Below are positions 1 through 64,000 of a stretch of DNA of 64,000 nt, piece after piece. The stretch covers positions 1-64,000 of the forward strand of contig JAJYDV010000003.1 in NCBI GenBank assembly GCA_021777375.1, read 5' to 3'. Origin of the DNA: a bacterium. Its GTDB lineage: Bacteria; Patescibacteriota; Saccharimonadia; Saccharimonadales; UBA4665. Made by a program: the position numbers and the translations under genes. Under the pieces are notes generated by a model. That model made no database searches, was not told the origin of the DNA, and saw nothing but the letters and a program-made list of their open reading frames with translations. Positions within the stretch are counted from its first letter, which is position 1; each line of letters starts with the position of its first letter.

Positions 1-11
1 TTAATCTTTGG

Positions 12-98
12 TGGTGCGCGGGGCGGGAATCGAACCCGCACGCCCTTACGGGCAACAGATTTTAAGTCTGTCTCGGCTACCTATTACGACACCCGCGC
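12..98 (-). tRNA. tRNA-Leu (anticodon TAA)
   Basis: Read on the minus strand, a full cloverleaf starts GCGCGGG and ends with the matching 3' acceptor strand, discriminator A and an encoded CCA. The anticodon loop CTTAAAA gives TAA. The long variable arm fits a class II leucine tRNA. It sits 8 bp from the next tRNA. Confidence 0.95.
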
Positions 99-106
99 AT
101 AATCTT

Positions 107-180
107 TGGAGACGCCGACCAGAATTGAACTGGCATAAAAGGTTTTGCAGACCTCTGCGTAACCACTCCGCCACGGCGTC
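107..180 (-). tRNA. tRNA-Cys (anticodon GCA)
   Basis: Minus-strand cloverleaf with acceptor GACGCCG, anticodon loop CTGCAAA (GCA), discriminator U and encoded CCA. It lies just upstream of the leucine tRNA, so the two are probably co-transcribed. Confidence 0.95.
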
Positions 181-218
181 ACATTTTATTAACCCAAGTA
201 TAGCCTACTACACTTCGC

Positions 219-677
219 CTAATCCATAATAGAGGATGGGCGAACTGTCTCCAGTTTAGTGCACTCTGCGCACTTACCCTGGATTTCAACCTGATGAGCG
301 ATAAGGGTAAAGTTGTTTGCTTTAGCAAGGTCCCGGATATGCCGCTCCAGCTCTTCGGCATTCATGTCGATTACTTTACCACACTGCGTGCAGTTCAAAT
401 GATGGTGGTGCGGATTGAAGCTATCGCTCAGCTCAACCTTATACTTAAAGCCGCTTACCAACCTGACCAATATACCGAGTCTTTCAAATAGTGCCACCGT
501 GCGGTAAATACTGACACGATCAAGACTACCTTCCAGCTTGTCAATCAGCTGGCGCATACTTATTGGCTCGCCGCCGGAAAGTGCTTTAAACACCGCCAGG
601 CGCTGACGTGTAATGCTATTTCCATTAGCAGCTAAGACCTGCTCAAGACGGGTTTCACTACCATTGCTGCTATTCAC
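219..677 (-). CDS. Fur-family metalloregulator (Fur/PerR/Zur type)
   Basis: A 152-residue transcription factor with the usual Fur layout. The N-terminal winged helix carries the recognition helix 'DRVSIYRTVALFERLGI' (about 53-69). The dimerisation domain has the histidine cluster HHHH (90-93), H128 and two CxxC pairs (C96/C99, C136/C139) that form the structural zinc site in this family. Fur, PerR and Zur cannot be told apart by eye. The track start is a GTG; a TATAGT hexamer ends 7 nt before it and there is no Shine-Dalgarno, so the message may be leaderless. No adjacent iron, zinc or peroxide gene shows the regulon. Confidence 0.9.
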   Translation of the reverse strand: MNSSNGSETRLEQVLAANGNSITRQRLAVFKALSGGEPISMRQLIDKLEGSLDRVSIYRTVALFERLGILVRLVSGFKYKVELSDSFNPHHHHLNCTQCGKVIDMNAEELERHIRDLAKANNFTLIAHQVEIQGKCAECTKLETVRPSSIMD

Positions 678-736
678 TAGAGTGACTATAGCTTTAACGC
701 CTGAAATTTAAAACAATTCGACCAAGAACCGCTGGG

Positions 737-1033
737 CTAAAGACCTGAGGCTTGAGTACTTAACTGTGTACTATCGGTAGAGTTTGCGCCAATATTAGTT
801 TGGTTAAGCGCTGTTAGAGCGGCGCTCAAATCCGACGTGTTATTAATTTGCGGAGCCGTCGGTACTGTAACCTGCGTATTGGGTGTAGATTCGGCATTTA
901 TGAAGCTGGCGGTTGATTGGCCGGAATTGGCACCGTGATTTCGAATCACGTAGTAACCGATTCCTGCTATGGCAATTAACACTACCGCAAGCACTACTAG
1001 TTCTACTGTTGCAAATCCGGATTGTTTTTTCAT
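737..1033 (-). CDS. type IV pilin-like protein (cassette 1)
   Basis: A 98-residue protein with a type III (prepilin) signal: short basic leader MKKQSG, then F-A-T-V-E with glutamate at mature position 5, then a hydrophobic helix of about 20 residues. The rest is short, Ser/Thr/Asn-rich and lacks the large pilin beta-domain. Its C-terminal part (APQIN..SDL..AL.ALNQT) is shared with the pilin-like gene at 5448-5753. It starts 2 nt after the stop of the secreted protein upstream, so the pair is probably translationally coupled. A prepilin peptidase would be needed but is not in the window. Major pilin, minor pilin or pseudopilin is not decided. Confidence 0.8.
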   Translation of the reverse strand: MKKQSGFATVELVVLAVVLIAIAGIGYYVIRNHGANSGQSTASFINAESTPNTQVTVPTAPQINNTSDLSAALTALNQTNIGANSTDSTQLSTQASGL

Positions 1034-1035
1034 GG

Positions 1036-1584
1036 TTATTTAGCACTCCCTGAGGTTGTCGAAGCGCCGGCCAGTGTTACGCCGTTAGCTTGGGCTACCC
1101 CTACGATTAGATTTTTAACACTCGTCCTAAAACTTTGCAGGTCACTGATTTCACTCTTAAGGACACTTTGGAAGCCGGTTATTAAGGCTCGTGGATTACT
1201 ACCGCTACAGCTGAAGTTAGAGTTCGATTGCAGTGAACTTAGGTCGGAGCGTGTTTGTGACTCCGAGCTATTAACCGCAGCCACTAGTTGAGTGTAGTTG
1301 CTCGAGGTTTTTCCTTTAGTTACGTAGAATGCTTCTACCCTAGAGGCGATTGTACTGAATAGATTCAGCTGATTAGTGGCTCGTGTGTCGATACGGGTCA
1401 TTATTTGGTTGATAGCCTTCTCCCTGGCCACACACATCTTTTGCTGGGCGGTGGTTTGGGCTTGTTGGGCGGTTGCATTACCGCTACTAGCTTGAGCCGG
1501 TAGAGCGCTCGCTGATGCGCTCATAAGAGTAATCAGCGCCAGGCTGCTAATAATCAGCCCTAGTTTAGATAATATTTTATTCAT
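1036..1584 (-). CDS. secreted helical protein, partner of pilin-like gene (cassette 1)
   Basis: A 182-residue protein of unknown family. It has a Sec-type signal peptide (basic start, hydrophobic stretch, cleavage region near ASA-LPAQA), followed by a mostly helical, Ser/Gln-rich domain. Two cysteines (KMC..., FSC...) are shared with the paralogue at 5755-6387 and could form a disulfide. The strongest shared motif is AI..IM.RIDTRA.NQ..LFSTIA.RVE.FY. A purine-rich AAAGGAAG lies about 16 nt upstream of the ATG. The next gene encodes a pilin-like protein, and the same pairing recurs 4 kb away, so the two products probably act together at the cell surface (inference). Confidence 0.75.
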   Translation of the reverse strand: MNKILSKLGLIISSLALITLMSASASALPAQASSGNATAQQAQTTAQQKMCVAREKAINQIMTRIDTRATNQLNLFSTIASRVEAFYVTKGKTSSNYTQLVAAVNSSESQTRSDLSSLQSNSNFSCSGSNPRALITGFQSVLKSEISDLQSFRTSVKNLIVGVAQANGVTLAGASTTSGSAK

Positions 1585-1662
1585 TGTATTGTTGATTAGC
1601 TTCCTTTAAGTTATATCAAAAGAATAAGCATTTAGGAGTGTAAAATCAAGCACAACCGCAGC

Positions 1663-1935
1663 TTAGTGTTTATGAAGATCGTAGATTGTAGCTGCAACAA
1701 CTACTAATATGGCGGCCAAGATATACAGGAGAATGAACCTAATGGCGTGCTTGGAATGAAAGGCAGTATGCCCACTCTCCGCGGCCGGTAGATTTAATGG
1801 CTGGTTAGCAATGGCCTTATTTTGAGTTGAGGATTCCTGCGGTTGCGTAGTCGATTCTCTGGCCGGTGGTTGTTCTAAGCCTGTTTTATTGGTTTGTTCG
1901 GTATTTGGAGCTGGCGCGCCAGTGCTATCTTCCAT
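1663..1935 (-). CDS. small C-terminally anchored membrane protein, unknown function
   Basis: A 90-residue protein I do not recognise. Residues 1-60 are polar, Pro/Gln/Thr-rich and probably disordered; residues 66-85 form one hydrophobic helix (FILLYILAAILVVVAATIY), followed by a short His/Lys tail. This suggests a tail-anchored topology with the N-terminus inside. The ATG is preceded by a clear promoter with its -10 only 6 nt away and no Shine-Dalgarno, which supports the gene and its start. Confidence 0.65.
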   Translation of the reverse strand: MEDSTGAPAPNTEQTNKTGLEQPPARESTTQPQESSTQNKAIANQPLNLPAAESGHTAFHSKHAIRFILLYILAAILVVVAATIYDLHKH

Positions 1936-1941
1936 AACTTG

Positions 1942-1970
1942 AGCATAAGCGTTGAGAAGATTGTTTGCAA
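1942..1970 (-). promoter_or_regulatory. promoter for leaderless transcript of the 1663-1935 gene
   Basis: Minus strand: TTGCAA, 17 nt spacer, TATGCT, 6 nt, ATG. The spacing puts the transcription start at or next to the A of the start codon, and no ribosome binding site is present. Confidence 0.6.
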
Positions 1971-2021
1971 TAACCGCCTCTTTAGCCCTCGTTATTTCAT
2001 GAATACAACGACTAATAATCT

Positions 2022-3278
2022 CTAGCTAGAGCTGCGGCTATCGATGTAGTCCAGGCAAAAGCGTTCGAAAATTGAGTTAGTCCAGCCGAAACCGATTTGG
2101 CTTGGATAGACACCTTTAGTCGGTGGTTTACCGGGCTGCAGAACGTTATATTTCTCTAGGAATACACCGTTTGGCTCAAACCAGGCTAGGTTAGTCTTCA
2201 ACCATTTCATGGCTATCCGGTTGGCTTCCTTGTCGTAGCCGTAGCGCTTTAGCCCTTCGACAACCAAAAAATGTAACGGTGCCCAGCCGTTAGGATAGGC
2301 CCATTGCATCGGTACGGAGCTGAGTATGTGCTGGCCGAATAAAACGGCGTCAGTGGTCGTTAAGCCGCCCTTAACTTCAAACCGCCGTAAAGCACGCACC
2401 ATTTTTTTGGCTTGATCCGGAGTCGCCATTCCGGCCCAAAGGGCATAATAACTCGCTAGGGAACTCACATTGCTACACTTGCCTTTAAGATAATCGTAGT
2501 CATAATAGAGACCCTTGCCGCTGTCCCACATCAGTTCGTTGATTACTTCTTTACGGCGATTGGCCGTTTCCTCCCACTTGGCAGCGACTGATGAATCGCC
2601 TTGTAACTTTGCACCTCGGGCAAAATCCATTTCGTATTTATAGAGCAGCACATTAAGGTCAATCGGCAGATACTCTAGCACCTTATGGTTAAAGCGCGGC
2701 GTGTAGTCCCAGCCGCTTTCAGTTTCAGCCAGGTCATTTAAATAATTAATATCGTAGTAGCGGGACAGTCCTTTGTAGACCAAGCGGGCATTAGGCTTAG
2801 CAGTTCCCATCCAAACTTTCCGATACTCGGATTCTGCGATTGCTAACGATTTCTTTAACCAGGTTTTACTCATCTGAAAACTATCATAGACATCCCATAT
2901 ATAGCTGGTTAAAAATGGGGGCTGCGAATGTCCAATAAGATAAACCCGTGAAGCGTTAGGGATTATCCCAAAACGTTCAAACTCTGCAAAAAGATCTTCT
3001 AAAATTCCCACAACCAGACTGCGATGTTCTTCGCTCAATAGAGCCTGAATCATGAAATAGCTATCCCAGTAGTAGAGCTCGTTAAAGTCAAATTCGTGTC
3101 CCTTCTCATAAGCCGGAACCAAATACGGCTTAGGAAGTGCTATCAGTGTCTCGTCGTCTTTACTCTGATCATGGATCAGGTTCTGCCAATAGTTTTTAAT
3201 GTAGTTGCGGGCTTTAGCTACATCTTTAGCGCTTAAAGGCTTATCTGCAGCGCCGTAGGAGTTACGTACATCAAACAT
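2022..3278 (-). CDS. trehalase-like glycoside hydrolase (GH37 family)
   Basis: A 418-residue all-alpha glycoside hydrolase. The first trehalase signature appears in degenerate form as 'EFDFNELYYWDSYF' near residue 62. The second is 'QWAYPNGWAPLHFLVVEGL' near residue 325. The C-terminal 'FLEKYN' and 'QIGFGWTNSIF' blocks are also typical. GH37 enzymes split trehalose into two glucoses. No signal peptide is seen, so a cytoplasmic role is likely. It is shorter than E. coli TreF (about 550 residues), having lost N-terminal sequence. A related alpha,alpha-trehalase-like activity on another glucoside cannot be excluded. No trehalose transporter or phosphorylase lies nearby. Confidence 0.8.
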   Translation of the reverse strand: MFDVRNSYGAADKPLSAKDVAKARNYIKNYWQNLIHDQSKDDETLIALPKPYLVPAYEKGHEFDFNELYYWDSYFMIQALLSEEHRSLVVGILEDLFAEFERFGIIPNASRVYLIGHSQPPFLTSYIWDVYDSFQMSKTWLKKSLAIAESEYRKVWMGTAKPNARLVYKGLSRYYDINYLNDLAETESGWDYTPRFNHKVLEYLPIDLNVLLYKYEMDFARGAKLQGDSSVAAKWEETANRRKEVINELMWDSGKGLYYDYDYLKGKCSNVSSLASYYALWAGMATPDQAKKMVRALRRFEVKGGLTTTDAVLFGQHILSSVPMQWAYPNGWAPLHFLVVEGLKRYGYDKEANRIAMKWLKTNLAWFEPNGVFLEKYNVLQPGKPPTKGVYPSQIGFGWTNSIFERFCLDYIDSRSSS

Positions 3279-3334
3279 CTATGTTCTAAGCCTAGGCTAG
3301 GCATCAAGGCCCGTCAAGCTAGGCATGATTATTC

Positions 3335-4066
3335 CTAAAGATACTTGGAAAGATAGCTTAGAACACGTTCCCAAGCATCTTTAGCGGCCGGCTCATAGTA
3401 AGCAAACTTATTCGAATCATTGAAAAAAGCATGCGCGCAGTCCGGGTAGACCCTAGACTCAAAATCTACGCCGGCTTGTTTCATTGCTAAACTAACCGCA
3501 GGCAACGTACTAATCAGACCCTCATCGTTTTGGCCATAAAAGGCCCGAATCGGACTCTTTATCTTAGCTAGCTCGGACACTTCAGTTGTTACGTGCCCGT
3601 AGAAAGGCAAGGTTAGTTTTAGCCTTGGTTCTTCTATGGCTAGGCTGTAACTATAACTGCCCCCGAAGCAAAATCCATTCACCGCCACACGCTGCTTAAT
3701 CTCGGGCAGGTTATATAGATAATCGAAGCAGACTTTCAATTTACTAATTGTTTTAGAGGCAAAGTCCGGCTCTTGGATTGGCGCCATTAAAGCCCGCATC
3801 TTAGTTTGAGTGGCGTTACGCTTTTGGGGGTTAAATAAATCTTCCTGAAGCTCCGGGGTGGCATGAGCGGCTATATCCGTCTCGCTTAGCAAGTTAGGGG
3901 CTAGAGCGATGTAGCCTTGGCTAGCATAGCGATCGGCCACCGATTTAATGTGGTCGACTAATCCCCATACCTCATGAATCACAATTATCCCGCCCTTTAC
4001 CTCAGTTTTCGGGGTAGCTACGTAAGCTTTGAGCTTTTGGCCGCCGTACTCTAAATCCTGCCTCAT
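3335..4066 (-). CDS. dienelactone hydrolase family protein
   Basis: A 243-residue alpha/beta hydrolase. The start 'GGIIVIHEVWGL' carries the conserved oxyanion-side glutamate motif. The nucleophile elbow is G-F-C-F-G-G, a cysteine as in carboxymethylenebutenolidase. The acid lies in 'YGQNDEG' and the histidine in 'CAHAFFND', completing a Cys-Asp-His triad. DLH enzymes hydrolyse lactones and esters; the substrate here is unknown because no aromatic-degradation genes are nearby. The upstream TATAAT lies 11 nt before the ATG, so the leader would be only a few bases and lacks a ribosome binding site. Confidence 0.88.
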   Translation of the reverse strand: MRQDLEYGGQKLKAYVATPKTEVKGGIIVIHEVWGLVDHIKSVADRYASQGYIALAPNLLSETDIAAHATPELQEDLFNPQKRNATQTKMRALMAPIQEPDFASKTISKLKVCFDYLYNLPEIKQRVAVNGFCFGGSYSYSLAIEEPRLKLTLPFYGHVTTEVSELAKIKSPIRAFYGQNDEGLISTLPAVSLAMKQAGVDFESRVYPDCAHAFFNDSNKFAYYEPAAKDAWERVLSYLSKYL

Positions 4067-4165
4067 TATGGTTACTAATTATATACCGAGACGCCTTTTA
4101 GGGAGGTTAGAAATACCTTATCAGGGCTTTTAAAATAACATTTCTGACTAGTGTGGACATGTCTG

Positions 4166-5176
4166 TTAAGCGGATAAGCGGACTTCGGTTTCGTACCTGT
4201 TGTCGCTTAAATTGCCACCACTAATTAAGCAAACCACGTTTTTCCCTGAGATATCTTCAGTGCGGTTTAAGGCAGCTACCGATAAAGCTCCGGCCAGCTC
4301 AGCTCTTAATGGCCGGCGTCTTTCCCATAATTGCATCGTGGCTTTCCTTAACTCTAGATCAGATACTTCAACTGTCGCAGCTACCAGATGTCCGGCAAGT
4401 CGAAAAGGTAACTCGCCGACTTCCTTTACCGACGCTCCGTCAACAAAAGTAGAAATCGTTTCAAGCTGCGCCGGTCGACCATATTTCAGCGCTTCTTTTA
4501 GAGAAGCAGCACCTTCAGGTTCGGCGCCAATAACTTGTGCGTTAGGGTAGCGGTTTTTTATCGCCGTGGCAATTCCGGCCAACAAGCCCATGCCTCCTAC
4601 CGGGCACATAACGACGTCAATATTTGGTACCCGGTCCGCTATCTCTAGGCCCCACGTACCCTGTCCGGCAATAACTCTAAGATCATTAAAGGGATGAGCC
4701 ATGACTGCTCCCTTTTCGCGGCCAAAGTCCTTGGCGGCCCGTGAGGCCTCGTCGAAGCTGTCCCCGACTAGCTTAACTTCAGTTTGTTCGCCCCCAAAGT
4801 CTAATACACGGTTAATCTTATTGGCTGGCGTGTTTCTGGGCATGTAGACTCTGCACTTCACTCCCTCGCTATTACAGCAAAGAGCAATACCCTGGGCATG
4901 ATTGCCGGCGCTTGCAGTGACTACGCCGCGCTCTTTTTGGTTTTGGTCCAGATTGCTAATAAAGTTAAAAGCCCCTCGAATCTTATAAGCCCCGATCGGC
5001 TGATGCACTTCGCTGGCCAGCCAAACGTTAGCGGCGTAAGTTTCAGATAGCGCCTCGTCAAAACTTACTTCAGTCCTCAATACCGGGCTAAAGGGCTCCC
5101 TAAGCAGTTTGTCGGCAATCAGAATTTCACCCATCAGTTCTTGATTTAGCGAATTGTTTTGCTCAGTTCTAATCAT
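4166..5176 (-). CDS. threonine dehydratase / serine-threonine deaminase (PLP fold type II)
   Basis: A 336-residue PLP enzyme converting threonine to 2-oxobutyrate and ammonia (or serine to pyruvate). The Schiff-base lysine is in 'GAYKIRGAFNF', the substrate loop is 'SAGNHAQG', the phosphate-binding loop is 'PVGGMGLLAGI', and the C-terminal 'CLISGGNLS' holds the cofactor-binding serine. It has no C-terminal ACT regulatory domain, so it matches the short catabolic TdcB-like form and not IlvA with isoleucine feedback. A hairpin with a T-run and a promoter-bounded leader lie directly upstream. Confidence 0.9.
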   Translation of the reverse strand: MIRTEQNNSLNQELMGEILIADKLLREPFSPVLRTEVSFDEALSETYAANVWLASEVHQPIGAYKIRGAFNFISNLDQNQKERGVVTASAGNHAQGIALCCNSEGVKCRVYMPRNTPANKINRVLDFGGEQTEVKLVGDSFDEASRAAKDFGREKGAVMAHPFNDLRVIAGQGTWGLEIADRVPNIDVVMCPVGGMGLLAGIATAIKNRYPNAQVIGAEPEGAASLKEALKYGRPAQLETISTFVDGASVKEVGELPFRLAGHLVAATVEVSDLELRKATMQLWERRRPLRAELAGALSVAALNRTEDISGKNVVCLISGGNLSDNRYETEVRLSA

Positions 5177-5200
5177 TTCATTGTTAACTATTAGTAAATA

Positions 5201-5228
5201 TTAAAAATCCTCCTTTTTGCGGAGGATT
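5201..5228 (-). terminator. intrinsic terminator or attenuator upstream of threonine dehydratase
   Basis: Minus strand: AATCCTCC, loop GCAAAAA, GGAGGATT, then TTTAAT. An 8 bp perfect stem followed by a T-run. It ends about 25 nt before the dehydratase start codon, so it can end the leader transcript or attenuate the gene. Confidence 0.7.
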
Positions 5229-5321
5229 ATTGTTATTTGCTTGCCTGAAAATTGACCAAAGCTATAAGCACCCCCGCCGAGGAGTCATAATCATCTCCGA
5301 CATAATAATTGAGTTGCTCAT
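5229..5321 (-). other. possible short leader transcript with 19-codon mini-ORF
   Basis: Between the promoter at 5331-5360 and the hairpin at 5201-5228, the minus strand holds a mini-ORF (5262-5321) starting ATGAGCAAC and ending at TAG, with three Ile and four Met codons including the start. It could be an attenuation leader peptide or just chance; there is no ribosome binding site, and the -10 lies 9 nt before the ATG. Confidence 0.3.
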
Positions 5322-5330
5322 AACTTTTTT

Positions 5331-5360
5331 ATTATATACGCCAACCGCTTAAACCGCCAA
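5331..5360 (-). promoter_or_regulatory. promoter for leader / threonine dehydratase
   Basis: Minus strand: TTGGCG, 18 nt spacer, TATAAT. It points towards the hairpin at 5201-5228 and the dehydratase gene. Confidence 0.55.
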
Positions 5361-5366
5361 TAGCAG

Positions 5367-5396
5367 TCCTCCTAGGCATTGCAATACCTAGGAGGA
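5367..5396. repeat. inverted repeat, 10 bp perfect stem
   Basis: TCCTCCTAGG, a 10 nt loop CATTGCAATA, CCTAGGAGGA. There is no T-run on either side, so it does not look like a simple terminator. It lies between the cassette 2 pilin gene and the promoter at 5331-5360. A 3'-end stabiliser or a protein-binding site is possible. Confidence 0.6.
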
Positions 5397-5447
5397 GTCT
5401 ATGTTAGTGTTGCTAAGTCCTTAGCAAAAAAGCGCAAAGCTCTAGCT

Positions 5448-5753
5448 TTAAAAACCAGAAGAATAGCTGCTTAGCTGACTGCTATCGACATTGCTGGAGC
5501 TAATACTGGTCTGATTAAGAGCGCTCAAAGCACTACTAAGATCAGATGCGGTATTAATTTGCGGGGCTGAAGGAGTAGAAGTCGCAGGCGATTGATAGCC
5601 GCCATTTAAAACTGAAATTGATGCTGTGGAATTGCTATTTTTGTTGTGTTCGTGCCAGACGAAAAAACCCGTGGCAACAATAGCTGCCGCAAGAACGACT
5701 ATTATTACCATTTCTACAATTGCAAACCCAGATTGAGTTAGTTGTTTTTTCAT
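5448..5753 (-). CDS. type IV pilin-like protein (cassette 2)
   Basis: The track ORF begins far upstream at a non-ATG codon; the true start is the ATG at 5753 (MKKQLTQSGFAIVE), which gives 101 residues. It has the prepilin motif G|F-A-I-V-E with glutamate at +5, a hydrophobic helix, and a short Ser/Asn-rich tail. The tail motif APQIN.ASDLSSALSALNQT.. matches the pilin-like protein of cassette 1. One nucleotide separates its ATG from the upstream stop (TAATATG), implying coupled translation with the secreted partner. Confidence 0.8.
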   Translation of the reverse strand: MKKQLTQSGFAIVEMVIIVVLAAAIVATGFFVWHEHNKNSNSTASISVLNGGYQSPATSTPSAPQINTASDLSSALSALNQTSISSSNVDSSQLSSYSSGF

Positions 5754-5754
5754 A

Positions 5755-6387
5755 TTATTGCTTACTCCCCTGTGCAGCAGTTGACTGATTGTTTGAAGAT
5801 ATATTAACCCCGTTAGCTGAAGCAACCCCTACGATAAGGTTCTTAACGGCCGTTCTGTAGTTTTGCAGGTCACTGATTTCAGTTTTTAAGTAACTCTGAA
5901 AAGCGGAAACCATTCCCTTTGGATTACTCGCACTACAGCTAAAGGTGCTGTTAGTCTGCAGAGTACCAAATTCAGTCTCAGCTTGAGTTTTTGCCGCCGA
6001 AACAGCCGCTAACAACTGACTGTAGTTACTTAGAGTCTTGCCTTTTTGAGTATAGAAATTTTCCACCCGGGTAGCTATGGTGCTAAAAAGAGTTATCTGG
6101 TTTTGGGCTCGGGTATCGATTCGGCTCATTATATTAGAGATGGCTTTTGAGCGGTTCTGACAGGCTTTTAGCTGTGCCGCCTGGAGATGTGCCTGGCCAT
6201 TAGCAAGCCCATTGCCCGATTGGCTAGATCCCGGGTTATTGGTGCTGTTGTATCCTGGATTACTCCCAGCAGTTTGGGTGGCGTGCGTAGTTGCTTGTGC
6301 CGGCAGGGCGAAAGCTATTGATCCGCCCATCACTACTAGAGCCAGCGAAGAGCTGATTAGCCCAAGTTTTGTGAAGTATTTTCGCAT
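5755..6387 (-). CDS. secreted helical protein, partner of pilin-like gene (cassette 2)
   Basis: A 210-residue paralogue of the 1036-1584 product. Signal peptide (MRKYFTKLGLISSSLALVVMGG...), then an extra low-complexity Gly/Asn/Ser-rich insert of about 35 residues absent from the other copy, then the shared helical domain with C...R.KAI..IMSRIDTRAQNQ..LFSTIATRVE.FY and FSC.ASNPKG. The ending 'RTAVKNLIVGVASANGV' is almost identical in both. A Shine-Dalgarno (AAGGA) lies 7 nt before the ATG. No known family is recognised; a role in pilus assembly or surface binding is inferred only from the pairing. Confidence 0.75.
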   Translation of the reverse strand: MRKYFTKLGLISSSLALVVMGGSIAFALPAQATTHATQTAGSNPGYNSTNNPGSSQSGNGLANGQAHLQAAQLKACQNRSKAISNIMSRIDTRAQNQITLFSTIATRVENFYTQKGKTLSNYSQLLAAVSAAKTQAETEFGTLQTNSTFSCSASNPKGMVSAFQSYLKTEISDLQNYRTAVKNLIVGVASANGVNISSNNQSTAAQGSKQ

Positions 6388-6477
6388 GTTATTCCTTTTT
6401 AATTATTAACCGTGCTTTAAGCTTAAGGTTAAAGTTTTGGGTTGTCAATAATCTGAAGCATTGACTATATAATAGTT

Positions 6478-6714
6478 ATGTGGCAATGTTGCTTTATGAT
6501 TGACCGGACCGGGAAGATAAAGTATTTCGATAGATCAATTGAGGCAGCAGAAAGCATCTTAAGCCAACAGGAGACCATCGATAATTTGGGCTATGATAGA
6601 ATTTTAAATCTGTCGCGTTTACTAGGCAGAATCGTCCCGGTTGTTTCCGAGCAAGACGCTGTCCGCATGCCAAGGGAGTATCTCTCGGATAAGGTTTTAA
6701 AATACCCACATTAA
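6478..6714 (+). CDS. small protein of unknown function
   Basis: A 78-residue plus-strand ORF in a region otherwise coded on the minus strand. The sequence is mixed, soluble and helical in appearance, with no motif I know. TATAAT ends 4 nt before the ATG and TTGTCA lies further upstream, so a leaderless message is possible; a second in-frame Met at codon 7 has no ribosome binding site. Coding status is plausible but not certain. Confidence 0.4.
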   Translation: MWQCCFMIDRTGKIKYFDRSIEAAESILSQQETIDNLGYDRILNLSRLLGRIVPVVSEQDAVRMPREYLSDKVLKYPH

Positions 6715-6869
6715 TAGATATAATTTGAACGCCTAATGCTAATTCCCTATTTTGCTGTTAGCTTCTAAATATTAAAGAATTCTTAAAATAACACCAGACT
6801 TTAAAAAGTTAGAGTTAAAGATACCTGCACTCATCAAACAGGTTCAGTGTCAGTATGAACAAATAAAGC

Positions 6870-8273
6870 TTAAGTACAGCAACTCATTTTTGTTATATCT
6901 TTAGTAAATGATACAGCCGCCAATTTGATGGCCTCGGATAACGTTGGAAATACAGGTAGCATATCATCAATGTCGTCTATCGTATTTTTGTTCTTTATTA
7001 GTACCATTGCTTGAGCTATTAAATCGCCTGCGTTAGGAGCTAAAATATGCATACCCATAATGACTTCAGTCTCAGGATGTATGGCTATCTTAATGGCTCC
7101 TTCGGTTCGGTTCGTTATTATAGCCTTTGGTAACTTATCAAAGCTAACGGTACGACAAGCGCAAACCTTCAATTCCGCCATTTGTTGATTTTCGGTATAG
7201 CCTATACTAGCTAACTGAGGATCCGTAAAAACCGTCCAGGGCACACTATGATAGTCAATGGACTTATTGGCCCCATTTAGGGCATTTTCAGCCGCGTATG
7301 TACCTTCACGTCCAGCCGTGGTCTCAAGTCTTAAAGGCAAGCTAGTTACATCACCAACTGCATAAATATGGGCCTGTGAAGTTTGCAGGTTCGACTGCGT
7401 AGCAACTGCTTGTTTATCACTTATCTCAACACCTGCTGCAGCAAGGTTTAACTCGCTAGTATTAGGAGCTTTGCCGGCAGCAAGCAGTATTTCGTCAACC
7501 TCGACAGTACTTTCGCCAGTTTCACTAGCATAAAACACTGTCTTAATTTTGTTCTCGGTAACCACTTTAGTAACTCGAACGCCGGTTTTAACGCTAATTC
7601 CTTCGTCAGTGAGCGCTTGTTGTAAACGCTCAGTTAATATAGGTTCGGCGCTGGGCATAATACTGGCTGCTCGTTGCAAAATGGTTACTTGACTACCAAA
7701 TCTGGCATATAGTTGGCTTAGCTCCAGCCCGACTGGGCCAGCTCCAATAACTGCTAAACGTTTCGGAACTGTTTTAAGCTGCATGGCTTCAATATGAGTT
7801 ATATAACCAGCTTCGGCTAATCCCTCAACCTCCGGCACGATTGCGGTTGAGCCAGTAGCAATAATAAACTTGTCTGCATTAATTTGCCGTTCTCCTACCT
7901 TAACGGCGCTACTTGAGACAAAAGCTGCCCTGCCTTCTATAAAAGTCACATTATCTAAACCTTTAAGTACCTTCTCGTATTTTTCCCTTCTCAGCTTTTC
8001 TACCAACGCCAGCTCATTAGCAACCACTGCAGCGTAGTCAGCTTTGTTTACTGCTAGTTCAATGCCCGGCACACCGTGATGTTTAGCGGTATGCAATAGC
8101 TCGGCAGCATGTAACAAAGTTTTAGAAGGCACACATCCAACATTAACGCATGTACCTCCAAGAGGTAGGCCAGAGTTAATAATGGCTGTTTTGGCTCCGA
8201 GTTCGTTAGCTTTAATGGCAGCGGCAAACGCACCTGCACCACCGCCGATGATTACTAGATCATAGTTGGGCAT
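6870..8273 (-). CDS. merA: mercuric reductase MerA (without N-terminal NmerA domain)
   Basis: A 467-residue flavoprotein disulfide reductase that reduces Hg(II) to volatile Hg(0) with NADPH. It has the N-terminal FAD motif GGGAGAFAAA and the redox pair GGTCVNVGCVPSK (C42/C47). The C-terminal vicinal cysteines are in 'KMSCCT' (C465/C466), the pair that binds Hg(II) and separates MerA from lipoamide dehydrogenase. The His of the dehydrogenase His-Glu dyad is replaced ('VFPTLSE'), also fitting MerA. The N-terminal heavy-metal domain found in many MerA proteins is absent. It is the last gene of the mer-like operon and has its own Shine-Dalgarno (AAAGGAT). Confidence 0.9.
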   Translation of the reverse strand: MPNYDLVIIGGGAGAFAAAIKANELGAKTAIINSGLPLGGTCVNVGCVPSKTLLHAAELLHTAKHHGVPGIELAVNKADYAAVVANELALVEKLRREKYEKVLKGLDNVTFIEGRAAFVSSSAVKVGERQINADKFIIATGSTAIVPEVEGLAEAGYITHIEAMQLKTVPKRLAVIGAGPVGLELSQLYARFGSQVTILQRAASIMPSAEPILTERLQQALTDEGISVKTGVRVTKVVTENKIKTVFYASETGESTVEVDEILLAAGKAPNTSELNLAAAGVEISDKQAVATQSNLQTSQAHIYAVGDVTSLPLRLETTAGREGTYAAENALNGANKSIDYHSVPWTVFTDPQLASIGYTENQQMAELKVCACRTVSFDKLPKAIITNRTEGAIKIAIHPETEVIMGMHILAPNAGDLIAQAMVLIKNKNTIDDIDDMLPVFPTLSEAIKLAAVSFTKDITKMSCCT

Positions 8274-8317
8274 TTTTATCCTTTCTTAATATTTGTTGCT
8301 CTATCATTATGATCAAT

Positions 8318-8842
8318 TTAATGATCTTCCTTAATTTGGCAATTCGGGCAGTGGACTATCTGACGTACACTCATTAAGAAAGCGTAGATTAAAATCATTA
8401 AAGACACGAGAAGAATCAATGGCTCGTGTGTGGCTATAAAACCCTGAACGCCAGATAAGAAAGTTACATTAGGCAGTATAACGGCAATGAAAGCGATTAT
8501 TGAAGGTAATATAAAACTGCAGCAGAGTAAAGAGCCGAGCAATCCACTTATTCCACCTATGATTGTACCTGCAGAATGAGTTCGTTGACCGCTGGCTTTA
8601 AGTTTAAAGTTCATCGGTACTATTAAAGACAGAAGACCCGCCATAACAAAAGCAAATGCTACTAATTGTGAGGATAGGTAGCTAAGGTTTGTAAGACTAA
8701 TTTGACCCCCCGTATTACTTGCAGGTAAGACTATTAGATAAAGAAGAAATACTAAGACAAAAGTAATGATTCCAATTAGATGGTATTTTCTAGCATCGAA
8801 GGTAAAATAAATTGCTGCTTGAATCTTAGATATCCAGTTCAT
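8318..8842 (-). CDS. membrane protein of the mer-like operon with vicinal cysteines
   Basis: The track start (8860) is a TTG; the ATG at 8842 (MNWISK) gives 174 residues and sits 1 nt after the previous stop. It has about four to five hydrophobic segments. A vicinal pair C107-C108 lies inside the third segment (GSLLCCSFILPS), and the cytosolic tail has CxxC (C165/C168, HCPNC). Vicinal cysteines within a helix are how MerT and MerF take Hg(II) across the membrane, so a mercury transport role is inferred. I do not recognise it as MerT, MerC or MerE. Confidence 0.6.
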   Translation of the reverse strand: MNWISKIQAAIYFTFDARKYHLIGIITFVLVFLLYLIVLPASNTGGQISLTNLSYLSSQLVAFAFVMAGLLSLIVPMNFKLKASGQRTHSAGTIIGGISGLLGSLLCCSFILPSIIAFIAVILPNVTFLSGVQGFIATHEPLILLVSLMILIYAFLMSVRQIVHCPNCQIKEDH

Positions 8843-8843
8843 T

Positions 8844-9401
8844 TTATGTACTCTTAGCAAATTGTAAAATCGAGCTCATTGTTGCAGACGGAGTAGAATT
8901 AACGGCCCGGATAACGCCGTTGGGATTAATTAAGTAATAAATGTCAGGGGTATTATCTGGATTATAGCTAGAAGTTAATGATTGACTTGCTTCCCCAAAA
9001 TAAAAGTTTGATGGTAAGGAGTTGGCATTAGTAGTGTCAGAAATAAATTGTTGCATTGATGGACCCGAATACCCAGCATCTCCGTACGTCTCAAGTGTAA
9101 CTATATTCAGACCGTCTTTTTGAAGAGTAGGAGCGTTACTAATTAGTGTTTGTAAGCTTGCCTGACATGACGAGCACCATGTAGCCAGTAGGTAAACCAT
9201 TAGTTTCTTTCCCTGATAACTAGTTAACGAAATAGGTTTACCCTGAATGTTAGTAAAGACAGCCGGAACTAACGGTTTATTCACGGTAGCCGTTTGAAGT
9301 GTTTTAGTCGATTTGGGTTTTTGATGATTATTAGCTATGCCAATAGCAAATAATCCACCTACCAAGACGATTATAATTATTATAAATACTTTCTTGTTCA
9401 T
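8844..9401 (-). CDS. membrane-anchored TlpA/ResA-like thioredoxin-fold protein
   Basis: A 185-residue protein with an N-terminal membrane anchor (residues 5-24) and an extracytoplasmic thioredoxin-fold domain. The active site is W-C-S-S-C (C76/C79), followed by the usual helix and a cis-proline region (NTPDIYYLINPNG). Members of this family reduce or deliver disulfides outside the membrane. In this operon it could keep the transporter cysteines reduced or replace the periplasmic MerP mercury binder; that is inference. It lies 59 bp downstream of the MerF-like gene. Confidence 0.75.
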   Translation of the reverse strand: MNKKVFIIIIIVLVGGLFAIGIANNHQKPKSTKTLQTATVNKPLVPAVFTNIQGKPISLTSYQGKKLMVYLLATWCSSCQASLQTLISNAPTLQKDGLNIVTLETYGDAGYSGPSMQQFISDTTNANSLPSNFYFGEASQSLTSSYNPDNTPDIYYLINPNGVIRAVNSTPSATMSSILQFAKST

Positions 9402-9460
9402 TCATTATTCTTCATTCTTCGTTCTCTTTTTGACGACCATAGTATTAGTTAATCCATTTC

Positions 9461-9691
9461 CTAATAATTCTTAACAAATCCATTATTCTTATGTCGATGT
9501 TTAATCAAAAAATAAACAATTGAAGTCAGCAATACCCCAAAAATCAATAAACTAACTTTGTTGTTTTTTAAATAAGAAACTATGGCTCCAGTAGTTATAA
9601 GTAAAAATATAGCGGGGCCAAAGCAGCACACGACTAATGCCAGTGGAGCGATTAGCATGATTCTAGGTAACTTTTCGTCAGTCTTATGCAT
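9461..9691 (-). CDS. MerF-like small mercury transport protein
   Basis: The ATG at 9691 (MHKTDEK) gives 76 residues and follows the regulator stop by 1 nt (TAATATG); the track ORF starts inside the regulator gene. It has two membrane helices. The first contains the vicinal pair C22-C23 in 'LVVCCFGPAIFLL', close to the CCFTP motif of MerF and the CC of MerT helix 1. The second cysteine pair found at the C-terminus of classical MerF is missing. Function is inferred from this motif, size and the neighbouring merA. Confidence 0.65.
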   Translation of the reverse strand: MHKTDEKLPRIMLIAPLALVVCCFGPAIFLLITTGAIVSYLKNNKVSLLIFGVLLTSIVYFLIKHRHKNNGFVKNY

Positions 9692-9692
9692 A

Positions 9693-10001
9693 TTAGTTAC
9701 CAATAAGACTGATGATATTATCAAAGGCATTATTTGCTAAGGAATAATAAACTGTTTGAGCCTCTTTTCTAGAAGTAACCATATTAACTGCTCGTAATTT
9801 ATTCAGGCTATGTGAAGCATTGGACACAGTTGTGCCAACTAATTCAGCTATAGTAGTAACGTTCAGCTCTGAATGATACCGTAGTAAATAGCAAATCTTG
9901 AGTTTAGTGGCATCTCCTATAACTCCACATTGACGGGCGCATAACTCAAGGGCTTCGTTGTTTTGTAGTTCTTGTTTCACTGATTGAGTATTTGAACGCA
10001 T
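9693..10001 (-). CDS. ArsR/SmtB-family metal-responsive repressor
   Basis: A 102-residue winged-helix protein (helix-turn-helix 'TTIAELVGTTVSNASHSLNKLRAVNMV', then the wing 'SRKEAQTVYYSL'). Cysteines C21, C25 and C37 are candidate Hg(II) ligands. ArsR-type MerR regulators are known from Streptomyces mer operons, unlike the MerR family of proteobacteria. The track start at 10025 lies within the promoter; the ATG at 10001 is 6 nt after a TATTAT -10, so I use that. It is the first gene of the mer-like operon and very likely autoregulates it. Confidence 0.8.
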   Translation of the reverse strand: MRSNTQSVKQELQNNEALELCARQCGVIGDATKLKICYLLRYHSELNVTTIAELVGTTVSNASHSLNKLRAVNMVTSRKEAQTVYYSLANNAFDNIISLIGN

Positions 10002-10007
10002 ATTCAC

Positions 10008-10036
10008 ATAATAAACAGCTTTCATTTTTAAGTCAA
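10008..10036 (-). promoter_or_regulatory. mer-like operon promoter with overlapping inverted repeat
   Basis: Minus strand: TTGACT, 17 nt spacer, TATTAT, 6 nt, ATG. A near-consensus promoter giving a leaderless transcript. An imperfect palindrome (AGTCA-N6-TGACT) overlaps the -35 and is a good candidate ArsR operator. Confidence 0.7.
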
Positions 10037-10072
10037 TTAAGTGACTACTCTAAGCGATGCACAACATTAAAC

Positions 10073-10093
10073 AAAAAAGGCTCCTCAGAGCCT
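10073..10093 (-). terminator. terminator of the tRNA-Gly/Phe/Ala cluster
   Basis: Minus strand: AGGCTC-TGAG-GAGCCT followed by TTTTT. A 6 bp perfect stem with a T-run, 12 nt beyond the tRNA-Gly 3' end. Confidence 0.85.
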
Positions 10094-10105
10094 GACAGTC
10101 GTTTT

Positions 10106-10182
10106 TGGTGCGAGTGAAGAGACTCTAACTCTCGACCTCTTCCTTGGCAAGGAAGCGCTCTAAACAACTGAGCTACACTCGC
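10106..10182 (-). tRNA. tRNA-Gly (anticodon GCC)
   Basis: Cloverleaf with acceptor GCGAGTG, anticodon loop TTGCCAA between CTTCC/GGAAG, and encoded CCA. Last gene of a three-tRNA cluster. Confidence 0.95.
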
Positions 10183-10227
10183 GTAATTTCTTAACTATTC
10201 TAGCAAATATTCTTCGCCAAAATAAAA

Positions 10228-10303
10228 TGGTGGCGCCTCCCAGACTCGAACTGGGGACACAAGGCTCTTCAGGCCTCTGCTCTACCAACTGAGCTAAAGC
10301 GCC
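10228..10303 (-). tRNA. tRNA-Phe (anticodon GAA)
   Basis: Cloverleaf with acceptor GGCGCTT, anticodon loop CTGAAGA, TTCGAGT T-loop and encoded CCA. Confidence 0.95.
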
Positions 10304-10314
10304 AATTTGTTAAA

Positions 10315-10390
10315 TGGTGGAGCTAGCGAGATTCGAACTCGCGACCTACTCAATGCCATTGAGTCGCGCTACCAACTGCGCCATAGCCCC
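10315..10390 (-). tRNA. tRNA-Ala (anticodon GGC)
   Basis: Cloverleaf with acceptor GGGGCTA, anticodon stem ACTCA/TGAGT around ATGGCAT (GGC), and encoded CCA. First gene of the cluster. Confidence 0.95.
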
Positions 10391-10430
10391 GTATTTCACC
10401 TATAAATAATACCAGTTTGACTTCTTTAAA

Positions 10431-10453
10431 CAAAAACCGGCCCAATTGCCGGT
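10431..10453 (-). terminator. intrinsic terminator between ligA and the tRNA cluster
   Basis: Minus strand: ACCGGC-AATTGG-GCCGGT followed by TTTTG. It ends the ligA-side transcript. The 130 bp between it and the ligA stop holds no gene or RNA I can identify. Confidence 0.8.
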
Positions 10454-10583
10454 TGACGGGAGGACGTGCGCGCCCACCCAAGGGCCCTTTTTGTTTTGCA
10501 TTGAATCATTTTTGTTTTAGCGTCACGCCAAGAGCCTTAGCGCACGACACCTGCCATGAACAGCATAACAATATTGCTAAAGC

Positions 10584-12602
10584 TTAGTCAAGTAGTTGGC
10601 TCAAGGCCCGCTCGTCAATAGTGTTAGTTCCGAGCTTCCTTGCCTCTTCGACCTTGCTAGCGCCAGGGTTATTTCCAATAACCAGATAATCGGTGTCCTT
10701 AGCTATTGACGTTTGAAACCGTCCGCCTAAGGCACGTATCTTATCGGCGGCTGTTTCCCGGCTCATGCTCTCAAGCGTTCCGGTTATAACAAAGTTCATT
10801 CCGATTAATTTACCCGCTTGAGCATGCCTGATTGGCTCAGGCCAGACACCGAGATGCTTAAACTTATCGAGCAGTCGGCGGTTTACCGGTTCGGTGAAGT
10901 ATTCTACTACAGCTTCAGCCACTACCTCTCCAACCCCCTCGACATTAGTTAGATCTCCGACCTTAGCCTCCATAATTGCTTCAAATGTTTTAAAGTGGTT
11001 TGCTAGATCGATAGCGGTTTGTGCACCAATATGGCGAATCCCTAATCCGTACAAAAAGCGGGACAATGAAGGATGCATTTTAGCGCTAATAGCCGCGATT
11101 AGATTACTGGCTGAAACATTAGCAAATCGCTCCAAGCCTATGACTTGTTCGGTCTTTAAACTATAGATATCTGCCGTATCTCTAATTAGTCCTTTGTCCA
11201 GCAAAGCAATAATGTTCTTTTCTCCTAAGCCCTCAATGTCTAAGGCTTCTTTTGACGCATAATGCTGAATTTGCTTCCAAGTGCGAGATGGGCAGTTGGG
11301 GTTAGGGCAGCGCCAGGCTGCATCTTTGGCCTTTAGTTTCACTAGTTTGGTGCCGCAAATCGGGCAAAGCGATGGCATTTTAAAAACCCGTTCTTTGCCG
11401 GTACGTAGTTTAACCAGTGGCTCAACTACTTCCGGAATGATGTCTCCGGCTTTATGGACTATGACGCTATCGCCAATCCGAATGTCTTTGCGCTTTATCT
11501 CGGCCTCATTATGTAAAGTTGCCATCTGAACGGTGCTACCGGCAATAACTACCGGTTCAAGCACGGCAACCGGGGTGGCGGTACCGGTGCGGCCAATAGA
11601 GACAAAGATATCTTTTACGATTGTGGTAGCTTGTTCGGCGGCATACTTAAAGGCAATTGCGGCTCTTGGTGCTTTACCGGCTACGCCAAGTTTTTCAAAT
11701 AGTTGCCGGTCATTGAGCTTTACTACTATCCCATCAGTATTAAATTCCAAGTCTTTTCTTTTATGCTCCCAAAGCTTTACAAAATCCATGATCTGGTTGA
11801 CGCTGCTCAGCAGCGTTGCCGCACGATTCGTACTAAAGCCCAGGTCGGCTAGCGCTTGGTAGGCAAAACTGTTAGTTAACACTTCTGTGGGATTGTCTCT
11901 CAGTAAGTCATAGGCTCTAAAATGCAGCGGTCGACTGGCGACAAGGCTGGGGTCTAGTTGACGGATAGTCCCGGCCGCGGTATTGCGCGGGTTGGCAAAC
12001 AGAGGTTGGCCCAGTTTATGCCGCTCTTCGTTAAGACGATCAAAGTCGGCCTTGTACATCACGATCTCGCCCCGAACTTCTGTCCTATCTTTTAAAAAAC
12101 CGGGAAACCCGGTGCCGGACCTTAGGGAAAGCGGAATTGAATCCATTGTCCGAACGTTTAAGGTTATATCCTCACCGACATAGCCATCGCCGCGGGTAAC
12201 TCCGCGTACCAGCAGACCGTCGTTATAGATAAGCGCACAGGCTAGACCGTCCATTTTAATGTCCGCAAAATACTCATTCCTTAGCGTCGGTTCAGTTTTC
12301 TTTATCCGTTTTGTCCAGTCTTCAACTTCTTCGGCACTAAAAACATCATTAAGACTTAGCATCCTCCGGCTATGCCTGACTTCACTAAAACCCGGCAATA
12401 CAGCGCCAGCTACTCTTTGAGTTGGACTATCTGGGGTGATAAGTTCGGGGTAACGCTCTTCAAGCTGAGCTAGTTCGTGCTTTAAGCTGTCTGCTACTTC
12501 ATCGCTAATAATTGACTCGTTTAGGACATGGTAGTGATAACGATAATCATTGATTAAATCTCTAAGCTTAGCAGCTCGGCCCCTGGCTTGAGCAAGGTTC
12601 AT
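10584..12602 (-). CDS. ligA: NAD-dependent DNA ligase LigA
   Basis: A full-length 672-residue enzyme sealing nicks with NAD. Order: Ia domain; adenylation domain with the nucleophile lysine in 'IKMDG' (K116); OB domain; zinc finger C-P-I-C...C-P-N-P-N-C; helix-hairpin-helix repeats ('DIEGLGEKNI', 'NVEGVGEVVAEAV'); C-terminal BRCT domain (GKLIGMNFVITGTLESMSR...). All key motifs are present. The start codon overlaps the stop of the membrane-protein gene upstream (ATGA). Confidence 0.97.
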   Translation of the reverse strand: MNLAQARGRAAKLRDLINDYRYHYHVLNESIISDEVADSLKHELAQLEERYPELITPDSPTQRVAGAVLPGFSEVRHSRRMLSLNDVFSAEEVEDWTKRIKKTEPTLRNEYFADIKMDGLACALIYNDGLLVRGVTRGDGYVGEDITLNVRTMDSIPLSLRSGTGFPGFLKDRTEVRGEIVMYKADFDRLNEERHKLGQPLFANPRNTAAGTIRQLDPSLVASRPLHFRAYDLLRDNPTEVLTNSFAYQALADLGFSTNRAATLLSSVNQIMDFVKLWEHKRKDLEFNTDGIVVKLNDRQLFEKLGVAGKAPRAAIAFKYAAEQATTIVKDIFVSIGRTGTATPVAVLEPVVIAGSTVQMATLHNEAEIKRKDIRIGDSVIVHKAGDIIPEVVEPLVKLRTGKERVFKMPSLCPICGTKLVKLKAKDAAWRCPNPNCPSRTWKQIQHYASKEALDIEGLGEKNIIALLDKGLIRDTADIYSLKTEQVIGLERFANVSASNLIAAISAKMHPSLSRFLYGLGIRHIGAQTAIDLANHFKTFEAIMEAKVGDLTNVEGVGEVVAEAVVEYFTEPVNRRLLDKFKHLGVWPEPIRHAQAGKLIGMNFVITGTLESMSRETAADKIRALGGRFQTSIAKDTDYLVIGNNPGASKVEEARKLGTNTIDERALSQLLD

Positions 12603-13525
12603 ATTAGCAGCTCCCGGTATAGGTTATAAAGGTAACTGTGGGTTAGCGAGAGCATCAGTAGCGAAGCAAAGAAGAATACCCATGGTGCAGCTGGCGCGGC
12701 CCAGGCAATAAATGGCAAAACGATTAGCGCCGAGAGAATGAAGAGTGCAATCGGCAGAAAAGCTAATCTAGGCAGGATCAGAAAGCGCCTCTTTCGCACT
12801 AAGTCTCTTGCCGAACGCAGTGCTTTAAATGGGGTCATATCCGGTAAAGTCACGATGTAGAGAGCGATAATTGAACTGCTTAGCCAGTAGATAGTTGGAA
12901 GACTCATAGCTATAGCGATTACAGTAAAAAGCAGTTTCTCTAAAGCCGTGACGGCTATTACATCGTTGATAGCCGTAACGTAAATAGATATTCCGAGAAT
13001 CATGGGTAACAATTCCAGGCCAATAATTAAAAGAATCGCCACGAAGGGGATTAAGGGATAAACTCCCTTGTAAAAAGCGTCCTTTACACTGGCGCCGACA
13101 TTATTTGAGGAGTTGCGCAATACCCAAATAATAGCCAAGCTGGCAATAATAGCTAGTAGCATCGAGTAGCCAAAACCACCGCCGCCGGTGCTCGATCCGC
13201 CAAACGATCCTAACATTAAAGCGTAAACACTTAGGTTGCCGCTCAAACCGGAAAGATGCCCATGAAAAAGGCTGTCCAACTGGGTCTTGGCTGAAGTAAC
13301 ACTTAAGCCGCTAGAGAAGCCCTGAGCAATAGCAAAGTTAACAATTCCGTATGAAATTAAAATTAAAATGATCGTCCAGCGTTGTCGCCATAAAACTACT
13401 AACGCTCCTTTACTTAGCTCAATGACGTTAGGTATACGCCGGTAAGGAATAGTTTTCGGCATTGACGATTTAACGGATTTTTTAGCACTTGAGCGTTTAG
13501 CAGTGGTAACAGCAGCTTTAGGCAT
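12599..13525 (-). CDS. polytopic membrane protein, unknown function
   Basis: A 308-residue protein beginning at the ATG at 13525 (MPKAAVTT); the track start is a TTG further upstream inside htpX. The N-terminus is Lys/Ser-rich (about 30 residues), followed by about six hydrophobic segments and a Gly/Ser-rich stretch near residue 110 (GSSTGGGGFGY). No enzymatic motif is seen. It overlaps htpX by 8 nt (ATGCCTAA) and ligA by 4 nt, so it is in an operon with both. The motif 'PFKALRSARDLVRKRRF' resembles loops in DUF975-like integral membrane proteins, but I would not assign it. Confidence 0.7.
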   Translation of the reverse strand: MPKAAVTTAKRSSAKKSVKSSMPKTIPYRRIPNVIELSKGALVVLWRQRWTIILILISYGIVNFAIAQGFSSGLSVTSAKTQLDSLFHGHLSGLSGNLSVYALMLGSFGGSSTGGGGFGYSMLLAIIASLAIIWVLRNSSNNVGASVKDAFYKGVYPLIPFVAILLIIGLELLPMILGISIYVTAINDVIAVTALEKLLFTVIAIAMSLPTIYWLSSSIIALYIVTLPDMTPFKALRSARDLVRKRRFLILPRLAFLPIALFILSALIVLPFIAWAAPAAPWVFFFASLLMLSLTHSYLYNLYRELLI

Positions 13526-14399
13526 GGGTTTCCATGTGTTCCAGTTTTTTGATACGTTCCTCAATTGGCGGATGGGTACTAAACAAGTTAGTTATACTAT
13601 GCGCCTTAAGTGGGTTGGCAAAGAAGAAATGAGCCGTAGCAGTGTTTTGATGTTTCAACGTGCTCCCGTTTTGTTCAATTTTCCTTAGGGCCGAAATCAG
13701 ACCCTCCGGGTAGCGGGTTGTCAGTGCTCCGGTCGCGTCGGCTAAATATTCGCGCTGGCGCGATACCGCCATCTGAATCAAAAATGCCACAAGAGGGGCT
13801 AAAATAGCTGCCGCAATCCCAATAAACAATGCAATCTGATCTTCTTCGTTTCTATCGCCACCTCTAAAGAAGCTCATACGCAGTAGAATGTCGGCAATTA
13901 AGGAAATCGCTGCCATCAAAGCAAAGGCGATCATACTGACCCGGCTATCGTAGTTCTTGACATGGCCAAGCTCATGAGCAAAGACACCTTTAAGCTCATT
14001 GTCGTCCATGATTTCCAGTAGCCCACTGGTTGCGCAGACCGCAGCATGCTTGGGGTCGCGTCCGGTTGCAAAAGCATTAGGGGCCGGATCCTCCATGATA
14101 AAAACTCTAGGCATCGGCAATCCATCAGTAATCGCTAGGTTTTCAATAATTCGCCATAATCTTGGATTATCCTGTTTATTAATCTCTTTGGCCGCATTAA
14201 TCGCTAAGCTTAGACGCATACCCACGAAATAACTGATGGTAGAGTAAATGATAGACCCGACTACCACTCCTATAAGGATTGCCGGACTGCCGCCGGCATA
14301 GGCGTAGTCGAAAACATCCGCTAGGGCAGCAATGATTACAACGAAGAGAGAGATGATTAAGATGCTCTTGCGTTTGTTATGGGCAATTTCAGAGTACAT
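13518..14399 (-). CDS. htpX: HtpX-like M48 zinc metalloprotease
   Basis: A 293-residue membrane protease. Two N-terminal hydrophobic segments (residues 13-32, 41-59), the zinc motif H-E-L-G-H (142-146) on the cytosolic side, two more hydrophobic segments (about 156-174, 188-210), and the downstream 'REYLADATGA' that holds the third zinc ligand. HtpX degrades misfolded membrane proteins. It follows lemA by 40 bp, a pairing common in bacteria. Confidence 0.93.
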   Translation of the reverse strand: MYSEIAHNKRKSILIISLFVVIIAALADVFDYAYAGGSPAILIGVVVGSIIYSTISYFVGMRLSLAINAAKEINKQDNPRLWRIIENLAITDGLPMPRVFIMEDPAPNAFATGRDPKHAAVCATSGLLEIMDDNELKGVFAHELGHVKNYDSRVSMIAFALMAAISLIADILLRMSFFRGGDRNEEDQIALFIGIAAAILAPLVAFLIQMAVSRQREYLADATGALTTRYPEGLISALRKIEQNGSTLKHQNTATAHFFFANPLKAHSITNLFSTHPPIEERIKKLEHMETHA

Positions 14400-14439
14400 A
14401 TTTAGGCGACCTTATTATACGTATCGATTCTTATAATGT

Positions 14440-15009
14440 TTAGAATTTTACGTCAACCGGTTGTTCAACCTGAGCAGTTTGGGCATCGTCAAGTTCGAAA
14501 AACTCCTTGTCTTGTTTGTAGCCGGCCATATTAGCAAAAAACTTGGTCGGGAATGTGCGACGCTTAGTATTGAAATCCCTGACCACGCCATTATAAAAAC
14601 GACGCGAGGCCTGAATCTTATCCTCGGTGTCTACTAGTTCATTTTGTAGTTCCTGAAAGTTCTGAGTGGCCTTCAAATCCGGGTAGTTCTCTGCTACCGC
14701 AAAAAGACTTTTTAGCGTAGCCTGAAACTGGTTTTCAGCCTGGGCGGTTTGAGCCGGACCAGTAGCGCTAAGAGCCTTAGAGCGAGCCGCTGTAACATCT
14801 TCGAACACCGTTTTCTCATGAGCTGCATAACCCTTAACGCTGTTTACTAGGTTTGGGATTAAATCATAACGCCGTTTTAACTGGACCGTTATATCACTCC
14901 AAGCCTCATCGGACTGCTGATTGAGCCTCACCAAACTGTTGTAGGCAAGAAAGAACATTAAGCCGAGGATCAGCACGATTGCAACAATTGCAACAATAGC
15001 GATTACCAT
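14440..15009 (-). CDS. lemA: LemA family protein
   Basis: A 189-residue protein with an N-terminal membrane helix (residues 3-23) and a helical extracytoplasmic domain. The conserved block 'AWSDITVQLKRRYDLIPNLVNSVKGYAAHEKTVFE' and the later 'FPTKFFANMAGYK' identify it. The exact role of LemA is unknown; it often sits next to HtpX. A strong Shine-Dalgarno (AAGGAGGAG) and TATAAT at 15040-15045 lie upstream. Confidence 0.93.
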   Translation of the reverse strand: MVIAIVAIVAIVLILGLMFFLAYNSLVRLNQQSDEAWSDITVQLKRRYDLIPNLVNSVKGYAAHEKTVFEDVTAARSKALSATGPAQTAQAENQFQATLKSLFAVAENYPDLKATQNFQELQNELVDTEDKIQASRRFYNGVVRDFNTKRRTFPTKFFANMAGYKQDKEFFELDDAQTAQVEQPVDVKF

Positions 15010-15085
15010 TAACCTACTCCTCCTTATTTAGATGATTTAATTATACATTAGCTAAGGCGTTTGGTCGTGTATCATAATTAATTAA

Positions 15086-16318
15086 ATGGTTATCCCTCAT
15101 ACCCGAAGACATTCTAGACAGCGTTGGTATTTTAGTCTGGCTCTATTAGTCCTAATCTTGCTCTATGTCGGCCTATGCTTGCTATTGCCGCTACGGTTAC
15201 TTTATAGCGCCGCTGGGGAATCCTCGCTTAGGATTAGCACCCAGAAGGCTAACCTGCCCTGGCCTGACTATGGAGAGTCGGCAGTCGGCCTGCTTGGGTC
15301 TGGAGTCATTCAAACCCATGGCCAGCAAAAACCCTTACCAATTGCTAGCGTTGCGAAGCTGATTACCGCTCTAGCGGTACTTAACAAATACCCATTGAGC
15401 CCTGGCCAGCAAGGACCGATTATCACCCTCGATGCGACCGACTACAGCCTCTATACAACTTATGTTTCAGAACAAGGCTCAGTAGTCCCGGTATATAGCG
15501 GCGAGCAATTAAGTGAGTACCAGATGTTAGAGGCAATGCTTGTACCGTCCGGAAACAATATTGCTGACGCCTTAGTTCGCTGGGCGTATGGCTCGGTAGC
15601 CAATTACGATACTTACGCAAATACCTTCCTACGCAACTTGGGGCTAAACAATACCCACGTCGGCGGTGATGCCAGCGGCTTCCTGCCTTCAACAACTTCA
15701 ACCGCTAGCGATCTTATTATCCTAGGCGAAAAGGTAATGGAGAATCCACTGCTAAAACAGATAGTCGGGATGAAATCGGTCAATATACCGAACGTTGGGG
15801 TTATGAATAACTACGACGGCATCCTTGGTGTTGATGGAATAATCGGGATTAAAACCGGCAATTCCAACCAGGCTGGCGGTGTTTTTTTGAGCGCTTCAAA
15901 AACCACTATTAATAACCGTCCGGTAACCTTACTTACGGCTTTGCTCGGTGCACCCAACCTTTCCGGCGCCTTAAGTGACTCACTGCCACTAGTAGTTTCG
16001 CTTCAAGCCAGTTTCGCTAAAGTCATCCTGGTTAACAAGGGCGAGGTACTTGGCGAGTTTAAGCAACCCTGGGGAGGCTATGTCCAAATTGTCGCCAAAG
16101 ACAACTTGACTAACCTATTGCTACAAGGACAATCGGTAAATGCGATATTGAGTATTCATAACTTAAAAGTGCCCTCACCGAGCGCAACCGAAGTCGGTAG
16201 TCTTTACGTACCTACCAATCAGTTTAATGGCAAACAGGTGATTCCGTTAATAACGCTCCAGTCAACAACCAAACCTTCATTGATTTGGCGCTTGTCACAC
16301 CCCGAAGCCGAAATCTAA
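15086..16318 (+). CDS. D-alanyl-D-alanine carboxypeptidase (PBP5/DacA family)
   Basis: A 410-residue penicillin-binding protein that trims the terminal D-Ala from peptidoglycan stem peptides. An N-terminal membrane anchor (residues 16-38) replaces the usual C-terminal amphipathic anchor. All three motifs are present: S-V-A-K (88-91), S-G-N (155-157), K-T-G (256-258). A beta-rich C-terminal domain follows. The gene is divergent from lemA. There is no ribosome binding site; CATAAT ends 7 nt before the ATG, consistent with a leaderless transcript. Confidence 0.92.
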   Translation: MVIPHTRRHSRQRWYFSLALLVLILLYVGLCLLLPLRLLYSAAGESSLRISTQKANLPWPDYGESAVGLLGSGVIQTHGQQKPLPIASVAKLITALAVLNKYPLSPGQQGPIITLDATDYSLYTTYVSEQGSVVPVYSGEQLSEYQMLEAMLVPSGNNIADALVRWAYGSVANYDTYANTFLRNLGLNNTHVGGDASGFLPSTTSTASDLIILGEKVMENPLLKQIVGMKSVNIPNVGVMNNYDGILGVDGIIGIKTGNSNQAGGVFLSASKTTINNRPVTLLTALLGAPNLSGALSDSLPLVVSLQASFAKVILVNKGEVLGEFKQPWGGYVQIVAKDNLTNLLLQGQSVNAILSIHNLKVPSPSATEVGSLYVPTNQFNGKQVIPLITLQSTTKPSLIWRLSHPEAEI

Positions 16319-16594
16319 AAGTCTAGAATTGACGGCAATAGCTGGTAGATCCGTGAAACCTTGATGAGGGTTTATACAAAAACTTTATTATTTAATGCTT
16401 GTTTTTTGCTGCGGCGAATTATATGAAATAACGTCCCGCAGTGTCCGTTTGGAAATACCGTTTTTGGTTGCTTTCTTAATTCAATTATAGTGCTTGGGGT
16501 ATTTTCTATTGCCCGGCAATCTTTCGCTTTTGATGCACCTAACTATCTAGCGGAAAACAATTATTGCGGCTTCGTCAGGGCTTCTAATGCCGCA
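16319..16594. other. intergenic stretch without a confident gene
   Basis: This 276 bp AT-rich stretch has no ORF in the track. The plus strand has an open frame from about 16440 to 16618 encoding a hydrophobic stretch, but no ATG start and no ribosome binding site, so I do not call a gene. A weak hairpin (AAACC..GGTTT) near 16357 may end dacA transcription. Confidence 0.4.
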
Positions 16595-16630
16595 CAAATA
16601 AAAGCAGCCAGATCTTAGAATCTAGCTGCT
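16595..16630 (-). terminator. intrinsic terminator left of the recombinase scar
   Basis: Minus strand: AGCAGCTAGAT-TCTAAG-ATCTGGCTGCT followed by TTTAT. On the plus side the next bases read TGGTGGCAC, i.e. an encoded CCA tail as at a tRNA 3' end, but no tRNA body follows. It looks like the terminator of a lost tRNA gene. Confidence 0.7.
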
Positions 16631-16640
16631 GAAAACCGAA

Positions 16641-16964
16641 ATGGTGGCACTTTCCACGTGTGACACAGAAAAATGGTTCACGCTTAAGAAATGGCTTGAT
16701 TCGACGCCGTCATCGGCTTCTGAACTGCAGAACGCTACTTCACACCGTAATCGTAATAACGCACGCGATCACAATGTCAGTGCCGAGCGAGTTGTACAAC
16801 GTCTACGCCAGCGACAGAGGCGCCTCACTGTGGAACAGGTGACCGACATGATTGTGAAATTTGAAGCAGGAACTACGGTTTGTCAGCTAGCCGCTGAATT
16901 CGGCTGCCATCGCACGACCGTCGCCGATTACCTGACGAGAGTCGGCGAAAAGATTCGACTTTAG
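16641..16964 (+). pseudogene. serine-recombinase-type C-terminal helix-turn-helix fragment
   Basis: The ORF is 107 residues, but only the last 60 or so (from about 16776) look like protein homology: 'RRLTVEQVTDMIVKFEAGTTVCQLAAEFGCHRTTVADYLTRVG' is a resolvase/invertase-type DNA-binding helix-turn-helix, common at the end of actinobacterial recombinases. The catalytic serine domain is absent. The ATG lies on the CCA remnant of a lost tRNA and is not a credible start. I read it as a decayed recombinase remnant. Confidence 0.55.
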
Positions 16965-17092
16965 ACTTCCTCAGGTGAGATCGACTGAACTTGCAGTGCT
17001 CTACACATATGGGCATCGACTGATGTGCTGGCTCAGCGCATTCTTTACGCGCCGAAGACTGACCTTCGGAGCTTGAGAATCCAGGAAAACCC

Positions 17093-17425
17093 TTAAGATG
17101 ACACTCCTGAAATAGCAGAATCATTAGACCCAGAACATTCAGATTCTAGCACTCGGACTAGTGCTTTAATACATGACCAACGTTCAACCCTCTTATCTGT
17201 CATTTCCGGAGGCAACTCCAAAGACGCCGCAATCTCGAAGATGAGGGAGTATGCCGGATGAGAATTGACACCATCACTCCACTCAGAGTCATTGGGGTTG
17301 TTCACTACGCTAACAATCATTGAGGCAATTTCAGAATCGGGAGTTCTACTCGATAAAAGGGACAGGCATTCTTTCCAGTAAGAAGCAACTTCTGAAAGCG
17401 TGGATAATTCGAAGGCAGACTTCAT
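17093..17425 (-). CDS. hypothetical protein in the recombinase scar
   Basis: A 110-residue soluble, acidic, probably helical protein with no motif I recognise. Support for the gene comes from its promoter: TTGCAT, 18 nt, TATAAT, then exactly 6 nt to the ATG, with no Shine-Dalgarno. It lies on the minus strand between recombinase fragments on the plus strand, so it may be cargo of a lost mobile element. Function unknown. Confidence 0.55.
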   Translation of the reverse strand: MKSAFELSTLSEVASYWKECLSLLSSRTPDSEIASMIVSVVNNPNDSEWSDGVNSHPAYSLIFEIAASLELPPEMTDKRVERWSCIKALVRVLESECSGSNDSAISGVSS

Positions 17426-17431
17426 GTTGAC

Positions 17432-17461
17432 ATTATACCTGATAAATGTCTATTTATGCAA
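17432..17461 (-). promoter_or_regulatory. leaderless-type promoter of the 17093-17425 gene
   Basis: Minus strand: TTGCAT, 18 nt spacer, TATAAT (consensus), 6 nt, ATG. Confidence 0.65.
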
Positions 17462-17526
17462 TGGACAGTTTTTGTTTATTGTCCTTACGCGGACAAGCAG
17501 GAGTCATGTCCAGGACTGCCTGTACT

Positions 17527-17703
17527 TCAGGCCGTCCACTTGCTGTGTTGCTCAATGCCATTGGCGTCAATCACCACGTGCAAGTGCTCATTTGGGTATT
17601 CCGGCTGAACGATGATGACGTCAGTCTGAGGCTGTCCGTTGCTCGTACCGGCGTTGACCTTCACAGTCGCGTCGGGACCGGAACTCTGAATCTTGTAGCT
17701 CAT
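17527..17703 (-). CDS. small protein of unknown function (58 aa)
   Basis: The track shows a longer ORF from 17961, but the real gene very probably starts at the ATG at 17703 (MSYKIQSSG): a strong Shine-Dalgarno AAGGGGGAGG lies 6-7 nt upstream. The 58-residue product is polar and beta-rich in appearance, with a C-terminal 'EHLHVVIDANGIEQHSKW' block. No family recognised. The GC-richer codons and the strong ribosome binding site differ from most of the window, suggesting transfer together with the recombinase debris. Confidence 0.6.
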   Translation of the reverse strand: MSYKIQSSGPDATVKVNAGTSNGQPQTDVIIVQPEYPNEHLHVVIDANGIEQHSKWTA

Positions 17704-17718
17704 AATTTCACCTCCCCC

Positions 17719-18120
17719 TTGAAGCGCGAGAAGGACAAGTTCGAGCGACAGCGCGAGAAGCTCATGGAGGCGCATTACGTGGGAGCCATTCCCGTTGATC
17801 TTCTCGGTCGCGAACAAGAACGGATCAGCCGGTCGCTCAGAGAGATTGAGGCGCGGATGTCGGCTTCGTTGACTGAGTTTGAGACGATTGAGGAAAACCT
17901 CGCACGGGCACTTGATCTCGCCGGAGACTGCGGAGCCGCCTACGAAGAGGCGCCGGATCACATCAAGCGGATGTTCAACCAGGCGTTCTTCGAGAAGGTC
18001 TTCGTCGTTCAGATCGACGAGAGCATGGCGGGCGTTGAGATCGACGCCAAGTTGAGGGGGCCCTTCGACCTGCTGCTGGGCGACGAACTTCGTACCGCCA
18101 GTAATTCCTCGACACCGGAT
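17719..18120 (+). pseudogene. large serine recombinase, C-terminal coiled-coil fragment
   Basis: In the plus-strand ORF 17446-18261, homology-like sequence starts at 'LKREKDKFERQREKLMEAHYVGAIPVDLLGREQERI', the coiled-coil region after the recombinase zinc-ribbon of large serine integrases, and runs to 'RGPFDLLLGDEL'. The catalytic domain and zinc ribbon that should precede it are missing; instead an antisense gene (17527-17703) abuts. The remaining ORF ends are read-through of a tRNA gene (GLEPPTSCV). GC content is clearly higher than in neighbours. An actinobacterial or phage origin is inferred. Confidence 0.75.
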
Positions 18121-18132
18121 CGGAGAACGAAG

Positions 18133-18164
18133 AAGCCCGCTGACAAGACTGTCAACGGGCTTTC
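18133..18164 (+). terminator. terminator after the recombinase fragment
   Basis: AAGCCCG-c-TGACA-AGAC-TGTCA-a-CGGGCTT: a 12 bp stem with one mismatch, tetraloop AGAC and a short T-run. Likely the native terminator of the recombinase. Confidence 0.75.
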
Positions 18165-18217
18165 ATGTACCGGCTCTCGAACACCTCTTCAGGTGAAGGG
18201 TTTGAGTAACGCACTAA

Positions 18218-18294
18218 TGGTGGGCGCTGAGGGACTTGAACCCCCGACTTCTTGCGTGTAAAGCAAGCGCTCTAGCCAACTGAGCTAAGCGCCC
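18218..18294 (-). tRNA. tRNA-Val (anticodon TAC)
   Basis: Cloverleaf with acceptor GGGCGCT, anticodon loop TTTACAC (TAC), T-loop TTCAAGT and encoded CCA. Its 3' end faces the recombinase fragment, the usual position of a tRNA used as an integration site. Confidence 0.95.
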
Positions 18295-18295
18295 A

Positions 18296-18382
18296 TGGTG
18301 CGCGAGAGAGGACTTGAACCTCCACGTCCTAACGGACACCAGCACCTCAAGCTGGCCTGTCTACCGGTTCCAGCACTCGCGC
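18296..18382 (-). tRNA. tRNA-Leu (anticodon GAG)
   Basis: Class II cloverleaf with acceptor GCGCGAG, anticodon loop TTGAGGT (GAG), long variable arm and encoded CCA. One base from tRNA-Val. Confidence 0.94.
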
Positions 18383-18452
18383 GCGTAAGACATGCGTCGC
18401 TAAGTATATTAACATCTTATGCCTAGCTCCGAAACAGTTTATTTCTCTGGTT

Positions 18453-20090
18453 CTAAGAAAGCGGCAGGTGGTCATAAATATGCTCTAGGCTATATTTGCT
18501 CCTAAGCAATGGTTTGACCTCGTCACTACTCACGCTAATCTTAACTCCCGGGTTAAGGATGTTATACGGATCGAAAATCTTTTTAACCTTAATGAATAGC
18601 TGGTAAACATCGTCCGGATAAAGTTTAGGCAGGTAGGGTCCCCTCAAGCGACCCTCGTTATATCGCCCACTGGTTGAGCCTCCTAATTGTCTCATCTGAG
18701 TAGTAAAGTCCTCTAGCATTCGAAAGGCTTTCTGGCGATCCCCAACCTGACTTAAGTCAAGGTGAGGCTGAACGTGCAAGTTACCGTCGCCGGCATGCCC
18801 CCACACCGCAACTTGAAGATGCTCACGTTTGAACTGCTCATATATGCCGCTTAGAAAACTGGATAGCTTGTCTAGCGGGACAACACCATCATCAATTAGC
18901 GGCAGTGGATTGGTTTGTCCGATGGCGTGTCCACTTAGTAGAGCCGAAGCGTCCCTAACCTTCCATATTAGCTTCTGTTTTTCAGGATCATTCTCAAGTA
19001 TCACGCTTTGGCTATATTTGCCTAGAACCTTAGCGGCTTTTTTACTACCTTTGCGCCGATCATGCTCACTCATGTCATCAAACTCAACTAATAATACAAA
19101 CTTTGGATAAGGAGCTGAGATGATCTCCTTTAGGTAGTTCGCATTTTCAGCTGAAACAGTGTTCAGAAGGTTTTCGTCGACCAACTCGATAGCACTTGGG
19201 GCTTCGCTTAAACCACGCAACTCAATGACTGCAGCCTGTAGATCATCGACACTGTCAAAGTAGGCAGTTACCAGGGAGGTTGGCTCATTATAAAGTTCAG
19301 TACCAAGCGTAACTTCGGTAATTAATCCTAGCGTGCCCTGAGATCCGACAAAAAGCGGCGTGAGGTCAAAAGAACCATCTTTATGCTGGATATCTGCAAT
19401 ATCATATCCGGTAGCATTCTTACTGATCGAGAGAACGCTTTTTTCTACCAGGCTGCGGTTTTCTTCTATTAAGGTGTCGATCGAACGATAGACTTCGCCT
19501 TCGAAAGTAGATAGACCAAGTTTACGGTTTAATTCACGCTTGCTAATTCGCTGCGTCTCAATCACCTCTCCATTGGACAATACCACCCTAAGCCCGCGAA
19601 CATAATTACGTATTGAACCGTACTTAAATGATCGCCTGCTCGCTGCGTTATTGGCAACCGCTCCACCGAGTGTTGAGTATTCCAGGCTCGCCGGAGCTGA
19701 AGGAATAACACGGTTATAGGACACTAGCAGCTGTTGGAGTTTGCCAAAGTTAATACCTGCTTCAACAGTTATTTCTGAAGCTTTGGTGTCAAAAAACTTA
19801 ACTTGATTTAAATGCGCCGGGTAAACCAGCATTATACCGCTGCCAATCGCCGCTCCGGTTAAATCAGTGCCACTGCCACGTGCCGTTAGTGGGATTGCCC
19901 GACCACGTTCCGCTAGCTGCCAGATAAAACGTGCGGTTTTACGCACGTCATTCTCATTTTTTGGATAAACAATAACATTTGGGACCAGCGTAAAGATGCT
20001 GTCGTCAGTTGAAAAGTAGGCTCGAGCGTCATTACCCGTCATAACCTCGCCAGCCACATGTTCCTGCAAGTAATGCGCAACCCTATTCAT
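18453..20090 (-). CDS. FAD-linked oxidase, GlcD / D-lactate dehydrogenase-like
   Basis: A 545-residue flavoprotein of the VAO/PCMH fold. The FAD-binding half has the pyrophosphate loop 'LTARGSGTDLTGAAIG' and 'GGAVANNAASRRSFKYGSI'. The C-terminal substrate half has the HxGDGNLH metal/flavin motif (WGHAGDGNLHVQ) and ends with 'IFDPYNILNPGVK'. These enzymes oxidise D-2-hydroxy acids such as D-lactate or glycolate. The C-terminal cysteine-rich Fe-S domain of longer fusions is absent. The usual GEHG block is 'GRYNEG' here. Substrate and electron acceptor are unknown. TATTAT lies about 40 nt before the ATG. Confidence 0.85.
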   Translation of the reverse strand: MNRVAHYLQEHVAGEVMTGNDARAYFSTDDSIFTLVPNVIVYPKNENDVRKTARFIWQLAERGRAIPLTARGSGTDLTGAAIGSGIMLVYPAHLNQVKFFDTKASEITVEAGINFGKLQQLLVSYNRVIPSAPASLEYSTLGGAVANNAASRRSFKYGSIRNYVRGLRVVLSNGEVIETQRISKRELNRKLGLSTFEGEVYRSIDTLIEENRSLVEKSVLSISKNATGYDIADIQHKDGSFDLTPLFVGSQGTLGLITEVTLGTELYNEPTSLVTAYFDSVDDLQAAVIELRGLSEAPSAIELVDENLLNTVSAENANYLKEIISAPYPKFVLLVEFDDMSEHDRRKGSKKAAKVLGKYSQSVILENDPEKQKLIWKVRDASALLSGHAIGQTNPLPLIDDGVVPLDKLSSFLSGIYEQFKREHLQVAVWGHAGDGNLHVQPHLDLSQVGDRQKAFRMLEDFTTQMRQLGGSTSGRYNEGRLRGPYLPKLYPDDVYQLFIKVKKIFDPYNILNPGVKISVSSDEVKPLLRSKYSLEHIYDHLPLS

Positions 20091-20166
20091 AGCAGTTTTT
20101 GCTCACTAAATTTTCTTAAGCCTTTGCCTTAAATAATACCATAATGATTAAGGTTGCGTCTTAAAT

Positions 20167-20252
20167 TGGTGCGGATGAGAGGACTTGAACCTCCACGAGC
20201 TATTGCTCACTAGCTCCTGAAGCTAGCGCGTCTACCATTCCGCCACATCCGC
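20167..20252 (-). tRNA. tRNA-Leu (anticodon CAG)
   Basis: Class II cloverleaf with acceptor GCGGATG, anticodon stem CTAGC/GCTAG around TTCAGGA (CAG), a stable variable arm and encoded CCA. Confidence 0.95.
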
Positions 20253-20309
20253 GGGTGGGTTAAAGGTCGCTTGAACGCCTCGATATATTAGAGGTTTTTA
20301 GGGCAAAAC

Positions 20310-22088
20310 TCAAGTTTGGCGACGGTCTGTCACACCGGTAGTTAAGATTTCCCAGTTATAGACATTATTAAAGCGATCTTGCTGGGCATTAATTTGCGCA
20401 TCGCCCAAACCATAGACCTTTCCGTTAGTAATGTATAAAACCCGTGGCTGGTAAAGACCGAGTGCCGGAGCATCCTTCTGCCATGCAGCTAAAAATGGCT
20501 GGTACTTAATTATGCGCAACGCCGGGTTAAGGCGAGTCCGACCCTCCTCTAGAGCAATACTCGCCGTGTTGCTGTCATATTCTGAAAGGTTAAGGTTGGT
20601 TGAACGCGGATCGTACTGAGATTTGTCCCAGTAGACAAATACGTCCGGGTCGTTGCCTATCGATATCCCGTCAAGAGTCGAGTCATAGTTGTGATCAGCT
20701 AAAGTTATTGAGTAGGTATCCGGAAATTCAAACAAGGGAATTAAATTTACCCCTAATTTGTGCCATTGTTTAGCTAATAAATTGACAATTAGTCGGTTTT
20801 CAGGAGTGTCGGTCGTAACAAGATTAAAGCTAAGCTGTTGGCCGGCTTTGTAGCGATAGCCATTTTTCGCAAGTATCCAGCCGTCAGAATTTAGCAGCGC
20901 TTGAGCTTGTACCACTTGACTTGTCTTTTGCGCGTATTTCGGATTAAAGGCCAGTTGTCCTTGCAGCAAAGGTTCGGTTACTGGGACGGTTTGGTAACCG
21001 AGCTTTTTAATGATAGCCTCTGGGTTGGATCCTAAAACCAAAGCATTACGAATATTTGAATCGCTTAGGATACTACCCTGAGTTTTAAAAAACACATAGT
21101 TTCCGGCAGTCAGTATTAGGCTGTGAACCTCAGTAGAAGGAAGAGCTTTAATTGAAGCCGGGACATTGTTTAGGCCAGCTAGACCATTTAGTTGGCCGGA
21201 TCTAAAAGCAGCCAGAAGCTGGTTTTGGTCAGCATAGGCGTGCAAAATGAACTCGCTTAATTTAGGTTTTCCTAGAACATAGCCGCTAAATGGTAAGAGG
21301 GCTATCTGTTCGACAGCGTTTTGGGGAGTGTTGCCGCTTACTTCGAGGGCATGCCAACTAAAAGGCCCGGCCCCGACAGGATTATTAGTATTGAAGGCAG
21401 CGGAGCGTAAGTTGGCCGGATCAATATTGCCTAGCAAATGCATCGGGATAATCCCGACTGTCAGATTGTACGGGAATGAGGCCAAGGGGTTTGGCAGCTT
21501 AAACTGAACGGTTAGTGGGTTCAAGGCACTGACGGAGATATTTTGCCAGCTAGAGAAAAGTGGCGATTGGGCGTTTGAGTTCTGAATCGTATCAAAAGTA
21601 AACACCACGTCGGCGGCCGTCAGCGGTTTACCGTCTTGCCATTTTAGGTTCGGTCGCAAGGTTACGGTGTACAAAGTTCCAGCTGAATCGACGCTATAAC
21701 CGCTAGCCAAATCATCCACTAGCTGATTGTTCGAGTTGTATCCTAAAAGTCCGGCGAAAATAAGCTGCGACAAGCTAGAATCTACTTCTCCGGTAGCATA
21801 AATAGGATTAACGTTTGTCAGGGTACCGAGAACACCTTCATTATAGATACCGCCGGGTACCGGTTGAATGGTTTGGAAGTAGTGATTTAAAGAAATAAGT
21901 TGCCAGACAGTAGCCAATCCCAGCAATAACCAAAACAATAGCCAGACGCTAACAAAACGACGCACTGCCACTAAATGGCTGATACGGCTATAGAGGTTTT
22001 TCTCAATTGAACGTCCTGCTTGCTTAGAGAGGTCGAGAGCCTGTCCTTGGCGCCGGAGTATGACTCGGCGCATCTTTTGGTAACGCAT
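20310..22088 (-). CDS. membrane-anchored peptide-binding protein (SBP family 5, OppA/DppA-like)
   Basis: A 592-residue extracytoplasmic solute-binding protein. A basic cytosolic start (about 45 residues) and a membrane helix (SVWLLFWLLLGLATVWQLI, about 47-65) replace a lipoprotein signal; no lipobox cysteine is seen. The binding domain includes 'YTVTLRPNLKWQDGKPLTAADVVFTFDTIQN', the family 5 signature. It normally delivers oligopeptides to an ABC permease, but no permease or ATPase gene is adjacent. It is followed upstream by secG. Confidence 0.85.
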   Translation of the reverse strand: MRYQKMRRVILRRQGQALDLSKQAGRSIEKNLYSRISHLVAVRRFVSVWLLFWLLLGLATVWQLISLNHYFQTIQPVPGGIYNEGVLGTLTNVNPIYATGEVDSSLSQLIFAGLLGYNSNNQLVDDLASGYSVDSAGTLYTVTLRPNLKWQDGKPLTAADVVFTFDTIQNSNAQSPLFSSWQNISVSALNPLTVQFKLPNPLASFPYNLTVGIIPMHLLGNIDPANLRSAAFNTNNPVGAGPFSWHALEVSGNTPQNAVEQIALLPFSGYVLGKPKLSEFILHAYADQNQLLAAFRSGQLNGLAGLNNVPASIKALPSTEVHSLILTAGNYVFFKTQGSILSDSNIRNALVLGSNPEAIIKKLGYQTVPVTEPLLQGQLAFNPKYAQKTSQVVQAQALLNSDGWILAKNGYRYKAGQQLSFNLVTTDTPENRLIVNLLAKQWHKLGVNLIPLFEFPDTYSITLADHNYDSTLDGISIGNDPDVFVYWDKSQYDPRSTNLNLSEYDSNTASIALEEGRTRLNPALRIIKYQPFLAAWQKDAPALGLYQPRVLYITNGKVYGLGDAQINAQQDRFNNVYNWEILTTGVTDRRQT

Positions 22089-22112
22089 AATGTTTTAGGA
22101 ACGAGTTTTTGC

Positions 22113-22328
22113 CTAACCTATGATGGCGCTAAACAATAAAGATAGCGAGAAGATGATGGCGCAGACAATGGTCAGCTGAAAGATTGTCTTTTCGGTGCCT
22201 CTTCTAGTAGTGTTAACATCACCGGCTCCACCAAGTCCAGCACCTAAAGAAGCGCCCCTGGTTTGCACCAAAATAAGCAACACCATAAGCAACATTGATC
22301 CGAATGCTACGTAATCATATATGTTCAT
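22113..22328 (-). CDS. secG: SecG preprotein translocase subunit
   Basis: A 71-residue protein with two membrane helices (residues 5-23 and 50-70) joined by the conserved loop 'VQTRGASLGAGLGGAGDVNTTRRGTEK'. SecG associates with SecY and SecE and helps SecA-driven export. Length and loop are typical. Confidence 0.92.
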   Translation of the reverse strand: MNIYDYVAFGSMLLMVLLILVQTRGASLGAGLGGAGDVNTTRRGTEKTIFQLTIVCAIIFSLSLLFSAIIG

Positions 22329-22416
22329 AAAATATCTAACTCTGTTCTTTAGCTTTATTAATTATTAGTTTAGAGGATGATTGTAGACTCCGCAAATCCA
22401 TAGAGGTTAGTCCTTG

Positions 22417-23649
22417 CTAAAGCTGGCCCGGGAATTTAGCGCTTAATACTTTAGCTCCAGTAGCCGTAATTAAGACATCATCCTCAATTCTAACTCCAAT
22501 GCCCTCCTGGGGCAGGTAAATACCTGGCTCGAGGGTAATAACGTTGCCCGGCTGGAGTGGTTTCGTGTAATCACCTACGTCGTGAACGTTCAAGCCCAGA
22601 AAGTGCGATGCTGCATGCGGGAAATAACGCCTGACACTTTCTATTTTAAGATCCCGAGTTACCCCTAGTTGCTTAAGCTTTAGGCCCGCGAATTTGGCGA
22701 CCTTAGCCTCGTAACTCTGTAGATGCACCCCGGGCCCAAGTAAACTAAGTGCATAGTCCTGGGTTTCCTTAACGGCGCTATAGACATCCTTTTGGCGCAA
22801 CGTAGGTTTTGACGTCTTTAGCATTCTAGTGATGTCGGCGGCATAACCGCTAACTTCCGCCCCGACATCGCAAATTACGATTTCTCCGCTTTTGAGGCGA
22901 GCTGAATTGCTGATGTAGTGCATGGTGCAGGCCCGTGAGCCGCCGGCAATAATTGGCTCAAAAGCATGACCACTGGCTCCTCGGAAGCGAAAGCCGCGGC
23001 TAATATCTGCCTCTACCTGATACTCATAACTATATGTACCGTAAGGTTTAGCTAGCACTTCTTTTAAGGTGCCGAGAGTAATGTCTATGGCTCGCTGGAT
23101 CGCTGCAAGTTCTACCGGCTGCTTAACTACCCGCAAGGCGGCCAGTTGGGGCCTAATATCTATCAGCTGCAGGTCTTCACCGGCATGCTGCTTTAGACGA
23201 TCAACGAAACGCGAGCGGGCTGGATTTGCATACAACCCGTACTGCTCGATAAAAGAGGGGGCCGGTGCCAAGGTTGCAACTTGTTTGGTTCGCATAAGCA
23301 AGCCATCGAGACGCCGCCAGCCGCTGGCTTCGTTAATAATGTCACTGACACCCGAGGTTTTTGCAAGCACGAGCTTATCTATTTGGCCATCAAAAGTTAC
23401 CCTTGAGCCTTCACGAATCGGTACGATTAAAAACTCCCGTTGCTGATCGATCACTAGTGTAATATCCGGATCGTTAATACCGGTCAAGTACCAGAAGTTA
23501 GCATCTTGGGCGAAAGGATAGGTCGTGTCGGCTCCACGCTGAATTAAACCGTTGGCAGTAACGGCTATTGGCAAGTCCGAAGGTAACTGGCTAATTAAAC
23601 GCTGGCGGTTAGCTTTAAAAAAATTGGCGTTAAAATCTAGTTTGGGCAT
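22417..23649 (-). CDS. pepP: Xaa-Pro aminopeptidase (M24B, PepP-like)
   Basis: A 410-residue metallopeptidase removing an N-terminal residue before proline. It has an N-terminal creatinase-like domain and a C-terminal pita-bread domain. Metal ligands are visible in 'ICDVGAEVSGYAADITRM' (two Asp), 'HFLGLNVHDVGDY' (His), 'VITLEPGIY' (Glu) and 'GVRIEDDVLI' (Glu). The start ATG at 23649 lies 32 bp after uvrC. Confidence 0.92.
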   Translation of the reverse strand: MPKLDFNANFFKANRQRLISQLPSDLPIAVTANGLIQRGADTTYPFAQDANFWYLTGINDPDITLVIDQQREFLIVPIREGSRVTFDGQIDKLVLAKTSGVSDIINEASGWRRLDGLLMRTKQVATLAPAPSFIEQYGLYANPARSRFVDRLKQHAGEDLQLIDIRPQLAALRVVKQPVELAAIQRAIDITLGTLKEVLAKPYGTYSYEYQVEADISRGFRFRGASGHAFEPIIAGGSRACTMHYISNSARLKSGEIVICDVGAEVSGYAADITRMLKTSKPTLRQKDVYSAVKETQDYALSLLGPGVHLQSYEAKVAKFAGLKLKQLGVTRDLKIESVRRYFPHAASHFLGLNVHDVGDYTKPLQPGNVITLEPGIYLPQEGIGVRIEDDVLITATGAKVLSAKFPGQL

Positions 23650-23681
23650 ATTCTAATTTGTACACAAATCGTATATATCTT

Positions 23682-25202
23682 CTAGCTTAGCAGACTCGGT
23701 CGGTTACTAAGAAAGCCACGCACGCTATTTGCCTTTCTAGGTCCAAGCACGCTAGCTAGTTCAGTTTCAGGAGCTTCGGATATTGCTTTTAGAGAACCGA
23801 AATGACGGAGCAGCTTTTTGGCGCTAGACGGACCGATACCCGGAATGGCCTCAAGCGTCGAACCGCTAACTCGTTTGAGCTTTAGGCTCGAGTGGTAGCT
23901 AACTGCGAAACGGTGACTTTCGTCACGTACTCTTTGGAGTAATTTAGTAATGTTGCCACTGTGGGGCAAACTAAGCAGCACGAACTGACCAGACTCGACA
24001 GCGTGTCCATGCAATTCTTTAGCTAGCTTGAAGTTTAACTTTACATGGCTACGAATAGTATCGATGACAATTTGTTCTTCGCGTTTGGCGAGACCGATAA
24101 AAGCTACTTCACTTCCGGTTCCAGCCTCATCTCGAGCATCTAAAGCCGCTTCAAGTTGCCCCTTGCCGCCATCAATTAGAACTAGATCCGGCACTCCCCA
24201 ACTAGATAGGTTTTTATGGCTGAAGCGGCGCAGAATAGTTTCGTGCATGTTATAAAAGTCATTATTAATATCGTAGTTAGTCTTAAATTTGCGGTAACTG
24301 GTCTTATTACTGACACCGTTCGTAAACACTACCATCGACGCAACAACATCCGTTCCCTGCATATGGCTAATATCGTAACCCTCAATGCGGCGTGGATAGG
24401 CCTTTAGATTCAGCAGTTCCATGAGCTCGTTTAGGGCCTGGTCTTTACTGATATCTAGGAATTCCTTGTCTAGAAATACTATTTGTTGGCTGAGACGTTT
24501 TAGGCTCTCAATTTGGTCGCGCTTGCAGGCTGCTTGCTCAAAGTCATGCTTAGCGGCCGCCTGCTTCATTTCGCGCTCCAGCTCGAGCACTAAGGTTGCC
24601 CTTTTACCGCTAATATAGTCCATTAAGCGCCTTAGGTTAGTACGGTAATCACTGAGTGAAGTGCGACCCTCTTCAAGCCCCGGATCAAGTCCTAGATGAT
24701 AGCTTAGAGTTGCTCGCTTTTGGTTCGGCTGACGTTTAGTGGCATATGGGAATATCCGTCGCAGCAATTTTAAAGCTTGGCGAATCGTGGCGATTGAAGT
24801 GTAAGGACCGAAATAGCGGGCTCCATCGTCAAGGGGACGGCGGGTAAAACTTACAGTCGGGTAGTCACTATCGTAATCTATCCGGACGTAGACCAAAGAT
24901 TTATCATCTCGAAGTAAAATATTGTACCGTGGCAGATAGCGCCTGATCTGCTCAGCTTCAAGAAACAAGGCGTCCAGTTCATTGTCTACAACCATCCATT
25001 CAAGGTCTGCAATTTCCCTAATCAGCGCCTCGGTTTTTGGATCCCGGTAGCGGCTCTTTTGGAAATACTGGCGCACCCGGTTTTTGAGTACCGAAGCTTT
25101 GCCGATATATATAATTTCGCCATTTTTATCTCGATAGAAATAAACTCCCGGACTGGAAGGGAGAGTTGACAATTTCTGGGCTAACTTTTCGCTCAACATC
25201 AT
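23682..25202 (-). CDS. uvrC: UvrABC system subunit C (excinuclease)
   Basis: A 506-residue nuclease making both incisions in nucleotide excision repair. It has an N-terminal GIY-YIG domain (SSPGVYFYRDKNGEIIYIGKA), a UVR motif for UvrB binding (about 205-240), the RNase H-like domain with 'LVLIDGGKGQLEAA' and 'GLAKREEQI', and a C-terminal helix-hairpin-helix (LEAIPGIGPSSAKKLL). It is about 100 residues shorter than E. coli UvrC. UvrA is encoded 2.3 kb away; UvrB is not in the window. Confidence 0.95.
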   Translation of the reverse strand: MMLSEKLAQKLSTLPSSPGVYFYRDKNGEIIYIGKASVLKNRVRQYFQKSRYRDPKTEALIREIADLEWMVVDNELDALFLEAEQIRRYLPRYNILLRDDKSLVYVRIDYDSDYPTVSFTRRPLDDGARYFGPYTSIATIRQALKLLRRIFPYATKRQPNQKRATLSYHLGLDPGLEEGRTSLSDYRTNLRRLMDYISGKRATLVLELEREMKQAAAKHDFEQAACKRDQIESLKRLSQQIVFLDKEFLDISKDQALNELMELLNLKAYPRRIEGYDISHMQGTDVVASMVVFTNGVSNKTSYRKFKTNYDINNDFYNMHETILRRFSHKNLSSWGVPDLVLIDGGKGQLEAALDARDEAGTGSEVAFIGLAKREEQIVIDTIRSHVKLNFKLAKELHGHAVESGQFVLLSLPHSGNITKLLQRVRDESHRFAVSYHSSLKLKRVSGSTLEAIPGIGPSSAKKLLRHFGSLKAISEAPETELASVLGPRKANSVRGFLSNRPSLLS

Positions 25203-25245
25203 ACTAAGAGGTATTGTACTTCACAATAGCTGCAATATAGATTTT

Positions 25246-26670
25246 CTAGCGAAAGACTAAGAAAAGAATCAGACCAATTAACAAACTAATAACTATTCCC
25301 AAAATAACATTGGCTAGCGACGAATCCGATGTCTTCGTAGCAGTATTTATTACTAACGAATGGGTACTTAATGGGGCAGCAAGCGGGCGGTCTGAACGAT
25401 GCTGTTCGTTAGTCGAATCCAGTACTTGTTTAAGCAGTTCATCACTAGCTATGCGGGAACTCGGAGACTGGTTACGGAGGCGCGGGTCACGTTCAAAATA
25501 GTTTTGACGGTCTAAAATCTCGCGCCGTAATTGAGGTAAGATATCTTTACCCTTATAGTGTGCCTCCAGCAAACGCCTAAGAGCGTTTTCATCAAACAAA
25601 CTGTTTTCAAACATGTGCTTAAGTGACGCACCGCCAACTCGGACATCGTTACTTAAATCTAGCAGCTCATTCCGGCGTAGGCTTTTAATCTGCTCAGGAT
25701 TGGAGATTGCTCGCACTTCGCGCAGCTCTGTAACTGGCCGTTCTTTACCAACCAGGACTTTCCCGATATGCCCGGCATGTTCCGGCTTAATAATACCCGG
25801 CAGGTTTTCGCTGCGGTTCGGAAGAGTTTGCTCATAAGGGATTTCGAAGACTGGAGTCTTATTTATAGTTTCTTTCTGCTTGCTCAAATGCTGCAGTGCC
25901 ACTTCTTGACCCGTTAGCTTAGCCTCTAAGCCTGACACCTCCCTCTCGATCTGCCTTTCTTGAACCGCTACCTTATTAATGTGAACCTTCTTTGCAGAAT
26001 TGGGATGATGACGGTTAAAGATGTCTGCTGCTAACCGGGTGGCTATTTTTGAATGATTTTTTTTATCTGATTTCACTTCTTTTTTTGGCATTGATCTGAA
26101 TAAGTCGGAAGCCAAATTAGCTTTAGCCCGAGTCTGACTAATGTCTGTTGGCGATGCGCTTTCTTGAAGTCTCACGGGGTGGCTCTTACGAACAGGAGAC
26201 GGCTGTTCAATATTCCCGTCATCTAGCTGGTGCGCTATTTTAGTGGCCTCGATTGCAGTTTCTGGTTCGACGCCACTAACAACCAACCCCAAAAATTCAG
26301 TTACCGGAGGTAGTGGCGATTCCTCAGTTACCGGATTTTTTAAATGCTCCTCTGCGATAGCCTGGTTGATGCTACTGACTTCTTCCGGGCTCAGCGGTAC
26401 TTCAGGGTTTCCGTTTACGTCCGCTTCTGGCGAATGTTCAGACTCTGGGATCAATGTTTCGGGCTCAGCTTGATCGAATGACTCTTTATCTATGAGCAAG
26501 GATAAGGCAATATCCAGACCGACTTTTTCTTTCGGCCGATCCTCATTAGTCTCTTCTAATAATATGATTTCAGCTAGTGAAAGTGTTTTTTTCTTGGTCT
26601 TATTCTCTTCGTCGTCGCTCGACTCGTCATCATCTTCTTCGGGTTTAGGAAATGTCAGGTTTTCTTCCAT
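25246..26670 (-). CDS. large C-terminally anchored protein, unknown function
   Basis: A 474-residue protein. It starts acidic (EEDDDESSDDEENKTKKK), continues as a long Glu/Pro/Lys-rich, probably disordered and coiled region, has a more ordered stretch around 300-420 ('SLKHMFENSLFDENALRRLLEAHYKGKDILPQLRREILDRQ'), and ends with a single membrane helix (VILGIVISLLIGLILFLVF) at the very C-terminus. This predicts a cytosolic protein held at the membrane. No family recognised; another tail-anchored acidic protein is encoded at 58282-58968. Confidence 0.75.
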   Translation of the reverse strand: MEENLTFPKPEEDDDESSDDEENKTKKKTLSLAEIILLEETNEDRPKEKVGLDIALSLLIDKESFDQAEPETLIPESEHSPEADVNGNPEVPLSPEEVSSINQAIAEEHLKNPVTEESPLPPVTEFLGLVVSGVEPETAIEATKIAHQLDDGNIEQPSPVRKSHPVRLQESASPTDISQTRAKANLASDLFRSMPKKEVKSDKKNHSKIATRLAADIFNRHHPNSAKKVHINKVAVQERQIEREVSGLEAKLTGQEVALQHLSKQKETINKTPVFEIPYEQTLPNRSENLPGIIKPEHAGHIGKVLVGKERPVTELREVRAISNPEQIKSLRRNELLDLSNDVRVGGASLKHMFENSLFDENALRRLLEAHYKGKDILPQLRREILDRQNYFERDPRLRNQSPSSRIASDELLKQVLDSTNEQHRSDRPLAAPLSTHSLVINTATKTSDSSLANVILGIVISLLIGLILFLVFR

Positions 26671-26757
26671 GGCAAAATAAAACTTAAATAATTATCTACT
26701 CTCTAACCTACTTAAAAGTATATATCTCTTGTCTATTAGAGAAAGCTTGCTAACTTG

Positions 26758-27474
26758 CTAGGATTCAGTTTTTTCAGAACCACTGCTCGCAGATTCCGAC
26801 GAGACTTCTCCGATGGTTTCGCCGCTCTCGGCAGTTTCAGCTTCTTCAGCCGGAACAGTTTCTTCGGCGCTACCGCCGGCAGATTCGTTAGCCGCGGCTA
26901 GAGCGCTAGGTTCGTAAACAGTAGCGACTGCGTGGTTAGCTTCAGTCTTAAGAACTACATTCGGCGGCAAAATTAAATCAGCAACCGAAATCTGGTCACC
27001 AATATCTACTAGTTGCTCGGCATCAAAGTAAATAACTTCCGGTAAATCTTTAGGCAGTGCCTCGACAGTTACTAATTCAAGGTTGTTTAAGACAATCAGG
27101 CCCGCTCGCTCGGCCGGCGTGGCTTCGTTGCCTTCATTAAACTTTGGCTCAATCGGGATTTCAGCTTCAACCTTTTGGTCTGCGGCAACAGCGTTAAAAA
27201 CTACATGATTAAGGAGGTGTTTGCGTGGCTCGAACTCTACACTTTTAATCATCGCCGTATAGGTTTTACCGCCGGCACTCAAAATAAGTGGGTGGTGCTT
27301 ACCAGCCTGTCGGTAAGCTTTAAGTAAGTTCACAGTATCCCCTTCCACGATAATCGATGGTTGCCCGTGGTCATGAATTACAGCCGGAGTTTTTCCGTCT
27401 TTACGCAAATGCTTAACGGCTTTACCGGTTATACTGCGCGGTTCTAAAGTCAAATTAATTACATCTTGAGCCAT
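26758..27474 (-). CDS. rplY: 50S ribosomal protein L25 / general stress protein CTC
   Basis: A 238-residue long-form L25 (TL5/CTC type) that binds 5S rRNA. The N-terminal L25 domain (residues 4-95) carries 'GKAVKHLRKDGKTPAVIH'. The C-terminal beta domain follows (about 100-185), then an acidic Ala/Glu/Ser-rich tail of about 45 residues that is probably disordered. Confidence 0.92.
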   Translation of the reverse strand: MAQDVINLTLEPRSITGKAVKHLRKDGKTPAVIHDHGQPSIIVEGDTVNLLKAYRQAGKHHPLILSAGGKTYTAMIKSVEFEPRKHLLNHVVFNAVAADQKVEAEIPIEPKFNEGNEATPAERAGLIVLNNLELVTVEALPKDLPEVIYFDAEQLVDIGDQISVADLILPPNVVLKTEANHAVATVYEPSALAAANESAGGSAEETVPAEEAETAESGETIGEVSSESASSGSEKTES

Positions 27475-27531
27475 ACTGAGCTTATCATCCCCTGTCTAGT
27501 GTTTAGATCTACTTGATTACATTTTACCAGA

Positions 27532-30345
27532 TTACTTAAGAATATGCTTTAAGAATTGGCCGGTATAGCTAGTTTTGTTGTTAGCTACGGCTTCCGGAGT
27601 GCCGCTAGCAACAATCGTTCCGCCGCCATCACCACCTTCAGGACCCATGTCAATAAGGTAATCGGCGTTCTTTATGACATCCAGATTGTGCTCAATAACA
27701 ATCATACTATTGCCGGCATCAACTAAGGCATGCAACATCTTGAGTAGTTTCTCGACATCGGCGATATGTAGTCCGGTAGTCGGTTCATCAAGGATGTATA
27801 GCGTCCGACCCGTTGGTCGCCGACTAAGTTCGCTGGATAGCTTAATCCGTTGGGCTTCACCACCGGACAAAGTCGTTGCCGGCTGACCGAGTGTTATGTA
27901 ACCCAGCCCCACGTCAACTAAAGTTTGCAATTTACGGCTGATGGAAGGAATATTGGCAAAGAATTCCAAGGCGCTCTCGCAAGTCATGGCTAAAACATCG
28001 CTGATATTCTTTCCCTTGTAATGGATCTCCAGAGCTTCATGGTTGTATCTCTTACCGTGGCATACTTCACAGGGCACATAAACATCCGGTAGAAAATGCA
28101 TTTCAATCTTAATAATTCCGTCTCCGCGGCAGTTTTCACAACGTCCGCCACGCACATTAAAACTGAAACGTCCGGCCGAATAGCCACGCAGTTTAGCTTC
28201 AGGTAAAGAAGCAAACAGTTCGCGAATTGGAGTGAATAATCCGATGTAGGTAGCTGGGTTGGAGCGAGGTGTGCGGCCAATCGGGCTTTGGTCAATAATA
28301 ATCGCCTTGTCCAGCTGCTTAATGCCCTCAATGTCGTCATGCCGTCCGGGCGTAGTACTGGCCCGATTGAGCCGAGCTAGCAATTCTTTAGCTAGGATGT
28401 CGTTAATTAGACTGGATTTACCCGAACCGCTGACACCGCTGACTACCACTAAACTACCCAGAGGAATTAACACGTTAAGGTTCTTAAGATTGTTTTCGCG
28501 GGCACCTTTAATTTGCAGTTGTTTGCCATTCCCTTGGCGCCTAATTTTAGGAACTGGTATTTCAAGTTTGCCGGAAAGGTATTTGGCGGTGATACCGCGT
28601 TGCTGCTTAATTACCTGTTCCGGCGTGCCAGCGGCTACTACTTCCCCGCCGTGAATACCGGCTCCTGGTCCAATGTCCAGCAACCAGTCAGCGCTACGAA
28701 TAGTTTCTTCGTCATGCTCTACTACCAATACCGAGTTGCCCAAATCTCGGAGACGCTTTAAGGTTTCTATTAAACGGGCGTTGTCTCTTTGGTGCAAACC
28801 AATGCTCGGTTCATCTAGCACGTAAAGCACGCCGCTTAAACCTGAGCCGATTTGAGTAGCCAGACGGATTCTTTGAGCCTCGCCTCCAGATAAAGTTACG
28901 GCACTGCGCAGCAGGGTTAAGTAGTCTAGACCAACGTCAATTAAGAACTTCAGTCTTGCAGTAATCTCTTTAATTACCAGCCGGGCAATACGAGCTTCGG
29001 TGGGATTTAGCTTTAGTTGATCGACCCAGGCCGCAGCATCGGTTATAGACAGCTGACAGACATCCATAATTGAAGACTCATTAACCGTGATTGATAAGAC
29101 TTCGGGTTTTAAACGTAATCCATGGCACTTAAAGCATGGCCTTTCCTGCATAAATCGCTCAATGTCGCGACGAATAAAATCACTGTCCGTTTCGCGGTGT
29201 CGCCGCTCCAGATTAGGAATAACACCCTCATAAGTCGTCTCGAAGCTGCGTCCTGAAGCTAAACGGATCCGGTAAGTTTGTTCGCCGGTTCCGTACAAGA
29301 TCAGGTTCAGCTGTTCTTGGGTTAGTTCACCGGTCGGTTGGTGCAGTGAGAAATGATAAGCCTCGGCCACGGCAGTTAGTTTCTTCATGTACCAGTTGTC
29401 GACATTAATCCGGTTGTAAGGACGAATCGCCCCTTCGGCAATCGTTAAACGACCATTAGGTATTACTAGGTCAGGGTCAACCTCAAGCCGTGAACCAATG
29501 CCCGTACAAACCGGACAGGCACCGTGGGGGCTGTTGAAACTGAAAGTTCGTGGTTCGAGCTCGGGAATCACTACTTCCGGATGGTTCGGACAAGCATAGC
29601 GCAGACTGTAAGTTAAAAGTTCGCTGGAGTCGGCGTCCAATATATAGACATTACCCTCGGTCTGGTCCAGCGCCTGCTCGACACTCTGAACTAGACGGCC
29701 CCGGCTATCGGCGTCTAACGCCAGCCTATCGACTACTATTTCAATCTTATGACGCAGGTTTTTGTCGAGCGACGGAAATTCATCAAGAGCATATATCACT
29801 CCGTCAACTCTAGCCCGGGCGAAACCGGCGCGGCTATACTGCTCGGGAATATGCTCAAAAGCGCCTTTTTTATCTATTACAACTGGAGCCAAAACTATAA
29901 TCCGGCGCTCTTTAAAGCGTGTGATAATTTGTTCCAATATTCCCTCGATTGTGCGGCGTTCGACCACTACGTTATCTATTGGGCAGTGCGGAATTCCAAT
30001 TCTGGCATAAAGTAATCTTAAATAGTCATAAATTTCGGTGACGGTAGCAACTGTTGAACGCGGATTGCGGCTAGTCGATTTCTGATCAATCGAAATTGCC
30101 GGACTTAAGCCATCAATCTGATCAATGTCCGGTTTTTCCATTAAACCCAAGAATTGCCGAGCGTAAGAGCTCAGGCTTTCAACGTAACGACGCTGGCCTT
30201 CGGCGTAAATAGTATCAAAAGCCAGAGAGGACTTGCCGGAACCAGAAAGACCGGTAATTACAACCAGTTTGTTGCGCGGGATATCCACACTCAAATTCTT
30301 AAGATTATGTTCCCGTGCTCCTTGAACTGAGATTACATCGGCCAT
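27532..30345 (-). CDS. uvrA: UvrABC system subunit A
   Basis: A 937-residue damage-recognition ATPase with two ABC cassettes. It has Walker A 'GLSGSGKSS' near residue 32, a first zinc module (CPNHPEV... CPVC), an [12 protein letters not shown] signature near 490, a second Walker A 'GVSGSGKSS' near 635, a second zinc module (CENC...CEVC), and a second [11 protein letters not shown] with DEPTTGLH. Full length and intact. The promoter at 30383-30411 gives a leader of about 35-40 nt without a clear Shine-Dalgarno. Confidence 0.97.
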
Positions 30346-30382
30346 CAGAAATTAACCATTCGCTTAATTGACAAAGTAAACA

Positions 30383-30411
30383 ATTATACCTAATTTTATC
30401 GCTTTTGACCA
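30383..30411 (-). promoter_or_regulatory. uvrA promoter
   Basis: Minus strand: TGGTCA, 17 nt, TATAAT. No LexA-type box is obvious. It is divergent from the promoter at 30451-30479. Confidence 0.6.
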
Positions 30412-30450
30412 CTGTCTAACTAATCACTGCAGCTATTACTTAAACACTTA

Positions 30451-30479
30451 TTGACCTAATAGCAATTTAGTGGTATTAT
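30451..30479 (+). promoter_or_regulatory. strong plus-strand promoter before the 30525 ORF
   Basis: TTGACC, 17 nt spacer, TATTAT. Near consensus, and it points at the small plus-strand ORF at 30525. Confidence 0.65.
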
Positions 30480-30524
30480 TTGCGCTCATCAGTTTGTAAG
30501 AGACTTTCTTAGACAACTAATGAT

Positions 30525-30848
30525 ATGAATCAATTAATTAATTTGGGATTAGTGATTGGCACAAAGCTCGGCTTTATCTGGTGGTCCCTGATTTCAATCG
30601 GAATAATTTCTCTAATTAGCTTCAGGCGCTTACGCCAGCAACTACATAAACTCGTTCAAAATAGCCAGCTTTTAATTTGGAGCATCCAAAATACTAGGCA
30701 CAGTGCAGGATCAATCTACTTCTTCCGCCACATAGTCAGTGGGAATCAGGGACTCCCCGTACAACTTGAGATCTTCGAGCAGAACTTGACTTCGCGAATC
30801 CGTTCGTTCCTGAACCAAATCGGCAATTTGTTTAAAATAAAGCGCTAG
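30525..30848 (+). CDS. small membrane protein, uncertain
   Basis: A 107-residue plus-strand ORF. Residues 10-33 form a hydrophobic helix (GTKLGFIWWSLISIGIISLISF), followed by a basic, helical tail. The last 46 codons overlap the 3' end of the exonuclease gene on the other strand, so the C-terminal part may be a shadow. A near-consensus promoter stands 46 nt upstream of the ATG, which is the main evidence. No clear ribosome binding site. It could instead be a non-coding transcript convergent with sbcB. Confidence 0.45.
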   Translation: MNQLINLGLVIGTKLGFIWWSLISIGIISLISFRRLRQQLHKLVQNSQLLIWSIQNTRHSAGSIYFFRHIVSGNQGLPVQLEIFEQNLTSRIRSFLNQIGNLFKIKR

Positions 30849-32195
30849 TCGGCTGTTGCCATTACCGTCAAGCAAATGCCTCTTTAGATATTTATCCCAG
30901 CCGGTGCGTTCACTTTCACTTAGCTCACGCTTATAATTACGGCCTAAATAAAAACTGCACAGTTGAGTCAGTCTTGGGTCACTAAACCTATCTCTAAGTG
31001 CACGCACCCTGCTCGCCGATTCACCGTCTGTATGCAGTTCCTGTACTAATTTACGGTCATGGTCATTATAAAAGCCATCATATAACCGTGTGTCTAAGGC
31101 AATCTTGCGTTTTTGTTGACGTACGTTTTGCTCTTGATTCAATATCTCTAGAGCCTTATTTAAGCGTACTCCAAACTCTGTGACATCAGCATTTTTGATA
31201 GTTTCAAAGTGCTGGTCAATATCTCTTAGATTAAGACTTAATCGTTTAAGGGCGTCAGGATCGGAACGAATAATATTTTGCGGAGCGATTGCCGGACAGC
31301 GATTTAACTTAACGGTCTTAACCGGCAATAGAGGATTTTCTTCCAGATTACGATCAAACGTAAAGCGCCAGCTATCGGCTAGCTGCTCGGAACTGAGATT
31401 TAGCCATGGCGTGGGATCGAAGCGTAAATCATAGACCAGGAAGCTATTTGCGTTAGATGAATTACTCGCAATCTTGACTGCTAGAGTGGTATGTAAATTA
31501 GTTGAAGGATAGCGCCTGGAGGTATAGATAAATGGTTGGTTGTTATTGATTAACTTGGCGGCGTTTTCCTTTATGCGCATTGAGAATAAATAGTTGAAAA
31601 GTTTGGGCTGTCGAAGTTTTATCAGACGCGCCAGATCAATTGTCGCCTCTACGTCTGATAGAGCGTCGTGAGCCTTAACCTGGTTTAAGTTGTTGGCTTG
31701 GGCAAGACTCTCGAGCCGATTAGTCGGTTTAGAACTACTATCTAAGGGCCAGTTAATTCCCTCCGGTCGGAGCGCCCTGGTCATCCGCACCACATCTAGA
31801 ATATCCCAACGTGAACGAGCTTTTTCCCAAGTCCAGGCATAAGGATCATATAAATTACGGAAGTTTAAAAAGCGCATGAATTCGTCATCAAAACGGATAT
31901 TGTTATAGCCCACGAAAGTGGTGTTTTCAGTCACAATCGAGGCATAGAACTCGTGAAGAAACTCAGCTTCCGTTAAGCCTTCGAGTATTGTCTGTTGCGG
32001 GGCGATACCGTGAATCAAAATGGCCTGCGGATCAGGTAATACATCTTCATTAAGTTGAATTAAGAAGTTAAACGGTTCACCGACTTTATTGAGCTCCTGA
32101 TCAACGCGCTGACCGGCAAATTGCATAATCCGGTCAGTATCAGGGTGAATTCCCGAGGTTTCAAGATCGTAAAAGAAAAGTGTTGGTTGGGCCAT
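30711..32195 (-). CDS. sbcB: exodeoxyribonuclease I (SbcB-like)
   Basis: A 494-residue 3'-5' single-strand DNA exonuclease of the DEDDh family. ExoI is 'FFYDLETSG' (Asp/Glu), ExoII is 'FVGYNNIRFDDEFMRF', and ExoIII is 'VKAHDALSDVEATIDLA' with the catalytic His-Asp. The SH3-like and C-terminal helical domains of E. coli exonuclease I follow (DRKLVQELH.., Y.GRNYK..LS..E...W). Length matches the family. It is 2 bp after obgE. Confidence 0.92.
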   Translation of the reverse strand: MAQPTLFFYDLETSGIHPDTDRIMQFAGQRVDQELNKVGEPFNFLIQLNEDVLPDPQAILIHGIAPQQTILEGLTEAEFLHEFYASIVTENTTFVGYNNIRFDDEFMRFLNFRNLYDPYAWTWEKARSRWDILDVVRMTRALRPEGINWPLDSSSKPTNRLESLAQANNLNQVKAHDALSDVEATIDLARLIKLRQPKLFNYLFSMRIKENAAKLINNNQPFIYTSRRYPSTNLHTTLAVKIASNSSNANSFLVYDLRFDPTPWLNLSSEQLADSWRFTFDRNLEENPLLPVKTVKLNRCPAIAPQNIIRSDPDALKRLSLNLRDIDQHFETIKNADVTEFGVRLNKALEILNQEQNVRQQKRKIALDTRLYDGFYNDHDRKLVQELHTDGESASRVRALRDRFSDPRLTQLCSFYLGRNYKRELSESERTGWDKYLKRHLLDGNGNSRLALYFKQIADLVQERTDSRSQVLLEDLKLYGESLIPTDYVAEEVD

Positions 32196-32197
32196 AA

Positions 32198-33475
32198 TTA
32201 GTAGATAATCTCGCCCTTACCGGCAATATCTATCTTGTCTCCCGGTTTGATGCCCTGCTTCACTAAAGCCCTGAGCACACCGAGCTTACGCAAGATATCC
32301 AGAAGCCTTGCGACTGCCTGTTCGTTATTAAAGTCCGTCCGCAGAGCAAAGCGCTCAATCTGGGTACCGCTAATTAGGTACTTATTGGTAGCCGGATTCG
32401 TAATTTCCCAGCGGCTCTTGCTGGACGGAAGATGATATTCAAATAATTCCGGCTCACTTGGTTGGAGTTGTTTAGCAGTCGCCTTGTCTTTAGCGGCTTT
32501 GGCAGCAAACACTAGATCCCTTAATCCTTGGCCGCTCTTAGCAGAAATTAGAAATACCCGTGTTGACTTTGACTTAAGTACGCTTTTTAGACTGGCAACT
32601 AAATCGTCAGTTATTTCATTATCTAAGCCTTCGACTTTATTAATGGCTACGATTTCGGGGCGTTTCGCTAGAGCCGGGTTGTAAGCCATTAGTTCACTTC
32701 GGACGGTCTGATAGGCCTGCGCCACGTCTTTAGCATAGGCATCAATCACATGAATGATTAATGAGGTTCGTTCAATGTGGCGCAAAAAATCATGTCCTAA
32801 ACCCTTCCCTTGGGCAGCACCTTCAATTAATCCAGGGATATCCGCAAACAGCAAGCTGCTCTTCTTGTCGATGTCGACTACTCCAACTGACGGGTTAAGT
32901 GTAGTAAACGGGTAGTCCGCTACTTTAGGATGGGCATGACTGATCGCGCCAAGCAAGGTCGACTTGCCAGCGTTAGGCAGCCCGACCAGTCCAACATCAG
33001 CTAACATCTTAAGCTCCAGATTTAATTGCCTAGATTGTCCGGGCTCTCCTTTTTCAGCAAAGTTTGGGGCTTGGCGGCGGGAACTCACGAAATGAGCATT
33101 ACCGAAGCCACCGCGTCCCCCAAGCGCTACTATCTCGCTCTGACCGTCTTCTACTAAATCGGCGATTAGAGTTCCGGCGTCATCTTTGGCTTCAGTGCCG
33201 ACCGGTACCTCAACCACTAAATCAGCTCCGCTTTTACCATGCTTTTTTCTACCTCCACCCGGTGCGCCATGTTCGGCGTGTAGTTGTTTTGTGAAGCGAA
33301 AAGTAGCTAGCGAGTCCTGGTTATAGCTAGCCCTTAGTATGACGTCGCCACCATCTCCTCCGTCACCGCCATCCGGGCCGCCACGAGATATAAACTTTTC
33401 ATGCCTAAAACTAACCCTGCCGTCGCCACCATTACCAGCTTCAACACTTATCGCCGCCTGATCAATAAAATTCAC
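32198..33475 (-). CDS. obgE: GTPase Obg/CgtA
   Basis: A 425-residue ribosome-associated GTPase. The glycine-rich OBG domain (residues 1-155: EAGNGGDGRVSFRHEKF...GGPDGGDGG) is followed by the G domain with G1 'GLPNAGKSTLL', G3 'DIPGLIEGA', G4 'NKVEG', and an OCT-type C-terminal domain (about 340-410). The start is a GTG with GAGG about 9 nt upstream. Confidence 0.95.
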   Translation of the reverse strand: MNFIDQAAISVEAGNGGDGRVSFRHEKFISRGGPDGGDGGDGGDVILRASYNQDSLATFRFTKQLHAEHGAPGGGRKKHGKSGADLVVEVPVGTEAKDDAGTLIADLVEDGQSEIVALGGRGGFGNAHFVSSRRQAPNFAEKGEPGQSRQLNLELKMLADVGLVGLPNAGKSTLLGAISHAHPKVADYPFTTLNPSVGVVDIDKKSSLLFADIPGLIEGAAQGKGLGHDFLRHIERTSLIIHVIDAYAKDVAQAYQTVRSELMAYNPALAKRPEIVAINKVEGLDNEITDDLVASLKSVLKSKSTRVFLISAKSGQGLRDLVFAAKAAKDKATAKQLQPSEPELFEYHLPSSKSRWEITNPATNKYLISGTQIERFALRTDFNNEQAVARLLDILRKLGVLRALVKQGIKPGDKIDIAGKGEIIY

Positions 33476-33542
33476 AATTCGTCCCTCAACTTAAACCTTT
33501 TGATTAGGAACGCTCTATTATGACCTAAGCTTAGTCGAATCA

Positions 33543-34595
33543 TCAATAGATATAAAGTAAGTTGGAACTCGGTATGACGCGGGTATCGGTAACGAAAGGT
33601 TCCCAGTAATAGTTCATTTCGCTTATTGTAATCGTGCCGTTTGGATTTACTGCCGTGACGTAGGCAACATGCCCATAGTCATAAGTCGAGGTCACGACCG
33701 CCGCCCCAACTTGGGGGGTTGATCCGACAGGCAAGCCGAAACGTTCAGCATTAATTCCCCAGGTATAGGCATTGCCTAAGTCTGTAGGTAGCGGATCGCC
33801 AGCTTCAGCTCTTAGTTTAGCCACCCACCATGTACATTGACCAGGATCGTAGCCGTTAAATCCATATGTCGGAACTGATCCCCATCCATAAAGAGTATTA
33901 GCTAAGCTAAAGGCGGCCGGCTCGGTCCCGTTTGGAATAATAATACGTTCGCCCGGATAGATACCCTTAATTTCTGCGTCGTTATAGGCAGTCAGCAATG
34001 ACTCGCTGGAGTTATATTTTTGAGCTAGGGAGGCCGGTGTATCTCCGGCTTTAACGGTATACACGATACCGTTAATTGGCGGTATGAGAAGCTTAGTACC
34101 AACCGCCACATAGTTCCCAATAATATTGTTTGACCAGATGATACTGTTGGTAGATAAATTAAACTTCTGAGCAATTGAAGTTACGCTGTCGCCGGGTTGA
34201 ACGACATAGACTTTAATGTCCTTATTAGAGACGTAATCGGTGGCTACAACTTGAGGTTTAGATATAACATTATTATTCGCTGAAGCTACTGATAGCAGAG
34301 CTATTTCACTATCCGCCTGGTTGGTAACAGCGGTGGTCTCCGGTAAATTCGTTAGCCGGGCTACGGTTAAGGCGATCATTGCAGAGGATAACTGATCAAG
34401 GGGGTTAAGTGTGCTCGTTGAATTAACGACCGCCGGCGCCGAAGGTGTCGTTATGCTACTCAGAGACACTTGAGCGCTAGTTGAGTCACGAATAAAAGCA
34501 ATGACTCCAAGTAGTAGAACAGCCTCTCCTAATAACAGGCTGGCCCTAATTAATTTGCGCTTGCTCTTTTTTTTACCGCCTAATACTAGATTCAA
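33543..34595 (-). CDS. LysM-CHAP secreted peptidoglycan hydrolase
   Basis: At least 350 residues. Order: basic start, membrane anchor (about 18-35), Ser/Thr linker, two LysM repeats ('YVVQPGDSVTSIAQKFNLS...' and 'YTVKAGDTPASLAQKYNSS...'), then a CHAP domain with the catalytic cysteine in 'DPGQCTWWVAKLRAE' and histidine in 'YDYGHVAYVTAV'. CHAP enzymes cut peptidoglycan amide bonds. The track start is a TTG with no good ribosome binding site. In frame, 72 nt upstream, an ATT codon at 34667 sits 5 nt after AGGAG, and the intervening codons are open, so the true start may be AUU. Confidence 0.88.
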   Translation of the reverse strand: MNLVLGGKKKSKRKLIRASLLLGEAVLLLGVIAFIRDSTSAQVSLSSITTPSAPAVVNSTSTLNPLDQLSSAMIALTVARLTNLPETTAVTNQADSEIALLSVASANNNVISKPQVVATDYVSNKDIKVYVVQPGDSVTSIAQKFNLSTNSIIWSNNIIGNYVAVGTKLLIPPINGIVYTVKAGDTPASLAQKYNSSESLLTAYNDAEIKGIYPGERIIIPNGTEPAAFSLANTLYGWGSVPTYGFNGYDPGQCTWWVAKLRAEAGDPLPTDLGNAYTWGINAERFGLPVGSTPQVGAAVVTSTYDYGHVAYVTAVNPNGTITISEMNYYWEPFVTDTRVIPSSNLLYIY

Positions 34596-34664
34596 TAGAC
34601 GCTTCAGAGGATTGGCTTTAAAAGGTAGCGCGCCTAAGTTTAAGCTGTGTGAAATAGTTCGATT

Positions 34665-34677
34665 AATAACTACTCCT
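34665..34677 (-). promoter_or_regulatory. Shine-Dalgarno and possible AUU start of the LysM-CHAP gene
   Basis: Minus strand: AGGAG-TAGTT-ATT-AAT-CGA. The frame is open from here into the LysM-CHAP gene (adds 24 codons). No ATG, GTG or other TTG lies in frame between this point and the TTG at 34595. Confidence 0.5.
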
Positions 34678-34767
34678 ATAGTGATCGATGACTGGGGTAA
34701 TTCACAATTTCTCCAGATACCGACTGCTTAATTTTAACAGAGTTAGGGGTCAATTTCCAGGTAACGT

Positions 34768-35838
34768 TTAGGGTAGGGCGCAAAGCTTATGGCAGTAGTT
34801 TGCGGTGTCCGCATTATGTTGCTGAATGGTGGTTTCAAAGTAAGTCGTTCCGTTGTCTCCAGTTACAAAGTACAGCCAGTTTGTGGGTGCTGGATTAGCA
34901 ACCGCAATTAGCGCATTTTGGCTAACACTGCCGATTGGAGTTGGTGGGATACCAGTATTTATCAAGGTGTTGTAAGGCGAATTATAACTAAGTGAAGGTG
35001 CTTGATTGGCAATGATCGAGCCGTAGTTGGCCGTAACATCGGAACCTAAGGGGGCGCCCCGGTGTAACCGGGTTAGAAAGACTTGTGCAACTTGAGACAT
35101 GTCGCTCGGTTTGGATACTTCTTGTTGAATGATCGAGGCGAGAGTGATTGCTTGGTAGACACTCAAGCCCTCAGCTTTATAGCTGGCCTTCAGTGCGGGC
35201 GTTAGATGGTTGCCCATCTCGCTTAGTGACTCGCTTATTATCTGTGACGGCTGAGTCGTACTGGTTTTGTCAAAAGTGTCCGGATAGAGTAAACCCTCAA
35301 GTGTCGAAACGCCAGCCGGTAGATAGGAGATTACGGAAAGATTCTTATAGTTAGCCGGATTTAAAGCTGACGTAACGGCGGTCGGAGTAAAGCCCGCATT
35401 GATTAAGGCAACCTTGATTTGAGCGATAGTCTTACCGGGCAAAATAGTTACCGTTCCTTCAGCAACATGGCCGGAAGCAATAATTGCAACGATTTGAGAT
35501 ATTGAGTCACTCGGAGATAAGGCAAAAGTTCCGGCTTCCAGGTTGCCGCCCGCGCCGGTACTGTGAACATACCAGTCAAATACCCAGCTTGATCTAATTA
35601 ATCCCTTACTCTTTAATATCTGCCCAATCTGACTGACGCTAGCACCGCTTGGGATTGCGACAATTACACTCTTCGGATTTGAGCTTAATGCCCCAAGGTT
35701 TACATCATAAAATAACCTAACTCCAACTACACTTCCGCTTAGTAGCAACAAAACTATTAAGCCAATCAGCCAAGCTTTTAATGGAACACGCTTAAATGAA
35801 CGAATGTTAATCAAGGTTTTTACCGCCTCTATGGTCAT
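34768..35838 (-). CDS. mltG: endolytic murein transglycosylase MltG (YceG-like)
   Basis: A 356-residue membrane-anchored lytic transglycosylase that cuts nascent glycan strands. One membrane helix (about 22-43), a LysM-like region ('VAIPSGASVSQIGQILKSKGLI'), then the YceG domain with 'ITLASIIQQEVSKPSDMSQVAQVFLTRL...PLGSDVTANYG'. Family members usually read IVEKE where this one has IIQQE, so the active-site glutamate assignment deserves a check. The ATG overlaps ruvX by 32 nt; a later TTG is the alternative start. Confidence 0.9.
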   Translation of the reverse strand: MTIEAVKTLINIRSFKRVPLKAWLIGLIVLLLLSGSVVGVRLFYDVNLGALSSNPKSVIVAIPSGASVSQIGQILKSKGLIRSSWVFDWYVHSTGAGGNLEAGTFALSPSDSISQIVAIIASGHVAEGTVTILPGKTIAQIKVALINAGFTPTAVTSALNPANYKNLSVISYLPAGVSTLEGLLYPDTFDKTSTTQPSQIISESLSEMGNHLTPALKASYKAEGLSVYQAITLASIIQQEVSKPSDMSQVAQVFLTRLHRGAPLGSDVTANYGSIIANQAPSLSYNSPYNTLINTGIPPTPIGSVSQNALIAVANPAPTNWLYFVTGDNGTTYFETTIQQHNADTANYCHKLCALP

Positions 35839-36241
35839 TCATAAAGTCCTCCAGGATATACACGGCGCTGAGCTGGTCAATATCGGACCTTAGATAGTTT
35901 TTATGGTTATTGCGCAGTTCTTCTTCGGCTTTCAGCGAGGTACCTGCTTCGTCCTGAAGATAAATTGGTAAGTTAAGTTCCTGCCTTAAGAAGTCTACAG
36001 TTTTAAGTGTCGTCCGGGTTTGGTCAGTCTCACGGCCTTCCAGGGTGCGCGGTTGACCAGCAACCAAGAAGGCAACATTCTCATTCTCTATTAGTTTAGC
36101 TAACTCATTAATTAGGTTTGCATCGTTCGCCAGTACGGTTAATTTAGTCGGTATGCCGTCCGGCCAAGAAGCTCGAGCAACTCCTATCCTGACATTGCCG
36201 ATATCTAGTCCTAAAACCGATGTCTGCGGCTGTTGCATCAT
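35807..36241 (-). CDS. ruvX: RuvX / YqgF, pre-16S rRNA nuclease or Holliday junction resolvase family
   Basis: A 144-residue RNase H-fold protein. The conserved blocks are 'VLGLDIGNVRIGVA' (first Asp), 'VAFLVAGQPRTLEGRE', 'LPIYLQDEAGTSLKAEE' and 'RSDIDQLSAVYILEDF' (last Asp). YqgF processes the 5' end of 16S rRNA in E. coli. Typical length. Ends overlapping mltG, with which it often clusters. Confidence 0.92.
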   Translation of the reverse strand: MMQQPQTSVLGLDIGNVRIGVARASWPDGIPTKLTVLANDANLINELAKLIENENVAFLVAGQPRTLEGRETDQTRTTLKTVDFLRQELNLPIYLQDEAGTSLKAEEELRNNHKNYLRSDIDQLSAVYILEDFMNDHRGGKNLD

Positions 36242-36250
36242 AGATTAGTC

Positions 36251-37960
36251 TTAATTAGTGCTTGGTTTCGCAATATTGACCGTTATCTTAGAGGGGTTGC
36301 CGGGAACCGAGGTTACCCAGAAGGGACTTAATTTAATTGTTACGCTTGTGATGTCCGGGTTTTGCTTAATGGCCGCGATGGCGGCATTGGCTGATTTGCC
36401 CTTAACCTCTTGTCTGATTTGTCCTGGAGATATGTTGGGACCCACTACCGCAGTCGTAGCTAGAGTCACTTCATCAGTCGTGCCACTAGTACCGGTTTGC
36501 TTAAACGCCGCTTCGTTTACGCCGTTTGAAATAATGTTCTGGTTTTTGGTAGTCTGAGACTGAATATTGGCATCCACTATGGCATTAATATCCGATTGCT
36601 TAGCTCCAAACATTGTGAAAGTAATAATCTCAGTCACTGCAACAGTGCTTCCCTGGGCACCAACACTAGGCGAAGAAGTAATTTGCGGGGTTCCGGCGGC
36701 AAAAGTGACATTTATTGGGTAGAGGTTTTGTCCTCTTAATTGACTAGCTAGGTCGGCTTCTACGGTAGAATTATTACTGGCGTTAATCTTTGCTGTTGCA
36801 GAGGTAATGTCTGCCTGAGAGACAATTTGCACAAAGTTGTCTGTTCCGCCGCTGGCTGAACCGGTTCCGCTAACATCGTTTCTGCCGGCGACCGAAAAAT
36901 TTACGTTGCCATTTGTATTGTATGCAGTGCCAGGACTCTGAGCAGATATTGGCGTAGAGGCAGAGGCAGGATAGGAGTCACACCCACCACCCTTATTGTG
37001 AGCGCCTGCTAGGGTGAACGAAGTGTCCGCCTCAGTTATATAGGTTAGGTTGTTGTAAGACACTCCCATCCCTTGCGGAACATCACTTGGAAGGTTGCCG
37101 TTGCATTCAACAGCCACCATGTTTATGGTCCCGCTAGCGCTGTTGCCGGTATTTTGCTGGCCAGTGGTATTAACGGTCTGGGTAAAGGTCTTCTGTTCAC
37201 TGACTTGGGTAGCTGGAATATCTCCGCTCGCAAGGTTTGCTGATGTGGCTTGGGGGTCCAAGGTGATGCTCTCACTAGTATTAACACTTGTAGCATTTGT
37301 CTTAATAAAGATACCTGCATGCGGCCAGACAGACAAAGCGAATACCGCAAGCACGATCAGCCCGATAATAACAATAATACCTAAGACTAAGAACAACCTA
37401 AAGCGATCGAAATTCGGGACCTTTAGATGCTTATCCTTAGGAACTTTAGCTTGTTTGCCGCTTTCCGGCTTAGGCTCTTCTTCGTCATCAAGCTTTAGAG
37501 TTTCTAGGGTCTTGTCGGTCTTTGAGGCATGCTTAGCGGCATCATCTAGTGCGCCAACACTTGCGCCTAAACTCGCCTCTTTGGTTAAGTCCGGTGTTTC
37601 TTCATCGGCTTCCGGTTCAAGGGGAATAATACTCATATCCTCATCGACAGTTTCGCTATCGCTACCGATAGCCGGTGAAGGCGGAATTTCTGGAGCCGAG
37701 GTAAGAGTCTTGGCAACATGTAAACCTACAGCGCCAGCAAGAGGCAAGAGACCTGCTTCACTAGTGATTAGGACCAGGTTTTTCTTTTCGCTGTCGGCAG
37801 AGCGTTTTAAGAGCTTCATGTTAACAATTGACTGCAGGACACTGGCTCGTTTTGGTAGGACTAGGGCTAGCACTTTGGCGTTGGCAGCCTTAACCTTGTC
37901 AATAATAACGGTTATTTCGTCATCAACGTCTACATAAATCGTTTCTTTAGTGTCTGCCAT
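36251..37960 (-). CDS. bitopic membrane protein downstream of the FtsA-like gene, unknown function
   Basis: A 569-residue protein. Residues 8-85 form a compact alpha/beta domain ('ITVIIDKVKAANAKVLALVLPKRASVLQSIVNMKLL...LVLITSEAGLLPLAGAVGL'); 86-180 is acidic and probably disordered; one membrane helix at about 188-212; 213-569 is a large extracytoplasmic Ser/Thr/Asn-rich beta-type domain with two cysteines (VECNG.., GGGCDSY). The gene begins 5 nt after the FtsA-like ATPase stop, so the two are likely partners. No named family; the N-terminal block looks conserved enough to be a CPR signature (from memory, not checked). Confidence 0.8.
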   Translation of the reverse strand: MADTKETIYVDVDDEITVIIDKVKAANAKVLALVLPKRASVLQSIVNMKLLKRSADSEKKNLVLITSEAGLLPLAGAVGLHVAKTLTSAPEIPPSPAIGSDSETVDEDMSIIPLEPEADEETPDLTKEASLGASVGALDDAAKHASKTDKTLETLKLDDEEEPKPESGKQAKVPKDKHLKVPNFDRFRLFLVLGIIVIIGLIVLAVFALSVWPHAGIFIKTNATSVNTSESITLDPQATSANLASGDIPATQVSEQKTFTQTVNTTGQQNTGNSASGTINMVAVECNGNLPSDVPQGMGVSYNNLTYITEADTSFTLAGAHNKGGGCDSYPASASTPISAQSPGTAYNTNGNVNFSVAGRNDVSGTGSASGGTDNFVQIVSQADITSATAKINASNNSTVEADLASQLRGQNLYPINVTFAAGTPQITSSPSVGAQGSTVAVTEIITFTMFGAKQSDINAIVDANIQSQTTKNQNIISNGVNEAAFKQTGTSGTTDEVTLATTAVVGPNISPGQIRQEVKGKSANAAIAAIKQNPDITSVTIKLSPFWVTSVPGNPSKITVNIAKPSTN

Positions 37961-37964
37961 GACT

Positions 37965-39302
37965 TTAAACGCTTAACATCCTGTCTAGTTTCTCACGAAT
38001 ACTGCCACCTTCGCCACCACTTAACTGCATAGTATCCAATCCGACTCTTAGCAACCCCATGGCGGTTATATAGGTATGGTCGTTAACTTTGCCGGTGGTG
38101 TCATTAATACCGACTACCTGATTTGGGCGAATTAAATTAACACTCGGACGTCTGGTGAAAGGTAAGCTTTTATACCAATCCGATCCTTCCAGACGGTCAA
38201 GCAGCATACTAAGACTGGCGCCACCACCACAAAGGAACATCCGGTTAGGTAAGTGATCGAGTTTGGGGAATTCGGCTAGGGCAAGTTCAATGCCGCTTAA
38301 CCAGACATCGGCGGTTTTTTCGAGCGCTGTTTCGACGGTCGGACGCTTTTGGGGTGGCAACTGGTTGTTGCCGTAACTCAGTTTTAAGGTCTCGGCTTGT
38401 TCAAAGGTGACATCCAAATCCCTAGCTACGGCGTGAGTATAGGCGCGTCCGCCGATACCGAACATTTTGGTCCCCTGCACTCCTCCGTCATCGACAACCG
38501 CTATATCTGTAGTGCCGCCGCCGACATCCATCAATATGGCACTTAGGTTTTGGTTTTGTTTATCGCCAATCACTGCTCTAGCGACTGCAAAGGGCTCGGC
38601 AGCCACGGCAATTAAATCTAGGTCCAGTTCTTCGGCAGTCTTCTCTAGGGCACCAATATGAATCATTGGCGCAAATGCGGTATAAAGTTGAATTACTACG
38701 TCTTTACCTTGAAAACCAATTGGGTTTGTTACCGGATAACCGTCAATCTCGATACTTACAAGAGCACTGTTGACCAGGCGAATGGCAACTTCTTTGCCGC
38801 CCATTTCCCAGGCTAGTTGTTGTTTGGCCCGGGTTTCGGCTCGCTGTTGGACTAAGCGAATAATCTGCTCCATCTCTTCAAGGTCAATCGTCTTATTGGC
38901 TGTTTTGCGGGCTACCCGGATAGTAGTAGTTGTTCCTTTAACCAGTTCACCGGCTATACCAATAATTGCCGGGCGGGCACTTACCCCGGCCTGTTGCTCG
39001 GCTTCATTTAGTGCAGCGTCACAGTTTTCGACAACCCCAGCAATGTCAGCAATCGCTCCGGCCTGCATGTCGCTTAAGGCCTGGTGTTTACGACCAACAC
39101 CAACAACATCAATACTGCCATCCGAATTAATCTTGCCAATCAGCGCTTTAATATATTCGGTACCAATATCCAGAGCAACTAGGTAATTTTTACCTGCTGG
39201 ACCCTTGGCGGCCTTAAAGCGGATATTCTGTAATTTACCTTTGGAGGTCGTAACTAGTTTAGTGGCCGTATCTTTGCCGACCGATTTGAGCTTGCTAAGC
39301 AT
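37965..39302 (-). CDS. FtsA/PilM-like actin-fold ATPase with SHS2 domain
   Basis: A 445-residue actin-fold protein. Phosphate 1 'VALDIGTEYIKALIG', an SHS2 insertion (about 95-225), phosphate 2 'LMDVGGGTTDIAVVDDGG', the connecting 'MFGIGGRAYTHAVARDLDVTFEQAE', and adenosine loop 'LCGGGASLSML'. FtsA anchors FtsZ; PilM links the type IV pilus inner-membrane complex. The usual C-terminal amphipathic membrane helix of FtsA is not evident, and ftsZ or pilNO genes are not adjacent. The next gene encodes a bitopic membrane protein, as PilM-PilN pairs do, so a PilM-like role is possible. Confidence 0.85.
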   Translation of the reverse strand: MLSKLKSVGKDTATKLVTTSKGKLQNIRFKAAKGPAGKNYLVALDIGTEYIKALIGKINSDGSIDVVGVGRKHQALSDMQAGAIADIAGVVENCDAALNEAEQQAGVSARPAIIGIAGELVKGTTTTIRVARKTANKTIDLEEMEQIIRLVQQRAETRAKQQLAWEMGGKEVAIRLVNSALVSIEIDGYPVTNPIGFQGKDVVIQLYTAFAPMIHIGALEKTAEELDLDLIAVAAEPFAVARAVIGDKQNQNLSAILMDVGGGTTDIAVVDDGGVQGTKMFGIGGRAYTHAVARDLDVTFEQAETLKLSYGNNQLPPQKRPTVETALEKTADVWLSGIELALAEFPKLDHLPNRMFLCGGGASLSMLLDRLEGSDWYKSLPFTRRPSVNLIRPNQVVGINDTTGKVNDHTYITAMGLLRVGLDTMQLSGGEGGSIREKLDRMLSV

Positions 39303-39359
39303 AATAACTTCTACAGTATAGCACCGAGAGCGCTTAAGTAAGGCTTAAGAACTGGCGCT

Positions 39360-41249
39360 TTAAGTCAAAACCGCTTTAATCCGTCGGATGCCAGCCGAGG
39401 ATGACTCCTCTTTAATAATTTTAAAGTGTTTTCCGCCCTCGCCTAGTTGTCCGGTATGTTCAACATGCGGTCCTCCGCAAACTTCCAAGCTATACGGTTT
39501 AGTTTCTCCTTTCGGGGTCATAGAATAGACTTTCACTTTGTCTCCATAACGTTCACCAAATGCTCCGAACGCGCCCATTTCATTTAGCGCTTGGGAGGTT
39601 GGATACTCTGTCCAGGATACCTGAAGATCACGTTCAATCTGGCGGTTTACTTCTTCTTCTAACGACCTTATCTGCTCGGGTGTCAATTTGCTTGGATAGC
39701 TAAAATCGAAACGCAGACGCTCTTCTGTAATATTGCTTCCGTGCTGTACGACACCTTCCCCTAGCTGTTCACGCAAAGCCTTGTACAGCAAATGCGTGGC
39801 GGTGTGGTATTTCTTGTGGATGTCTCCATGGCCCGCTAGTCCACCCTTAAACGTTCCTTTGGCGGCAGTGTGCGAGCGCTCACGTTGCAACTTCATCTGA
39901 CGGTCAAAAACTTCTTTCCAGTTCGTTTCTAGATCAACTCCCTTGGTGGCAGCTTCCTCAGCACTTAGCTCAACCGGAAAACCAAACGTGTCGTACAAAG
40001 TAAATATGTCCTCACCGTTGAGACGCCGTTTGGCAGTTAGTTTATCAAACTGCCTAAGGCCCTTCCTGAGAGTCTGGCGGAAAAGTTTTTCTTCGCGGTT
40101 TAAGGTTTCTGTGACATTAGCTCGACTCTGGGCCATTTCGGGGAAATCGGCCTCATAAAGATCAGCTACCGTACGACTGACTTCTTCAATAAAGTTTTGC
40201 TCAATTCCAAGTTCAAAGGCAAAACGTACCGCGCGGCGGATCAAGCGTCGCATTACATAGCCCTGTTCTTTATTGCTTGGCGTAATTCCATCCACTGCTA
40301 AAAATACGGCCGCCCGGAGATGATCGGTAATCACCCGCATCGGGGTGGTAGCGGTCTCGTAGGTCTTTCCGGACAAGCGCTCCAGCGTTTCAATAACCGG
40401 GCGCATTACGCTAACTGAATAGACATCCGGGTCATCAAGAACCGCTGCAGCAATCCGTTCAAGTCCGCCGCCATAGTCAACATTGCGCTTAGGTAGCTTA
40501 GTAAAACCGTCCTTGGTCTTCTGGTATTCCATAAATACACAGTTACCTAGCTCAATGTAACGTCCACAATCACAATTGACATGACAGAACTCACCATACT
40601 TTGGGTTATGTTTAACCTGCGGGAAGAGATAAAACAGTTCGGTATCCGGTCCGCCCGGCTCACCGTCCGGCATTCGCTCCGGACCACCGGAACGGGACCA
40701 CCAATTCTTGTCCTCATAGTAGAAGATACGTCCGTCTTGCTCGCCAAGAGTAGCCGCTCGGTCGGTGCTTACAAAGTCTACCTGTTGGCTGCCAAGGCCG
40801 GCTTTGCTAAACACTTCACTCCAGATATTTGCACTCTCTTCATCCTTAGGAATACCTAGCTTTTGGTTACCACTATAGCAGCTGACAAAAATACGGTTTT
40901 TATCCAGACCAATAACTTCGGTCATAAACTCCCATACCCAGGCAATTTGTTCGTGCTTGAAGTAATCGCCGAGACTCCAGTTGCCGAGCATTTCAAAGAA
41001 TGTAGTGTGCCGGTTGTCGCCAACTTCCTCAATATCTTGAGCTCTGAGACAGGTTTGGCTGTCCACCAAACGCACTCCGGCTGGATGCTCCTGGCCCAGC
41101 AAGTAAGGTAGTAAAGGCTGCATACCGCTGCCGGTAAACAGAGTTGTTGGGTCCTCTTTGGGAACCAGCAATGAGCGCGGTATGACTTGGTGCGCTCGAG
41201 CTTTAAAAAACTCCAGGTAGGCGGTGCGGATTTCTTGAGTCGTCTTCAT
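39360..41249 (-). CDS. alaS: alanyl-tRNA synthetase, C-Ala domain absent
   Basis: A 629-residue class II synthetase. The catalytic domain has motif 1-3 elements ('TTFFEMLGNWSLGDYFK', 'GGGLERIAA'). The editing domain has the zinc motifs 'HTATH' and 'CGGPHVEHTG', so mis-charged Ser/Gly clearance is retained. It ends at 'SSAGIRRIKAVLT', about 240 residues short of E. coli AlaRS: the C-terminal C-Ala dimerisation/tRNA elbow domain is missing. That matches reduced CPR genomes. Confidence 0.95.
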   Translation of the reverse strand: MKTTQEIRTAYLEFFKARAHQVIPRSLLVPKEDPTTLFTGSGMQPLLPYLLGQEHPAGVRLVDSQTCLRAQDIEEVGDNRHTTFFEMLGNWSLGDYFKHEQIAWVWEFMTEVIGLDKNRIFVSCYSGNQKLGIPKDEESANIWSEVFSKAGLGSQQVDFVSTDRAATLGEQDGRIFYYEDKNWWSRSGGPERMPDGEPGGPDTELFYLFPQVKHNPKYGEFCHVNCDCGRYIELGNCVFMEYQKTKDGFTKLPKRNVDYGGGLERIAAAVLDDPDVYSVSVMRPVIETLERLSGKTYETATTPMRVITDHLRAAVFLAVDGITPSNKEQGYVMRRLIRRAVRFAFELGIEQNFIEEVSRTVADLYEADFPEMAQSRANVTETLNREEKLFRQTLRKGLRQFDKLTAKRRLNGEDIFTLYDTFGFPVELSAEEAATKGVDLETNWKEVFDRQMKLQRERSHTAAKGTFKGGLAGHGDIHKKYHTATHLLYKALREQLGEGVVQHGSNITEERLRFDFSYPSKLTPEQIRSLEEEVNRQIERDLQVSWTEYPTSQALNEMGAFGAFGERYGDKVKVYSMTPKGETKPYSLEVCGGPHVEHTGQLGEGGKHFKIIKEESSSAGIRRIKAVLT

Positions 41250-41274
41250 AGTTTAATTTAAGTATTCTAGCAGT

Positions 41275-42330
41275 TTAGGCGCAACGATTAATAATCCCGC
41301 CGCCAATTACCTCTTCATCGCGGTAGATAACTGCCGATTGACCTGAACTGGCAGCACGCAGCGCATTGTCGAGTTTTAACTTAACTCCTTCTTGATCAAT
41401 TAGCACCTGACATGGAATGGAATCAGAACGGTAACGGCACTTAACACTGTAGCCAATGCCGTTTTTGGGCCGATCATTAATCCACCAAGGCTCGACCAAC
41501 TCAAGTTCGCTGCTCCAAAGACCCGGGTCAGTTAGTTCACTGCTAACATAGACTTCGTTCTTGGCCATATCTTTACGGACTACATAATAGGGTAATCCGC
41601 CACCAACGTTTAAGCCGTGACGCTGCCCAATCGTATAGTAAATGGCTCCATCGTGTTCACCGATAATCTTGCCCTGCTGATCGATAATCTTGCCCTTAGG
41701 TTGTTCACCAAGCTCACTTAGCAGAAACTGTTTAATACCGACTTCGCCAACGAAACAGATGCCTTGGCTATCCGGCTTTTGGGCGGTTCTTAAATTGCGT
41801 CGTGCGGCTTCTTTGCGAACCTCACTCTTATGCATTTCACCTAAAGGGAAAAGGGTACGTTTTAACGCCTGGCTACTGATTCGATAGAGAAAGTAACTCT
41901 GGTCCTTAGTTTTATCTCTTGCCGTTAGCAACTTGCCGTTAATTGCTCTCGCGTAATGACCGGTGGCGATTAGCTCGGCGCCCATTTCGGTAGCCGTATT
42001 TAAGAAAAGCTTAAACTTAATTTCCTGATTGCACATGATGTCCGGGTTTGGTGTCAGACCTTGCTGGTAGGCTGACAGCATGTAATCGACAACTTGTTGG
42101 CGGTATTCAGTCTCGAAATCGAAAACCCTAAAAGGGATACCTAACTGTACGGCAACCGCTTTAGCGTCCTTGAAGTCGTCCTCCCAACCGCATGTAAAGC
42201 CGGGCAAATCACGCGTCCAGTTCTTCATAAAAACTCCCGTGACATCATAACCCTGCTCCTGCAATAACGCTGCTGCAAGAGAGCTGTCAACACCGCCGGA
42301 CATGCCGACAAACACCTTCTTTTGGCTCAT
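41275..42330 (-). CDS. mnmA: tRNA 2-thiouridylase MnmA
   Basis: A 351-residue enzyme thiolating U34 of Lys, Glu and Gln tRNAs. PP-loop 'GMSGGVDSSLAAALL', 'GVFMKNW', catalytic cysteines in 'NPDIMCNQEIKF' and 'SQGICFVGEVG', and the C-terminal beta-barrel. A cysteine desulfurase that could supply sulfur lies at 47403. TAAAAT ends exactly 6 nt before the ATG, so the message may be leaderless. Confidence 0.95.
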   Translation of the reverse strand: MSQKKVFVGMSGGVDSSLAAALLQEQGYDVTGVFMKNWTRDLPGFTCGWEDDFKDAKAVAVQLGIPFRVFDFETEYRQQVVDYMLSAYQQGLTPNPDIMCNQEIKFKLFLNTATEMGAELIATGHYARAINGKLLTARDKTKDQSYFLYRISSQALKRTLFPLGEMHKSEVRKEAARRNLRTAQKPDSQGICFVGEVGIKQFLLSELGEQPKGKIIDQQGKIIGEHDGAIYYTIGQRHGLNVGGGLPYYVVRKDMAKNEVYVSSELTDPGLWSSELELVEPWWINDRPKNGIGYSVKCRYRSDSIPCQVLIDQEGVKLKLDNALRAASSGQSAVIYRDEEVIGGGIINRCA

Positions 42331-42368
42331 CCTAACATTTTAGCCTAAAAGGTAAGTTTATCGTGAAC

Positions 42369-42631
42369 TTAGACGTCTAAAAAGACGCTCGCCATATCCG
42401 CCTTAACGTGCATCAGCCCACCGTTAATCCGGATTATTTTACGCTGCTCATTAGCGTTTACTCTGATCACCAGATCGCAAGGCTGAAGTAGAGTAATGAA
42501 GTTATGGTGACCGGGTAAGACATCAAATGGGCCGGTCTTATTAACTCCTGAAATGGAAAGGGCTGGCTCATCAAAATATACCTGGTAGGGCGAAGCTACT
42601 TTGACTCTCAAGGTCTTGGTTTGGATGGCCA

Positions 42632-42632
<1 letters not shown>
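42369..42632 (-). CDS. atpC: F-type ATPase epsilon subunit, beta-sandwich domain only
   Basis: The ATG at 42632 overlaps the beta stop by one base (TGATG); it gives 87 residues. The sequence 'VASPYQVYFDEPALSISGVNKTGPFDVLPGHHNFITLL' is the N-terminal epsilon beta-sandwich. The C-terminal two-helix domain, which inhibits ATP hydrolysis in most bacteria (full length about 130-140), is entirely absent. Last gene of the operon. Confidence 0.85.
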
Positions 42633-44786
<2,154 letters not shown>

Positions 44787-44790
<4 letters not shown>

Positions 44791-46214
44791 CTCTTTAGCT
44801 CCACTAAGCTCTCGGCGAGTAGTTTATCTTTAATGCGTTCATAATCGGCCTCTTTCTTAAACTCCAGAGCGGCTTGGTTAGCCTGGCTTTTGAGCTTTTG
44901 GATGTTTAGTGGCTTATCCAGAGAGGCATGGAGTACAATATCCAGTGCTAAAGTTTGGGCAAGTAGCGAATAGTGTTCATTAATTTGTTGGTTCATCAGC
45001 TGAAATAGCATTTTGCCACGGTTTAGCGAAGTTTGAGCCTGCAGAGCGAGTTCTGATCCGAAGTGCGCATACTCTTCAGCCTCGTTATAGTCAGCCAGTA
45101 ATTTTAAAGCTTCAGCAGTGAGTTCTTTTTGGCGTTGGTTCTGACCAACCCCGCCAACTCTGGATACACTTAGACCGACACTGACCGCTGGACGCATCGT
45201 ATCTCTAAAGACTTTCATGTCCAAAATCCACTGACCATCAGTAATGGACATAATATTGGTTGGCAGATAGGCGGCAATGTCCCCGCTGTCGGCCAAAACA
45301 ATCGGTACAGCAGTAAAGGTCTTCTTATTGGACTTTAGTCGGCCGGCGCGTTCCAGCAAACTGGAGTGAGCATAAAACATATCTCCCGGGTAGGAATCGC
45401 GTCCCGGACTCATCCTGGAGAGTAGGGCGACCTGGCGGTAGACATGGGCATGGCTGGTAAGATCATCGTAAACAATGACTACGTCCTGGTCGCATTTTTG
45501 CCAAAGATACTCTCCGAGTGCACAACCGACATACGGCGCAAGGTAGCTGGCAATTAACGAATCAAAACTGGTAGAAACAACGACTATACAATTATCCATC
45601 GCCTTGGCCGCTTCTAAGCGAAGCAATAAATTAGAGATGTCCGTTCGGCGTTTGGCAATTAAGACATAAATTACGGTCTCATCGCTTTTGGCTTGGTTAG
45701 TTACAATCTGGGTAGCAAGTGAAGTCTTACCGGATTTGCTATCGCCCAAGATAGCTAGGCGTTGACCCTTAATTAAAGGCAGTAAGCTATCAATGACAAC
45801 TACTCCGGTAGCTAACTGATCGCTTAGGCTAAAACGCTCAGAAAGCGGCGGTGCATCGTTAAATACCGGCCAAGTGGCTTCAGCGGCAATTGGTCCTTTT
45901 CCATCTAGCGGTTCGCCAAAAACATTAATTACTCGACCAATAAAGTCGCGGCCGACCCGGGTTACCAAATCATCGTGCTGAACTACCACCCGCGTACCAA
46001 TATTTAAAACCTCTTTACCAAGGTGAAGTACGCTTGTGAACTGTTCACCGACTTCTGTGACGTAACCCTTACTGCCATCCTCAAACAACACTAGGGAACG
46101 AACTTTAACGGGTTGCATACCGCTAATCTTGACTAAAAAATCATTAACTGCCGCCACTTCGCCAATCGGGCGGCCAGCTTCAACTAAATGATCAAAGTGT
46201 CGATTGTCGCTCAT
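44787..46214 (-). CDS. atpA: F-type ATPase alpha subunit (divergent)
   Basis: A 475-residue non-catalytic nucleotide-binding subunit. The P-loop is 'GDSKSGKT' (157-164), not the near-universal GDRQTGKT. The arginine finger region 'RPAVSVGLSVSRVGG' is intact. The C-terminal helical domain is shortened. The start overlaps the delta stop (ATGA). Confidence 0.9.
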
Positions 46215-46714
46215 AGGGGCTCGGTTGCCTGGGACTCCCTAATCCCATTAAGCAATAGCTCACGCTGGTCACTAAATTGCTGACGCAGGCTAAAGTCATG
46301 GTAATGGTTAAGCGTTCTTAGAGTAAATCCGGCTGCAATTGATGGCTCAAGGCCAACGTTAATCAGCAGTATCGGATCGATTCGGTCCCGAAACCAGCTC
46401 GTGATTTTAGCCATGAAAATACTTGATGGTTCACTTGCGAAACTAATATGTACCTGCGGAGCACTTTCGACTAAGTTGCCGAGGAAAGCAATTGCCGCTT
46501 CACGATCCTCGGTCTTTAGCAGGTTAAGACTATTCTCTTGGGCAAGGTCATTCAACGCCGATGATGGTTTTGGCAAGGTTTTAGGCTCTGCCCCTGATTG
46601 GCGTAACTCTGTTTGGTGCGCATAATCGTTTAGCACTTCCAGCTCACGTTTTAGACGCATCGCATCGCCTAGGCTAATCACCCGAAGCGGTAAGACAAGC
46701 TGCTCATGCGCCAT
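46211..46714 (-). CDS. atpH: F-type ATPase delta subunit-like
   Basis: The ATG at 46714 (MAHEQLVLPLRV) gives 167 residues; the track start inside atpF is unlikely. The C-terminal part ('VHISFASEPSSIFMAKITSWFRDRIDPILLINVGLEPSIAAGFTLRT') fits the strand-helix domain of delta/OSCP that binds b. The N-terminal six-helix bundle that caps alpha is hard to see and may be reduced. Its position between b and alpha supports the call. Overlaps atpF by 11 nt. Confidence 0.7.
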   Translation of the reverse strand: MAHEQLVLPLRVISLGDAMRLKRELEVLNDYAHQTELRQSGAEPKTLPKPSSALNDLAQENSLNLLKTEDREAAIAFLGNLVESAPQVHISFASEPSSIFMAKITSWFRDRIDPILLINVGLEPSIAAGFTLRTLNHYHDFSLRQQFSDQRELLLNGIRESQATEPL

Positions 46715-47324
46715 GTGTAATATCCTCGGCAATCGACTGTTTATTTGCTTCCAGTTCGGATAGGATATACTCCAACTGATCACTCAGATCAATCTGCTTA
46801 CCAATCGCCTCCAAAACATAATGATTAATGATGTCAGCCATATTTTGTTCGAAGCGCCCGATTAAACGCTGTTTTTCAGCCTTAACCTCGCTCGACATTT
46901 GCTGACTCATCATTTGGCGTTGCTCCTCTATGGTCTCCTTGGTTTTCTCGATTGAATCAATCGCCATTTGCTTGGCATCGGTAATGGATTCTTCATATTT
47001 TGTAAACTCTTCCCTCAACTTAGAGCCTAGCTCCTGCTTCATGTATTCGTTTAGCTGGCTAGTGGTTAAGCGAAGGTCTTGTTGCAGAAACATTGCGTTT
47101 TCGCCAATAATTTTCTCGAAGTGTAGCCGGCCGCGGTTACGCAGTTCCTCACGAAATTCCTCATTAAAAATATGCTCTACATCAGTATTCGCGGCATCAA
47201 GCAGCTGCTGACGAGGGTTCTTGGAACTTTCACTTAAGTGCGATAGCTTAGTTATTAGCCAAATAAAAGCAATACCGGCAGATACGATTGACACTAATAT
47301 GACTGCCAGCCACCAAATTGTCAT
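46704..47324 (-). CDS. atpF: F-type ATPase b subunit-like, membrane-anchored coiled coil
   Basis: A 206-residue protein with one N-terminal membrane helix (residues 3-24) followed by a long charged coiled coil, the layout of the b peripheral stalk. It is longer than E. coli b (156) and has little visible identity beyond topology; the call rests on that and on gene order. It is the first gene of the operon: a promoter lies directly upstream, with no atpB or atpE. Confidence 0.75.
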   Translation of the reverse strand: MTIWWLAVILVSIVSAGIAFIWLITKLSHLSESSKNPRQQLLDAANTDVEHIFNEEFREELRNRGRLHFEKIIGENAMFLQQDLRLTTSQLNEYMKQELGSKLREEFTKYEESITDAKQMAIDSIEKTKETIEEQRQMMSQQMSSEVKAEKQRLIGRFEQNMADIINHYVLEAIGKQIDLSDQLEYILSELEANKQSIAEDITHGA

Positions 47325-47373
47325 TTATTTTATCCCACCATTTTTGCTTATTTATGCTTCCTGCTTAAGCTTT

Positions 47374-47402
47374 AATATACCGCAGAATGATTTGACAAGC
47401 AA
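47374..47402 (-). promoter_or_regulatory. promoter of the F1 ATPase operon
   Basis: Minus strand: TTGCTT, 17 nt, TATATT, leader of about 45 nt to the b subunit ATG. The -35 abuts the desulfurase stop codon, so nothing else can be the first gene. Confidence 0.55.
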
Positions 47403-48545
47403 TTAGTCAACAAGGGTATGAAGAACGGCGATTACCCGGTCTATTTCAGCTTTGGTGGTATTTCTTCCTAGGGTAAAACGTAGTGAAGCGCGAGCATCAC
47501 TGTCTGCTAGACCCATAGCTAGCAATACGTGCGAGGATTCGCTGCGGGCGGCACTACAAGCCGAACCGGCAGCCGCCATAATACCAGCTTGATCGAGTTT
47601 TATAAGCAACGCCTCGTTGTCTTGATTCTTAAATGTAGCGTGAACGTTATTTGGCAGACGCTGTTTTCGGGATCCGTTAATAGTGACTAAAGACTTAAAG
47701 TTCGCGTATAGCTCTTTGATGAAGTAATCACGCAGCTTAGTTTGCAAATCACTCTGCTTGGCGCGCCGCTTTTGAGCCAAACTTAAAGCCGCAGCAAAAC
47801 CAATGTCTGCACTGACATTCTCAGTTCCGGAACGCAAACCGGATTCCTGGCGTCCACCGTCAATTACTGGACTAAGTGTTGCTCCAGCGCGCACATACAA
47901 GGCGCCACTCTGTTTAGGACCATATACTTTGCCACCATTCAAGCTCATCAAGTCAACACCAAGACGGCTAACATGCAAGTCTAAAAAGTTACCGGCTTGA
48001 CAAGCGTCAGTATGAAAGAGTAGCGGCAATCGGTTGCCCTCTGCTCGACGCTTTGCACGCTCGGCGTTAATGATAGCCGCAATAGGTTTAAGTGGCTGAA
48101 TAGTGCCGACTTCGTTATTGGCGTACATAACGCTTACTAATACGGTGCGCCCATCAAGCTGATTAATTAAATCTTCGAGGTCCAGACGACCATCAGGGTC
48201 AACTTTAAGCTTGGCATGGTCAAAAAGAGCGGCTGGGGCTAGCACCGATTCATGCTCGACTGCCGAAACCAACATCCTAGCTTCTGGGTAGCGTTGCATT
48301 ACACCTTTAATAGCTAAGTTGTTGGCCTCCGTACCGCCAGCGCAAAATATTATTTCTCCCGGCTTAGAACCTAGAACTGTAGCAACCTGGGAACGAGCCA
48401 GATTTAGTATAGCTTTAACCTCCCTGGCCGCCTGATAGTCGGACGAGGGATTAAAGAACTTATCTGATGCAAATGGTTGCATCAGATCAGCGACACGTTT
48501 ATCTAACGGAGTAGCCGCCGCATAGTCCAGATAGATTGATTTCAT
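47403..48545 (-). CDS. cysteine desulfurase (IscS/NifS family)
   Basis: A 380-residue PLP enzyme taking sulfur from cysteine. 'YLDYAAATPLD' at the N-terminus, 'GGTEANNLAIKG', the PLP Asp-Gln region 'FHTDACQAGN', the Schiff-base lysine in 'SLNGGKVYGPKQSG', and the persulfide cysteine in 'AAGSACSAARSESS'. Likely sulfur donor for MnmA; no iscU or Suf scaffold gene is adjacent. Confidence 0.93.
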   Translation of the reverse strand: MKSIYLDYAAATPLDKRVADLMQPFASDKFFNPSSDYQAAREVKAILNLARSQVATVLGSKPGEIIFCAGGTEANNLAIKGVMQRYPEARMLVSAVEHESVLAPAALFDHAKLKVDPDGRLDLEDLINQLDGRTVLVSVMYANNEVGTIQPLKPIAAIINAERAKRRAEGNRLPLLFHTDACQAGNFLDLHVSRLGVDLMSLNGGKVYGPKQSGALYVRAGATLSPVIDGGRQESGLRSGTENVSADIGFAAALSLAQKRRAKQSDLQTKLRDYFIKELYANFKSLVTINGSRKQRLPNNVHATFKNQDNEALLIKLDQAGIMAAAGSACSAARSESSHVLLAMGLADSDARASLRFTLGRNTTKAEIDRVIAVLHTLVD

Positions 48546-48562
48546 GGACTAAAAAGTTGCCG

Positions 48563-48928
48563 CTATGACGTTTGGTTAGCTAAGCGCTGCAATTCAGGGA
48601 AAACTTTTTTGCTGTATAGCTGGCTGGCCTGATAGAGGTTTAACAACTCTTCTTGATTAACCTCGCGGTAGGGGTTATTGCCTTGAGTTTTAAAAACGCC
48701 GTTTGGTCTAACGTCATAACGGGTAGTTAAACTACGGCGGCGACCGCGTTTATCCGGCCATTCCTCATGCCACACCCAGGTGTGTTCATCTAGACAGAAG
48801 AACTCTCGGCGGTGTTTGTTTGGAACCGGCCCAAATAATTGTCCGCCGATTCTAGCTTCATAACGAATTAATTCTTGCACGCTGTTCAAGGGAGTACTAA
48901 GCGCTTTCTTAATGGAATCGATAATCAT
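48563..48928 (-). CDS. conserved-looking hypothetical protein
   Basis: A 121-residue soluble protein with an ordered look ('EFFCLDEHTWVWHEEWPDKRGRRRSLTTRYDVRPNGVFKTQ'), rich in Trp, Arg and His. No family recognised. Its ATG follows the stop of the preceding gene directly (TAAATG), so the two are co-translated and perhaps functionally linked. Confidence 0.7.
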   Translation of the reverse strand: MIIDSIKKALSTPLNSVQELIRYEARIGGQLFGPVPNKHRREFFCLDEHTWVWHEEWPDKRGRRRSLTTRYDVRPNGVFKTQGNNPYREVNQEELLNLYQASQLYSKKVFPELQRLANQTS

Positions 48929-49249
48929 TTAGGCGGCCCTTTCAACATCTAATTCGTCTAGCTGATCGGAGTAAATTTTCTCAACACGGGAACGGATAAA
49001 AGTAATATCCAACTCACCGTCGACGCCTACTTGCATTTCTGGGGCAGCTTCGGAAGTAATAACTTCTTTGGTTTCGGTACTCATCGCTTCCGCAGGTGAA
49101 TTTTGAACCTCGAGCGGCGGTTGCTCAATAGCTAATTTAACTGCAACAGCAGCTTCCAGGCGAGCTATGGCCTCTGAAATTGTAAATAAGCGATCCTCGG
49201 CCGGATGCCTTGTCTTAAGTGTCTCTCTTGAGTAGTCGTCTTGATTCAT
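48929..49249 (-). CDS. hypothetical acidic protein
   Basis: About 106 residues from the ATG at 49249 (MNQDDYS); a GTG at 49258 is the alternative. Glu/Ala-rich, probably helical with a disordered middle. Coupled to the downstream 121-residue gene (TAAATG). A TATAAT lies close upstream. No motif recognised. Confidence 0.6.
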   Translation of the reverse strand: MNQDDYSRETLKTRHPAEDRLFTISEAIARLEAAVAVKLAIEQPPLEVQNSPAEAMSTETKEVITSEAAPEMQVGVDGELDITFIRSRVEKIYSDQLDELDVERAA

Positions 49250-49269
49250 AATATTCACGCAAAATTTAA

Positions 49270-50085
49270 TTATATCCCAAAAAGTTGTTTCGTGTTATCT
49301 ATAGTTGCTTGTTCGAGATTTTCAAGTTTAACTTTTCTAAGCTCCGCTAAAAACTCGACTATCCGCACTATGTATTTTGGCTCATTTATATTACCACGAT
49401 ATGGGTTTGGTGTCAAGTAAGGGGCGTCAGTTTCAAGAAGTAAGCGGTTCTGCGGGATAGCTTTAAACATTTCTTTCAGGAGCGGGTCTTTAGCAAAAGT
49501 CGCGATGCCGTTAACACCAATGTAAAGCCCCCTGTCAATAGCCATATCCAGAGTCTCCTTGGTATCCGTAAAACTGTGCAATACTCCACGTAATCTTCCT
49601 TTGGGGTAACTATCGAAGATCGGCCAGAAATCTGAATAAGCCTCCCGAACATGAAAGATCAGCGGTAAATTGTTTTTAATTGCCTGGTCGAGTTGAAATC
49701 TTAGGATTTTCTCCTGATCTAAAGGTTCAGAGTGCTGATAATAATAATCTAATCCGCATTCACCAATAGCGATGACTTTGGGCTGCTTAATCAGCTCACT
49801 AAACTCAGCGCTAGCTTTAGGGTTGCTAAAAAATCGTTTTGCTTCATGCGGGTGAATACCAACAGCGGCATAACAACCAGTGCTAGCTTGAGCAAACGAG
49901 ACTGCCGCCACGCTGTCTTCTAATTCCGTTCCAACGCAAATAAATTCCTCTACTCCTGTCTCTCGTGCACGATTGATAATCTCGTCTGGACCAAGTCCCA
50001 GCTTGGCCCATTTCCTTGAGGTTTGGTCCTCGCTAGTCGGGCCAAAGGAATGGATATGACAGTGGCTATCTATTAGCTTAATCAT
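49270..50085 (-). CDS. tatD: TatD-family metal-dependent DNase
   Basis: A 271-residue TIM-barrel hydrolase. Metal ligands in 'IDSHCHIHSF' (HxH), 'AIGECGLDYYY' (Glu), 'PLIFHVREA' (His), 'LRGVLHSFTD' (His) and 'LLETDAPYLTP' (Asp). TatD acts as a 3'-5' DNase in repair and quality control. Overlaps metG (ATGA). Confidence 0.93.
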   Translation of the reverse strand: MIKLIDSHCHIHSFGPTSEDQTSRKWAKLGLGPDEIINRARETGVEEFICVGTELEDSVAAVSFAQASTGCYAAVGIHPHEAKRFFSNPKASAEFSELIKQPKVIAIGECGLDYYYQHSEPLDQEKILRFQLDQAIKNNLPLIFHVREAYSDFWPIFDSYPKGRLRGVLHSFTDTKETLDMAIDRGLYIGVNGIATFAKDPLLKEMFKAIPQNRLLLETDAPYLTPNPYRGNINEPKYIVRIVEFLAELRKVKLENLEQATIDNTKQLFGI

Positions 50086-51536
50086 ATCTCTGAGCTAGGG
50101 ACAGAATCTTGCTTCGGGAACAGCACAAGATGTGATGGACTTAATGATCCATCCTTAAAAACTTCACTTATCTTACTCGAGGTTAACGGCATGAACGGAG
50201 CGAGCAGATCGGCAATTTCACGAATGCTGCTAATTAAATAGACAATAACTTCATTAAGATGCTCGCGGTCACCCTCCTTGGCTACTTCCCAAGGCTTTTC
50301 TTCGTCGATATATTGGTTAAGTCCCCTTACTTGTTCCCAGACGCTTTCTAGGGCTTTATCGAAGTGACACTCCGCTAGAGCTTCATTGTACTGAGTGACG
50401 TCATGTTCGGCTGGAGGGATATTTTTCACTTCGCCATCAAGGTACTTTGAGGCCATGACCCGAATCCGTTGCACTAAATTACCCAGCTCGTTAGCTAATT
50501 CGCTGTTGTAAACGGCCTTAAATCTCTCCCAGCTGAAGTTACCGTCGTCATAACTTGGCATGCTCTTAAGCATGTAGTAGCGGAAAGCATCTACGCCATA
50601 TGGTTTAACCGCGTCGAAAGGATTTATTACGTTCCCTAAGCTTTTGCTCATCTTCACACCTTCAGCCGTCACAAAACCATGAACATAGAGCTGTTTGGGC
50701 AGCGCAATATCTAGCGCCAGAAGCATAGCAGGCCAGATAGCGGCATGAAAGCGGATTATGTCTTTACCGATAACCTGCACATTTGCGGGCCAGTACTGCT
50801 TGAATTCTTCCTGTTCCGGGTAGCCAAGAACGGTTATATAGTTCATTAGCGCTTCAAACCAAACATAGATTACCTGATCTGTATCGCCTGGGACAGTTAT
50901 ACCCCAGCTCAATTTGTCTTTGGGTCGGCTAATTGAAATGTCTTCCAAGCCTTGCTCTAGAAGCGACAAAATCTCATTACGGCGGGTAGTCGGAACAATA
51001 TTAAAGCTGCCGTTCATGATTGCTTGTTTTACTTGTTCAGTGTAGTTGCTTAGTTTAAAGAAGTAGTTTTCCTCAACTAATTTTTCGTAGGGCCGATTAT
51101 GGGCCGGGCATATACCTTTGTTGGCCTTAACTTCCGTTTCTGTAAAGAAAGCCTCGTCACCAACACAATACCAACCTTCATAGCGACCCCTGTAAATGTC
51201 CTTTTTTAGTCTTTTCCAAATTTCTGCAGCTCGCTGTTCATGTCCTTTATCGGTAGTACGAATAAAGCGATTGTTACTAACCGCTAGCTCTTTAGTTAGT
51301 TGACGAAAACGATCTGAAACCTGGTCGGTATATTGCTTAAGAGTTAAGTTGCTAGCTTTGGCGCGTTCAGCAATTTTGCCACCGTGCTCATCAGTGCCGG
51401 TAACAAAGATAACTTCATCGCCGTTCGCCCGGGCGTGTCTAGCTAGAACATCAGCATATAGCAGCTCTAAAGCAAACCCGATATGGGGCTCGGCATTGAT
51501 ATACGGTATGGAGGTTGTTACGTAGTATCTACTCAT
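50082..51536 (-). CDS. metG: methionyl-tRNA synthetase, short form
   Basis: A 484-residue class I synthetase. HIGH-type motif 'INAEPHIGFAL', KMSKS motif 'KMSKSLGN', and the connective peptide region 'YCVGDEAFF...GICPAHNRPYE' with few zinc-type cysteines. The anticodon-binding domain follows, and the protein stops without the C-terminal EMAP/Trbp111-like tRNA-binding domain. Confidence 0.95.
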   Translation of the reverse strand: MSRYYVTTSIPYINAEPHIGFALELLYADVLARHARANGDEVIFVTGTDEHGGKIAERAKASNLTLKQYTDQVSDRFRQLTKELAVSNNRFIRTTDKGHEQRAAEIWKRLKKDIYRGRYEGWYCVGDEAFFTETEVKANKGICPAHNRPYEKLVEENYFFKLSNYTEQVKQAIMNGSFNIVPTTRRNEILSLLEQGLEDISISRPKDKLSWGITVPGDTDQVIYVWFEALMNYITVLGYPEQEEFKQYWPANVQVIGKDIIRFHAAIWPAMLLALDIALPKQLYVHGFVTAEGVKMSKSLGNVINPFDAVKPYGVDAFRYYMLKSMPSYDDGNFSWERFKAVYNSELANELGNLVQRIRVMASKYLDGEVKNIPPAEHDVTQYNEALAECHFDKALESVWEQVRGLNQYIDEEKPWEVAKEGDREHLNEVIVYLISSIREIADLLAPFMPLTSSKISEVFKDGSLSPSHLVLFPKQDSVPSSEI

Positions 51537-51546
51537 ACTTATTTAG

Positions 51547-52026
51547 TTATTTTAACAGTACTTCATCTTGAAGAGCCACTTCTAAACGGTCAATGAAGGG
51601 GCGTTGTTTCGGGAAGAGTTTGGTTTTTGCGTTTTTTAGATCAAACCACGCTATCTTATCGATCTCTCTAAAGCTCTGCTGATTACCGGAATGAGGCGGC
51701 CATTCAAGCTCAAACGTATTGCTCGAAAATGTGCCTAAATCCGGGTCGGCGTTAATTGCCCAGATATGATTTGTCTTAATGCTGGATTGCTCATGTTCAC
51801 CCAAATCAATCAGCGGCTGATCATAGTTCAGACTCAGACCGGTTTCTTCATGAAACTCGCGTTTAGCAGTATCGAGTTCGGATTCCCCTGCCTCGGGCTC
51901 GCCCTTTGGAACAGTCCAGCTGTCCTTATTCGCCCAAAACGGACCGCTCGGGTGAGCTAGCAACACGCTAACTCTCCTGTCTATAATCTTGTACACTAAT
52001 ATTCCGTAGCTAGTCTTTGGCATCAT
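51547..52026 (-). CDS. NUDIX hydrolase
   Basis: About 159 residues from the ATG at 52026 (the track start is a TTG inside the HIT gene). The Nudix box reads 'GEPEAGESELDTAKREFHEETGL', with the REFHEE glutamates that bind metal. Such enzymes hydrolyse nucleoside diphosphate derivatives; 'YGILVYKI..RRVSVLLAHPSGPFW' suggests the bis(5'-nucleosyl)-tetraphosphatase-like group. The substrate is not certain. Confidence 0.88.
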   Translation of the reverse strand: MMPKTSYGILVYKIIDRRVSVLLAHPSGPFWANKDSWTVPKGEPEAGESELDTAKREFHEETGLSLNYDQPLIDLGEHEQSSIKTNHIWAINADPDLGTFSSNTFELEWPPHSGNQQSFREIDKIAWFDLKNAKTKLFPKQRPFIDRLEVALQDEVLLK

Positions 52027-52447
52027 TACTCTTAAGCAACTTGGCAAATTCAGCTTGCTCGCTTGGATCTAAATCGGTAAATAAGTCCGTCTCAAACTTT
52101 TCTGAGACCTGGTAAAGATAGTCTTGATAATACCTAGGGTAGACATGAAAGTGGACATGGTTCTGCTTAAGACGACCGGCGCTTATGAATGGCCGGTAGT
52201 TTTGACGAATATCCGCACCTTGCCCTAACTTACTGACCAGTCTTTCCTCAATAAAGAAGATTAGTTCAAAGATGTCCTGGAGCTCATCCTTAGTCAGCTC
52301 CCAGGGTTTTTCCAAGTGACGTTTAGGAGTCACTAAAAAATGACCGGGAACCTTACGCGGGTTACTTAAAAAAGCCTGGGCTAAGCGGTTGCTCTTCAGT
52401 ACCCGATCATTAATATTGCAAAACGGGCAATCTTCTTTAGATATCAT
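52010..52447 (-). CDS. HIT-family nucleotide hydrolase/transferase
   Basis: A 145-residue protein with the histidine triad H-V-H-F-H-V (in 'QNHVHFHVYPRYY') and an N-terminal CPFC zinc-type pair ('EDCPFCNI'). HIT proteins hydrolyse AMP-linked or dinucleoside phosphates. It has a good Shine-Dalgarno (AGAAGGG) and overlaps the NUDIX gene, so both may act in nucleotide clean-up. Confidence 0.9.
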   Translation of the reverse strand: MISKEDCPFCNINDRVLKSNRLAQAFLSNPRKVPGHFLVTPKRHLEKPWELTKDELQDIFELIFFIEERLVSKLGQGADIRQNYRPFISAGRLKQNHVHFHVYPRYYQDYLYQVSEKFETDLFTDLDPSEQAEFAKLLKSNDAKD

Positions 52448-52472
52448 TTATATTCCCTTCTAGGATTAGCAC

Positions 52473-52549
52473 TGGTGGGGCTACATGGACTCGAACCATG
52501 GGCCTCAGCAATGTGAATGCTGCGCTCTAGCCATCTGAGCTATAGCCCC
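52473..52549 (-). tRNA. tRNA-Val (anticodon CAC)
   Basis: Cloverleaf with acceptor GGGGCTA, anticodon stem CAGCA/TGCTG around TTCACAT (CAC), T-loop TTCGAGT and encoded CCA. Confidence 0.95.
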
Positions 52550-52611
52550 CTCTTAAATACCTTAAGCCCTATTATATATTAGCTAACTTAATATGTTTGT
52601 TAGGATACGAG

Positions 52612-53310
52612 TTATTTTTGTTCCGGGCGAAAATTAGTTGGGTGTCGGTCCATGCTGCCGCGCAACTCTTTGTTAATCGCTTTACGCTCTAACATCGAAC
52701 TACTGGCTTTATCGATCATCATCCCGGTAGTATCGCCCGACTGATATACAGCAAAACCGGCCGAAAAACCCACCTCCAAGCCAAGACCCAGCTTCTTTAT
52801 CTCTGCATTGGCACGTTTCTCAAATACTACTGCCAGGCTGAGAGCTACTTCCTCAGGCACCGTTTTGCGCGCGTGCAGCAAGCGGTGAGGGCGATATTCT
52901 TTACGCGGCTTTAAATCTGCAATCCACCATATCTCATCTCCTCCTGCACGCCCGATAAGGTCTTCCTCGCGACAAGACCTGCCGACAGCTTTAAGTAAGG
53001 CGTCTCCACCGTAGTAGTGGCCAAATTCAGTGTTTGCATACTTCATGTTATCTACGTCACCAATAATTAAGACAAATTTGTCTCCTGTTTTACTGGCTTT
53101 TTCTACGCGTTGGTCCAACTCGTTACGAATTAATTTATCTACTTTCAAGCCAGTCAATTGGTCACGACCTAACCAGGCAATTTCTTCTTGAAGTTTTAGT
53201 TCTCTTTGCTGCGCTTCTTCTAAAAAATATTCCAACTGGGCATAATTTGCCCGGGGCACAAACTTCTCGGGATCGGGATATGATTCGAATCGAGATCTCT
53301 CTACGTTCAT
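52612..53310 (-). CDS. GGDEF-domain protein (diguanylate cyclase-like)
   Basis: A 232-residue soluble protein. A short N-terminal coiled stretch (about 22-48) leads into a GGDEF domain: 'DQLTGLKVDKLIRNEL', 'FVLIIGDVDNMKYANTEFGHYYGGDALL' and the active-site loop 'RAGGDEIWWI' (GGDEI, 123-127). The metal and GTP-binding residues look kept, so c-di-GMP synthesis is possible, though degenerate members also occur. No sensor or EAL domain is attached. TATAAT lies 9 nt before the ATG. Confidence 0.82.
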   Translation of the reverse strand: MNVERSRFESYPDPEKFVPRANYAQLEYFLEEAQQRELKLQEEIAWLGRDQLTGLKVDKLIRNELDQRVEKASKTGDKFVLIIGDVDNMKYANTEFGHYYGGDALLKAVGRSCREEDLIGRAGGDEIWWIADLKPRKEYRPHRLLHARKTVPEEVALSLAVVFEKRANAEIKKLGLGLEVGFSAGFAVYQSGDTTGMMIDKASSSMLERKAINKELRGSMDRHPTNFRPEQK

Positions 53311-53424
53311 CTTAGCTAAATTATATACAAAAAATTGCGTAATAAAATTACTTATGGTCTACTATTCGGTTTTAACAGCTAATGATTTTTGAGGTTGCTT
53401 TTTACACGAAAGTTTGTCTAAAGA

Positions 53425-53458
53425 TAATAAAAATGACCACATGGTATATGAGGTCATT
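53425..53458 (-). terminator. tmRNA terminator
   Basis: Minus strand: AATGACC-t-CAT-ATACC-ATG-t-GGTCATT followed by TTTATTAT. A 7 bp outer and 3 bp inner stem with a T-run, 8 nt past the tmRNA CCA. Confidence 0.8.
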
Positions 53459-53465
53459 AGTTCTT

Positions 53466-53853
53466 TGGTGGAGCTGCCGGTTATTGCAACCGGGTCCGTC
53501 GATCTACTATGGCTAGTCTTCTACAGGCATAGGCTGTTTTAAAAATTTTGACAGCGGGTATTTAAACAGTCAAACTTCCGCTGCTATAGTCCGCAAAGTC
53601 TTTAGCGACCGACGCGAACGAATTGGTCGCCGCATCCGGAAAATATGAAGCGCCTTGCCTCTATCCGGCGTTAAGTCAGACGCCGCTTTAGGTTTAAGCT
53701 AAAGCAGGTGCGTATACTGGTGCTAGAAACAAGTTCTTTACAGCCAGTGCTACGCGGTTAAATGCGTTTGCATTTAGATTGGTTTGCCTATAACGCTGGC
53801 CAGCGGCCTGCCGATCTGTCCTGTAAAACCGACGTCGAGCTAAATTCAGCCCC
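53466..53853 (-). ncRNA. ssrA: transfer-messenger RNA (tmRNA, ssrA)
   Basis: A 388 nt one-piece tmRNA that rescues stalled ribosomes. The 5' end GGGGCTG pairs with 3' CAGCTCC before discriminator A and encoded CCA; the T-arm 'CCGGTTGCAATAACCGG' is present in the 3' half. The tag reading frame (53694-53771) starts at GCA and encodes 25 residues (ANAFNRVALA...APVYAPALA) ending at TAA, which sits in the expected hairpin (GCTTTAGCTTAAACCTAAAGC). The hydrophobic ALA end is the proteolysis signal. TATAAT near the rsmA 3' end is a possible promoter. Confidence 0.93.
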
Positions 53854-53912
53854 ACGCGTATGTGAGTTGTTGCTTGCTAACAAAAATATATAACTCTGTT
53901 AGCACAACCATA

Positions 53913-54719
53913 TTATACCACTTTCTCAGATTGCGTTTCGGTTAGCGCTTTGGTAAGTTTTACCCATTCTTCAAGACTTAGTTCCTGAGGCCGACGGTAC
54001 GGATTAATAGCCGCTAGTCGTAAATAGTCTTCAGTTGTTGATTTGCTTATTTTAAGACCTGCACTAAGCGAGTTCGCGATTGTTTTACGGCGTTGACCAA
54101 ATCCAGCGCCGACAACTCGAAAGAATTCTTGGCTTAAATTAGTTGGGGGTACTGGGCGTCTTTTTAAAACCACCACCTGAGAGTCGACTTTAGGTGGTGG
54201 ACTAAATAAATTCGCGGGGATAATCGGTCCAGGCGTAACCTCCCAGTAGGTCTGAGCAGTCACGCCAAGCAAGGATAGTTTACCTGGTTTGGCACTTAAT
54301 CGTCTAGCGACCTCCTTTTGCACCAGCAAGACACATAAAGATGGTGGATTAGCCGACTCACTTAGCTGACGGATGAGATGGCCGGTAAGGTAGTACGGGA
54401 TATTGGCAACTACTTTATATCCCTCATTTAACTGGGTTAGGTCGTAATTGCGAATGTCGGCGTTAATAAGTTCCAGCTTAGGTTGATTATTAAAGCGTTC
54501 GGAAAGTCCTGCTAACAGACCCTTGTCTATTTCAACGGCTATAACGCGAGCTGCTATACCTAGCAGCACTTCGGTCAGATTACCGGTTCCAGGACCAATT
54601 TCGAGGATATAGTCTTCAGGGCCCAGATTTGCAAGTTCACAAATCGCTTCTAATGAATCACGATCACTGAGCCAGTGCTGCCCAAGGTCTTTATTTGCTT
54701 CAATGCTTTTTTTGGCCAT
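53913..54719 (-). CDS. rsmA: 16S rRNA dimethyladenosine methyltransferase RsmA (KsgA)
   Basis: The ATG at 54719 (MAKKSIEANKDLGQHWL) gives 268 residues. It dimethylates A1518/A1519 of 16S rRNA. SAM motif I 'ILEIGPGTGNLTEVLL', 'VIAVEIDKGLL', the catalytic 'NIPYYLTGHLI', and the C-terminal helical domain with 'FGQRRKTIANSL'. It starts 11 nt after the Rpf-like gene. Confidence 0.94.
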   Translation of the reverse strand: MAKKSIEANKDLGQHWLSDRDSLEAICELANLGPEDYILEIGPGTGNLTEVLLGIAARVIAVEIDKGLLAGLSERFNNQPKLELINADIRNYDLTQLNEGYKVVANIPYYLTGHLIRQLSESANPPSLCVLLVQKEVARRLSAKPGKLSLLGVTAQTYWEVTPGPIIPANLFSPPPKVDSQVVVLKRRPVPPTNLSQEFFRVVGAGFGQRRKTIANSLSAGLKISKSTTEDYLRLAAINPYRRPQELSLEEWVKLTKALTETQSEKVV

Positions 54720-54730
54720 ATCTACTTCTT

Positions 54731-56002
54731 CTACCACCAACTATAGGTAGTCCAATGCTGATAGGCATCATACCAACTGCCGTATTTACTGACTGCATAG
54801 CCGTTACACCAACGAAGCTGGGTGATTGGATCGGTCTCCCAATCGCTTCCTGCTGAAGCCATTTTGTATCCAGGGGTGGCTTGGCAAAGACCATAGCCAT
54901 AAGGAGTCATCGGGTTGTCGGGCACACCAGGGCAATAAGTTTCACCTTGAGCCTTAGTTGGGCACCAGCCCGATTCGTGGCTAATTATATAGTCAACGTA
55001 AGGGTAGTCGCTAGGGGCAATTCCGGCATAAGCCATGTCACCCTTAATACCGGATAGGTTAATACCAACAAGAATAATTTCAGTCACTGCAGGTATTGTT
55101 ACGATAGTCTGAATTGGCGTTTTACTAACTACTATGCCGTTTTGGGTATTCTCCTGGTAAGTTATAACCTCCTGTCCGGTTGAACCATTCTGCTGAACCG
55201 CACTGGTACCGTAGGCTAGAGAGTTGTCATAGACGGTGTCTACCGGCATTGCTATATTTTGGGTTACGGATGCCAGTTTTTCGCCATTACGGATCAGGAA
55301 AACTTCAAGATTGGGAGTGACTGGCGTTTCTAAGCTTGGCATTACCTGGTCATTTTTAGTTAAATGGATATTCTCGAGCTTTATTAGGTCGGCAACCGTG
55401 GCGGCATGAGTATATACGACTACTGGTGAACCGTACAAATTTAGGTCGACCGGAGTTGCCGGGTTAATAACAACCTGCTCGCCGATTGCCCCCTGAGAAA
55501 TGAAGTTAGAGGTCGGGATGGTAGTAACCACGTCCGCCGGATTTAACTTGTATCCCGCCTGTTCGGCGATTGCTCTAGGAGTAGCGGATGCCGAGAAAGT
55601 AAAGCTGTTGTGTCCGTTCTCGGTTATCTCAACCGGTACGGCACGGTAAATGTTAATTCGAAAGTCATACTGGTTAATCGGAGTGGACAGGTTTGGCTCA
55701 ACAACGTCACCCGGATTTAATTTAATGTCTAGCTTGTTTAGTAGCATACCGACGGTTGGTTCGATTGACGGCACAATTTGTTCTATATGGTCGTGATTAA
55801 TGATTACTAGTTTTGGTCCGGGCTGATTACTAGTTTGGTCCGGCTTAAAAATTAAGTACCCAAGGATTGATATAATTAGCAGTCCGGCAAAAACAAACAC
55901 TGGCACAGCAAAAGGGTGCCGGCTGGCATTTTTTGCGGTTTTAATATGGCGCTTCTGAGCTCGCTTAAAGCGCCGTTTGTACAGATTAAACCTTTTACGC
56001 AT
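54731..56002 (-). CDS. Rpf/YabE-like cell-wall lytic protein (DUF348 x3, G5, lysozyme-like domain)
   Basis: A 423-residue exported protein. Basic start, membrane anchor (about 31-50), three DUF348 repeats (about 66-260; 'TVGMLLNKLDIKLNPGDVV' type), a G5 domain (about 265-320; 'YQENTQNGIVVSKTPIQTIV'), then a C-terminal lysozyme/transglycosylase-like domain with the presumed catalytic glutamate in 'YIISHESGWCPTKAQG' and 'YGYGLCQATPGYKMASAG'. It matches the layout of actinobacterial resuscitation-promoting factors and Bacillus YabE. The rsmA neighbour is the same as in Actinobacteria. Confidence 0.88.
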   Translation of the reverse strand: MRKRFNLYKRRFKRAQKRHIKTAKNASRHPFAVPVFVFAGLLIISILGYLIFKPDQTSNQPGPKLVIINHDHIEQIVPSIEPTVGMLLNKLDIKLNPGDVVEPNLSTPINQYDFRINIYRAVPVEITENGHNSFTFSASATPRAIAEQAGYKLNPADVVTTIPTSNFISQGAIGEQVVINPATPVDLNLYGSPVVVYTHAATVADLIKLENIHLTKNDQVMPSLETPVTPNLEVFLIRNGEKLASVTQNIAMPVDTVYDNSLAYGTSAVQQNGSTGQEVITYQENTQNGIVVSKTPIQTIVTIPAVTEIILVGINLSGIKGDMAYAGIAPSDYPYVDYIISHESGWCPTKAQGETYCPGVPDNPMTPYGYGLCQATPGYKMASAGSDWETDPITQLRWCNGYAVSKYGSWYDAYQHWTTYSWW

Positions 56003-56100
56003 GATTGGATGCGGAAAAAGACCCTGAGCTAATCTTCATATTTTGGCAAGCTCTGGACTTGAACCCGCAACATCTGTTTATTGTACCAGAAGACGCCGCT

Positions 56101-58263
56101 CTAAAGTTTTTCTAAAGGGGCAAACCCGACCATTAACCTGCGTGTGCCCTTGCCTTTGAAAAAGATGGTAGCGACATCACCGTCAATTTCCAGCACCGTT
56201 CCAACGCCAAAGAGTTGATGCCTGACGTTGTCGCCTTCATTTAGCTCAATTACATAACGCGGTTCATTAGCTGAAACGCTTTGCTGTTTAAGCAAGGCCT
56301 CTCGGGCCGGAGGAGTCGACCAATCAGAAGCAACCACCGCGTCAATTTCGTTTAAAAAACGGCTCGGTGGATTATGCTGAACGCCACCGAAAAGTAGCCT
56401 CGAGCCGGCGGAAAGCAGATAGAGCTCCTGACGGGCTCGGGTAACACCTACGTAAGCCAAGCGGCGCTCCTCCTCCATTCCTTTCTGATCGTATATCGAC
56501 CTGGAATGAGGAAAAAGGCTTTCCTCCATTCCGGCAATAAATACCACATTAAACTCCAGTCCTTTTGCAGAGTGCAGGGTCATTAAAGTAACTGCATCAC
56601 TATTTAAATCCACGCTGTCGATGTCGCTAATTAAACTGACCTCTTCAAGAAAATCCGCCAGCTGTAGGTCCTGGTATTGACGGGCGACACTTAGTAGTTC
56701 TTTGACGTTTTCCTGTCGTGCTTCACCTTGGGGAGTCCCGTCATCTAAATACTCTAAGTAGTTAAGACGGCGGGTCAGTGCCTCAATTAACTGATAGGGG
56801 CTGGTTTGCGGAGCTTGCTTTTGAAAACTAAGCAAAATATCTCCTAGTTCTCGCAATCCGTTAACCGCTTTGGGACTTAGCTTAGGACAATCCGCACTCG
56901 ACACCAAAGCATCAATTAAGGATTTAGCGGTTGTCGTTCGCCAGTCTAAAAACCGCTTTAAGCTAATTGCGCCAATACCCCTGGACGGCACATTAACAAT
57001 CCGTTCAAAACTAATGTTATCCTCAGGCTGAAAGATTAAACGCAAGTAAGCAATGATGTCCTTAATCTCTTTTCGATCGTAAAAACGCATCCCGCCAACG
57101 ACTTTGTATGGCAATCCGAATCGAATAAAACCCTCTTCAATTGCCCGGCTTTGAGCATTTGTACGGTAGAGCACTGCGAAATCCCGGTAGTTGCGTCGTC
57201 CGTCAAAGACTGCTGTCGCAACCCTTAAGCAGATCGCTTCAGCTTCGGCACGCTCGTCTCTAACCTGGAGCACCTGTACCGGCAAACCATCCCCTGCCGA
57301 GGTCCAGAGTTTCTTGTCGCTACGCTCAGAAATCTTGGTAATAATTGCCTGTCCGGCATTTAAGATATTACCGCTAGAACGATAGTTTTCTTCTAGCTTA
57401 ATAACCGTACATTCCGGATAGTCTCGTTCAAAGTTTAAGATGTTTCGAAAGTCAGCACCTCTAAACCCGTAAACCGTTTGCCAGTCATCACCAATTACTG
57501 CCAAATTGTGTTTATCGTTAGTCAGCAGTTTAGTTAGCCGGTATTGAGCAGCGTTGGTATCCTGGTACTCATCAATCAGGACGTAACGGAATTGATTCTG
57601 CCAACGGGATTGCACCTGTGGCTGGCTTTCCAGCAAACTTACCGTCTGGGCAATTAAGTCATCAAAATCCAGCCCGCCGGCCGTTTTTAGTTCTCGTTCG
57701 TAAAGCGGGTAAACTTTGGCCGCTGCAGCAGCGGTTGGATAGCTAGCTAACGCTAAATACTCTTCTGGGGTAATGAGTTCGTTCTTAGCCGATGAGATTA
57801 GTCCGGAAAGCACTTTTGGCGGAAAGGCTTTCTCGTCTATAGACAGTTCACGACTAACCCTTCTAATGGCCGCTAGCCGATCACCCTCATCGAAAATAAC
57901 AAACGTTCTAGGTAAATTAATCTTATCGGCATCCATTCTTAAAATGCGCACACAGATTGAATGAAAGGTACCCATGAACGGCATAAACGAACGGTTGGCA
58001 GCATTCGCATTAATCAGCGCGGCCACCCGGTTGCGCATTTCCTGGGCCGCCTTATTGGTAAAAGTTACCGCCAGAATCTCTGGTGGTGTAGCTTTCCCGC
58101 TAGCCAGCAAATATGCAATGCGATGGGTTAGAGTTTTGGTTTTACCGCTGCCTGCGCCAGCTTGAATAAGCAGCGGACCTTCGGTACTTAATACAGCTCT
58201 CTTTTGCTCTTCGTTGAGTCCGCTTAGTAATTCAGTAAATGGCTCCATTGAGTCTTGCTTCAT
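56101..58263 (-). CDS. UvrD/PcrA-family DNA helicase
   Basis: A 720-residue superfamily 1A helicase. Motif I 'QAGAGSGKTKTLTHRI', Ia 'VTFTNKAAQEMR', II 'VLIDEYQDTN', III 'AVIGDDWQTVYGFRGAD', IV 'YRTNAQSRAIEE', V 'MTLHSAKGLEFNVVFI', VI 'VGVTRARQELYLL', and the C-terminal Tudor-like segment typical of PcrA ('GDNVRHQLFGVGTVLEIDGDVATIFF'). Acts in excision repair and replication restart. The promoter is of the leaderless type (58270-58298). Confidence 0.95.
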   Translation of the reverse strand: MKQDSMEPFTELLSGLNEEQKRAVLSTEGPLLIQAGAGSGKTKTLTHRIAYLLASGKATPPEILAVTFTNKAAQEMRNRVAALINANAANRSFMPFMGTFHSICVRILRMDADKINLPRTFVIFDEGDRLAAIRRVSRELSIDEKAFPPKVLSGLISSAKNELITPEEYLALASYPTAAAAAKVYPLYERELKTAGGLDFDDLIAQTVSLLESQPQVQSRWQNQFRYVLIDEYQDTNAAQYRLTKLLTNDKHNLAVIGDDWQTVYGFRGADFRNILNFERDYPECTVIKLEENYRSSGNILNAGQAIITKISERSDKKLWTSAGDGLPVQVLQVRDERAEAEAICLRVATAVFDGRRNYRDFAVLYRTNAQSRAIEEGFIRFGLPYKVVGGMRFYDRKEIKDIIAYLRLIFQPEDNISFERIVNVPSRGIGAISLKRFLDWRTTTAKSLIDALVSSADCPKLSPKAVNGLRELGDILLSFQKQAPQTSPYQLIEALTRRLNYLEYLDDGTPQGEARQENVKELLSVARQYQDLQLADFLEEVSLISDIDSVDLNSDAVTLMTLHSAKGLEFNVVFIAGMEESLFPHSRSIYDQKGMEEERRLAYVGVTRARQELYLLSAGSRLLFGGVQHNPPSRFLNEIDAVVASDWSTPPAREALLKQQSVSANEPRYVIELNEGDNVRHQLFGVGTVLEIDGDVATIFFKGKGTRRLMVGFAPLEKL

Positions 58264-58269
58264 AGCTTA

Positions 58270-58298
58270 ATTGTAGGGTGTTTAGGAATTAAGAACAA
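58270..58298 (-). promoter_or_regulatory. leaderless-type promoter of the UvrD/PcrA gene
   Basis: Minus strand: TTGTTC, 17 nt, TACAAT, 6 nt, ATG. The -35 lies within the 3' end of the upstream gene. Confidence 0.65.
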
Positions 58299-58968
58299 AG
58301 AAGTTAGTATGCGGTAAGTGCCAACTGTTACGAATTATTCCGGCATCGAGCGCTATATCCAACCAGACAGCGGCTAGCAATATGCAAATTAGTACCCCGA
58401 TTAGAATAACACGGTGGTTATAGCGTTTTTCTTTCATGTTGATTGGCAGAAAATAACGCTCCTGAGTAATTAGCTGATTAATTTTCTCCATGTGCGCCCG
58501 GCTAACTTCTTCTTGCTGTAATTCAAGGCGCACCTTGGCAGCATCGGATTGAGCCTCCGGTGGCGTAGATTGGCCTTCGCTGTCCGGCTTGGGCTCGTTA
58601 GTTTCAGAAGCTGGACTAGATTCTTGGACTGGATCTAATCTTTGTTGCTCAGACGGATTAGGCTTCTCGGGTTCGGGTTTATCTTTAGACGATTCGGGGT
58701 TATTCTCGGTTACCGGTTTAGTTTCCAGTTTCGCGGCTTCTGAAGCTACCTCCTCTTTGTCTTTAGGAGAATCAAACTTAATGAAGTTATTTCGATTAAC
58801 ATTATCTTCTTCGTTTTTCGGCATTGTCTCGTCTTCGCTAGCTTGGGCAACAAATTCTGGGTCAGACATAATTGGTTTGCGACTAACGATAATTGGTTGA
58901 TTTACCGACTCAGACTCAGGCTTATCGGAGACTACATCGACTGATTTGTTTTTCTTAATTTCTACCAC
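58282..58968 (-). CDS. acidic tail-anchored protein, unknown function
   Basis: A 228-residue protein, Glu/Pro/Ser/Lys-rich and probably disordered to about residue 150. A short helical stretch (RLELQQEEVSRAHMEKINQLITQ) follows, then a membrane helix (about 190-208, VILIGVLICILLAAVWLDIAL) and a short tail. Layout resembles the 25246-26670 product. No family recognised. It follows tpiA closely. Confidence 0.7.
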   Translation of the reverse strand: MVEIKKNKSVDVVSDKPESESVNQPIIVSRKPIMSDPEFVAQASEDETMPKNEEDNVNRNNFIKFDSPKDKEEVASEAAKLETKPVTENNPESSKDKPEPEKPNPSEQQRLDPVQESSPASETNEPKPDSEGQSTPPEAQSDAAKVRLELQQEEVSRAHMEKINQLITQERYFLPINMKEKRYNHRVILIGVLICILLAAVWLDIALDAGIIRNSWHLPHTNFFVLNS

Positions 58969-58980
58969 TGGAAATTTCCC

Positions 58981-59778
58981 CTAATTTTGCGATTGCTCCG
59001 TTTTGGGCTCGCCTAATGAAGCTATATGGACCCCAGTCACAATATCGCTGAAACGTTCATAATTTAGGCTTGCCCGACCGACCAATAAACCATCAACACC
59101 CTTAACCTCCATAATAGCCGCTACGTATTCCGGCTCATCGCTACCACCGTACAAAATACGTACCGCCTCTTCGGTTGTTTGCCCGTAAAGTTCTCTTACC
59201 TGAAATCTAATCCAACTAACCGCTTCGGCTATAGCTTCCGGCGGTGCCGGCTCATCAGCACCAATTGCCCACACCGGTTCGTAGGCAATCACAACATTTT
59301 CTACGTCTTGACTGGTAAGATTGGCTAGTGCAGTGACCACTTGGTCGTGGAGTACTTGTTTTGTCTCTCTTTGGGAGCGTTCTTCCTTGGTTTCACCAAC
59401 GCACAGAATTGGAATAATGCCGTTACGTACCGCGGCGGCAACCTTATCCCTAACCTCATCTAAACTCTCGTGGAAGTAACGGCGGCGTTCAGAATGACCG
59501 ATAATCGCGTAATGTACAAGACCGCGCATCTGGCTTAAAGAAACCGCTCCCGTGTAGGCTCCTTCGTCTATAAAGTAACCATCCTGAGCGGCCAGACGGA
59601 ATTTTCGGTGGTCAATTTCCTGGCTTATCGGCTGTAGACTTAGGTAATTAGGAGACAGAACAACTTCTACCCCGCGATGCACTTTTATAACTTTATTTAA
59701 GCGATTAACTAGCAAGCTTGATTCATGTACGCTTAAGTACATTTTCCAATTAGCCACCACTAATTTAACTCTACTCAT
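58981..59778 (-). CDS. tpiA: triosephosphate isomerase
   Basis: A 265-residue TIM barrel interconverting DHAP and GAP. N-terminal 'VVANWKMYLS' (Asn/Lys), catalytic His in 'AIIGHSERRRYF', catalytic Glu in 'VIAYEPVWAIG', phosphate loops 'ILYGGS' and 'GLLVGRASL'. First of the pyk-pgk-tpiA run read backwards; Shine-Dalgarno AAGG present. Confidence 0.96.
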   Translation of the reverse strand: MSRVKLVVANWKMYLSVHESSLLVNRLNKVIKVHRGVEVVLSPNYLSLQPISQEIDHRKFRLAAQDGYFIDEGAYTGAVSLSQMRGLVHYAIIGHSERRRYFHESLDEVRDKVAAAVRNGIIPILCVGETKEERSQRETKQVLHDQVVTALANLTSQDVENVVIAYEPVWAIGADEPAPPEAIAEAVSWIRFQVRELYGQTTEEAVRILYGGSDEPEYVAAIMEVKGVDGLLVGRASLNYERFSDIVTGVHIASLGEPKTEQSQN

Positions 59779-59798
59779 AATGCTTACCTTATTGTACC

Positions 59799-61082
59799 CT
59801 ATTTATCCTCCAGAGCTTCGACTCCGGGAAGTTTACGCCCAGCCATCAATTCAAGACTGGCTCCGCCACCGGTTGAAACATGATCAAACTGATCAATTAA
59901 TCCACGGCTTTCAATGTAACCAACCGTATCACCGCCACCGACTAGACTAAACGGGCGGTAACCAAATTGGCCAAGTAAGGCATCAACAATTAGCTCGGTA
60001 CCGTGGGCAAAGGGTCCGCTTGCATCAATCAGAGAGGATACTTCTGTTACCCCCATTGTGCCATTCCATACTACGGTACTTACTTGTTGCATTGCACCGG
60101 CAATGAATGAGCCGCTAAAAGGTCCGATGTCCAGAATTCGTTCATGCTTGGCTATGCTAATCGCACCATGCGGTACTCGTCTGGGATAATTTTCTATTTC
60201 GGCGACAACGTGCGTACTGAAGTCGACAATTCTAGTCTTTGCATTTGACTCAATCTTCTCAGCTACCACCGCATCGCGCGGCAATACGAACACAAAACGC
60301 CGCTTTTTTGCTTCCTGGTCAGCTAAACGGAGGATGTCTCTAGCAAGCGGCAGGTCGTTGGAGGCTACTAGACTATCGCCAATAAAAAGTCCTTGGGCAC
60401 TTAAAAAGGTATTTCCCATAGCACCGCCAATGGCTACAATGTCGGAAATTTCAATAAATCTTTTTATTAAATCGAGCTTGTCGGCAATTTTTGCGCCGCC
60501 AATAATTGCCATTAACGGACGTTTAGGATTAGCCATTACATCGGTAATCGTATCAACCTCGCGTTTAAGCAAAAACCCGGCTACGGAAGGTAGGACGCGG
60601 GTAATTGCATCCGTCGAAGCGTGCTTACGGTGAACTACGCCGAAGCCGTCTTGAACAAACAGATCGGCCCCTTTAGCCAGTAACTTTGCAAAGCTCTCAG
60701 AGTTCTCTTCCTCTTCAGGATGAAAGCGTAGATTTTCGCAGAGTACTACTCCGCCGGGTGCTAATTTAGTTAGGGCTGCCTCAACTGGTTTACCGATACA
60801 ATCTTTGGCAAACTCCACTTTAACGCCCAGCATGCGTTCCAGAACTTGTGCTACCGGATGCAAAGAGAAATCAGAATTAAACCGACCTTCTGGACGACCC
60901 AAATGCGAGATTAGAATCGGTTTAGCTTCGTGCTCCAGTAAATATTTAATGGTCGGCAGGGCTTGTTTGATTCTATATGCATCAGCGACTTTACCGTCCT
61001 TAATAGGTACGTTAAAGTCAGTGCGCACTAATACCGTCTTACCGTTAACCGAAACGTCTTCAAGTGTTTTTTTAACAAACAT
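59799..61082 (-). CDS. pgk: phosphoglycerate kinase
   Basis: A 427-residue bilobal kinase making ATP from 1,3-bisphosphoglycerate. 'VLVRTDFNVPI', 'LISHLGRPEGRFN' (substrate arginines), 'LCENLRFHPEE', 'AIIGGAKIADKL', 'VVWNGTMGVTE' and 'GGGDTVGYI'. One base separates it from pyk. Confidence 0.96.
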   Translation of the reverse strand: MFVKKTLEDVSVNGKTVLVRTDFNVPIKDGKVADAYRIKQALPTIKYLLEHEAKPILISHLGRPEGRFNSDFSLHPVAQVLERMLGVKVEFAKDCIGKPVEAALTKLAPGGVVLCENLRFHPEEEENSESFAKLLAKGADLFVQDGFGVVHRKHASTDAITRVLPSVAGFLLKREVDTITDVMANPKRPLMAIIGGAKIADKLDLIKRFIEISDIVAIGGAMGNTFLSAQGLFIGDSLVASNDLPLARDILRLADQEAKKRRFVFVLPRDAVVAEKIESNAKTRIVDFSTHVVAEIENYPRRVPHGAISIAKHERILDIGPFSGSFIAGAMQQVSTVVWNGTMGVTEVSSLIDASGPFAHGTELIVDALLGQFGYRPFSLVGGGDTVGYIESRGLIDQFDHVSTGGGASLELMAGRKLPGVEALEDK

Positions 61083-61083
61083 A

Positions 61084-62520
61084 CTACTCTAGCATCCTTA
61101 CTTTAATGGTATCGGTAGTGCCGACTACGCCCGGTTGTTGACCAGACACCGTAACTATTACGTCGCCTTTGTTAAAGACATGAGTATCTCTCAAGTAATC
61201 CGTAAGTTTAACGGCAGCTTTGTTGGTTGCCGGTCGTATGAAACTATCCACTCCGAAGACAATTGCAAGTTGCTGGGCACTACGTTCTAGATTGGTTACG
61301 GCAATCAGAGGCGTATTTGGACGCCTCGCGGCAATGCTCAATGCTGTAGCGCCGGTTTTAGTTTCAGCAACTATGGCTTTTGCTTTTACGATTTGGGTAA
61401 GTTTAATAATCGCTTCGGTAATTGCGTCTTGAATCGACTGATTAGAGTTAGCCCCGTCAAAATTGACTAAGTATGGAGAGTGGCTTTCGGTGTAGCTAAT
61501 AATCCGCCGCATCGTTTTGACGGCCTCTAACGGGTAACGACCGTCGGCGGTTTCTTCACTAAGCATCAGACAGTCTGCGCCAATCAGTACAGCTGTAGCA
61601 ACGTCAGATACTTCGGCCCTGGACGGTTCCATTTCATGGGTCATACTAATCAGCATCTGGGTGGCAACGATTGTCGGTTTGGCATATTGCTGCCCGAGAG
61701 TAATGATTTTGCGTTGCACCAAGGGAATGCTCTCGGCCGGTGTTTCTACGGCTAAATCGCCGCGGGCAATCATCACTAAATCCGTTTCTTTTATTATGTC
61801 CTCCAGGTTGTCGAGAGCGGCTTTGGTTTCAATCTTCGCAATAATCCGGGCATTGAAATTGATGGTCGAGAGGATTCGTCTAAGCTGTTTAATGTCCTCG
61901 GCCGACTGCACAAAACTGAGTGCAACATAGTCAATATCCTGATTTGAACCCCATATCAGGTCGGCTCTATCTTTCGGTGTAATAACATCTCCAGCGAAAT
62001 CTGTATCGGGCAGGTTTATGCCTTTGCGCTTGATTAGCATCCCGTCATTTTGAACTTCTACATAAACCTCGCCATTCCTAATAGCCGTAACGTGGCTTAT
62101 TACGCGACCGTCAAACAGCATTACTCTTTCACCACGTTTTACCTTAGAACTGAGATCATATTGGGTCGGCAGATGCCCACCATTACTAAAGTCGGCGTTG
62201 TGTTCAAGGACTAGGGTTTGGCCACGCTTTACTTCAAGCGCACCATCGAAATCTCCTAGGCGCATTTTCGGACCTTGAAGGTCTTGAACAATTGACACAT
62301 AAACACCCAGCTCACTCGCGGCTTTACGTACCCATTTAATCTGTTCGCCTTTTTCTTTGTGAGTTCCGTGTGAAAAATTGAGTCTAAAGCCGTTAACGCC
62401 GCTTTTTATTAACTCTAAAACCAACTCATAGCTACTGGTCGCTGGACCTAGCGTAGCTAAGATTTTGGTTAGTCTACGCTCACTTGAAACTTCTGGTTTT
62501 ATTATTTTATTGCCCACCAT
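61084..62520 (-). CDS. pyk: pyruvate kinase
   Basis: A 478-residue enzyme transferring phosphate from PEP to ADP. 'TKILATLGPATSSYELV', 'GFRLNFSHGTHKEK', the catalytic lysine in 'ARIIAKIETKAALDNLE', 'DLVMIARGDLAVETP', 'PTIVATQMLISM', and the C-terminal domain ending 'QPGVVGTTDTIKV'. The allosteric domain is short. TATACT lies 9 nt before the region of the ATG. Confidence 0.96.
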   Translation of the reverse strand: MVGNKIIKPEVSSERRLTKILATLGPATSSYELVLELIKSGVNGFRLNFSHGTHKEKGEQIKWVRKAASELGVYVSIVQDLQGPKMRLGDFDGALEVKRGQTLVLEHNADFSNGGHLPTQYDLSSKVKRGERVMLFDGRVISHVTAIRNGEVYVEVQNDGMLIKRKGINLPDTDFAGDVITPKDRADLIWGSNQDIDYVALSFVQSAEDIKQLRRILSTINFNARIIAKIETKAALDNLEDIIKETDLVMIARGDLAVETPAESIPLVQRKIITLGQQYAKPTIVATQMLISMTHEMEPSRAEVSDVATAVLIGADCLMLSEETADGRYPLEAVKTMRRIISYTESHSPYLVNFDGANSNQSIQDAITEAIIKLTQIVKAKAIVAETKTGATALSIAARRPNTPLIAVTNLERSAQQLAIVFGVDSFIRPATNKAAVKLTDYLRDTHVFNKGDVIVTVSGQQPGVVGTTDTIKVRMLE

Positions 62521-62567
62521 TCGCCTATAAGTATATGAGTGACAGGCCTAAATTTAAAGCCTTACGG

Positions 62568-63041
62568 CTAGTTATGGATAAAGTTGTACTGGCTGGCCGA
62601 CTGGGGAGACATGATTCGAGTGTCTACTTCATCCCAACCTACACGGTTCATTTCAGATATCGTCCAGGCGCCGGTTTGGGAGTTTACACTCTCGACAAAA
62701 GCTACGTGTCCAAGTCCGCCGGGTGCCTGAGAGTCCTGCATAATGGCTCCGAAGCTAGGCACGTGATCAACCAGGTAGCCATCTGCTGAGGCGCGCGTTG
62801 CCCAGGTAATCGCATTGCCCCAGCTGTTTGGTATTGGCTCACCAATTTGGATACGCCGTAGAGCTACCCAGTAAGTACACTCACCGTACTCATAGGCATC
62901 TGAGGTGTTAGCTGGCAAGTCAAACAAACTAATTGCTGCGGAGGCCAAGGCGCCAACATTCGTCGCCGTGAGCAAGGTAATAATTGGCATACCCGCCATA
63001 AAGATAACTACCCCTACTGCAATAGCAACCATTTTTTTCAT
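62568..63041 (-). CDS. secreted CHAP-domain peptidoglycan hydrolase next to virB4
   Basis: A 157-residue protein with an N-terminal signal or anchor (residues 4-30) and a compact CHAP domain: catalytic cysteine in 'YEYGECTYWVALRR', histidine in 'GLGHVAFVESV', and 'WTISEMN'. No LysM or other binding repeat. Its ATG overlaps the VirB4 stop (ATGA), so it is likely the wall-opening hydrolase of that secretion apparatus, as VirB1-type enzymes are elsewhere (inference). Confidence 0.88.
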   Translation of the reverse strand: MKKMVAIAVGVVIFMAGMPIITLLTATNVGALASAAISLFDLPANTSDAYEYGECTYWVALRRIQIGEPIPNSWGNAITWATRASADGYLVDHVPSFGAIMQDSQAPGGLGHVAFVESVNSQTGAWTISEMNRVGWDEVDTRIMSPQSASQYNFIHN

Positions 63042-64000
63042 TTCGCGAAGACCTCGTTTGGATCAGTAGTAATTAACGGGTGTTCGCTTGCAGACGCTAC
63101 AACACTTAACGCAACATGGTTCAAGTCCGCAATAATTAACGCATCACCGCGTTCACAAGTCAGCAAAAAGCTTTGTTCGAACTCGCTCAACTTAAATTCC
63201 CGGGAAACGTTACTGATTGTCGTGCTGTCCTGACGCATTAAAATCCTTAACGAACTTTGGCTGGCAATGGCTCGTCCGTATTCGTTAGTTAAAAAGTCCG
63301 TTGCCTGCTGCGAGATAATCGCGACTCCCAGCCAATATTTCCTGGCTCTTCTAAAAAGTCCGGCAATAAAACGGGCGCTTTGTTCATGCTCCAGCAACAA
63401 CCAACCCTCATCAATAACCAGTAGGCGTCGTTTCGGTTCGTTCTTAACCTTATCCCAGACGAAATTTGAGATTATGACCATCATCATCTGGCGCAAATTG
63501 TCCGGCAGATCCTTGATGTCAAATACTACCAAGCGATTATCTAAATCGATATTTGTCGGGTGGTTAAAAACAGATGAAAGTGAGCCGCTAACATACTTAT
63601 CCAGGCGTTCGGCTAATTTAATTTCCTGAGCGTCAATTAGTTGCTTATAAAAGTCCTCTAGTGTCACCTCGCGCTTTGCAGAGACTCTTTTGTAAGCAGC
63701 TAGGACAGCTTTATCTACGGCAGCCATTTCTTGAGCATTTAAGCCATCCGCCATTAGTGAAATAATTTCTGTAAGACCCTGGACCTGCTCGGCTAATGAG
63801 ACAGAAGTGGTTGTTTTATTTTTACCGTTCAATCCAAAAGGATTTATTTTTTGGCTTGAGCCAATGGAAAGTTCAATGTGGGCGCCACCAACCGATCCTG
63901 CCAGATTAGCGTATTCACGCTCCGGATCAATAACGATAACGTCCGTGCCAAGCATTAATTGTCTAAGTATCTCGACCTTGCTGGCGTAGCTTTTTCCGCT
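63038..64000 (-). CDS. VirB4/TraC-type conjugation or secretion ATPase (C-terminal part)
   Basis: Partial: the reading frame is open to the window edge, giving 320 residues; the track start at 63955 is internal. It begins in Walker A (SGKSYASKVEILRQL). Next come 'DVIVIDPEREYANLAGSVGG', Walker B 'RRLLVIDEGWLLLEHEQSARF', 'GLFRRARKYWLGVAIISQQATDFL' and 'SSLRILMRQD'. This is the AAA+ motor half of VirB4, which powers type IV secretion or DNA transfer. The N-terminal half lies outside the window. Confidence 0.93.
   Translation of the reverse strand, partial: SGKSYASKVEILRQLMLGTDVIVIDPEREYANLAGSVGGAHIELSIGSSQKINPFGLNGKNKTTTSVSLAEQVQGLTEIISLMADGLNAQEMAAVDKAVLAAYKRVSAKREVTLEDFYKQLIDAQEIKLAERLDKYVSGSLSSVFNHPTNIDLDNRLVVFDIKDLPDNLRQMMMVIISNFVWDKVKNEPKRRLLVIDEGWLLLEHEQSARFIAGLFRRARKYWLGVAIISQQATDFLTNEYGRAIASQSSLRILMRQDSTTISNVSREFKLSEFEQSFLLTCERGDALIIADLNHVALSVVASASEHPLITTDPNEVFAK

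Follow-up and report, generated by a model that had tools for sequence, protein, structure and literature searches.

A duplicated gene pair encoding a predicted secreted three-helix-bundle protein and its membrane-anchored partner in Saccharibacteria and related lineages

The stretch of DNA analysed here (the window, 64,000 nucleotides) derives from a 724-kb Saccharibacteria assembly in 15 contigs and carries two copies of a two-gene cassette, both on contig C10 and with all four genes on the reverse strand. Copy 1 comprises a gene for a 210-aa protein predicted to be secreted and to fold as a three-helix bundle (5755–6387), followed after 1 nt by a gene for a 101-aa membrane-anchored tail protein (5448–5753), and copy 2 comprises the corresponding genes for proteins of 182 aa (1036–1584) and 98 aa (737–1033), separated by 2 nt from stop to start. 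The secreted proteins are 53% identical over 196 aligned positions (E 6e-64) and their partners 49% identical over 104 positions (E 1e-21), confirming the original prediction of paralogous pairs with the same order and 1–2 nt coupling at these coordinates. The cassettes are true paralogues that were duplicated as one unit. A search of the source genome found just these two copies of the secreted family, and the partner profile gave full-length matches in that genome only to the two small proteins of the window. As had also been proposed, the copies flank genes that read as trehalase-like, dienelactone-hydrolase-like and threonine-dehydratase-like. A near relative (G010) has copy 1 and the three intervening genes in identical order on a contig that terminates within copy 2, which makes an assembly error unlikely. 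Comparison of copy 1 with that genome gave dN/dS values of 0.12 for the secreted gene and 0.11 for the partner, so that both genes are under purifying selection, on few changes.

Several other features of the window were recorded. Directly upstream of copy 2 lies a gene for a 90-aa protein (1663–1935, reverse strand) that starts with a proline/glutamine-rich stretch and has a single membrane helix at its C-terminus; the protein is identical in G010 (L195:8149–8421). An open reading frame (17446–18261) that looks like the C-terminal portion of a serine recombinase runs into a tRNA-Val gene (18218–18294) and, with an adjoining helix-turn-helix frame (16641–16964), is perhaps what is left of a decayed integrated element. 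At the far edge, the end of a VirB4-like ATPase gene (63038–63955) and a gene for a CHAP-type peptidase (62568–63041) are probably part of a Patescibacterial type IV secretion locus. The open reading frame at 8–229 (forward strand) was rejected, as it arises from tRNA-Leu and tRNA-Cys genes on the opposite strand.

The secreted protein consists of a signal peptide, a flexible linker and a three-helix core. In copy 1 the probable signal peptide (MRKYF...ALPAQA, 6292–6387) was recognized by eye from its basic start, hydrophobic core and AxA-type site, and suggests export by the Sec route. The AlphaFold model of the core (residues 57–191, 5815–6219) has a pLDDT >90 and contains three antiparallel helices (residues 57–115, 122–145 and 156–191). 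Two cysteines form the sole invariant columns in an alignment of 54 divergent members (54/54), and they correspond to C76 (6160–6162) and C151 (5935–5937) in copy 1 and to C51 (1432–1434) and C126 (1207–1209) in copy 2. They probably form a disulfide, and in the main group of sequences, class I, they are mostly 75–77 residues apart. Both the cysteines and the motif IM.RIDTRA.NQ had been put forward as common to the family; the former proved invariant, and the latter is restricted to the genus level.

Searches of Pfam, NCBIfam and PHROGs with the secreted protein returned weak matches only, of the sort usual for long helices, searches of PDB sequences retrieved coiled-coil segments only, and comparison with PDB and viral folds gave no match at E ≤ 0.001. 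The expectation that no described family would account for this protein was thus upheld, with no match to a known unrelated family in the databases searched, and we consider it, as judged from its sequence, to be a new family. Two candidate assignments were rejected. ArlX/FlaX (PF24151, NF058591), the archaellum scaffold and an archaeal motor protein, matched the secreted protein of copy 2 only, weakly (E 0.002 and 0.015) and well below the cut-offs (18.1 vs 28.7 and 14.9 vs 225 bits); copy 1 was unmatched, and the match is typical of long helices. A type VII (WXG/LXG) substrate was ruled out by the visible signal peptide and by a TIGR04197 score of 16.5 bits against a cut-off of 26.

From its N-terminus, the partner runs through a short start and a hydrophobic helix into a low-complexity linker, with the tail at the end. 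In the AlphaFold model of the copy 1 partner, helices span residues 8–41, 70–81 and 91–98; the first is a prepilin-type transmembrane helix (QSG/FAIVEM..., 5631–5732), behind which the model shows no globular C-terminal domain, only the linker and then the two short tail helices, modelled at lower confidence than the bundle core. The extracytoplasmic tail (INTASDLSSALSALNQTSISSSNVDSSQLSSYSSGF, 5451–5558) is conserved across the phylum and aligns with the corresponding tail of copy 2 (INNTSDLSAALTALNQTNIGANSTDSTQLSTQASGL, 740–847). When 53 order-level partners were aligned, the only columns beyond the start conserved at 90% were G9, ahead of the helix, and two leucines of the tail, L72 and L79, and the linker showed no conservation. 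What appears to be conserved in the partner is a single-pass topology with the N-terminus inside and the C-terminus outside (topology, like the signal peptides, was read from the sequence), together with a short acidic C-terminal tail. A profile built solely from the tails of order-level class I partners was run on 2,832 open reading frames from 80 other loci, and the frame directly behind the bundle gene filled all of the top 22 ranks.

A profile search followed by a check for the partner showed that the pairing is conserved in other genomes. A small partner gene lay behind each of the 85 distinct class I secreted genes in the order (85/85), at spacings of −11 to +34 nt, and by our own count a membrane protein was the next gene behind the bundle gene in 19/19 more distant loci and in 53/57 assessable cases among 60 additional loci, which come both from the order and from elsewhere in the phylum (L177 and L183, at contig ends, and L184, masked, were left out as unassessable). 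The remaining four bundle genes (L150, L171, L187 and L193) have no partner behind them. Separate trees of the two genes agreed with good support: in each of them copy 2 falls with L030/L044, copy 1 with L004, and the second copy of L022 with that of L023. The two genes are inherited as a pair. Such paired inheritance and tight coupling would also be expected if the partner were a dedicated membrane-bound chaperone, aiding the folding of the bundle or its exit from the translocon and absent from the final structure; a short tail would suit transient binding, and a conserved disulfide would gain from assisted folding. Family searches matched no known chaperone family, however, and some lineages have gained a lipid anchor or long arms in the cytosol, for which chaperoning gives no obvious need, and we regard this explanation as rather improbable.

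Patescibacteria form a very large group of minute bacteria, commonly found living on other microbes, and we next give the distribution of the pair among them, with class counts made partly by eye. Class I is the prevailing class in the window's family, with 61/93 genomes. Twenty weaker profile matches led to a remote class II, with cysteines mostly 82 residues apart, which prevails in the other families of the order, with 77/106 genomes; the two classes together cover 151/199 order genomes. Profile comparison relates the class I and class II secreted proteins to each other (E 9.5e-15). Between the partners of the two classes it aligns the membrane helix alone, so the relation between their tails is one of pattern only. 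The class I profile also matches proteins in other classes of the phylum, and a third group lacks the cysteines and keeps the arrangement; its putative homology draws on helical profiles and the common partner. A broader profile of the secreted protein matched 109/380 phylum genomes at E ≤ 1e-5, of which the low scorers are possibly chance helical matches, and weak matches in the phylum scan (E ~1e-5 to 1e-8) were counted only where the partner was seen. The pair reaches divergent lineages across Patescibacteria.

In class II partners a long arm, acidic or proline-rich, lies in the cytosol and is followed by a membrane helix and by a tail with the end ...SD.SLGL; some of them (L159–L162 and L164) have a different tail end. 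Their arms would fit a membrane receptor or regulator, with the secreted bundle serving as signal or sensor and the N-terminal arm of the partner relaying its binding to the cytosol. We consider this highly unlikely: in most partners just a few residues lie on the inner side, and the arms look disordered and unconserved and resemble those on unrelated membrane proteins of these genomes. No neighbour common to the pairs offers a clue to function, the recurrent ones being an HhH-GPD glycosylase, a Mur ligase and MscS. Class II has a recurrent neighbour of its own, an anchored CarboxypepD_reg-type protein. Examples upstream of class II pairs (L115:304–1905, L118:3352–5370, L107:3920–5974, L111:3043–4647, L169:455–2218 and L170:3650–5596) are anchored, often with an acidic start, and have a CarboxypepD_reg-like stretch and similar C-termini (..ETADYA..LDGG..K.I.D.T); the protein is possibly a third member of the class II operon. 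Its frequent presence upstream, together with the combination of a secreted and a membrane-anchored subunit, would accord with a two-component surface coat, in which the bundle forms or organizes an envelope layer and the partner is its stalk, in a layout like that of Sulfolobus SlaA/SlaB. This neighbour is not general, though, and both proteins fall far below the size of S-layer subunits and have no sequence or fold similarity to them, so that we hold a coat to be quite unlikely.

The original prediction had described the partner as pilin-like with a G/F....E motif; both window partners have it, and the wider family has it only in part. It occurs in 51/85 order partners and in two further partners outside those (L145 and L158). 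The other 34 of the 85 have different short transmembrane starts, 30 of them keeping the glycine before the helix, and a pilin-motif search misses many order partners because the prepilin Glu5 is absent there. Class II, like some further lineages, has a cytosolic arm with a helix as its anchor, and in a single case, L155 (2314–2556, reverse strand), a lipobox (LSAC) replaces the transmembrane helix and the acidic tail is still present. L022 and L023 each have one prepilin-type and one plain transmembrane-anchor copy side by side, the plain-anchor cassettes (L022:2493–3386 and L023:2533–3387) lying just behind the prepilin-type ones. The anchor is exchangeable among prepilin-type, plain transmembrane, long cytosolic arm with helix and, once, lipobox forms, and common to all of them would be a helix or lipid that places the C-terminal tail outside.

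This exchange bears on whether the pair belongs to a pilus. The proposal of a dedicated pilus subunit, tip protein or chaperone finds no support as a general statement, as nearly all partners classified beyond the 85 lack the motif, and those without it have a plain helix, an arm or, once, a lipobox instead; a pilus role in the window's lineage is possible, since most of its clade retains Glu5, and the anchor may enter the pilus machinery there. An explicit version is that of a split pilin, in which a small prepilin, once the peptidase has cleaved it, becomes part of a type IV pilus and carries the separately secreted bundle as its missing globular head or tip. The motif in the order partners, both window copies included, speaks for it, and so do the 13/53 order-level partners that match N_methyl (PF07963) at E ≤ 0.01, and the presence of prepilin peptidase and pilin loci in the source genome. 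In addition, the partner profile, when compared with PDB sequences, retrieved pilins and flagellin only, by way of its N-terminal helix. Yet in the source genome N_methyl matched neither window partner at E ≤ 0.05 and found nine other segments, and the type IV pilus genes and full-size pilins lie on contigs C12, C14 and C15, away from the cassettes. Elsewhere, no pilus family is found among the 25 commonest families of recurrent neighbours. Prepilin peptidase occurs in 165/199 relatives, and order genomes whose partner lacks Glu5 nonetheless have it (for example G026, G032, G055, G058, G062, G076, G082, G083 and G124). We consider a split pilin unlikely. The presence of the peptidase was also rejected as a cause of having or lacking the motif, since most genomes have the enzyme either way. 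As a side observation, the pilus-related contigs of the source genome, G000 (C12, L194; C14, L197; C15, L196), hold two type IV pilus/pilin clusters and one orphan pilin with a short start and a long proline-rich linker.

Given that anchors are exchanged, that the tail is kept and that the secreted protein has no anchor, the most economical interpretation is a tail that holds the bundle on the cell, and we give about even chances to the pair being a two-part cell-surface module of this kind. The product of the first gene would be exported via Sec, with no anchor of its own, as a three-helix bundle behind a flexible linker. The second, made right after it, would span the membrane once, its N-terminus on the cytosolic side, and display the linker and the short acidic two-helix tail outside, where the tail would most likely bind the bundle and keep it at the membrane. 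The type of anchor would matter little, consistent with lineages swapping anchors, and in the window's lineage the prepilin-type anchor may be processed by the peptidase and join the pilus machinery. The opposite mean net charges of the bundle core (+3.8) and the partner tail (−5.3) fit such a tether. Across pairs the charges co-vary (Spearman +0.41), which gives no support for specific pairing, and charge complementarity was rejected as a sign of contact between bundle and tail. Against a tether we count the four bundle genes that have no partner, the divergent tails of some class II partners, and retention of the prepilin motif by the greater part of the window's clade, since a tether alone has no use for it.

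A wider interpretation, which we offer tentatively and hold to be doubtful, is that the pair is an old module of the Patescibacterial envelope, of central importance for the cell surface and perhaps for host contact, in which the conserved tail does the work and the anchor has been swapped many times; placing the tail on a prepilin, in Saccharibacteria, would have made the tether into a split pilin displaying the bundle on the pilus. We infer direct tail–bundle binding and an envelope or host-contact role from the features described above. Presence in about three quarters of the sampled genomes of the Saccharibacteria order, and in divergent lineages, makes the pair a strong candidate as a core component of the surface, and the size of the module suits the genetics that already exist in cultivated Saccharibacteria. 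As the anchors change and a single tail is conserved behind them, the tail stands out as the working part, and such proteins should not be named pilins from their N-terminus. No such pair is described in the literature compared (PMC6744442, PMC12206443, PMC10633639 and PMC11665869) or was found by keyword, covering CPR protein families, Saccharibacterial pili and genetics; an unnamed cluster among published CPR-enriched families may contain it.

Some known systems resemble the pair in part. The window partners share with type IV (pre)pilins (PF07963 N_methyl/TIGR02532) a short basic leader, G/F...E and a long hydrophobic helix; unlike them, they are ~100 aa long, have no globular domain and have their own conserved acidic tail, and most relatives in the phylum lack the motif. 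Closer in arrangement is Geobacter, where one operon encodes a short pilin and a further protein (PMC6201914). This precedent favours a split pilin, as the PilA-N/PilA-C layout of a short prepilin beside a separate protein recurs in the window cassettes, and among PDB sequences the partner profile matched Geobacter geopilin domain 1 best (E 0.0043, N-terminal helix only). Here, however, the gene order is reversed, the second protein is helical and not beta-rich, and most relatives are not prepilins; neither PilA-C nor any other pilin was among the PDB sequence matches of the bundle, and it had no significant fold match. In Sulfolobus, a secreted subunit, SlaA, is held by a separate membrane-anchored subunit, SlaB (PMC10903991); these have 1424 and 475 residues, against 180–210 and ~100 here, and searches of Pfam, PDB sequences and folds gave no relation. 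The two protein families and their pairing are new, and the principle that they would share with these systems, a secreted subunit held on the anchor of a partner, has analogues; the pair would seem to be a hitherto undescribed means of keeping a protein at the cell surface.
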